Part shown: positions 1 through 33,273 of the stretch, piece after piece
Layout: each line of letters begins with the position of its first letter
Position numbering within the stretch: position 1 is the first letter of the stretch
NCBI GenBank assembly: GCA_016650045.1
Contig: JAENWK010000014.1
Span: forward strand, 1 to 33,273
Reading direction: 5' to 3'
Origin: Eubacteriaceae bacterium
GTDB lineage: Bacteria > Bacillota > Clostridia > Eubacteriales > Eubacteriaceae
Length of the DNA stretch: 33,273 nucleotides
Made by a program: the position numbers and the translations under genes
Notes under the pieces: generated by a model
What the model was told of the DNA's origin: nothing
Database searches by the model: none
Seen by the model: only the letters and a program-made list of their open reading frames with translations

Positions 1-56
1 ATCTTTTGTTCTAAAAATATTTCATGAGTAAAAGGATTATTTTTAGAACAAAAGAT
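1..56. repeat. 18-bp perfect inverted repeat upstream of 5S rRNA
   Basis: Positions 1-18 and 39-56 are exact reverse complements, separated by a 20-nt loop, so the DNA can form a long AT-rich hairpin. It lies 70-odd bases before the 5S gene and would be transcribed with it if the 5S belongs to a full rRNA operon extending left of the window. It may be a processing stem, a repeat or a terminator-like structure; the first base is the window edge, so the stem could be longer. Its inner arms recur at 33177-33207. Confidence 0.7.
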
Positions 57-62
57 GGACAG

Positions 63-126
63 TTTAGCCGGTTCAACCGCTAACGCTCCTTTGAACCTAT
101 TTGTTTTTTACAAAAACAAAGCTAAA
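63..126 (+). other. Predicted three-way junction in the 5S leader
   Basis: Three nested perfect helices can be read directly. TTTAGC (63-68) pairs with GCTAAA (121-126). Inside it GGTTCAA (70-76) pairs with TTGAACC (91-97), and TTTGTTTTT (100-108) pairs with AAAAACAAA (112-120). Together they make a compact three-way junction that ends two bases before the 5S terminal stem. A role in precursor 5S processing is an inference. It has no tRNA-like anticodon arm and is not a tRNA. Confidence 0.5.
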
Positions 127-128
127 TT

Positions 129-248
129 AGTCTCGCGACGATGGCGGAAGGGCTACACCTGTTCCCATACCGAACACAGCAGTAAAGTCTTCCAGCGCCG
201 AAAGTACTTGGTGGGTAACTGCCTGGGAGGATAGGACGTTGCGGGACT
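129..248 (+). rRNA. rrf: 5S ribosomal RNA
   Basis: The stretch is about 120 nt, the normal 5S length. Its ends pair as the terminal stem (AGTCTCGCGACG with CGTTGCGGGACT, allowing wobble). The conserved internal block CCCATACCGAACACAG lies near position 166, followed by the loop containing CCGAAAGTACTTGG and the GCCTGGGAGGATAGGACG block. It is followed at once by an intrinsic terminator. No 16S or 23S sequence is visible, so whether this is an operon tail or a lone 5S cannot be told. Confidence 0.95.
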
Positions 249-258
249 ATATATCTTT

Positions 259-281
259 AACACCGGAAGGTGTTTTTTTTT
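259..281 (+). terminator. Intrinsic terminator of the 5S gene
   Basis: The stem AACACC/GGTGTT with a GGAA tetraloop is followed by a run of T. It lies 10 bases past the 5S 3' end. Confidence 0.85.
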
Positions 282-286
282 ACATG

Positions 287-322
287 AAAAAAAGAACCGT
301 CACTCTGACAGTTCTTTTTTTG
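287..322. terminator. Second, bidirectional terminator-like hairpin
   Basis: AAAAGAAC (290-297) pairs with GTTCTTTT (311-318), with an inner GTCA/TGAC helix and a CTC loop. A-rich and T-rich flanks lie on both sides, so it could stop transcription from either direction: 5S from the left, or anything running leftward from the YihY genes. Confidence 0.6.
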
Positions 323-435
323 TTTTTGTGGAGATAATTGCATAGGAGAGGGGTTCAATTACAATGGTGTCCAGTGAGACGGTTCTTTTGGATAGTGCTC
401 ATAAAGAGACATCATAATGCGTTGGAGAGAGACTA

Positions 436-559
436 ATGTGTGCCAGAGGCTTCTTTTCCAGCGGTAGAAATTTGTTCAGAAATGTTAGCGGGGCCATTTC
501 CAGGTTGGGATTTGCTTTAAGACGGTTGTAAAATACAGGATATGAAGAGCATCCACATA
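436..559 (-). pseudogene. glgP: Glycogen phosphorylase relic
   Basis: Read on the minus strand, the spacer contains pieces of the GlgP core. At 489-436 the frame gives ANISEQISTAGKEASGT followed by H and a stop, matching the family's phosphate/PLP region (SEQISTAGKEASGTGNMKF). At 530-489 another frame gives YNRLKANPNLEMAP, and at 559-530 a third gives ALHILYF, matching the family stretch LHILYLYNRLK.NPN. The frame change at 530 fits one extra T in a T run. The jump at 489 removes roughly 60-80 residues found in intact enzymes. No start, no full domain and no RBS remain, so this is a dead fragment. The rest of 320-640 shows nothing else I can identify. Confidence 0.75.
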
Positions 560-640
560 TTTCAAAAGGCTTTCTAGTTACTCGATTCTAAGTAAAATAT
601 TTTTTTGCAATTAAGTACAAAGTGTAACATTGGGACTATT

Positions 641-1489
641 TTATTGTAAAGTTAGGTTGCATTTATAAATGGACCAGTACAAATTTATCTTTCCACCCAG
701 ATTAAGAATCACACATATAAAATAAATTCCAACCAGTAAGGCAAAGAGACCACCCAGATTACCATAAAGAGTACTATATTTGTCTGAGTTATTAATAAAC
801 CAGGTAAATATTCTAAAGGCAACATTAAGACCCAAGGTGGCAAATACAGCTCCAGGAAGGCCTTCTAAAAATTTCAGGGACTTTGCCGGGGCCATCATAT
901 AAACCATGTTAAAGAAAAGGGTTGAGAACACCCAGGAAATAAGGAGCGCTAAAAGACGCCAAGAAGGGTAATAGTCCAGGGAAATACCGGAAATTTGAAA
1001 AATGAATTTTCCAAGATCGGCGCTAAAAATGTAGGCAATGGCAATCAGCAGAATGGCCAGACCAAAAAGAATGGTGAATAAAAAAGAGAGCAACCATATT
1101 TTCAAATGACTTCTTGTTTCTTTTCTGCCAAAGGTTTGATTAAGTCCAGTCATAATGGCCCTTGCCGCCAGAGTGGCAAAGAAAAAAGTAATCAGCAATA
1201 ACAAATAATTGGCATCTGAAATTTGGCTGCTGAGAGAGGTTAATAGATTTGTCACATAGTCATAGGAAAGGTTCGGTAAAAAGGCTTTCAAAATTTCAAA
1301 AAGGTAGGTCTGAAACTGTTTGACAAATTTTCCCACAAAAGAAATAAGAAAAATGAGTAAAGGAAAAAAGGCCATGAGCAAATAAAATGACATTTGAGAA
1401 CAGATTCCGGAAAAATCCGTTTTTACAAAATCTTCCTTGATCAAAAATCCAAGTTTCACAGGTTTAGTGTTAAGTAATTGCTTAATCAT
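641..1489 (-). CDS. YihY/BrkB family membrane protein (copy 2 of a tandem pair)
   Basis: 282 residues, near the family's usual length. It has about six hydrophobic segments, starting around residues 33-53 (YLLMAFFPLLIFLISF), with further ones near 90-110, 135-155, 180-200, 210-230 and 245-265. The motif QTFGRKETRSHLK after the third segment and LPGAVFATLGLN before the fifth are characteristic of YihY/BrkB proteins. The family was once called ribonuclease BN, but that activity belongs to another protein; its true role is unknown. The start is the ATG with AAAGGA upstream. It begins two bases after the stop of the upstream paralogue, so the two are co-transcribed and probably translationally coupled. 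No clear terminator follows it. Confidence 0.88.
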   Translation of the reverse strand: MIKQLLNTKPVKLGFLIKEDFVKTDFSGICSQMSFYLLMAFFPLLIFLISFVGKFVKQFQTYLFEILKAFLPNLSYDYVTNLLTSLSSQISDANYLLLLITFFFATLAARAIMTGLNQTFGRKETRSHLKIWLLSFLFTILFGLAILLIAIAYIFSADLGKFIFQISGISLDYYPSWRLLALLISWVFSTLFFNMVYMMAPAKSLKFLEGLPGAVFATLGLNVAFRIFTWFINNSDKYSTLYGNLGGLFALLVGIYFICVILNLGGKINLYWSIYKCNLTLQ

Positions 1490-1491
1490 TT

Positions 1492-2331
1492 TTACTGATT
1501 TCCTTTCTTTATTGCTTTGTTATCCAGGGCATATAAATTAATGACTCCCCCCAGGGTCAGGGTGAAGCAAATCATAAAAATAACGATGCACAGGGAAAGG
1601 GGTCCCTGAATATTATTGAAAAAAGTGGTAAGATTCATAACAGGGTTGGTCAGAATATTATATATGAAAAAAACCAACAGCCATCCAACGCTGACAAAGA
1701 TGCCGCCAGGAAAGGCTTCGAAAAAGCTCAAATGATTTTTAGGTGCAAACATATAAATCAGTGTAAAAATGAGGGCGGAGATAATAACAAGATATATTGC
1801 GCTGAAAATTGACAGGAATATAGCGAAAATATGAGAAAGGTTTAAAAAAGCAAAAAATTGATCAAAGATCTCTGCTCCCAAAAGGTAGCAAATAATGGTC
1901 AAAAGAATGATGATAAGAAACAAAAATAAATACAAAACCGATTGAAACCAAAGGGCAATCATTCCCCGGGTTTCTTTTTGTCCGAAAATTCGATTAAGTG
2001 AAATAATAAGGGAGTACATGGCAGAAATGGACACATAAAGAATAAAAAAGCTAAAAACCAAATTGGCTTCAAGGGAAATAGGGTTATTAACCGCATTATC
2101 CATGGCGGTATCAATATCATTCATGATGGCTGCCGGCAAAACCTGTGAAAGCCCATTGATGAGGGTACCATTCAATTCACTGGAAGCCCAGTTAATAAAA
2201 TTATAAAGAAGCATCAAAAAAGGGATAAAGGCCAGAAGCGCCCGATAGGACATTTGGGCAGAGAGATTGATAATATTATTTTTTTCTCCCTGAGTTATTA
2301 GAAAGCGGCTGAAGCGTTTAATAGATGTCAT
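1492..2331 (-). CDS. YihY/BrkB family membrane protein (copy 1 of a tandem pair)
   Basis: A paralogue of the next gene with the same plan: about six membrane segments, NRIFGQKETRGMIALW in the middle, and FPGGIFVSVGW before the fifth segment. The frame is open up to a GTG at 2349, but GGAGG followed by five bases precedes the ATG at 2331 (MTSIKRFSRF), so I take that start, giving 279 residues. Divergence between the copies is substantial, so this is an old duplication. It is divergent from aconitase across a 230-base spacer. Function is unknown; membrane location is clear. Confidence 0.88.
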   Translation of the reverse strand: MTSIKRFSRFLITQGEKNNIINLSAQMSYRALLAFIPFLMLLYNFINWASSELNGTLINGLSQVLPAAIMNDIDTAMDNAVNNPISLEANLVFSFFILYVSISAMYSLIISLNRIFGQKETRGMIALWFQSVLYLFLFLIIILLTIICYLLGAEIFDQFFAFLNLSHIFAIFLSIFSAIYLVIISALIFTLIYMFAPKNHLSFFEAFPGGIFVSVGWLLVFFIYNILTNPVMNLTTFFNNIQGPLSLCIVIFMICFTLTLGGVINLYALDNKAIKKGNQ

Positions 2332-2378
2332 AATATCCTCCAAATCCACTCATAAATTCGATGCCAATACTGAATGTC

Positions 2379-2407
2379 AGTATAACATATTTTGAAAAAT
2401 AATTGAA
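2379..2407 (-). promoter_or_regulatory. Probable promoter of the YihY pair
   Basis: On the minus strand, an extended -10 (TG-T-TATACT, -10 at 2384-2379) is preceded by a weak -35 (TTCAAT, 2407-2402) at 17 bp. Confidence 0.45.
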
Positions 2408-2431
2408 GCCCAAAAATGAAAAGCAAAAGAA

Positions 2432-2460
2432 TGGAAATAAAATAAAAATAATGCTATAAT
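2432..2460 (+). promoter_or_regulatory. Probable promoter of aconitase
   Basis: A perfect -10 TATAAT (2455-2460) has an extended TGC just before it and TGGAAA 17 bp upstream (2432-2437). The transcript would have a leader of about 100 nt before the aconitase ATG. Confidence 0.6.
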
Positions 2461-2565
2461 TGAAAGGCTACTATTATAAAAACAAAAGTTTTTGGGTAGT
2501 GGATTAAAATTACAAGCACATAAACCAAAGAACGTTTTAATTAAGGAAGGAAACAGGAAAATTAT

Positions 2566-4488
2566 ATGGGGAAAACATTAACTGAAAAAATTATCGCTTC
2601 ACACCTTGTTGTGGGAGAAATGGTTAAAGGTCAGGAAATCGGCATTATTATTGATCAAACTCTTACCCAGGATTCTACTGGAACCATGGCCTATTTACAA
2701 TTTGAAGCCATGGGAATACCCAGAGTGAAAACAAAAAAATCCCTCGCCTATATTGATCACAACATGCTTCAGGAGGGTCCTGAAAACATGGACGATCACC
2801 TTTATATTCAAAGTGTTGCAAAAAAACACGGTATTTATTATTCAAGACCCGGCAATGGGATTTGTCACCAGGTCCAAATTGAGCGTTTTGGGGTTCCGGG
2901 AGATACGCTCTTAGGCTCCGATAGTCACACGCCGACAGGAGGTGGGCTAGGAATGCTTGCCATTGGCGCCGGCGGACTGGATGTTGCCGTTGCCATGGCA
3001 GGAGATCCCTATTATATAACCATGCCCAAAGTGGTTAAGGTTGAGTTAACCGGGAAGCTTCGGTCTGGCGTCTCTTCTAAGGATGTTATTTTAGAAGTCT
3101 TAAGGCAATGCACGGTTAAAGGCGGGGTTAACAAAGTTTTTGAATACACCGGAGAAGGGGTTAAAACCCTGACGGTTCCCGAACGTGCCACCATTACCAA
3201 TATGGGTGCGGAACTGGGAGCCACCACTTCGATTTTTCCATCAGATGAAATGACTGAGAAATTTTTAGACGCCCAGGGTCGGGTCGAAGACTATCAACCA
3301 CTTGCAGCAGATGATGATGCCGTATTTGATGAAATCGTAACAGTGGACATGAGTGTTTTAGAACCGCTCACAGCTTGCCCTCATAGCCCGGACAAGGTGG
3401 TTAAGGTTTCAGAAATTGAAGGCTTGGTTGTTAATCAGGTAGCCATTGGAAGCTGTACCAACTCTTCCTGGTTGGATTTAATGAAGGTGGCTGAAATCGT
3501 CCGGGGAAAAACAGTTCCTGAAAATGTATCTTTTGTTATTGCACCGGGTTCCAAACAGGTATTAACCATGCTGGCTGAAAATGGTGCACTGGCTGATTTA
3601 TTAAATGCCGGCGCCCGTGTTTTAGAATGTGGTTGCGGTCCCTGTATCGGTATGGGTCAGGCACCTTGCACCGATGCGGTTTCATTAAGAACATTTAACC
3701 GAAACTTTTTTGGACGCTCGGGAACACCATCAGCGGATGTTTACCTGTTAAGTCCGGAAACAGCTGCAATTTCCGCCATTGAAGGCGTGTTAACCAACCC
3801 TCTGGGAAAAGTGAACCTTCCAGAAATTACTATGCCGGAAAAATTTTTATTAAATGATACCATGGTGGTAGCACCAGCTTCTGAAGGCACTGAGGTGGTT
3901 GTGATTAAAGGACCAAATATTAAGCCTTTTCCTGCAACGAAGCCATTAAAGAAAACCGTTGAAGGACAAGCATTGATTGTGGTAGGGGATAATATCACCA
4001 CGGATCATATTATGCCATCCAATGCAAAGCTGCTACCTTATCGTTCCAACATTCCCTATCTCTCAAATTACTGTTTAGCGCCTTGTGATCCTGATTTTCC
4101 ACAGCGTGCACTTGACAATAAAGGCGGATTTATTATTGGCGGCTCTAATTATGGCCAGGGCTCCAGCCGTGAACATGCTGCATTGGCACCGGTTTTTCTG
4201 GGAATTAAAGGGGTCGCAGCCAAATCGTTTGCTCGAATTCATCAAAATAATCTGATCAATAACGGGATTCTTCCCATGGTATTTGAAAATGAATCTGATT
4301 ATGACACCATTGCCCAAGGTGATGAGCTGGTCATTGAAAATGCCCAGGAAGCGGTTAAAGCCGGAAAAGTAAGCCTTGTTAATAAAACAAAGGGACTGAC
4401 CTATGCTATGGCCATTGAAATTTCTGAGCGCCAGAAAGAAATGCTTTTAGCCGGAGGACTGATTAACCTCATTAAATCTAAAAAATAG
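2566..4488 (+). CDS. acnA: Aconitate hydratase (aconitase)
   Basis: Interconverts citrate and isocitrate through cis-aconitate using a [4Fe-4S] cluster, in the cytoplasm. 640 residues, the shorter form found in many anaerobes and resembling the isopropylmalate isomerase layout. The three cluster cysteines are visible: C297 in GSCTNSS, then C357 and C360 in CGCGPCIG. The N-terminal part has DQTLTQDSTGTMA and GSDSHTPTGGG. The C-terminal swivel domain begins near residue 460 and has GDNITTDHIMPS and SNYGQGSSREHAA, with the substrate-binding serine and arginine. The ATG is preceded by AAGGAAGG. It stands alone between its own promoter and terminator. No citrate synthase or isocitrate dehydrogenase is nearby; it probably supplies 2-oxoglutarate for glutamate synthesis in an incomplete Krebs cycle (inference). 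Confidence 0.96.
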   Translation: MGKTLTEKIIASHLVVGEMVKGQEIGIIIDQTLTQDSTGTMAYLQFEAMGIPRVKTKKSLAYIDHNMLQEGPENMDDHLYIQSVAKKHGIYYSRPGNGICHQVQIERFGVPGDTLLGSDSHTPTGGGLGMLAIGAGGLDVAVAMAGDPYYITMPKVVKVELTGKLRSGVSSKDVILEVLRQCTVKGGVNKVFEYTGEGVKTLTVPERATITNMGAELGATTSIFPSDEMTEKFLDAQGRVEDYQPLAADDDAVFDEIVTVDMSVLEPLTACPHSPDKVVKVSEIEGLVVNQVAIGSCTNSSWLDLMKVAEIVRGKTVPENVSFVIAPGSKQVLTMLAENGALADLLNAGARVLECGCGPCIGMGQAPCTDAVSLRTFNRNFFGRSGTPSADVYLLSPETAAISAIEGVLTNPLGKVNLPEITMPEKFLLNDTMVVAPASEGTEVVVIKGPNIKPFPATKPLKKTVEGQALIVVGDNITTDHIMPSNAKLLPYRSNIPYLSNYCLAPCDPDFPQRALDNKGGFIIGGSNYGQGSSREHAALAPVFLGIKGVAAKSFARIHQNNLINNGILPMVFENESDYDTIAQGDELVIENAQEAVKAGKVSLVNKTKGLTYAMAIEISERQKEMLLAGGLINLIKSKK

Positions 4489-4498
4489 GTCTGAATTT

Positions 4499-4544
4499 AG
4501 TCACTAAAGACCCAGGATTATTCTTTAGGTTTGGTGACTTTTTT
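4499..4544 (+). terminator. Terminator after aconitase
   Basis: AGTCAC (4499-4504) pairs with GTGACT (4534-4539), extended imperfectly inward through TAAAGACC/GGTTT, and is followed by a run of six T. Confidence 0.65.
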
Positions 4545-4562
4545 CGAAATGTTAAAATAGCA

Positions 4563-4615
4563 GATAAAAAAAATCAAAGAGGTTATTGCGAAAATTGCAA
4601 GAACCTCTTTGATTT
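4563..4615 (-). terminator. Terminator after the DegV gene
   Basis: A 13-bp perfect stem (4572-4584 with 4602-4614, loop 17 nt) is followed on the minus strand by a T run (A run at 4565-4573). It ends the leftward DegV transcript and sits back to back with the aconitase terminator. Confidence 0.8.
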
Positions 4616-4633
4616 ATAACTGGGTTTTAATAT

Positions 4634-5524
4634 TTACGGGCAAACATTCACATAAGTATCGGGTAATTCATCAAAAAACATGATACCAAGACAATTGGAG
4701 CCGATGTGCACCGTAAGAGCTGCACCGGCAGCATCGGGAATCATAAAGTTTTTCAAATGGAATTCTTTTTCCATAGTCCGTTTTACTCTTTCCTGAAGCT
4801 CAGGTACGGTGATTTGAATAAGGCCCATAATTTGATTTCGGTTTTCCCCGAGTTTCTCATCCACTGTGGCAAGGAGCTTTTTCAACGCCTTTTTTTGGCC
4901 GCGGATTTTTTCATAAACCTGGATCTCACCATTTTTAATGGTGAGAATGGGTACTATTTTTAACATATCCCCGATCATGGCGGAACTGCGACTGATACGT
5001 CCCCCCTGAGCAAGCCATTTAATGTCCCCGACCATAAAAAAGATCTGAACATGATTTGATAAAAAAGTCATGGTTTCAACAATTTCTTGATAAGATCGGT
5101 TAAGTTTGTTAAGCTTTAAACCCTGATGTAAAATCAGTGCGGATCCGGTGGTGGCCGAAAGGGAATCAATGATGGTGATTTTACAATTCGGATATTTTTC
5201 CTGCAAGTTTTTTCCCAGAAATTTGGCGGTTTGGTAAGTTCCAGAAAGCTTGGAAGAAAACGCCAGGTAAATAAGATCGTCACCATTTTTAAGGTGATTT
5301 TCAAAGGTGTTAATAATATTCAATGGTTGGATTTGAGCAGTTTTTGGAAAAGTGCTTTTATTTTGAGTGACAAAGTCAATAATCATTTCTGAGGTGACAT
5401 CAATGCCATCGTAAAAGGTTTTATCATCAAGGGTTACTGGAATGGGTAAGACATCAAAATCATAGCGTCTTAATACTTCACTGTTTGTTTCGCACATGGA
5501 ATCCACAATAAATTTTATTGCCAT
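4634..5524 (-). CDS. DegV family fatty-acid-binding protein
   Basis: 296 residues. DegV proteins bind a long-chain fatty acid in a two-domain fold; some (FakB) present it to a fatty acid kinase for phospholipid synthesis. Family marks seen: an N-terminal IKFIVDSMCETN, then FYDGIDVTSE, the substrate-binding TAQIQP (usual form TSQPS), and AFSSKLSGTYQTA. The C-terminal half has QGGRISRSSAMIGDML and ends in HIGSNCLGIMFF, both typical. ATG start with GGAGC upstream. No FakA-like kinase lies in the window, so the partner is elsewhere or the role is different. The gene is monocistronic, with its own promoter and terminator. Confidence 0.9.
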   Translation of the reverse strand: MAIKFIVDSMCETNSEVLRRYDFDVLPIPVTLDDKTFYDGIDVTSEMIIDFVTQNKSTFPKTAQIQPLNIINTFENHLKNGDDLIYLAFSSKLSGTYQTAKFLGKNLQEKYPNCKITIIDSLSATTGSALILHQGLKLNKLNRSYQEIVETMTFLSNHVQIFFMVGDIKWLAQGGRISRSSAMIGDMLKIVPILTIKNGEIQVYEKIRGQKKALKKLLATVDEKLGENRNQIMGLIQITVPELQERVKRTMEKEFHLKNFMIPDAAGAALTVHIGSNCLGIMFFDELPDTYVNVCP

Positions 5525-5554
5525 TAGGGTGCTCCTTTTCTATTATTGTAAAAT

Positions 5555-5583
5555 ATATTATCATGAACCATGCTTTTTTACAA
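5555..5583 (-). promoter_or_regulatory. Possible promoter of the DegV gene
   Basis: On the minus strand, TTGTAA (5583-5578) and TAATAT (5560-5555) are separated by 17 bp, upstream of the DegV start. Confidence 0.4.
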
Positions 5584-5756
5584 ATCAGAGTAAAGGTAAA
5601 GTTGAAATGAAGCTGAGGTTAAGAATGGATTAAGGCTTCTTTTCATAAAAAATTGTTATAATTTAAAAAAGATGTTAAGATAAACTCTGAAATATTTATA
5701 AATCAACAAGTTTAGGTTGAATAGGATTAGAACAAAAAAAAGAAATGGAGTCATTC

Positions 5757-7892
5757 GTGGAATACTTAGCAAATCAATTAGCAGAAGAATTTAAAATACG
5801 TACCCAACAGGTGGAAGATACCATCGCCCTTATTGATGGAGGAAACACCATTCCCTTTATCGCCCGTTATCGTAAGGAAGTGACTGGAAACTTAAGTGAT
5901 GCCATTCTAAGGGATCTGGATGTCCGCCTGACATATTTAAGAAAACTTGAAAAGCGCAAAGAAGAAGTTTGCACAACCATAGAGGAACAGGGAAAATTAA
6001 CGCCAGAGTTAAAGGCCGCTATTTCCCAGGGAAAAACACTTCAGGAAATAGAAGATCTTTACCTGCCCTATAAACAAAAGAAAAAAACCCGGGCATCTGT
6101 TGCAAGACAAAAGGGACTGGAACCTTTGGCTTTGCTTATTTTAGAACAAAAAACAATGGAACCTGCATTAATAGAAGCAGCAAAAAGTTATATTAATCCT
6201 GAGTTAGAGGTGAATTCGGTAGAAGAAGCCCTTCAATACGCCCAGGACATCATAGCTGAAATCATTGCGGACAATGGAACGTATCGAGGTGTTATCCGTA
6301 AAATGACCTTGGAAAAGGGGCAGATAAAATCCACTGTTGTCAAGGGCATGGAAGAAGAAAATTCAGAGCTTGAAATGTATTTTGACCATATCGAAACCAT
6401 TAAGGCCATTAAGGATCATCGCATTTTGGCTTTGAACCGCGGAGAAAAAAAGAAGGCCCTTTCAGTAAAAATCCTGGCACCTGTTGAAGAAATTGATGCC
6501 TATTTAAAAGAAGAATTACTTCAGGCCCCTTCCAGCACTTTATTAGCGGCCATTGAAGATAGCTATAAACGTTTGATCGCACCGGCCATTGAACGGGAAA
6601 TACGGGGAGCGCTCAAGGAACGGGCAGAGCTTGGTGCCATTAAAATGTTTGCCCTTAATCTTAAAAAGCTGCTGCTGCAAGCGCCCTTTAAAGAAAAAAC
6701 AACCATGGGTTTTGATCCAGCCTTTAGAACAGGGTGTAAAATCGCTGTGTTAGACCCTAATGGAAAGGTTTTAGCCACCACCACCATTTACCCAACCCTT
6801 GGAAAAGGCCAGGCTAAGGAAGCGGAAAAAGAGCTGCTTGAACTCATCGAACGTCATCAGGTGGATATCATTGCCATTGGCAATGGTACCGCCTCCCGGG
6901 AATCTGAGCAATTTGTTGCCGAAGCCATTAAAAAAACAACGGTTCCGGTTCAATATATTGTGGTTAACGAAGCAGGAGCATCGGTTTATTCAGCATCGGA
7001 ATTAGGCACCGAGGAATATCCGGATCTTAACGTTTCCATCCGAGGGGCCATTTCCATTGGCGGACGGCTCCAGGATCCCTTATCCGAGTTGGTGAAAATC
7101 GATCCCAAACACATTGGGGTGGGACAGTATCAACACGATGTTAATCAAAAAGAGCTGGAACGGGTTTTAGAAGCCACCGTAGAGGATGCGGTTAATAATG
7201 TTGGGGTTAATGTAAACCGGGCATCGGTATCATTGCTTAAGCATGTGGCCGGAGTCAATAAAACCATTGCTAAAAATATTTTAGACTATCGAACCACCCT
7301 GGGGTCTTTTAAAAACCGAAAAGAAATAATGAAGGTTAAGGGATTGGGGGCCAAGGCTTTTGAACAGTGTGCAGGCTTTCTAAGGATTGATGATGGCGAT
7401 AATATTTTAGATAATACCGGGGTTCACCCTGAAACCTATAAAAGCGTGGAAAAACTCTTGAAACTTAAAGGGATTTCAAAAATGGAATTAGGGAATCTGG
7501 AACAGGGGTTCTTCAATGATATGAATGTCCCAGAAACAGCAAAACACCTGGAAATTGGGATCCCAACCCTTTATGATATTCTTAATGAGCTAAAAAAGCC
7601 TGGCCGAGATCCCCGGGAAAACGCACCTAAGCCACATTTAAAATCCGATGTATTGTCCATGGATGACTTACAGGTGGATATGGAGTTAGTCGGAACGGTT
7701 AGGAATGTTATTGACTTTGGGGCATTTGTGGATATTGGGGTTCATCAGGACGGATTGGTTCACATTTCAGAGATTACAGATCGGTTTATCCGACATCCTT
7801 CTGAAGCACTTTCGCTGGGGGATGTTGTCACCGTAAAAGTACTTTCCATTGACCTGAAACGAAAACGTATTGGTTTAACCATGATTATATAA
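5757..7892 (+). CDS. tex: Tex-family transcription accessory / RNA-binding protein
   Basis: About 711 residues, the family norm. Tex is a cytoplasmic nucleic-acid-binding protein related to eukaryotic Spt6. Domains in order: N-terminal helical Tex region with FIARYRKEVTGNLSD and LYLPYKQKKKTRASVA; an RNase-H-like YqgF domain around 320-450 (MGFDPAFRTGCKIAVLD, IAIGNGTASRESE); helix-hairpin-helix motifs around 490-550 (NKTIAKNILDYR); and a C-terminal S1 RNA-binding domain (GTVRNVIDFGAFVDIGVHQDGLVHIS). The frame opens at an ATG at 5745, but that ATG has no RBS, while GGAG (5747-5750) sits six bases before a GTG at 5757. I prefer the GTG. A TGTTATAAT extended -10 lies at 5654-5662. No terminator is clear after it. 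Confidence 0.95.
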   Translation: MEYLANQLAEEFKIRTQQVEDTIALIDGGNTIPFIARYRKEVTGNLSDAILRDLDVRLTYLRKLEKRKEEVCTTIEEQGKLTPELKAAISQGKTLQEIEDLYLPYKQKKKTRASVARQKGLEPLALLILEQKTMEPALIEAAKSYINPELEVNSVEEALQYAQDIIAEIIADNGTYRGVIRKMTLEKGQIKSTVVKGMEEENSELEMYFDHIETIKAIKDHRILALNRGEKKKALSVKILAPVEEIDAYLKEELLQAPSSTLLAAIEDSYKRLIAPAIEREIRGALKERAELGAIKMFALNLKKLLLQAPFKEKTTMGFDPAFRTGCKIAVLDPNGKVLATTTIYPTLGKGQAKEAEKELLELIERHQVDIIAIGNGTASRESEQFVAEAIKKTTVPVQYIVVNEAGASVYSASELGTEEYPDLNVSIRGAISIGGRLQDPLSELVKIDPKHIGVGQYQHDVNQKELERVLEATVEDAVNNVGVNVNRASVSLLKHVAGVNKTIAKNILDYRTTLGSFKNRKEIMKVKGLGAKAFEQCAGFLRIDDGDNILDNTGVHPETYKSVEKLLKLKGISKMELGNLEQGFFNDMNVPETAKHLEIGIPTLYDILNELKKPGRDPRENAPKPHLKSDVLSMDDLQVDMELVGTVRNVIDFGAFVDIGVHQDGLVHISEITDRFIRHPSEALSLGDVVTVKVLSIDLKRKRIGLTMII

Positions 7893-7899
7893 AAAAACA

Positions 7900-7961
7900 T
7901 TGACATAGGAATAAGTTTTTTATAGAATAATAGGCTTATTCTTTTCTATTTGTGGTATAAT
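7900..7961 (+). promoter_or_regulatory. Promoter region of carD
   Basis: TTGACA (7900-7905) and TAGAAT (7923-7928) are separated by 17 bp. A second extended -10 (TG-G-TATAAT, TATAAT at 7956-7961) lies downstream. The inverted repeat GAATAAG (7909-7915)/CTTATTC (7935-7941) overlaps the first promoter and could be an operator or just a chance hairpin. Confidence 0.6.
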
Positions 7962-7993
7962 AATAATAGGAAGCGACGATAGGAGTGGTTTAA

Positions 7994-8479
7994 ATGTATA
8001 AAATTGGAGATAAGATTGTTTATCCAATGCACGGAGCAGGTGTGATTGAGGCAATTGAAGAGCGAGAAATATTTGAAGAAAGAAAACCCTATTATATAAT
8101 GCAGATAGTTTCAGAGGGGCTACAAATTTTAATTCCTGTGGATAAAGTTGACGAAATTGGTGTGCGAAATATCGTCAGTCAGGAAGTTATTGATGAGATG
8201 ATCGAGACATTAAAATTACCAATGGATGTCATGGAAAAAAACTGGAACCGACGGTATCGAGAGCACCTTGAAAAATTAAAAACCGGTGATATTTTTGAAG
8301 TGGCCAGAGTTGTTAAAAACCTCATCCTTCTGGATCGGTTAAAGGGTCTTTCTACCGGAGAAAAGAAAATGCTGAATAATGCACGAAATTTTATTATCAG
8401 CGAAATGGTTTTGATTCAATCCGGTGATAAGGAAGATATTTTAGAATTAATTAATAGTTCAGTGAGCAATGAGGCGTGA
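7994..8479 (+). CDS. carD: CarD family transcriptional regulator
   Basis: 161 residues. CarD/CdnL proteins bind the RNA polymerase beta subunit through an N-terminal Tudor-like domain and stabilise open promoter complexes, often at rRNA promoters. The domain is clear at residues 1-60: YKIGDKIVYPMHGAGVIEAI, then ILIPVDKVDEIGVR. The C-terminal helical part (70-155) contains WNRRYREHLEKLKTGD and LSTGEKKML, typical of the family. RBS AGGAG. A PIN/TRAM gene follows, the usual clostridial order; in many relatives ispD and ispF come next, whereas here ispF lies about 6.5 kb on and ispD is absent from the window. Confidence 0.95.
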   Translation: MYKIGDKIVYPMHGAGVIEAIEEREIFEERKPYYIMQIVSEGLQILIPVDKVDEIGVRNIVSQEVIDEMIETLKLPMDVMEKNWNRRYREHLEKLKTGDIFEVARVVKNLILLDRLKGLSTGEKKMLNNARNFIISEMVLIQSGDKEDILELINSSVSNEA

Positions 8480-8498
8480 AATTCACGTCTTTTTTTTA
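8472..8498 (+). terminator. Terminator overlapping the carD stop codon
   Basis: AGGCGTG/CACGTCT (one G-T pair) with loop AAATT, then eight or more T. The TGA stop (8477-8479) lies inside the hairpin, an economical arrangement. Confidence 0.75.
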
Positions 8499-8525
8499 TA
8501 TTGTGGTGCAAAGTTAAGAATTTAT

Positions 8526-8534
8526 TGCTATAAT
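8526..8534 (+). promoter_or_regulatory. Extended -10 promoter of the PIN/TRAM gene
   Basis: TGC directly before TATAAT (8529-8534), with no good -35 at 17 bp. A strong RBS AAAGGAGGTG follows just before the ATG at 8568. Confidence 0.5.
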
Positions 8535-8567
8535 AAGTGTTCATTTACAAGAAAGGAGGTGAATTAA

Positions 8568-9680
8568 ATGATACAGAAAATATTTCGATTTTTCTTTGCT
8601 CTCATTGGGATTCTTTTGGGAAGTGCATCAGCAAATGTGATTATATCGAACACTTGGATTCAGGAATCGCTTAACATCAAAATTAGTCCTGAAACTCAAT
8701 TAATCATTTACGTGGTTCTCCTGGTTCTCTTTGGACTCATATTCTTTATTCTATTTCCAGTAATGCTCAGTGGTGTGAAAAAATTGTCGAAGATCGTTGA
8801 AACCAGCATGGAAAATGTGCGACTCATTGATATCGCACTTGGAATTGGTGGTTTGGTCATCGGATTGGTTATTGCCATGTTAGTAAGTTTTGCTTTTGTC
8901 CAAATTCCTTTTCAATGGATTGGCACAATTTTAACCATTATCAGCTATATTGTTTTGGGTTACCTTGGATTTACTTTGCCTACTAAAAAACGGGAGGATA
9001 TTGTTTTGGCTTTCCAGAACAGTAAACGAGAAAAGGAGTTGAATCCACAAGGAAGCCAAAAGCGTTCTGCTAAAAAGAAAGGCGTTGCAATTCCAAAATT
9101 ATTGGATACCAGTGTTATTATTGATGGACGTATTTTTGATATTTGCAAAACAGGTTTTATTGAAGGTCCTTTAGTGATTCCGGTTTTTGTTCTTAATGAG
9201 TTACAGCTTATTTCTGATTCATCAGATGAACTGAAAAGAAACCGTGGACGTCGCGGTTTGGATATTTTGAATAAAATTCAAACAGATCTTGAAATTGAGG
9301 TTCAAATTACTGAAGAAGATTTTGATGATACCCGTGAAGTTGATGCTAAACTTGTAAAACTTGGCAAGTTAACAAAAGGCAAGATTGTTACAAATGATTA
9401 CAATCTTAACAAGGTGGCAACCGTTCAAGGGGTGGATGTTCTGAATATTAATGAGCTGGCCAATGCCGTCAAACCGGTGGTACTCCCAGGTGAGGAAATG
9501 AAGGTTCTCCTGGTAAAAGGTGGAAAAGAAAACGGTCAGGCAGTTGCCTATCTGGATGATGGCACCATGATTGTCGTTGAAAACGGTAAAAAATACATCG
9601 GTAGCTCCACACAGGTTCTGGTCACTAGTATTTTACAAACAGCGGCTGGTCGGATGATATTCGCAAAACCAAAAAAATGA
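8568..9680 (+). CDS. Membrane-anchored PIN/TRAM domain protein (YacL type)
   Basis: 370 residues. Four membrane segments in the first 135 residues (about 4-24, 44-65, 88-110, 115-135), then a basic linker, then a PIN nuclease domain from about 177 ([15 protein letters not shown] with acidic D180 and D186; later VTNDYNLNK), then a C-terminal TRAM RNA-binding domain at about 300-360. Proteins of this layout (YacL in Bacillus) are presumed membrane-tethered ribonucleases; the substrate is not known. It follows carD but has its own extended -10 and is preceded by the carD terminator. Start chosen by AAAGGAGGTG eight bases upstream. Confidence 0.93.
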
Positions 9681-9724
9681 ACTAATCAATCTATTTTAAA
9701 AAATTAAATATTGATATTTTCTAG

Positions 9725-9755
9725 GCGGAACTGAAATTTTTCAGTTCTGCTTTTT
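9725..9755 (+). terminator. Terminator after the PIN/TRAM gene
   Basis: GCGGAACTGAAA/TTTCAGTTCTGC (one G-T pair) is followed by five T. Confidence 0.85.
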
Positions 9756-9788
9756 AACGTTGTATTAAGGGAATCAGTTCTTGGATGA

Positions 9789-10088
9789 CAGATCAATTCA
9801 GCCTATGCATTGAATATTGATCTCCAGGGTAATGTAACCAAGGGAGCATTGCTTGCCCCCTAGCTTTATACAATCGGGACTATTAATGAAGGTGATAGTA
9901 TGAGCCAAACCATTGCCGATGAAAATGGAAACACGGTCATTAAATGTTTTTTATGGAATATAACCTCTTGCATCCTAAAATTTCTAATTCTTAAATCGAG
10001 AGATTCTAAGGGTTCTTTGTACAAAAATATTGTAATTAACAAAGGGTTTACGTATAATAAAAGAAGGTTTGTCAAAATTCAATATTAG
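9789..10088 (+). pseudogene. Decayed or orphan reading frame
   Basis: A frame open from 9789 reads like protein (AYALNIDLQGNVTKGALLAP), meets TAG at 9861, and continues in the same frame (LYTIGTINEGDS) into an ATG at 9900 followed by SQTIADENGNTVIKCF. After about residue 20 of that ORF the composition turns random. The ATG has GAAGGTG seven bases upstream, so a 62-residue protein could be made. I do not recognise it. The unbroken protein-like character across the TAG suggests a broken gene rather than a new small one. The rest of 9756-10142 shows only the promoter at 10030. Confidence 0.3.
10030..10058 (+). promoter_or_regulatory. Promoter of the RsmF-like gene
   Basis: TTGTAA (10030-10035), 17 bp, TATAAT (10053-10058). 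It lies inside the degenerate 3' part of the preceding orphan frame, which argues that this part is not coding. Confidence 0.6.
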
Positions 10089-10142
10089 AAACTGCGTTTT
10101 AAAAAATATATTTCCAATAAACCCAGAGATGAGGAACGAAAA

Positions 10143-11543
10143 ATGAATTTGCCCCAGGATTTTAAAGATAAAATGACAATTCTCATGGAAGAGGGAAGTG
10201 ACGATTTATTTGCTTCCTATGAACAACCTGAAAGTAAGGGCATAAGAACCAACACACTCAAGTTGACCCCGGAAAAATTATCAATAAAGCTTCCCTTTGA
10301 AACCCAGGGTGTCACCTGGTGTGACGAAGGTTTTTATATTGACAGTGAGATTCGGCCAGGAAAAAATCCCTATTATTATTGTGGCCTTTATTATGTCCAG
10401 GAACCTACGGCAATGGCAGCAGTGGAAGCTCTTGCCCCGGAACCAGGGGATTGGGTCCTTGATCTTTGCGCTGCTCCAGGTGGAAAATCAACCCAGATTG
10501 CAGCAAAACTTCAAGGCCAGGGACTCCTCATTGCCAATGAGCTGGTAAACTCCCGAGCCGGCGTACTATCAACAAATGTAGAACGCATGGGGATTTCCAA
10601 TGCGGTGGTCACCAATGAATTTCCTGAGCGTCTGGTGGATTCTTTTTACCAGAGCTTTGATAAAATTCTGGTGGATGCACCCTGTTCAGGAGAAGGCATG
10701 TTCAGAAAAGACCCAGGGGCACTTTCAGACTGGAGCCTGGAACGGGTATCTCGTTGTGTTGGAAAGCAGGAAAAAATATTAGAAACCGCCCACCGACTGT
10801 TAAAACCCGGTGGGGTTTTGGTATATGCAACCTGCACCTTTTCTCCGGAAGAAAATGAACAAATCATTGAAGCGTTTATTAACAAATATTCCTATGAATT
10901 AGAAAGTATTGAGCTCACTGGACTGGAGGATCATGGTCGGATGGAATGGACCAGAGAAAATACAAAATCCATTGAAAAGGCACTTCGTATTATGCCGATG
11001 AAGGTTAAAGGCGAAGGGCATTTTATTGCAAAATTGGTAAAAGTCGGACCTTGTTTAGATGAAAACAATGCAAAACAAGGATATTCAAAGTCGCGATTAA
11101 AAAAAGCAACGAGTTTGGAGCTTAAAGATTTTGAAAATTTTGCCGAAGATTTTTTAGACGAGGCTTTTTATAATAATCTGAAAAACAGACTCTATTTATC
11201 CGGGGAACATCTTTACGCCCTACCAAAGGGACTTGCCCTGGAAACCATAGCAAACCTTAAGGTCTTAAGACCGGGACTCCACCTGGGAGAGTTTAAAAAG
11301 AATCGCTTTGAACCCAGCTACGCATTGGCTTTGGCACTTAAACTGTCAGAGGCGAAAAATGTGGTTGATCTTAAAGAAGAGGACCAGGCCTACCAGTATT
11401 TAAAGGGAGAAGCTCTTAACATGGCCGCTGAAAAAGGTTGGATTTTAATTGGCTATCAAGGAGATCCTCTGGGTTTTGGAAAAGCAAGCGAAGGCATTAT
11501 TAAAAACCATTATCCCAAAGGGCTGAGAATACGAAAGAAGTAG
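10143..11543 (+). CDS. rsmF: RsmB/NOP-family RNA (cytosine-C5) methyltransferase, RsmF-like
   Basis: 466 residues. Transfers a methyl group from SAM to C5 of cytosine in rRNA or tRNA. The N-terminal region (1-95) ends with CGLYYVQEPTAMAAVEAL, a family signature. The SAM-binding motif VLDLCAAPGGKSTQIA is at about 109-124. The catalytic cysteines are both visible: C181 in VDAPCSGEGMF (release) and C231 in ATCTFSPEENE (nucleophile). The C-terminal 170 residues form the extra RsmF-type domain and end in YPKGLRIRKK. RBS GATGAGGAA. The exact RNA target cannot be told; RsmF-like proteins in Firmicutes modify 16S rRNA or tRNA. It heads the row of forward genes. Confidence 0.92.
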   Translation: MNLPQDFKDKMTILMEEGSDDLFASYEQPESKGIRTNTLKLTPEKLSIKLPFETQGVTWCDEGFYIDSEIRPGKNPYYYCGLYYVQEPTAMAAVEALAPEPGDWVLDLCAAPGGKSTQIAAKLQGQGLLIANELVNSRAGVLSTNVERMGISNAVVTNEFPERLVDSFYQSFDKILVDAPCSGEGMFRKDPGALSDWSLERVSRCVGKQEKILETAHRLLKPGGVLVYATCTFSPEENEQIIEAFINKYSYELESIELTGLEDHGRMEWTRENTKSIEKALRIMPMKVKGEGHFIAKLVKVGPCLDENNAKQGYSKSRLKKATSLELKDFENFAEDFLDEAFYNNLKNRLYLSGEHLYALPKGLALETIANLKVLRPGLHLGEFKKNRFEPSYALALALKLSEAKNVVDLKEEDQAYQYLKGEALNMAAEKGWILIGYQGDPLGFGKASEGIIKNHYPKGLRIRKK

Positions 11544-11556
11544 GTCGGAGGAAAAA

Positions 11557-11595
11557 ATGACAATGAGCAGGGAGCCAAAAAAAACAGGAAATTAA
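11557..11595 (+). CDS. 12-codon mini-ORF with a strong RBS
   Basis: Between rsmF and the DUF523 gene, CGGAGG is followed five bases later by ATG and 12 codons (MTMSREPKKTGN) then TAA. The spacing is ideal, and the next gene has its own AAGGAGG starting at 11594, overlapping this ORF's stop. It may be a real small peptide, a coupling device delivering ribosomes to the next gene, or the remains of a longer gene. No homology can be judged at this length. Confidence 0.35.
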   Translation: MTMSREPKKTGN

Positions 11596-11606
11596 GGAGG
11601 AACGAG

Positions 11607-12098
11607 ATGAATGAAAAAGATTATAACAGTTTAAAAGATGCCATCGACAAGAAGAAAAAAATTCTGGTTTCAGGATGTCTGTGCGGAATGAAAATTGATT
11701 ACGAAGAAAAAGGACATCTGGTTGAAGCACTTCGCAAGTTGATGCTTCAGGGACAAGCCATTGCGGTATGTCCAGAGGTACTAGGTGGTTTACCAACACC
11801 AAGAGACCCGGCGGAAATAGTGGTGGTCAAGGATGAACGGAAAGTGTATAATAATAGAGATTATGATATTACCGAAAGTTTTGTCCTTGGGGCAGAGAGA
11901 ACCCTTGAAGTTGCCCGAAAATCTGGGGCGAAAATTGCAATTTTAAAGAGTAATAGCCCTTCCTGTGGTTGTGGTAAGATCTACGATGGAAGTTTTACAG
12001 AAAAACTCGTGGATGGGGATGGAATCACCACGGAGATCCTTAAAAAAAATGGGTTAAGGGTTATTACTGAAGCTGATTTTTTAGAGTGCATAAAGTAA
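11607..12098 (+). CDS. DUF523 family protein
   Basis: 163 residues, normal for DUF523. Visible family marks: KILVSGCLCGMKIDYEEKG at the N terminus (usually SACLLG..CRYDG), CPEVLGGLPTPRDPAEI in the middle, and SNSPSCGCGKIYDGSF near residue 113. The conserved cysteines C22, C24 and C54 and the SCGCG group suggest binding of a metal or Fe-S cluster, but the function is unknown. The second motif departs from the common form (CGMKIDYE instead of LGxxCRYD), missing one usual cysteine. RBS AAGGAGGAACG. Lies between the mini-ORF and ddl. Confidence 0.88.
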   Translation: MNEKDYNSLKDAIDKKKKILVSGCLCGMKIDYEEKGHLVEALRKLMLQGQAIAVCPEVLGGLPTPRDPAEIVVVKDERKVYNNRDYDITESFVLGAERTLEVARKSGAKIAILKSNSPSCGCGKIYDGSFTEKLVDGDGITTEILKKNGLRVITEADFLECIK

Positions 12099-12143
12099 AC
12101 CGCCTTAGGATAACGATAGAAATAGAAAAGTGAGGATGAGCAT

Positions 12144-13196
12144 ATGGGAAATAAACTCAATATAGGCGTTGTTTTTGGCGGACAATCCGGAGAGCATGAA
12201 GTCTCACGGGTTTCGGCTTATAATGTATTGGGCGTTATTAATCGAGAAAAATACAATGTTGTAACCATTGGTATTACAAAAAAAGGCAAATGGTATCTTT
12301 ATTCAGGAGATCACGAAAAGATCAAGGATGGTTCCTGGGAAGAGGATACTAAAAATCTGCTCGGGGATTTTTCGATTTCCGCTCATCCTGAAATCATAAA
12401 AATCGATGTGTTTTTTCCAGTTCTTCACGGACCAATGGGTGAAGATGGCACCATACAAGGTGTTTTTGAAATGCTGAACAAGCCCTATGTGGGTTGTGGC
12501 GTTCTGGGTTCAGCGGTGGGTATGGATAAGGTTTTTTCGAAGATCATGTTTGAAAGTGTTGGAATTCCAACCGGGAACTATTGCTACTTTCGTGAAAACG
12601 ATTGGAAAAAAGACCCGCAAAAAAGGCTGGAAGAAACAGAAAAAGCCTTGGAATATCCTATTTTTGTGAAACCCGCCAATATGGGTTCCAGCGTTGGCAT
12701 TAACAAAGCCCATAATCGCAAAGAACTGGTTGCCGCCATTGAGGAAGCATTTATTTATGATCATAAATTAATCTTGGAAGCCTTTGTTAAAGGCCGAGAA
12801 ATTGAATGTGCGGTTCTCGATGATGAGGGAGTGATTCGTGCATCCATAGCCGGAGAAGTCATTCCTTCAAAGGAATTTTATGATTATGAAGCCAAGTATT
12901 CAGACTCCCAGGATTCAAAGGTCGTGATTCCGGCTGATATTCCTGAGGAAGCTATGAAAATGGTTCGGAAATATGCCGTTAAGGCTTTTGAAGCCATTGA
13001 AGGATCAGGCCTTTCCCGGGTGGATTTCTTCCTTACCGAGGATGGACAACTCCTCATTAATGAGGTCAACACACTTCCGGGATTTACAAATATCAGCATG
13101 TACCCCAAAATGTGGGAAGCCACAGGAATTGGATATTCAGAGCTGGTGGATAAAATTATTGCATCGGCCAATCGAAAACGGGTGACGCAACCCTAA
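12144..13196 (+). CDS. ddl: D-alanine--D-alanine ligase
   Basis: 350 residues. Joins two D-alanines using ATP, making the dipeptide for the peptidoglycan stem; cytoplasmic. ATP-grasp marks in order: VVFGGQSGEHEVS (residues 9-21), LHGPMGEDGTIQG near 95, GMDKVFSK near 128, the ATP-binding KPANMGSSVGI near 175, an ECAVL strand near 226, and the metal-binding NEVNTLPGF near 313. RBS GTGAGGATG. The alanine racemase that supplies D-alanine lies about 5 kb downstream on the same strand. Whether the product could be D-Ala-D-Lac is decided by residues in the omega loop; I see no clear sign of a vancomycin-resistance-type enzyme. Confidence 0.96.
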   Translation: MGNKLNIGVVFGGQSGEHEVSRVSAYNVLGVINREKYNVVTIGITKKGKWYLYSGDHEKIKDGSWEEDTKNLLGDFSISAHPEIIKIDVFFPVLHGPMGEDGTIQGVFEMLNKPYVGCGVLGSAVGMDKVFSKIMFESVGIPTGNYCYFRENDWKKDPQKRLEETEKALEYPIFVKPANMGSSVGINKAHNRKELVAAIEEAFIYDHKLILEAFVKGREIECAVLDDEGVIRASIAGEVIPSKEFYDYEAKYSDSQDSKVVIPADIPEEAMKMVRKYAVKAFEAIEGSGLSRVDFFLTEDGQLLINEVNTLPGFTNISMYPKMWEATGIGYSELVDKIIASANRKRVTQP

Positions 13197-13287
13197 TGAA
13201 AGCTTAAGCGAAAAAATAAAATATCTTGATAAAAAAACCAATCAGTGGTTTAATAATGTCAGAAATCAACCCTCCAGGAGGAGACCA

Positions 13288-13719
13288 ATGACTGAAGAAA
13301 GAAAAAAAGTATGGCTATCCATTTCGGGAACCATTAAAAATGAAGAAGACAAGGATACCCTGGAATTTCTCACCGAAGGTGATCTATATAAAGAATCCGA
13401 TGGATCCTGTGTAACCTATGAAGAATCTGAAGTGTCAGGTATGGAAGGCACGGTGACAACCGTTCGTGTTGATGAACAGAAGGTGTCAGTCATTCGACTG
13501 GGAACCACTAATTCGATTATGGAATTTGAAAGCGGAAAGCGGAATCTCACATGGTATTCCACACCCTATGGGGATGTGACCATGGGAATTCTCACCAAAG
13601 ATATATTAGTTAACTACAATGAACAAAAAGAACCAACCAAGGTGATGATTGATTATAACATCGAAATTGAAGGAATCACTAATTCTCGAAATGTCTTAAA
13701 TATTAAAATCTCCCATTAA
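13288..13719 (+). CDS. DUF1934 family protein (YwiB-like, calycin-like barrel)
   Basis: 143 residues, the family norm. Begins KVWLSISGTIKNEED and has the pattern YEESEVSGMEGTVTTVRV, then a run of alternating beta-strand sequence ending in YNIEIEG.....NVLNIKI, matching the small lipocalin-like barrel of DUF1934. In Bacillus subtilis the related ywiB is beside argS, and the same order is kept here. Function unknown. RBS AGGAGGAGACC, very strong. Followed by a long perfect hairpin before argS. Confidence 0.88.
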   Translation: MTEERKKVWLSISGTIKNEEDKDTLEFLTEGDLYKESDGSCVTYEESEVSGMEGTVTTVRVDEQKVSVIRLGTTNSIMEFESGKRNLTWYSTPYGDVTMGILTKDILVNYNEQKEPTKVMIDYNIEIEGITNSRNVLNIKISH

Positions 13720-13738
13720 TCCCAAAGATAATGAGATT

Positions 13739-13774
13739 GTCAGAGGAGAAGCATCAAGGTGCTTCTCCTCTGAC
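13739..13774. other. 15-bp perfect hairpin between DUF1934 and argS
   Basis: GTCAGAGGAGAAGCA (13739-13753) pairs perfectly with 13760-13774 around a 6-nt loop. The tail after it (TTATGTTAG) is not a T run, so it is a weak terminator at best. It may protect the upstream mRNA end or partly attenuate argS, whose ATG starts 44 bases on. No T-box consensus (AGGGTGGNACCGCG) is present. Confidence 0.6.
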
Positions 13775-13818
13775 TTATGTTAGGGCGCTGAAAAAAAGAA
13801 AATCGAAAGGATAAAATA

Positions 13819-15495
13819 ATGTATATTCGTGAAAAGATAGAAGAACAAATTAAACAGATTATGGCAGATGCCCTGAATAAATCGGTGGCGGGAGGAGCTT
13901 TTTCCATAGAAACCATGCCAGACCTCTTTTTGGAAATGCCACGAGAAAAAGAACATGGTGAATATTCAACCAACATGGCCATGCAATTGCCAAAACAGAC
14001 AAGAAAGTCACCGCGTTATATTGCCGAAGCCCTGGTGGAAAATATGGAAACCGAAGGATCTTACATTGATACGGTTGAAATAGCCGGACCGGGTTTTATT
14101 AATTTTAAATTAAAAAAGATCTGGCAGTATTCCGCCCTGGAAGAAATATCGGCCTTAAAGGAAAACTATGGCCGCAGCACTAAAAATACAGGCAAAACAT
14201 TTAATATGGAATTTATTTCAGCAAATCCCACCGGCCCAATGCACATGGGAAATGCCCGAGGAGGTGCCATTGGTGATATTCTGGCTTCCGTTGCCAACTG
14301 GACAGGTTATGAAGTTACCAGAGAATTCTATATCAATGATGCCGGAAATCAGATTGTTAAATTTGGAGACTCTTTGGATGCACGCTATCGACAGCTTTTG
14401 GGGGAAGAGGTTCTTTTCCCTGCGGATGGCTATCAAGGAGATGATATTACTGAGCACATGAAAGATTTTATTGCTCTTGAAGGGGATCAGCATTTGGCAT
14501 TGGAATCCCATGCCCGAAAAGAAATTCTCGTCGAATATGCCCTTGAAAAAAATCTGACCCAAATTAAAAAAGATCTTGAAACCTATGGTATTCATTATGA
14601 TGTATGGTTTTCAGAACAAAGCCTCTATGACTCCGGTGCCATTGAATCAACCATTGAACTTTTAAAAAAGGGCGGGTTTGCCTATGAACAGGATGGCGCC
14701 CTGTGGTTTAAAGCCACTTCCTTTGGATCCGACAAAGATGATGTCCTGATTCGTGCCAATGGATTGCCTACCTATTTTATGGCGGATATTGCCTATCATA
14801 TGGATAAGTTTATTAATCGAGGATTTGATCGTTGCATTAATGTATGGGGTGCAGACCATCACGGCCATATTGCACGACTCAAAGGTGCTCTCACAGCAGT
14901 TGAAATTAATCCGAATCAATTTGAAGTGGTTATTATGCAATTGGTGAGACTCTTAAGAAACGGAGAGGTTGCCCGAATGTCTAAACGTCAGGGTAAGGCC
15001 ATCGCACTTACAGATTTAATTGATGAAGTCGGTGTGGATGCCACCCGGTTCTTCTTTAATCTCAGATCCCCAGACAGCCATTTCGATTTTGATCTGGCCC
15101 TGGCCATTGAACAATCAAGCGATAATCCAGTGTTTTATGTTCAATATGCCCACGCCCGTATTTGCAGTATCATACGACAAATGGCCGAAGAGGTTAACGA
15201 TGAAGTCCCAATGGATCTCACTCGACTCATTGAAAAAGAGGAGTTTCACCTTTTAGAAACCCTGTCTTTATTCCCAAATGAAATTCTACTGGCTGAAGAA
15301 CGCTTGGACCCCAGCCGAATTACCCGTTATACCATTGAACTGGCTTCGGCTTTTCATAGCTTTTATAATGCCTGTCATGTCCGGGTTGAGGATTTCCCTT
15401 TAATGAACGCCAGAGTGGCTTTAATTGAGGCAACCCAACAGGTAATCCAAAATGCCCTGGGTATTCTGGGAGTCACAGCTCCAGAAAGAATGTAG
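13819..15495 (+). CDS. argS: Arginyl-tRNA synthetase
   Basis: 558 residues. Class Ia synthetase that charges tRNA-Arg. The N-terminal ArgRS additional domain (1-90) contains GEYSTNMAMQL. The HIGH-type motif is ANPTGPMHMGNARGG near residue 135. The KMSKS-type motif is ARMSKRQGKAI near 390, a standard MSK form. The DALR anticodon-binding domain fills the end (HSFYNACHVRV). RBS GAAAGGAT. Ends in its own terminator. Confidence 0.97.
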   Translation: MYIREKIEEQIKQIMADALNKSVAGGAFSIETMPDLFLEMPREKEHGEYSTNMAMQLPKQTRKSPRYIAEALVENMETEGSYIDTVEIAGPGFINFKLKKIWQYSALEEISALKENYGRSTKNTGKTFNMEFISANPTGPMHMGNARGGAIGDILASVANWTGYEVTREFYINDAGNQIVKFGDSLDARYRQLLGEEVLFPADGYQGDDITEHMKDFIALEGDQHLALESHARKEILVEYALEKNLTQIKKDLETYGIHYDVWFSEQSLYDSGAIESTIELLKKGGFAYEQDGALWFKATSFGSDKDDVLIRANGLPTYFMADIAYHMDKFINRGFDRCINVWGADHHGHIARLKGALTAVEINPNQFEVVIMQLVRLLRNGEVARMSKRQGKAIALTDLIDEVGVDATRFFFNLRSPDSHFDFDLALAIEQSSDNPVFYVQYAHARICSIIRQMAEEVNDEVPMDLTRLIEKEEFHLLETLSLFPNEILLAEERLDPSRITRYTIELASAFHSFYNACHVRVEDFPLMNARVALIEATQQVIQNALGILGVTAPERM

Positions 15496-15516
15496 GTTAA
15501 GTTAATCAACAAATGA

Positions 15517-15581
15517 AAAAGCTTCATCAACTCTAATTTCTTAAATTCAAAATTAAGATGAGTGTTTGATGAAGTTTTTTT
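15517..15581 (+). terminator. Terminator after argS
   Basis: GCTTCATCAA (15521-15530) pairs with TTGATGAAGT (15566-15575), with A-rich and seven-T flanks. Confidence 0.75.
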
Positions 15582-15645
15582 AATGCAACTTTTGTTTTTA
15601 TGATATAATTTTACGAAAGAACCGAGGAAACAGGGAGGTAAAATC

Positions 15646-15960
15646 GTGTCTAAAAATCGAATGGAAGCTTATTTATTTTGCGTCAACTGTGAAAAGGATA
15701 CGCCCCACGAAGTAGAATACAAAGCGGGACAGATTCATAAAATAACGTGTAAAACCTGTGAAATATCCTTGCAGATTAATCAGGAATTTGTAAACAAACA
15801 TTTCAAGGAAGAATTTACAAAACGTGTTTTATCCAAACCGATTCGCATGACGGAAGAAATGGAAGCAGATCTCAGCGGTTTTTTAAAATCTCTGCCAATC
15901 AGGGTGATTTCCAAACCCTATCGGGTCTACAAGGAATATACAGATAAAATAAAGGAATAA
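15646..15960 (+). CDS. Small zinc-ribbon protein of unknown function
   Basis: 104 residues. Two CXXC pairs (C12/C15 and C35/C38) about 20 residues apart form an obvious zinc ribbon at the N terminus. The rest is charged and probably helical, ending in YRVYKEYTDKIKE. It resembles small hypothetical proteins of Clostridia; I cannot name a function. An extended -10 (TGATATAAT, 15601-15609) and RBS GGGAGGT show it is expressed on its own. A 214-base spacer follows, holding only two tiny ATG frames without clear support. Confidence 0.75.
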   Translation: MSKNRMEAYLFCVNCEKDTPHEVEYKAGQIHKITCKTCEISLQINQEFVNKHFKEEFTKRVLSKPIRMTEEMEADLSGFLKSLPIRVISKPYRVYKEYTDKIKE

Positions 15961-16174
15961 AAGCTGAATTAAAGGTTTCTTCAGGAAAAAAGACCCGGAA
16001 GAAAACATTAAAATATGAATGTATTTTTACATATGGAAAAGTTTAAAATATCGAAGAAATAAAAGATTATCGGAAAGTATAAAAAAATATCAGACAGGCG
16101 GGATACAAAAAAAACTGTACAAATAGGGAAAAATATGATTAAATTTAGTTTCAAAACTGAATAGAAGGAGTAAG

Positions 16175-16663
16175 ATGATACGAATAGGCACGGGTTATGA
16201 TGTCCATCGTTTAGTAGAAAACAGACCACTCATTTTAGGCGGTGTAAAAATAAAATACCCCTTGGGACTTTTGGGACATTCAGATGCAGATGTATTGGTT
16301 CACGCCATTATGGATGCACTTTTAGGCGCTTTGGCATTGGGGGATATTGGAAAACATTTCCCGGATACGGATAAAGCATATAAAGACTGCGATAGCCTTC
16401 TGCTTTTGAAAAAAGTAGCCAAGCTTGTGAATGAAAAGGACTATGTGATCAATAATATTGATGCAACCATTATCGCAGAGAAACCAAAATTAGCACCTCA
16501 TATACAGGCCATGATAGAAAATATTGAAAGAACCCTGAATTTGTCAAAGAACCGCGTAAGTGTAAAAGTGACCACCGAAGAAGGCCTGGGCTTTACCGGA
16601 AGCCAGCAGGGAATTGCGGCCCATGCAGTGGTGAGTCTTGTGAAAGGAGAAATAATAAAATGA
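16175..16663 (+). CDS. ispF: 2-C-methyl-D-erythritol 2,4-cyclodiphosphate synthase
   Basis: 162 residues. Fifth step of the MEP isoprenoid pathway: cyclises CDP-methylerythritol phosphate with release of CMP. Zinc ligands and substrate motif at the start ([13 protein letters not shown]9 and H11), [19 protein letters not shown] near 40, [11 protein letters not shown] near 60, and a C-terminal [32 protein letters not shown]. Its stop overlaps the start of mtnN by four bases (ATGA), so the two are coupled. ispD is not in this window. Confidence 0.97.
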
Positions 16664-17349
16664 TTGGTATTATTGCAGCTATGGAAAACGAAGTGAGAGA
16701 CGTTAAAGCAGTTATGGAGGATTCCATTAAAATTATCCATGGGGGAATGACCTTTATAAAAGGAAAACTCCATCAGAAGGAAGTTGTGGTGGTAAAGTCT
16801 GGGATTGGCAAGGTCAACGCTGCCATTTGCACCCAGATTCTGATTGATCTTTTCAAAGCAAAAGCCATTATCAATGTTGGTGTGGCCGGTGCGGTTCATC
16901 CTGACTTGGAGGTTGGGGATATCGTTATTTCTGAAGACAGTTGCCAGTATGATATGGATGCCAGAGCCTTTGGCCATCCCTGGGGTGAAATTCCAAACAT
17001 GGATATCACCTTTTTCAAAGCGGATCAAACCTTGATAAAGCTAGCCGAAAAGGCTGCTTCCGACCTTAATGTGGCTTACCGTTTGGGTCGGGTCATGACA
17101 GCAGATTTAGGCGTGGATTCCAACGAACTCAAAGAAAAACTCCGGGCTGAATTTGGAGGTCTTTGTGTGGAAATGGAAGGAGCCGCTGTTGGACAAGTGG
17201 CTTTTGTTAATCAGGTACCCTATCTTGTTATTCGCTCCATTTCTGATAAGGCTGATGGCAATCTCAAAGAAGATTACAAAAATAATTTGGAGAGTTCCAT
17301 TAAAAATGGTGTAGCCATGGTACTGGCGATTATTCAGGAAGTCGTGTAA
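16660..17349 (+). CDS. mtnN: 5'-methylthioadenosine/S-adenosylhomocysteine nucleosidase
   Basis: 229 residues. Splits MTA and SAH to adenine and the thio-ribose, clearing inhibitors of SAM-dependent reactions. Starts [15 protein letters not shown] with the conserved acid, has [27 protein letters not shown] and [13 protein letters not shown] (nucleoside-binding glutamates), and RSISDKADG (catalytic aspartate) near 193. Translationally coupled with ispF on one side and one base from alr on the other, so ispF-mtnN-alr is a tight operon. Confidence 0.96.
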
Positions 17350-17350
17350 T

Positions 17351-18535
17351 ATGGATGATTTGGCAATTCGGCCCACTTGGGCAGAAATCAATTTAGATGC
17401 CATCACCCATAATTACGAAGAAATACGGCGAATTGTAGGTTCTCATGTAAAAATTCTTGGTGTTGTTAAAGCCGATGCCTACGGTCATGGAAGTCTGGAA
17501 TGTGCCAGAACCCTTAGCAATGCCGGAGTTGACATGCTGGCGGTAGCCTTTATTGATGAAGCCATTGCCCTAAGACAAGGTGGAATTACCGATGATATTT
17601 TACTTCTTGGCTATACCCCTATTGCATTAATTCCCGAGCTCATCCGTTGGGATGTGATTCCCGGGGTTTATCAAATGGAATTTGCCAGAGCATTATCTGA
17701 ATATTGTCAGGAAGCCGATATTATTCATCCCATTCATGTAAAGATTGATACCGGAATGGGGCGCATCGGATTTTGTTGGGATGAAGCAGCAGAAATGATT
17801 ACGGAGATGAATGAACTTGAGGCCATTGAGATTCAAGGACTTTACAGCCATTTTTCAACTTCAGATGCTGTGGATAAAACCTTCAGTTTGTTACAAGGTC
17901 AGCGTTTCACAAAAGTGATTGAAGAACTTGAGGCAAAGAATATTCATATTCCACTGAAGCATATTGCCAACAGCGCTGGAATTTTTGATTTAGAAGGGGT
18001 TCATTTTGATATGGTGCGTCCAGGGATCATCCTTTATGGTTTGTATCCATCTCATGATGTGGATCGATCAAAAATTGATTTAAAGCCGGTAATGACACTG
18101 AAATCAACCATTGTTCATCTAAAAACCATTCATAAAGGGGAGTCCGTAAGCTATGGTAACAATTTTGTGGCTGATGATGATTGCCTTATTGGCACCTTGG
18201 CCCTTGGCTATGGAGATGGCTATACCCGAATGCTCACCGGAAGAGCCAGTGTTTGGATTAATGGCCAGTTAGCACCCGTGGTCGGCAATATTTGCATGGA
18301 TCAGTGCATGATAGATCTAACAGATATCAAAAGGGTAAAACTTTATGACGAGGTCGAGCTCTTTGGAGAAAACATTTCAGCCGATGTGTTAGCCGATACC
18401 CTGGGAACCATTAATTATGAAATTACCTGTATGGTGAACAAGCGTGTCCCAAGGGTTTATTTCGAAGATGGCAAGGCCCAGAGTGTCCGACGGGATATTT
18501 TGGAAAAACAGTTTGACAATGATAATAATAATTAA
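17351..18535 (+). CDS. alr: Alanine racemase
   Basis: 394 residues. PLP enzyme that makes D-alanine from L-alanine for the cell wall. The PLP lysine is K40 in VVKADAYGHG; the second catalytic residue is Y268 in VSYGNNF. HIKIDTGMGRIGF-type (here HVKIDTGMGRIGF) and GNICMDQCMIDLT motifs are present. The N-terminal barrel is followed by the C-terminal beta domain. Begins one base after the mtnN stop. It ends in an Asn/Asp-rich tail (FDNDNNN), not part of the fold. Gives D-Ala to Ddl, encoded upstream. Confidence 0.96.
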   Translation: MDDLAIRPTWAEINLDAITHNYEEIRRIVGSHVKILGVVKADAYGHGSLECARTLSNAGVDMLAVAFIDEAIALRQGGITDDILLLGYTPIALIPELIRWDVIPGVYQMEFARALSEYCQEADIIHPIHVKIDTGMGRIGFCWDEAAEMITEMNELEAIEIQGLYSHFSTSDAVDKTFSLLQGQRFTKVIEELEAKNIHIPLKHIANSAGIFDLEGVHFDMVRPGIILYGLYPSHDVDRSKIDLKPVMTLKSTIVHLKTIHKGESVSYGNNFVADDDCLIGTLALGYGDGYTRMLTGRASVWINGQLAPVVGNICMDQCMIDLTDIKRVKLYDEVELFGENISADVLADTLGTINYEITCMVNKRVPRVYFEDGKAQSVRRDILEKQFDNDNNN

Positions 18536-18552
18536 TATAGAAGGAGAATGTT

Positions 18553-19362
18553 ATGGCATTTTTAGAAGAAACCGCTCGAGGTATTCGTAGAAATATAATA
18601 AAAATGATTGGTAAGGCGAATTCAGGACATCCCGGGGGATCATTATCATCCGTAGAAATTTTGACATTGCTATATTTTGAACAGATGAATGTGGATGAAA
18701 AGAATCCGCGCGCAGAGGATCGGGATCGATTTGTACTATCAAAGGGACATGCGGCACCATTGTTATACGCAATCCTGGCTGAAAAAAGATTTTTCCCAAG
18801 GTCAGAATTAGCCAATTTTCGTCAGTTGGGTTCGATCTTACAGGGACATCCTGATATGAATAAGGTTCCCGGGGTTGATATGTCAACCGGCTCATTAGGC
18901 CAGGGATTTTCTGCTGCCACAGGTATGGCATTAGGTGGAAAAATAGATAATAAAGCCCATAATATCTTTGTTTTATTAGGGGATGGTGAATTGCAGGAAG
19001 GCCTTGTGTGGGAAGCTGCCATGGCAGCAGGTCATTATAAACTTAACAATCTCATTGCCTTTGTGGATAATAATAATTTACAAATAGATGGTGCCATATG
19101 CGACGTGATGTCACCCTATCCCATTGATGATAAATTTGCAGCGTTTAATTGGAATGTGATTGTGGTCGAGGATGGACATGACTTTAATGAACTGAGAAAC
19201 GCAGTGAAAGCTGGGAAAAAATCAGAAGATAAACCGACTGTTATTATTTGTAAAACCATTAAGGGCAAATGTGTATCCTTTATGGAAAACAATGCCGGGT
19301 GGCATGGAAAAGGGCCAAATGCTGAAGAAGTCAAACAAGCATTAGCAGAATTGGAGGCGTAA
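18553..19362 (+). CDS. Transketolase, N-terminal subunit
   Basis: 269 residues. The thiamine-diphosphate-binding half of a split transketolase of the non-oxidative pentose phosphate pathway. Family marks: GHPGGSLSSVEILTLLYF near residue 25, LSKGHAAPLLYA near 58, TGSLGQGFSAATGMALG near 113, and the Mg/ThDP motif GDGELQEGLVWEAA ending in NN near 142-170. RBS GAAGGAGAATG. The partner half follows after two bases, so the two form one coupled unit. Split transketolase is common in Clostridia and archaea. Some split homologues act on other sugars (for example DXP or apulose pathways), but the context fits housekeeping. Confidence 0.95.
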   Translation: MAFLEETARGIRRNIIKMIGKANSGHPGGSLSSVEILTLLYFEQMNVDEKNPRAEDRDRFVLSKGHAAPLLYAILAEKRFFPRSELANFRQLGSILQGHPDMNKVPGVDMSTGSLGQGFSAATGMALGGKIDNKAHNIFVLLGDGELQEGLVWEAAMAAGHYKLNNLIAFVDNNNLQIDGAICDVMSPYPIDDKFAAFNWNVIVVEDGHDFNELRNAVKAGKKSEDKPTVIICKTIKGKCVSFMENNAGWHGKGPNAEEVKQALAELEA

Positions 19363-19364
19363 TC

Positions 19365-20303
19365 ATGGCAGATAAAAAATCAACACGACAAGCATATGGT
19401 GAGTATTTAGTGACTTTGGGCAAAAAAAATAAAGACCTTGTGGTTTTGGATGCGGATTTATCCGGAGCAACCAAAACAAATATTTTCAAAAAAGCATATC
19501 CCGAAAGACATTTTAACGTGGGTATTGCAGAAACAAATCTTATGGGAATGGCGGCAGGTCTGGCAACGGTTGGTAAAATTCCTTTTGCCAGCACCTTTGC
19601 GATTTTTGGCGCCGGCCGGGCCTATGAAGTCATTCGCAATAGCATATGCTATCCCAAACTTAATATTAAAATTGCACTGACCCATTCTGGAATTTCAGTT
19701 GGAGAAGATGGCGGTTCCCATCAGTCCATTGAAGATATTGCCCTCATGCGTGTTATTCCCAATATGACCGTTTTATGTCCCGCAGATGCCATTGAAACAG
19801 AAAAGATGATGGATGCAGCCATGGAAATTAATGGACCGGTTTATATCCGCTTGGGTCGAAGTGATGTGCCATTCATTTTTGACGAAGATTATGAATTTAA
19901 AGTCGGAAAAGCAACCTTATTAAAAAGCGGCCAAGATGTCACTATTATCGCAACAGGCCTTATGGTTGGCGTCGCTTTAGAAGCCGCTGACCTATTAAAA
20001 GCTGAGGGTATTTCGGCACGTGTTTTAAATATGGGATCCATTAAGCCCATTGATATTGATGCCATTGAAGATGCCGCCATCAAAACCGGAGCCATTGTTA
20101 CCGCAGAAGAGCACAGCATTATCGGAGGTTTGGGTGGAGCCGTTGCAGAAGTTCTTTGTGAGGTAGCCCCGGTACCCATGGAACGTGTCGGTGTCAAAGA
20201 TGTTTTCGGACAATCCGGAAAAGTTGGCGCACTGATGGAAAAATATGAATTAACCTCAAAAGATATTGTGATTGCAGCAAAAAAAGCCATTAAACGAAAA
20301 TAA
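19365..20303 (+). CDS. Transketolase, C-terminal subunit
   Basis: 312 residues. The pyrimidine-binding and C-terminal domains of split transketolase. ERHFNVGIAETNLMGMAAGLA near 45 contains the conserved glutamate that activates ThDP. HSGISVGEDGGSHQSIEDIALMR near 107 and RLGRSD near 163 are typical. The C-terminal domain starts near 185 and has AEEHSIIGGLGGAVAE. It begins two bases after the partner's stop with GGAGG upstream. Followed by a structured element and a terminator. Confidence 0.95.
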   Translation: MADKKSTRQAYGEYLVTLGKKNKDLVVLDADLSGATKTNIFKKAYPERHFNVGIAETNLMGMAAGLATVGKIPFASTFAIFGAGRAYEVIRNSICYPKLNIKIALTHSGISVGEDGGSHQSIEDIALMRVIPNMTVLCPADAIETEKMMDAAMEINGPVYIRLGRSDVPFIFDEDYEFKVGKATLLKSGQDVTIIATGLMVGVALEAADLLKAEGISARVLNMGSIKPIDIDAIEDAAIKTGAIVTAEEHSIIGGLGGAVAEVLCEVAPVPMERVGVKDVFGQSGKVGALMEKYELTSKDIVIAAKKAIKRK

Positions 20304-20320
20304 GAAATGACACAAACCCA

Positions 20321-20419
20321 TCCTGGGGATAAGGGTAAATCGTTATCTGCTGCATGCTCGAACAGGCTATCGCCTGTTCGCCATGATGCAGACGACTGAT
20401 ATTACGATTGTCCCCAGGA
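20321..20419. repeat. 99-nt nested palindromic element
   Basis: Four helices stack into a rod: TCCTGGGGA (20321-20329) with TCCCCAGGA (20411-20419); AATCGTTAT (20338-20346) with ATTACGATT (20401-20409), one mismatch; CTGCAT (20350-20355) with ATGCAG (20386-20391); and CGAACAGGC (20359-20367) with GCCTGTTCG (20372-20380) around a TATC loop. The base composition is richer in G and C than the surrounding spacer. It may be a structured RNA in the transketolase 3' UTR or a mobile palindromic repeat of the REP/MITE kind. I do not match it to a known riboswitch. Confidence 0.6.
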
Positions 20420-20447
20420 CTAACTTTTCTATTTTGTCAACAGTCTG

Positions 20448-20478
20448 AAACAGGGTCCTTGGGGCTCTGTTTTTTTTG
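20448..20478 (+). terminator. Terminator after transketolase
   Basis: AAACAGGGTCC pairs with GGGCTCTGTTT (with wobbles) around TTG, followed by eight or more T. Confidence 0.75.
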
Positions 20479-20514
20479 AAAAAATATTTTTTTACTTAAA
20501 ATCTAAATTGCCCG

Positions 20515-20545
20515 TTGACATTGACGTTACGTCAAGGTATATAGC
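20515..20545 (+). promoter_or_regulatory. MerR-type promoter with operator (copy A)
   Basis: TTGACA at 20515-20520, then the dyad TTGACGT-T-ACGTCAA at 20521-20535, then TATATAGC from 20538. With the -10 taken as TATAGC at 20540 the spacer is 19 bp, the over-long spacing typical of promoters twisted by MerR-family activators; TATATA at 20538 would give 17 bp. The operator lies between -35 and -10, as in that class. The same core and register recur at 25440-25470. Confidence 0.65.
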
Positions 20546-20567
20546 TAGATTATCAGGAGGTGATCAC

Positions 20568-20642
20568 ATGGAATACACAATACAAAAACTCGCACAGATG
20601 GCAGGTTATATTAAATTTTTTGTGTCATTTTTAAACAGTTAA
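20568..20642 (+). pseudogene. Truncated MerR-family regulator (24 codons)
   Basis: Strong RBS (CAGGAGGTGATC) and the start MEYTIQKLAQMAG, which is exactly how many MerR/TipA-like regulators begin (next expected: VSTRTLRYYD). Instead it runs into YIKFFVSFLNS and a stop, so only the first third of the HTH is left. The phrase GGT(T)ATATTAAATT occurs at the break (20604) and again at 20644, a possible deletion or insertion scar. The rest of the gene is missing. The intact promoter now drives only this stub and possibly the downstream MoxR gene. Confidence 0.65.
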
Positions 20643-20714
20643 TGGTATATTAAATTCATTCTTATTAAAGTATAAGAGAACAATGGGCAAGACCTAGACA
20701 GAAAGGAAATAATC

Positions 20715-21638
20715 ATGGAATTATACCAGGAATTATTAAAACAAGGCATCGATGAAAAATTCATTGATGATGTGAAATATTTTAGGAGCTTCTATAAATT
20801 GGAAGATCATTTACAGGATCGTGTACCAAGCACCGAGACTGTATTTTATGGGAAAGATATTTGGGCAATGTGCATCACTGCAATTTTGGAAGGTGAAAAC
20901 ATTTTGCTGTCAGGGCCAAAGGCTACCGGGAAAAATGTACTGGCAGATAATATCTGTGAGTTGTTTAACCGTCCCCAGTGGAATACATCCTTCCATGTGA
21001 ACACCGACAGTTCCAGTCTCATTGGAACCGATACCTTTATCGACAATGAAGTCCGACTGCGCCGAGGTTCAGTCTACGAGTGTGCGATTAACGGAGGATT
21101 TGGGGTTTTTGACGAAATCAATATGGCGAAAAATGATGCATTGGTGGTTCTTCACTCGGCTTTGGATTATCGAAAAGTCATTGACGTACCAGGCTATGAA
21201 AAAATAAAGCTTCATGAAGCCACTCGTTTTATTGGTACCATGAATTATGAGTATGCCGGAACAAAAGAGCTGAATGAAGCCCTGGTTTCACGATTTATGA
21301 CCATTGATATTCCACAAATTGAAGAAGAAACCTTGATGATGATCCTTAAAGATTACTTTCCGGATGTTAAAGAAGATATTCTTCCACAGTTTGCAGGCAT
21401 CTTTTTAGATCTTCAGGAAAAATCAAAAAACTCAGAAATTTCAACAAAATCCGTGGATCTTCGGGGTATTATCGGAAGCCTGAAAACCATTCGTCGAGGG
21501 TTGAAACCAATGCTGGCAGTGGATATGGGAGTGGTTGGAAAAACCTTTGATCAGTATGAAAAGGAAATTGTTTTGGATGTGATTAAAACCCGGATACGGG
21601 AAAGCTGGGAAGCCTCAGATGTTTTTAAAGACCGTTAA
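20715..21638 (+). CDS. MoxR-type AAA+ ATPase
   Basis: 307 residues. MoxR/NorQ/CbbQ-type ATPases are chaperones that activate metalloenzymes or complexes together with a VWA-domain partner. Seen: Walker A GPKATGKN (67-74), Walker B GVFDEIN (130-136), sensor-1 FIGTMNYEY (172-180) and an arginine finger region NEALVSRF (188-194). GRRLRRGS-like (VRLRRGSVYEC) and the insert before Walker B are typical. RBS AGAAAGGAA. The VWA partner gene begins 18 bases downstream, so they form an operon. No obvious client enzyme lies beside them. Confidence 0.9.
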   Translation: MELYQELLKQGIDEKFIDDVKYFRSFYKLEDHLQDRVPSTETVFYGKDIWAMCITAILEGENILLSGPKATGKNVLADNICELFNRPQWNTSFHVNTDSSSLIGTDTFIDNEVRLRRGSVYECAINGGFGVFDEINMAKNDALVVLHSALDYRKVIDVPGYEKIKLHEATRFIGTMNYEYAGTKELNEALVSRFMTIDIPQIEEETLMMILKDYFPDVKEDILPQFAGIFLDLQEKSKNSEISTKSVDLRGIIGSLKTIRRGLKPMLAVDMGVVGKTFDQYEKEIVLDVIKTRIRESWEASDVFKDR

Positions 21639-21656
21639 ATCTCTCAACCGAGGAAG

Positions 21657-23435
21657 GTGGTGGAATCGTTGAAAGATGCTAAATGGATCTATGAAAATTA
21701 TGAATTTGATAATCGGATTACCAATCTCATGTGGACCATTTCCGGAGACTATGATGAAAATATGGACAGCGGTGAGAAAAGTTTTATTTCTAAAAATGTT
21801 GCATTATACCATGCAGTCACCGCCGGCGGCCGAAGAAAATATATTGCCTGGCCCAGCGTGAAAAAGTATGTCATCAGCCGCAACCGGGCCGGATTTGATA
21901 AAAATATACTATTGGGACTCATTGCCATGGGTAGTGATCTTGTTGTTGAAGAAAAAATAATCGCCGAGCGGCCTGGGGTTTATGATATCCGAAAAAAAGC
22001 CTATGATGATATTCTCAGTAATTATTACAATCTACATACAGATAACCTCCTGGAAAAGACCAGACATGCCATGATTCTGGAGAAAACAGGGAAATGCCCA
22101 CTGATGGACGTGGAAACACGGAATCTTTTAAATGACCTTCTAGCCCTTCAAACCAGGGAAGATACCATTGAGCTGCTCAAAGGGATTGAAGACATCTATA
22201 TCAAATATTTTCCCCTATTTGTTCATGAGGATGGGAGTGAAGGGGAAAAGGCCTCTGAAAATGAGAAAGGACAACGTGGCGATTTCAGCGATTTTATGCT
22301 GGAAGAGTTGTTTGATGACCAGGAGCAATCAGATATTGAAGCCTCTGTTGAGGATATTTCCAATGCGCTTTTAGGTGAATCCCAGGGTGAAAATTCCAAC
22401 AATTCCAATGAAACCAACAATCGTATTTTGCGGGTGCAGGAAGAAGATTTGGAAAAAATTTACCAAAAGGTTGCATATTATTATGGTAACTCGTTTTTGC
22501 CCATTAACGAGGTTAAGCATTTGCAAAATCGCGTGTGTCAGGGTGCCCATGGAAACTGTCGCATTCACATGACTGATGGGGTCATTCGCAGCGAATGTAA
22601 AAATGAATTCCAGGAGAAATATATCAAGCGTCAGCAATCGAAAAATATTGAAGTCTTTCAAGCCGGTTATAAGGTCTTTAAGCGAAATATTAACAAGCTA
22701 AAGGACAGCATGGCACGCACCCTGGTTCAGGAAGAAATTGCGGATCGCATTCCCTCGGATGCCGGAAAAATTGTTTCCAATAAGCTCTGGCGTATCAATC
22801 GAAGCAGTAATAACAAAGTTTTTGTGAAGACCATCGACAATGACAAGGGGAGTTTTGTGGTGGATATTCTTATGGATTCCAGCGGCTCCCAGCGAAGAAA
22901 TCAATCCCGGGTCGCCATTCAGGCTTATATACTGGCCCAATCACTGACCCTGGTTGGCATTCCAAATCGAGTGCTGGGCTTTTCAAGCTTTCTTGACTAT
23001 ACTGTCATCAAACGTTTTCGGGACTATGAATCACCCCTTACCGCCAACGACAATATTTTTGAATATTTTTGTTCGGGGAACAATCGGGATGGCCTGGCCA
23101 TTAAAGCCACCTGCCAGGATCTCCTGAAGCGTCGGGAAGACAATAAGATTTTAATTGTTTTAAGTGATGGCCGGCCCAATGACATCAAAGTCGGAAAAGG
23201 TCAGGTTGCCGATCTTCATGCAGCCTATCGTGGTCGGGTAGCTATTGACGATACAGCCAGAGAAGTTCGCCTTGCCAGGCAGCAAGGCATCTTGGTCCTT
23301 GGTGTATTTACGGGAAAAGAACAGGATTTAATGGCTGAAAAACTTATTTACGGCAAAGACTTTGCCTATATTAAAGACATTAATCGCTTTTCCGAAATGG
23401 TTATAAAGTATTTAAAACAAATTATCATGAATTAG
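21657..23435 (+). CDS. VWA-domain protein, partner of the MoxR ATPase
   Basis: About 590 residues. The C-terminal von Willebrand A domain has the metal-ion site DSSGS at 407-411 and the later IVLSDGRPND, like NorD and CobT proteins. The N-terminal 250 residues are helical, and 190-265 is very acidic and low in complexity (EGEKASENEKGQ, QGENSNNSNETN). A central basic region follows, with cysteines in VCQGAHGNCR and RSECKN. The first possible start is GTG at 21657, but AGGAAGG overlaps it; TTG at 21669 has better spacing, so the N terminus is uncertain by four residues. The pair probably works as an ATP-driven insertase or chelatase-like chaperone; the target is unknown. Confidence 0.88.
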   Translation: MVESLKDAKWIYENYEFDNRITNLMWTISGDYDENMDSGEKSFISKNVALYHAVTAGGRRKYIAWPSVKKYVISRNRAGFDKNILLGLIAMGSDLVVEEKIIAERPGVYDIRKKAYDDILSNYYNLHTDNLLEKTRHAMILEKTGKCPLMDVETRNLLNDLLALQTREDTIELLKGIEDIYIKYFPLFVHEDGSEGEKASENEKGQRGDFSDFMLEELFDDQEQSDIEASVEDISNALLGESQGENSNNSNETNNRILRVQEEDLEKIYQKVAYYYGNSFLPINEVKHLQNRVCQGAHGNCRIHMTDGVIRSECKNEFQEKYIKRQQSKNIEVFQAGYKVFKRNINKLKDSMARTLVQEEIADRIPSDAGKIVSNKLWRINRSSNNKVFVKTIDNDKGSFVVDILMDSSGSQRRNQSRVAIQAYILAQSLTLVGIPNRVLGFSSFLDYTVIKRFRDYESPLTANDNIFEYFCSGNNRDGLAIKATCQDLLKRREDNKILIVLSDGRPNDIKVGKGQVADLHAAYRGRVAIDDTAREVRLARQQGILVLGVFTGKEQDLMAEKLIYGKDFAYIKDINRFSEMVIKYLKQIIMN

Positions 23436-23453
23436 ACATATATAGGAATCAAT

Positions 23454-23492
23454 AAAACTCATCTTGAAGTTTAAAACTTCAAGGTGGGTTTT
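23454..23492 (+). terminator. Terminator after the MoxR/VWA operon
   Basis: AAAACTCATCTTGAAGTTT pairs with AAACTTCAAGGTGGGTTTT through G-T wobbles. The 3' side ends in GGGTTTTCCC rather than a long T run. Confidence 0.65.
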
Positions 23493-23627
23493 CCCATTAT
23501 GTGGGTCATATAAATCGGTAACCTTTTTCTAACATATGTCAATAATTATTGAAATAAATTTCCATCTCTGTTTATTTGCTTAGAATAATGGTATACAATG
23601 AGCAAAAGAATAAAAGGAGATTTCACA

Positions 23628-23825
23628 ATGAAAAATGTTGGAAAGACTGATAAAATTATCAGAATCATTCTTGGTCTTGTTTTGGTTAGCTTGATTTTTA
23701 TACTACAGGGGAACATAAGATTTATTGGACTTTTAGGGATTATTCCATTAGTAACGGCATTTACAGGGTATTGCCCTATTTATGGTTTATTTCATCTCTC
23801 AACCAATAAAAAAACGAAAGAATAA
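23628..23825 (+). CDS. DUF2892-type small membrane protein
   Basis: 65 residues. The frame could open at 23598, but AAAAGGAG precedes the ATG at 23628 (MKNVGKTDKIIRIILG), which is also where DUF2892 proteins start. Two hydrophobic segments (about 11-29 and 33-50) and the ending TAFTGYCPIYGLFHLST match the membrane part of YgaP-like proteins, where the cysteine sits near the membrane face. An extended -10 (TG-G-TATACA) lies at 23589-23597. The next gene starts one base after its stop. Confidence 0.85.
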   Translation: MKNVGKTDKIIRIILGLVLVSLIFILQGNIRFIGLLGIIPLVTAFTGYCPIYGLFHLSTNKKTKE

Positions 23826-23826
23826 T

Positions 23827-24405
23827 ATGGAAAAAGCATTTATAAAACCGCCAAAAAAAATACCGCTTTTGCTTAGGCTGGGCCTATATATAGTAAAAAA
23901 AGAAACCGGCAAGGATTTATTGCCGGCACGTCTTTTGTCCTGGGTTCCCAGAGCTGCCATTGGATCGGGTGTTTTAGAGATGATGACTGCCAAAGGAAAA
24001 GATTCTCAAGAGAAGAGACTTCTTAATCTTGTAAGACTACAGGCATCATTGATCTGTTCATGCTCATTTTGTACCGATATGAACGCTGCCGGCATCAATA
24101 AAAATGGTATTACCGAAGAAGAGCTTTTAGTACTGCAAGGTAAACGGGAGGTTCAGTCCGTTACAACCTTGACCATCCGTGAACTGCTGGCACTTCAGTA
24201 TGCGGTCATCCTGTCAAGTACGCCCCCAAGTCTTACGGAAAAATTTATAAGAAATTTATCCAGTGAATTTTCCGAAAGAGAAATCGTCATGCTGGCCAGC
24301 ACCATTGCAAGTGTTAATTATTGGGCAAGACTCAATCAAGGGTTAGGCATACCGCCGGCAGGATTTAGTGAACAATGTTTAGTATTTAATAAAGATACAT
24401 TATAA
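23827..24405 (+). CDS. Carboxymuconolactone decarboxylase / AhpD-like family protein
   Basis: 192 residues. Begins one base after the DUF2892 stop. An AhpD-like core with LVRLQASLICSCSFCTDMN; the redox pair is C79/C82 (CSFC). Active members read CXXCXDMH; here the histidine is replaced by N86, so the usual proton relay is altered. Such proteins act as peroxide-linked thiol reductases or decarboxylases; the actual reaction here is unknown. The neighbouring DUF2892 membrane protein hints at redox or sulfur handling at the membrane (inference). RBS is weak, so translation is probably coupled. Confidence 0.82.
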   Translation: MEKAFIKPPKKIPLLLRLGLYIVKKETGKDLLPARLLSWVPRAAIGSGVLEMMTAKGKDSQEKRLLNLVRLQASLICSCSFCTDMNAAGINKNGITEEELLVLQGKREVQSVTTLTIRELLALQYAVILSSTPPSLTEKFIRNLSSEFSEREIVMLASTIASVNYWARLNQGLGIPPAGFSEQCLVFNKDTL

Positions 24406-24433
24406 ACTCTATTTCGGAAACAGTGGGTAAGAT

Positions 24434-24497
24434 GAAGCATAAAAATTAAACAAGGGCAGCGTAAATAAGGCGGCCCTTGTTTTAATTTTTATGCTTC
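24434..24497. terminator. Long bidirectional terminator
   Basis: GAAGCATAAAAATTAAACAAGGGC (24434-24457) pairs with 24473-24497 apart from one extra T, giving a stem of about 24 bp with AT-rich outer arms. It serves the AhpD-like gene from the left and the zinc-finger gene from the right, whose stop codon lies inside the stem. Confidence 0.85.
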
Positions 24498-24863
24498 CCA
24501 AATAACAAAATATACGCCATCTTCTCGTTTTTGACCTTTGCCTAATTCGAGATGTCTTAAGACTGAAATGTCGGAACTAATTTCTTCAGGAGTTAAGTTA
24601 AATTTTTCAACGAACTGTTCCATAGTGACGCCGTTATTAGCTTTCATAAATAAATAAAGACTTTGTTGCCGATCGGTTAAACTGTCAATGCCGGTATATC
24701 CAGATTTTTTTCGGTCAAGCAAGGCACTATGAACAGCACCAGGGTCACAGGTTTGGGTGATTTTATGTTGTCCCATGGCACAATCGTCGCAAAAGGCTTT
24801 TCCTTTTACTTCATAAACATCATCATCTTCAAGACTGATTCCACAACTAAAACATGTTTTCAT
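24489..24863 (-). CDS. Zinc-finger plus winged-helix-like protein
   Basis: 124 residues. The N terminus has CFSCGISLEDDDVYEVKGKAFCDDC: C4/C7 and C25/C28 form a LIM-like zinc site. After a linker, 58-120 looks like a winged helix (LTDRQQSLYLFMKANNGVTMEQFVEKFNLT.EEISSDISVLRHLE). This pairing suggests a small DNA-binding or protein-binding regulator. I do not know a named member. RBS AGAGGCG. A degenerate frame lies directly upstream of it on the same strand. Confidence 0.75.
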   Translation of the reverse strand: MKTCFSCGISLEDDDVYEVKGKAFCDDCAMGQHKITQTCDPGAVHSALLDRKKSGYTGIDSLTDRQQSLYLFMKANNGVTMEQFVEKFNLTPEEISSDISVLRHLELGKGQKREDGVYFVIWEA

Positions 24864-24865
24864 AT

Positions 24866-25150
24866 TTATCGCCTCTTTAAGTCAAGGCCCAATTTTAGCA
24901 AGAAAATTTCATAGTATTTATTAAGGATAGTAGCCTTGCAATCTATTGTCGGTGTGAAGGCAATATCAATATCACCGCTGGTGGTTGATGCGTTGAGGAG
25001 CTTATTGCCATTTGTTGAAAACGGCAGATTTTTGTCTCCGCTGACAGTATCAGCCTTAATTGCATAATCCGAAAAATAACTTTGTCTGATCTCATAAGAA
25101 GCTTGAAAAACAGCGCTTTTAATTTTCAGCATCAAAATAAATTGATGCAC
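24866..25150 (-). pseudogene. Possible relic of a DUF4097-type protein
   Basis: The minus strand frame contains DTVSGDKNLPFS and NASTTSGDIDIAF, the repeated T-x-SGD-I beta-helix turns of DUF4097 adhesin-like proteins. Its only start is a GTG without an RBS, the first 30 residues do not fit the family, and the promoter of the divergent Cys-rich gene lies just beyond its 5' end. I read it as the surviving 3' end of a lost gene, now ending two bases before the zinc-finger gene. Confidence 0.45.
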
Positions 25151-25152
25151 TA

Positions 25153-25181
25153 TTGAAATATAATAAACATTAGCTCATAAT
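25153..25181 (+). promoter_or_regulatory. Promoter of the small Cys-rich gene
   Basis: TTGAAA (25153-25158), 17 bp, CATAAT (25176-25181). Confidence 0.6.
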
Positions 25182-25212
25182 ATAAGTAATACGAAATAGA
25201 GGAGGTCCGATA

Positions 25213-25389
25213 ATGGAAGAATGTGACTACAAATGCAAATCGTGTAAAGATTCATGCATCACCAAAGCCAGTACAGAAAACTTATTAGCCATGGGTATTA
25301 ATTGTATGAGATACAGTGGTGTTATAAATCAATTTTCAGAGATGCAAGAAGCGATTGATATTGAACTAAATACAAGGGATGACGCTTAA
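25213..25389 (+). CDS. 58-residue Cys-rich small protein
   Basis: A small complete gene with a near-perfect RBS (GGAGGTCCGATA before ATG) and its own promoter. The N terminus is MEECDYKCKSCKDSCITKA: C4, C8, C11 and C15 give CX3CX2CX3C, with another cysteine at 31 (INCMRY). The rest is a short helical tail ending NTRDDA. The spacing could bind zinc or an Fe-S cluster. I do not recognise the family. It lies just upstream of the MerR-type promoter and may belong to the same accessory group. Confidence 0.7.
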   Translation: MEECDYKCKSCKDSCITKASTENLLAMGINCMRYSGVINQFSEMQEAIDIELNTRDDA

Positions 25390-25439
25390 GTAATTTACAT
25401 GACGAGAAAGAACCGGCAATTCATTAAGCAAAAAAAAGC

Positions 25440-25470
25440 TTGCTTGTTACGTTACGTCATATAGTATAAT
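25440..25470 (+). promoter_or_regulatory. MerR-type promoter with operator (copy B)
   Basis: TTGCTT (25440-25445), 19 bp, TATAAT (25465-25470). The spacer contains ACGTTACGTCA (25449-25459), identical to the core in copy A and at the same distance from -35 and -10. The left half-site is weaker (TTACGT in place of TGACGT). It is probably autoregulated by the MerR protein encoded next. Confidence 0.7.
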
Positions 25471-25509
25471 AACAAGTGAGATGATGAATCATGCAAAAAA
25501 AAAGAACTC

Positions 25510-25848
25510 ATGACAGTTGGCGAGCTTGCTAAACAAATGGATATTACTGTTCGTACACTGCAATACTATGATAAAGAGGATTTACTCAAACCCTCTGAAA
25601 AAAGCGAGGGCGGCAGGAGACTGTATAGCAATAAGGATATGGTTAAACTTCATCAAATTTTGTCGATGAAGTTCCTAGGCTTTTCACTTGATGATATAAA
25701 AAATCGCCTAATTTCTCTTGATACGCCCGAAGAGGTTGCCAATGTTTTAAGTGAACAGGCACAAGTTGATGAGTTTCTGGGAAATGCATTGGGTGTTTAT
25801 TTTCAAAATCAAGGGATTGTTATTCCGGATATGGAGGTTCAAAGGTGA
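25510..25848 (+). CDS. Short MerR-family transcriptional regulator
   Basis: 112 residues. Complete MerR winged HTH: MTVGELAKQMDITVRTLQYYDKEDLLKPSEKSEGGRRLYS, then the second helix pair (MKFLGFSLDDIKNRL). The usual 35-residue dimerisation helix and effector part are much reduced: after VLSEQAQ there is only DEFLGNALGVYFQNQGIVIPDMEVQR. An internal deletion of the C-terminal domain is likely, or this is a minimal regulator. The ATG has a poor RBS and follows a run of nine A (25495-25503). Coupled by overlap to the ABC ATPase, and its operator lies at 25449. Confidence 0.88.
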   Translation: MTVGELAKQMDITVRTLQYYDKEDLLKPSEKSEGGRRLYSNKDMVKLHQILSMKFLGFSLDDIKNRLISLDTPEEVANVLSEQAQVDEFLGNALGVYFQNQGIVIPDMEVQR

Positions 25849-26690
25849 TGGATTCAGCCATTCAAATTGACAACTTAACAAAAAGTTATGGAACAAATAC
25901 AGTGATTAAAGATATCTCTTTTGCTGTAAATCGGGGTGAAATTTTTGCTTTGCTCGGAACCAATGGGGCAGGGAAAACCACTACCCTGGAATGCATTGAA
26001 GGCATTCGAAAATATGATAGCGGAACGATTAAAGTCAATGGAAAGGTGGGGGTACAGCTTCAATCTTCATCACTTCCCACAAATATGAAGGCAATCGAAG
26101 CCTATCATTTATTTTGCAGGTGGAACAGGGTACCGGTTAATCTGGATTTATTTAATCTTTTTGAACTTGCACCGCTAAAAAACAAACAGTACATAGAAAT
26201 GTCCACAGGGCAAAAAAGGCGGTTGCATTTAGCCCTGGCACTGATCGGAGACCCCGATATCATATTTCTTGATGAACCAACCGCAGGACTTGATGTGGAG
26301 GGCAGAGTATCTCTTCACGGATATATACGCAAATTAAAGGAACAGGGAAAAACCATCGTTATGGCAAGCCATGATATGGCCGAAGTGGAAAGTCTTTGTG
26401 ATCGAATTGCGATTCTTAACAAGGGAAAAATTGCTTTTACAGGGACAATCAATGAACTCACCAATGAAATGGGGGAGCAATGTTTAATTCACATCAAAAC
26501 CGAAAGACCCTTACAAACCGCTGATTGCGAACAGGACTATGCCGTCTTTACTACTCAAAATATTGGCGATACCTTGCTTGAACTCCTTGAAATCTGCAAA
26601 GAAACCCAAAACACGGTGATTGATATCAAAATTGAAAGAGCGACACTTGAAAAAAGATTTATGGACATTGCCAAGGAGAGTATAGTATGA
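25848..26690 (+). CDS. ABC transporter ATP-binding protein (MerR-linked module)
   Basis: 280 residues. Walker A LLGTNGAGKTTTLE near 38, signature MSTGQKRRLHLALAL near 118, Walker B DPDIIFLDEPTAGLD near 135, H-loop ASHDMAE near 170. A C-terminal extension of about 80 residues follows, as in ABC-2 drug or lipid exporters. I start at the ATG at 25848 (after AAAGGTG) rather than the GTG at 25845; it overlaps the MerR stop as TGATG. Powers the permease encoded next. Confidence 0.93.
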   Translation: MDSAIQIDNLTKSYGTNTVIKDISFAVNRGEIFALLGTNGAGKTTTLECIEGIRKYDSGTIKVNGKVGVQLQSSSLPTNMKAIEAYHLFCRWNRVPVNLDLFNLFELAPLKNKQYIEMSTGQKRRLHLALALIGDPDIIFLDEPTAGLDVEGRVSLHGYIRKLKEQGKTIVMASHDMAEVESLCDRIAILNKGKIAFTGTINELTNEMGEQCLIHIKTERPLQTADCEQDYAVFTTQNIGDTLLELLEICKETQNTVIDIKIERATLEKRFMDIAKESIV

Positions 26691-27403
26691 GTGCATTTTT
26701 ATACGGGGTAATCCTACAGTGGAAACTTGATTTTAGAAACAAAGGAGTACTGCTCACCTATTATGTTGTGCCCCTGGTATTCTTCGCTTTTATGGGTGGA
26801 ATTTTTTCATCAATTAACCCTGCCTCAAAAGATACGTTAATCCAATCCATGACAGTGTTTGGGGTGACCATGGGAGCATTTTTAGGAACACCCACACCGC
26901 TAGTTGAGCTGTATGGCAGCGAAATAAAAAAAGCGTATAAGGTAGGCGGCATACCCCTGTGGGTGGCGGCAATCAATAACTTTATCTCAGCGTTTATTCA
27001 TCTTTTCATGATGAGTCTGGTCATGTTTTTTATTGCCCCTGTGGCATTTGATGCTAAAATTCCACAAAATCCCCAGCTTTATTTACTATCTCTGGCAATT
27101 TTTATCATCGCCTCTCTGGGAGTCGGAACAGTACTGGGGTTGCTGATCAAAAACCTTTCAAAGCTCACAATTTTGGCCCAGCTATTATTTCTGCCTTCAA
27201 TTATGTTATCGGGCATTATGTTTCCTGCCAGTATGCTCCCAAAAGCACTAGAAACCGTATCGGTCATTTTGCCGGCAACCTGGGGGTTTAAATTGATGAC
27301 AAACGAAGTTTTTGATGTTAAGTTGCTAATACCCCTGGTGGTTATAATGATTGTATCAATGGGTGTCAGTGGCTATAAATTGTCAAAAATCAGTTTAGAG
27401 TAG
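26687..27403 (+). CDS. ABC-2 type permease (MerR-linked module)
   Basis: 238 residues, six membrane segments (about 17-38, 50-70, 95-120, 130-155, 160-185, 215-232). Overlaps the ATPase gene by four bases (ATGA). With the ATPase it forms a half-size exporter; drug, bacteriocin or lipid export is usual for this class and the substrate cannot be told. Motif LLFLPSIMLSGIMFPASMLP is a family mark. Confidence 0.9.
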   Translation: MSAFLYGVILQWKLDFRNKGVLLTYYVVPLVFFAFMGGIFSSINPASKDTLIQSMTVFGVTMGAFLGTPTPLVELYGSEIKKAYKVGGIPLWVAAINNFISAFIHLFMMSLVMFFIAPVAFDAKIPQNPQLYLLSLAIFIIASLGVGTVLGLLIKNLSKLTILAQLLFLPSIMLSGIMFPASMLPKALETVSVILPATWGFKLMTNEVFDVKLLIPLVVIMIVSMGVSGYKLSKISLE

Positions 27404-27457
27404 CTCAGACGAAAGAGTTGATTTTCTTTATTATTCGTGTCATTTATGATTGGTTTA

Positions 27458-27489
27458 CAAAAAGCAGCTATGGTTTAGCTGCTTTTTAT
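27458..27489 (+). terminator. Terminator after the MerR-ABC operon
   Basis: AAAAGCAGCTA pairs with TAGCTGCTTTT around TGGTT, followed by T-rich sequence. Confidence 0.8.
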
Positions 27490-27512
27490 TTGCAAATAAA
27501 TAAAAAAAAGAG

Positions 27513-27560
27513 TTGACAAATTCAACGTATAGTATTATTGTATTAATTAAGTAATACAAT
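27513..27560 (+). promoter_or_regulatory. Promoter and operator of the GntR-ABC operon
   Basis: TTGACA (27513-27518) and a weak -10 TATTGT at 17 bp. The perfect dyad ATTGTATTA (27537-27545)/TAATACAAT (27552-27560) with a 6-bp centre overlaps the -10 and start region, where a YtrA-type GntR repressor would block transcription. Confidence 0.65.
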
Positions 27561-27579
27561 AAACCGAAGGAGGAAGACA

Positions 27580-27963
27580 ATGGAGTGGATCATTGATTCA
27601 GACCGACCTATTTATAAACAATTGGTCGAACAAATTGAACTGAGAATAATTTCAGGAATGTACGCCCCTGGCGATAAAATTAAATCGGTGAGAGAACTGG
27701 CGATGGAAGCCGGTGTCAATCCCAATACTATGCAAAAGGCATTGGCGGAGCTTGAAAGAATGGGACTGGTATTTGCACAACGAACCAGTGGACGATTTAT
27801 TACGGAGGATAATAAAATGATTGAAGAAGCAAAGAATACCCTGGCTATTAAAGAAATTGACAGTTTTTTTGAGAAAATGAAACAACTTGGTTTTGAAAAA
27901 GAAGAAATTATTTCATTGATTGAAAAAGCAGAGGGAGACCGCAATGGAAATTCTAAGAGCTAA
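27580..27963 (+). CDS. GntR-family regulator, YtrA type
   Basis: 127 residues. Winged HTH at 10-75: PIYKQLVEQIELRIISGMYAPGDKIKSVRELAMEAGVNPNTMQKALAELERMGLV. The short helical C terminus without a ligand domain is typical of the YtrA subgroup, which sits in front of ABC exporters and senses cell-wall-active drugs in some species. RBS GAAGGAGGAAG. Overlaps the next gene by 20 bases. Confidence 0.94.
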   Translation: MEWIIDSDRPIYKQLVEQIELRIISGMYAPGDKIKSVRELAMEAGVNPNTMQKALAELERMGLVFAQRTSGRFITEDNKMIEEAKNTLAIKEIDSFFEKMKQLGFEKEEIISLIEKAEGDRNGNSKS

Positions 27964-28639
27964 GGGGCTGACAAAAAAATTCGGAAATCTCACAGCCTTG
28001 TCCAATCTGGATTTGGAAATTCCAAGGGGAAGAATTATCGGTTTATTAGGACCCAATGGCAGTGGCAAAAGTACATTTATTAAGCTGGCTACCGGACTTC
28101 TGGTTCCAACTTCTGGAGAAATAACCATTGCCGGAGCAACACCGGGTATAGAAACCAAAGCCATGGTGTCTTATTTGCCGGAAAGGACCTATCTCAACGA
28201 TTGGATGCGAGCCGAAGATATGATTGCTTTCTTTGGCGATTTTTATGAAGACTTTAATCGGCTTAAGGCGGACAATATGCTGAGAGATCTTAATATTAAC
28301 CCTGGGGATCGATTAAAAACAATGTCTAAAGGCACCAAAGAAAAAGTGCAGCTCATTTTGGTTATGAGTCGGGATGCAGAGCTTTATTTATTGGACGAAC
28401 CCATTGCCGGTGTGGATCCTGCTGCCCGGGATTACATCCTTAATACCATCATTACCAATTACAAAGAAAATGCTTCGGTGATTATTTCCACCCATCTCAT
28501 CGCCGATATTGAGCAAGTATTAGATGATATTATTTTCATATCCCAAGGCGAAATTAAATTATTGTCCACCGTGGATGATATCCGGGAAAAACACAATAAA
28601 TCGGTGGATGGATTATTCAGGGAGGTATTCAAATGTTAG
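27944..28639 (+). CDS. ABC transporter ATP-binding protein (GntR-linked module)
   Basis: 231 residues. The frame opens at 27920, but GAGGGAG lies before the ATG at 27944 (MEILRAKGLTKKFG), the usual start. Walker A LLGPNGSGKSTFI near 36, signature MSKGTKEKVQL near 127, Walker B AELYLLDEPIAGVDP near 144, H-loop STHLIAD near 184. YtrB/BcrA-like. Ends seven bases into the permease gene. Confidence 0.93.
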   Translation: MEILRAKGLTKKFGNLTALSNLDLEIPRGRIIGLLGPNGSGKSTFIKLATGLLVPTSGEITIAGATPGIETKAMVSYLPERTYLNDWMRAEDMIAFFGDFYEDFNRLKADNMLRDLNINPGDRLKTMSKGTKEKVQLILVMSRDAELYLLDEPIAGVDPAARDYILNTIITNYKENASVIISTHLIADIEQVLDDIIFISQGEIKLLSTVDDIREKHNKSVDGLFREVFKC

Positions 28640-29454
28640 GAAAATTATTGAAGTACGAAATAAAAGCTACGGGACGAATATTCTTGCCCATATATTTGGC
28701 GCTGTTGGCCCTGACGATTATAACGAAAGTCCTCTTAATGATCGCCATGCCAGACGTCTTCTTAGATTCTACCAGTGGAACCAGTTTCGATATTCCCCTG
28801 GGGATTAGCGTGACCTTGTATTTTATCATTATTGTAGCTTTGAGTGTGATGACACTGATCGTGATCGTTCAGCGGTTTTATAAGAACCTACTCACCGATG
28901 AAGGCTATCTTATGTTCACCATACCAGTCGAAACCTGGAAGCTCATTATGTCCAAGCTCATTGTTGGTTTAATGTGGACCTTTGTCTGTGTATTTACAGT
29001 TGCCCTTTCCATCCTCATTCTGGCCCTCGGTAATTTTTCAATCATGGAAATGAACCAGGGCATCAGCATGCTTTACGCAGAATTTCAGAATCAATTTGGG
29101 ATGAGCCCAAATATCCTGATTGCTGAATTTATTATTTTAATGATCGTGGAAACAGTGGCCTCTGTCTTAATGATTTATGTTTCGATTGCCATTGGTCAAC
29201 TCTTTAGTCAGCATCGGATTATGGCAGCCTTCGGAGCCTATATCGTCATTAGCATAGTGTTACAGATTGTGATGACGTTATTAATTGCACTTATTCCGGC
29301 CTTTGGTTTAGAATACCTCATGAATTCGCAGATAAATCAAATGAAAGCAGTAGAGGTTTTTATTAATGGGATTACTGTATTCAATATTATCTCGGCAGTA
29401 GCCTTCTATTTCATCACGAACTATATTTTAAAGAATCGGCTGAATTTAGAATAG
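28633..29454 (+). CDS. ABC-type permease-like membrane protein (GntR-linked module)
   Basis: 273 residues with about six membrane segments (about 17-35, 55-80, 108-130, 160-185, 195-220, 245-265). Starts LGKLLKYEIKATGRIFLP, a common opening of ABC-2 permeases of the YtrC/D kind. RBS GGGAGG. Together with the ATPase it should form an exporter or a sensing complex for envelope stress (inference). No clear terminator follows. Confidence 0.87.
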   Translation: MLGKLLKYEIKATGRIFLPIYLALLALTIITKVLLMIAMPDVFLDSTSGTSFDIPLGISVTLYFIIIVALSVMTLIVIVQRFYKNLLTDEGYLMFTIPVETWKLIMSKLIVGLMWTFVCVFTVALSILILALGNFSIMEMNQGISMLYAEFQNQFGMSPNILIAEFIILMIVETVASVLMIYVSIAIGQLFSQHRIMAAFGAYIVISIVLQIVMTLLIALIPAFGLEYLMNSQINQMKAVEVFINGITVFNIISAVAFYFITNYILKNRLNLE

Positions 29455-29484
29455 GGTGGTACTAAACTTAACGCAAATTGTTGA

Positions 29485-29697
29485 ACACAAGATTTTGTAA
29501 AAGTTTATTGGCCCACCTATAAAAAGTTAATTGAACACTTTGCAAGCAAAGGCTGCATTGTACAATCTTACTTTGAGCATAATTATTCGCATTTGTATGA
29601 ATTCTTACAGGAGTTGCCTAAGAACAGTGGTTTTGGTCTCTTTGAAGATGAAATAAAAATGATGGAAAAAAAGCTTATTTACAGTCTTTTAAATTAA
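29485..29697 (+). pseudogene. Relic of a uroporphyrinogen-decarboxylase/methyltransferase-family gene
   Basis: The frame 29485-29697 has no start codon and no RBS but reads FVKVYWPTYKKLIEHFASKG, then SYFEHNYSHLYEFLQELPK and GFGLFEDE. This follows the URO-D/MtaA family segment FYWPxxKKLI...G.....FFEG.Y..RLEYL.ELPKGKV.G.F. Only about 70 residues of a protein normally near 340-400 remain. Acetogens carry many such corrinoid methyltransferase paralogues, so loss of one is plausible. Confidence 0.7.
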
Positions 29698-29769
29698 GGC
29701 GGAGTGCCTAACAAAGAAACTGTCCATACCTGCTAATGCAAGGGCGATAACTTGGCTATGGAAAGATAG

Positions 29770-29919
29770 GCTGTTAACCATATTAAGAATCAAGGAGAAA
29801 TCGACCTTTCAACATTGCGATCACTTGACATTCAGAGTGAAATTAAATATAATTAGTTTTATTTGAAATGTGAAAGAGATGAAATGCTAAAAACAATTTT
29901 AAATGGATATCTGTTTTGA
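29770..29919 (+). pseudogene. Second decayed reading frame
   Basis: A frame without a start reads GEIDLSTLRSLDIQSEIKYN, meets TAG at 29854-29856, and continues FYLKCERDEMLKTILNGYLF to a TGA. Both parts look like coding sequence, which suggests a nonsense-interrupted remnant. I do not recognise the family. The rest of 29455-30100 has nothing more than this, the URO-D relic and the leader hairpins. Confidence 0.3.
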
Positions 29920-29943
29920 GTATGATCTTCTCCCACCAAGAAA

Positions 29944-30004
29944 TACGCGTCAAATATGGCGTCAGATAGAATCGTATCAGACAAATAATCTGATGCGGTT
30001 TTTT
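29944..30004 (+). promoter_or_regulatory. Possible leader with terminator hairpin before the antiporter
   Basis: CGTATCAGA (29973-29981) pairs with TCTGATGCG (29989-29997), followed by six T: an intrinsic terminator. A competing upstream strand GCGTCAGA (29959-29966) can pair with the same 3' arm, and ACGC/GCGT forms another small stem (29944-29961). Mutually exclusive pairings just upstream of a gene look like attenuation or a riboswitch, but it could also end the decayed region. The antiporter ATG is 97 bases on. Confidence 0.4.
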
Positions 30005-30100
30005 AATGAAGAAAATAAAATAATGAGATTTCTCATGGAAGTGATAACTTTTAAAAAGGTGTATTTCCGCATAAAAAATACAATTAAGAGGTGATATATA

Positions 30101-31360
30101 ATGGATGTAAATGTTGTAGAGCAAGCAGACAATCTAATGAGAATTTTGGCAATCATTATTTTTCTTGGAATTGTTTTAACGAAGGTAAGCAAAAGAATAA
30201 ATATACCTGATGTAGTGTTGTATATTGCGGCGGGCGTCATTGTCGGGCCCGCGGTTTTAAATATAATCGATTTCAGCCAATTTGGAACAATCAATCAGCT
30301 GATACTTGCATTTGGAGCAGCATACATCCTGTTTGACGGTGGAAGAGAAATAGCGGTTAGCGTCTTAAATGAAGTGAAGGTTACCGTTGGACTGTTAGCA
30401 ACGGTAGGGGTACTAATTTCTGCGATTGTTACGGGTTTCTTTGCCTGGCAGATACTTCATATTGATTTTATTTATGCATTGCTGTTAGGCGCGGTCATCG
30501 CTTCTACAGATCCTTCAGTTCTGGTGCCTTTGTTTAAAAACATGAACATCAGTCCTAAATTGAAGCAGACCATCATATCAGAATCCGCTTTCAATGATGC
30601 AGCAGGAGCAATCATCACCTTTGCTGTTGTTGGTATAGTAGTAGGTGGCAGCTTTTCTCTTGGCGGAAGCATTTTAGATCTTCTGAAGACAGCAGGCGGA
30701 GGCGTATTAGTCGGTGCAGTCGTTGGTTATGTTGGAAACCAGCTTGTTTGTGACGGCAAATTCGGAGTGTGCAGAGGATTCACTGCAGAGATGGCGATCG
30801 CTTCTGTTTTAGGTGCTTATGTCATATCTCTTTCTATTGGCGTCAGTGGATTTATGGCAGCCTTCACAGTCGGTATGATCTGTGGAAATAAGAGCATGTT
30901 TAACATAAAAGTAGTTGAAGAGAGTCATGTGACACATGCAATATTCAAGGATGTTACCATATCAATAATAAGGATGCTGATATTCATGTTACTGGGAATT
31001 CAGATGAACTTCGGGATTATTGCACAGTATTGGGGAGAAGCATTACTTGTAATTGTGGCCTTTGTGTTTCTGGCAAGGCCAATCTCAGTCCTTCTCACAG
31101 TGCCATTTGACAGAAAAGCAAAGTGGAATATCAGAGAGATCGCTTATTTGTGCTGGACTAGAGAAACCGGTGTTATCCCGGCAGCATTGGCCGGTATGCT
31201 TATCACCATGAATATTCCCAATGCGGAGCTGATATCCGCAGTCACTTCTATGGCGATCATTATTACTTTAACTTTTCAGGCGAGTACGGCAAAATACTTT
31301 GCCAAGATGCTGGGGCTTGAGGTTGAACCGCTAAAAAAAGTTGCAATAGAGTTGGATTGA
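30101..31360 (+). CDS. Na+/H+ antiporter, CPA1 (NhaP-like) family
   Basis: 419 residues, all hydrophobic segments, roughly 12. Exchanges Na+ (or K+) for protons across the cytoplasmic membrane. Marks: IPDVVLYIAAGVIVGP near 28, the ion-site motif ASTDPSVLVPLF near 130, SESAFNDAAGA (the ND pair) near 160, and RETGVIPAALAGML near 355. RBS AGAGGTGATATA. In an acetogen using a Na+ gradient such an antiporter would link Na+ and H+ gradients (inference). Confidence 0.92.
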   Translation: MDVNVVEQADNLMRILAIIIFLGIVLTKVSKRINIPDVVLYIAAGVIVGPAVLNIIDFSQFGTINQLILAFGAAYILFDGGREIAVSVLNEVKVTVGLLATVGVLISAIVTGFFAWQILHIDFIYALLLGAVIASTDPSVLVPLFKNMNISPKLKQTIISESAFNDAAGAIITFAVVGIVVGGSFSLGGSILDLLKTAGGGVLVGAVVGYVGNQLVCDGKFGVCRGFTAEMAIASVLGAYVISLSIGVSGFMAAFTVGMICGNKSMFNIKVVEESHVTHAIFKDVTISIIRMLIFMLLGIQMNFGIIAQYWGEALLVIVAFVFLARPISVLLTVPFDRKAKWNIREIAYLCWTRETGVIPAALAGMLITMNIPNAELISAVTSMAIIITLTFQASTAKYFAKMLGLEVEPLKKVAIELD

Positions 31361-31409
31361 TCTGCTTTTATTTTTGGCAAATAAAATTTATAGTTGAGGT
31401 TTACTAATA

Positions 31410-31943
31410 ATGATTATAAGAGAAAACATTGAAAAGAAGATCAGGGAATATCCTATCTTTGAATACGCATTTTTTGATCCATCGGAACTCAATTTTCATA
31501 AAGCGATAAGAACCATCTGTAAAAGTGAATGTCCCCAATACGGCAAATCATGGTCTTGTCCTCCTGGAGTTGGAACGCTGGAAGAATGTAAAGTCCGGTG
31601 TACAAGTTACGATAATGCCTTTATTTTCAGCACCATATCTGAAGTCACCGACATTCTTAATATGGACGAAATGCTCTCAACCAGAGGAGAGCATATTGAG
31701 ATCGTTGAGCAAATAAAGGAGAATGTTTTTAGTGAAAATGAAAATACACTGATTCTCACGGCAGAATCCTGTGCCATATGCGATAAATGCACATACCCAG
31801 ATGAAGCCTGCCGGCATTTGGATAGAATGTATCCCTGCATTGAAAGCCAGACAATCAGTGTGACAGACATATGCGAAAAGCATAACCTGTCATTTTTAAA
31901 TGGCTATAATGTGGTTACCTGGTTTGGTATGATACTTTTTTAG
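31410..31943 (+). CDS. DUF2284 predicted metal-binding protein
   Basis: 177 residues. Cysteine groups: C38, C42 and the nearby SWSCPPGVGTLEEC, then AESCAICDKCTYPDEACRHLDRMYPCIES near 122-150. The second group looks like a CX2CX2C...C Fe-S or zinc site. Typical DUF2284 length and order. Function unknown. Start at 31410 with only a weak GAGG upstream. It lies 49 bases after the antiporter and may be read through from it; a small TTTTATTT/AAATAAAA hairpin lies between. Confidence 0.88.
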   Translation: MIIRENIEKKIREYPIFEYAFFDPSELNFHKAIRTICKSECPQYGKSWSCPPGVGTLEECKVRCTSYDNAFIFSTISEVTDILNMDEMLSTRGEHIEIVEQIKENVFSENENTLILTAESCAICDKCTYPDEACRHLDRMYPCIESQTISVTDICEKHNLSFLNGYNVVTWFGMILF

Positions 31944-31962
31944 TTAATTAAGCTGTTCAATT

Positions 31963-31990
31963 GGGAACATGAACCGTCCCCTTGTGTTCC
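31963..31990 (-). repeat. REP-like repeat, copy upstream of the DUF389 gene
   Basis: GGAACAT...GTGTTCC forms a hairpin around GAACCGTCCCCTT. Its reverse complement, AACACAAGGGGACGGTTC, matches the downstream copies at 33071 and 33128, so this copy points the other way. Confidence 0.6.
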
Positions 31991-32011
31991 AAAAACTATG
32001 GAGGAAAATCG

Positions 32012-33058
32012 ATGATCGATTATTTCAGAGACAATCTTTTAAACATCAAGTCGGACCAGGCCGATGCCAATACCATCCACGAAAGTATTGTATCCGGGGT
32101 TCGCCTGAAAGGTGCGCCGCTTATTATCCTTTTTTGTGCGATTATTGTGGCTTCCATCGGTTTGAATACCAATTCAACCGCCGTTGTCATTGGGGCGATG
32201 TTGATATCCCCAATAATGAATCCCATTATTGCCATGGGCTACAGCATAGCGATCTACGATGGCCGGCTCTTAAGAAATGCGGGCTTAAAGTTCAGCGTAC
32301 AAATTATGATTGCGCTGCTTGGCGCAACACTTTATTTTTTTCTAAGCCCAATCCATGGGGCAACCAGTGAACTGATTGCCAGAACCGGTCCATCATTTTT
32401 CGATATGCTGATTGCTTTTTTTGGAGGTGCGGCGGGTGCCATTGGCATTACCAGAAAAGAAAAAACCAATGTAATCCCTGGGGTGGCTATTGCAACAGCC
32501 TTAATGCCGCCATTGTGTACGGTGGGGTACGGCATCGCTAACGGAAATCCGGATTTTGCTTTCGCGGCGGCGTATTTATTTGCCATTAACGCTTTTTTTA
32601 TTATGGTGGCAACCTTTTTATTTTGTAAATTGCTCCAACTTAAGCAATCGGATGCAGTTAAGGCGCATTATAATAAAATCATTAAAAGAAGTATTATTAT
32701 CGGAGTTATTCTGATTACCATACCGGCAGCAGTTTCAGCAGTATATGTTGGAACGCTAACTCTTCAGCAGAATGCACTAACCAGTCAGGTTGAAGAATTT
32801 ATTGCTAATGAGGTCAATACCGACACGACAATTGTTATGCAAGCCAATGTTTATAAAGATGAGAAACGTATTCGCCTGGACTTAATCGGAAAAACGTATC
32901 CGCCACAAAAAATTGCAGAAATTGAAAATACGATGATTGACTATGGACTGGGTGATTATAATTTGGAGGTTGTCCAAAATATTGAAACCTCACTGTTTGC
33001 CTACTTTGAAAATATTAACACCCCGGGAACAGTGAAAAATCAAATAAAAATTCAGTAA
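32012..33058 (+). CDS. DUF389 family membrane protein
   Basis: 348 residues. Frame opens at 31982, but TATGGAGG precedes the ATG at 32012 (MIDYFRDN). Soluble N-terminal ~30 residues, then about five to six membrane segments; the family motif is NSTAVVIGAMLISPIMNPI near 50-70, then GGAAGAIGITRKEKTNVIPGVAIATALMPPLCTVGYG near 137-175. A soluble C-terminal domain (about 250-348) follows. Function not known; a transporter is presumed. It is bracketed by REP-like repeats in opposite directions. Confidence 0.9.
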   Translation: MIDYFRDNLLNIKSDQADANTIHESIVSGVRLKGAPLIILFCAIIVASIGLNTNSTAVVIGAMLISPIMNPIIAMGYSIAIYDGRLLRNAGLKFSVQIMIALLGATLYFFLSPIHGATSELIARTGPSFFDMLIAFFGGAAGAIGITRKEKTNVIPGVAIATALMPPLCTVGYGIANGNPDFAFAAAYLFAINAFFIMVATFLFCKLLQLKQSDAVKAHYNKIIKRSIIIGVILITIPAAVSAVYVGTLTLQQNALTSQVEEFIANEVNTDTTIVMQANVYKDEKRIRLDLIGKTYPPQKIAEIENTMIDYGLGDYNLEVVQNIETSLFAYFENINTPGTVKNQIKIQ

Positions 33059-33069
33059 CACAAGTAACA

Positions 33070-33160
33070 TACAAGGGGACGGTTGGGACCTGTGAAAAAG
33101 TCAGAAGAACACAGGGGGACTACGAACACAGGGGGACGGTTCGGGACCTGTGAAAAAGTC
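33070..33160 (+). repeat. REP-like tandem repeats, copies downstream of the DUF389 gene
   Basis: Unit 1 (33071-33102) and unit 2 (33128-33160) share GGGGACGGTT, then GGGACCTGTGAAAAAGTC, differing at a few bases. A partial unit AACACAGGGGGAC lies between them at 33108-33120. Unit 2 can fold as CACAGG/CCTGTG. These look like REP-type palindromic units, which in Firmicutes and others are moved by RAYT (IS200-like) transposases; no transposase is in the window. Confidence 0.65.
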
Positions 33161-33176
33161 GCTTTTTGGGGCCGAT

Positions 33177-33207
33177 TTCTAAAAATATGAGTAAACTATT
33201 TTTAGAA
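33177..33207. repeat. Inverted repeat sharing arms with 9-48
   Basis: TTCTAAAAATA (33177-33187) and TATTTTTAGAA (33197-33207) are exact complements around a 9-nt loop. The same two arms occur at 9-19 and 38-48, and both copies contain ATGAGTAAA in or at the loop. Confidence 0.5.
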
Positions 33208-33273
33208 AACGAAATTAATTCTGAATATGACGAACTTTTCAACAAAATAAGAAAAATTAGCGGTCATGATGGC
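33187..33273 (+). CDS. Partial unidentified reading frame at the window edge
   Basis: An ATG at 33187 begins MSKLFLENEINSEYDELFNK and remains open for 29 codons to the end of the window. The composition is protein-like (acidic, amphipathic). The only RBS-like sequence is GGGG about 18 bases upstream, which is poor, and the ATG lies in the hairpin arm. I do not recognise the protein. Confidence 0.4.
   Translation, partial: MSKLFLENEINSEYDELFNKIRKISGHDG

Follow-up and report, generated by a model that had tools for sequence, protein, structure and literature searches.

Two MerR-type promoters of one operator class in a small Eubacteriaceae genome are probably separate self-promoters of decayed regulator genes

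The two MerR-type promoters at 20515 (A) and 25440 (B) of the window, by which we mean the whole 33,273-nucleotide stretch analyzed here, are very probably independent self-promoters of two decayed MerR-family genes, each carrying the family-typical operator in a 19-bp spacer. The first-pass annotation had proposed that a single regulator acts at both sites and so links a MoxR/VWA operon to an exporter operon; the single operator class stood, whereas the common control was not supported. Judged from sequence, the shared core appears to be an operator normal to two MerR branches rather than a connection of the moxR/VWA genes with the exporter genes.

Promoter A (20515 to 20545; this and all other features are given on the + strand) consists of a −35 element, TTGACA, at 20515 to 20520, a 19-bp spacer, and a −10 element, TATAGC, at 20540 to 20545 that has lost its final T. 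Promoter B (25440 to 25470) consists of TTGCTT at 25440 to 25445, a spacer of the same length, and TATAAT at 25465 to 25470. The core ACGTTACGTCA is read at 20524 to 20534 in A and at 25449 to 25459 in B, starting in each case 9 bases past the start of the −35, and the identity of core, register, and spacing first reported for the two sites is exact. Operator A is a perfect 15-bp inverted repeat, TTGACGT-T-ACGTCAA (20521 to 20535), and operator B is a weaker inverted repeat outside ACGTTACGT; both sites have the MerR-type layout of an inverted-repeat operator in a 19- to 20-bp spacer, with ACGTTACGT as the core.

With up to one mismatch allowed, the 11-mer ACGTTACGTCA matched the window three times (0.15 expected), although one match was the palindrome read backwards, and the exact 11-mer occurs at two places in the whole 2.23-Mb genome, A and B, both inside the window. 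Since a reversed control of the 11-mer likewise occurred twice genome-wide, the 11-mer alone is not improbable. We therefore attach more weight to its geometry. A search of the genome for the core in 19-bp-spaced promoters, which had been suggested as a check at first pass, was run with the pattern TTG-N6-ACGTNRCGT-N7-TANNNT (core at +9, −10 at +25) and returned A and B only at ≤1 mismatch: B with none and A with one, at the last base of the −10. At 2 mismatches there were 7 further matches, compared with 33 for the reversed control. Since the full geometry singles out A and B, both are genuine MerR-type promoters of a single class.

Relatives of promoter A were gathered by scanning a collection of species genomes with a pattern covering the −35 to the operator, and 101 loci among the matches listed were analyzed. 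A MerR open reading frame (ORF) lay directly behind the promoter in 90 of these 101 listed loci, typically starting ~52 bases after the −35 and running for ~254 residues; a stricter count of the same loci gave 78 full-length genes, 7 short ones, 9 cut by the end of the sequence, and 7 without a recognized MerR. Among the matches listed, this self-promoter (consensus, TTGACGTNRCGTNAAGG) is widespread, occurring in many genera, mostly Firmicutes, and a representative of the MerR proteins behind it has MerR_1 and TipAS domains and matches the solved structures of SkgA, Mta, and TipA. The −10 lay beyond the end of the search pattern and so provides an independent test; all 98 distinct relatives among the matches listed have T as its final base, and site A has C.

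The stretch from 20515 to ~20606 is 75 to 82% identical to the corresponding 5′ part, promoter included, of full-length MerR-TipAS genes in relatives. Of the 24-codon ORF behind A (20568 to 20642), codons 1 to 13 (20568 to 20606, MEYTIQKLAQMAG) are the start of such a gene, and the last 11 codons derive from the old moxR leader, with the stop codon at 20640 to 20642. A wrecked MerR gene does follow promoter A, as had been described, but its MerR portion is confined to the first 13 codons of the stub. By these comparisons, site A is what is left of a gene for a ~254-residue MerR-TipAS regulator, a detached 5′ terminus comprising its promoter, its ribosome site, and 13 codons. It has the same promoter and first 13 codons as TipA-class regulators (TipA, Mta, and SkgA) in Firmicutes relatives but keeps the 5′ end alone, the effector and dimerization parts being gone and the −10 altered. 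Given that the TipA class is defined by a MerR DNA-binding domain, a coiled coil, and a TipAS domain, the gene behind A, with its 13 N-terminal codons, is a remnant of this class rather than a member.

In another genome (L127), a MerR-TipAS 5′ stub of ~36 homologous codons follows an intact A-type promoter that keeps the final T of its −10; the stub adjoins, upstream, a membrane-protein-like ORF and is a fossil of the same kind as site A. In two Traorella genomes (L095 and L140), no MerR gene follows the A-type promoter, which leads straight into a glucose-1-phosphate thymidylyltransferase-like gene.

Downstream of A lie genes for a MoxR-type AAA ATPase (20715 to 21638) and its VWA/CobT-like partner (21657 to 23435). 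The moxR gene has an extended −10 promoter of its own, TGGTATATT, at 20643 to 20651, which the stop codon of the stub directly abuts, and the TG-N-TATATT of this promoter is found at the same place before moxR in 18 of 18 aligned loci of the genus. In relatives, the 1.5-kb stretches retrieved upstream and downstream of moxR hold no ACGTNACGT, and these relatives lack the conserved linked site before moxR by which a shared regulon would be recognized. Since the moxR promoter is conserved and no ACGTNACGT occurs near moxR in relatives, A would be an addition in this lineage. Both flanks of the extra DNA align to the tkt-moxR intergenic region of one relative, G008.

A mobile-element origin of A was rejected, as there was no match in plasmids or phages. 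Derivation from a MerR-TipAS copy at a neighboring locus in the genus was also rejected, because the copies in G014 and G006 are not beside moxR; they adjoin an ABC-F gene and, in G014, a murE-like gene as well. Matches to the 15-bp repeat with 1 mismatch in G013, G017, and G000 (contig C159) are not in promoters; they fall on the border of a coding region next to a pyruvate phosphate dikinase-like gene. Between the transketolase gene and site A lies a near-perfect 100-base hairpin (20321 to 20420; −56.5 kcal/mol, z = −8.4), a dispersed palindromic repeat (REP/MITE-like) of the genus with no good Rfam match; this genome holds 19 matches to it, G008 holds 78, and G016 holds 35, with none in G006 and G014.

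Promoter B precedes a 112-residue MerR ORF (25510 to 25848) and genes for an ABC exporter ATPase (25845 to 26690) and an ABC-2 type membrane protein (26687 to 27403), which bears out the earlier description of a shortened regulator with an exporter. Since the start codon of the ATPase gene (ATG at 25848) shares bases with the stop codon of the MerR ORF, in the sequence TGATG, the two are probably translationally coupled. In 12 relatives, the same promoter register (consensus, TGACGTNRCGTNA) is followed by a MerR frame of 270 to 289 codons (~260 residues) and then by an ABC ATPase, and within the genus the strict operator promoter is confined to B-type MerR genes, those of G013 and G017. These parallels point to B as the self-promoter of a MerR/ABC-exporter cassette. 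It resembles Clostridia MerR/ABC-2 exporter cassettes in promoter register, DNA-binding domain, and gene order but differs from them in that the regulator is cut to 112 residues and its start signals are lost. A second exporter cassette follows B at 27580 to 29454 (a GntR regulator, an ABC ATPase, and a membrane protein); it resembles PmtR/PmtA, with weak family matches below the cutoff.

Relative to its homologs, the B regulator keeps residues 1 to 88 and the last 24, joined without a frameshift, the ~155 residues between having been deleted. The retained part scores 65.6 bits against MerR_1 (cutoff, 21.6), has the winged helix-turn-helix, and keeps every alignment-invariant residue of the DNA-binding domain. 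Most of the dimerization helix and the effector domain are gone, and the protein does not have the long dimerization helix and effector domain of a canonical MerR. A Shine-Dalgarno-like motif is present in 12 of 12 relatives and absent from their counterpart in the window; the ATG at the ancestral start (25491 to 25493) is out of the MerR frame, which would need a start at 25510, and the lesion sits in a run of nine A's. In a low-confidence structure model built from six sequences, one continuous 28-residue helix crosses the deletion junction, which leaves room for dimerization.

These features bear on who could control both sites. The two promoters are conserved as self-promoters of separate MerR families, which argues against one MerR controlling both. 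The −10 base altered from the listed relatives and the conserved promoter that moxR has of its own speak against a link running through A, and the B regulator has lost most of its dimerization helix, its effector domain, its Shine-Dalgarno motif, and its original start frame. This genome has 2 MerR helix-turn-helix genes, compared with 2 to 16 in genus relatives. The second, on contig C5, sits behind TTGACTTAGAGCTAACTCTA, an operator-like repeat unlike ACGTNACGT; having a different putative operator, this sole other MerR was rejected as a regulator common to A and B.

It is nonetheless conceivable, though very unlikely, that the 112-residue protein works as a mini-regulator of B and A, like the isolated DNA-binding part of Mta, coupling the response of moxR/VWA to that of the exporter. 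A core and register common to A and B and unique in the genome, the intact DNA-binding domain, and the modeled helix would fit, and TipA and Mta without their effector domains are reported to be constitutively active (PMC7762955). MtaN from Bacillus subtilis is indeed like the B protein in its ~110 residues, its similar N-terminal domain, and its want of an effector domain, but it retains the coiled-coil dimerization helix that B has mostly lost; the lost start signals of B, the damaged −10 of A, the separate moxR promoter, and the addition of A in this lineage only also speak against a mini-regulator. The more specific version, a natural MtaN-like protein in which joining of the deletion ends made a short new dimerization helix and which acts effector-free on the exporter promoter and an orphan A, is extremely unlikely; if true, the MoxR/VWA operon would have been drawn into a response centered on drug export. 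That the lesions at B are assembly errors, with the regulator intact in the living cell and A still a fossil, is most unlikely. The assembly is in 217 contigs and the start lesion falls in the A run, but the clean, in-frame deletion, the MerR stop that still overlaps the start of the ABC gene, and the additional loss of the Shine-Dalgarno motif speak against such errors. For A itself, another reading is unlikely: it could still be a weak unregulated promoter that sends RNA into moxR and adds to the native promoter without a regulator. A has a consensus −35, TTGACA; a TATATA at 17-bp spacing overlaps its −10; and by eye no terminator-like feature lies between it and moxR. However, the final T invariant in listed relatives is missing from both TATAGC and TATATA, and MerR proteins work as dimers on 19- to 20-bp spacers, a 19-bp spacer being a poor promoter when the MerR protein is absent (PMC9909328).

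We favor independent self-promoters with decayed regulators. Two MerR branches, both with a GACGTNRCGT-type operator in a 19-bp spacer, would give rise to look-alike sites, and the exact identity of the 11-mer would be a modest coincidence on top of the shared family operator. A TipA/Mta-like MerR-TipAS gene may have entered between the transketolase gene and moxR and then lost all but its promoter and 13 codons. With its regulator absent, a 19-bp spacer, and a damaged −10, site A is now probably silent or weak, and moxR would be transcribed from its extended −10 promoter. At B, the regulator would have been internally deleted while the exporter genes were kept, probably expressed at the basal level of the promoter. 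By analogy with the TipA class, which is autoregulated (PMC7762955), A- and B-type genes may both be autoregulated. Regulator loss in a small genome (2.23 Mb, compared with 2.7 to 4.1 Mb in the genus, which judging by its genes is probably Acetobacterium) would be the most economical history. Against the favored reading, an identical 11-mer and register found nowhere else would also be expected with a shared regulator, operator A is a perfect, uneroded inverted repeat, and the B regulator retains its DNA-binding domain after an in-frame deletion.

Two regulator sites of identical sequence and register in a genome thus do not have to belong to a common regulon, given how similar the operators within a large family are. 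A promoter orphaned by the loss of its MerR gene can survive before an unrelated operon.
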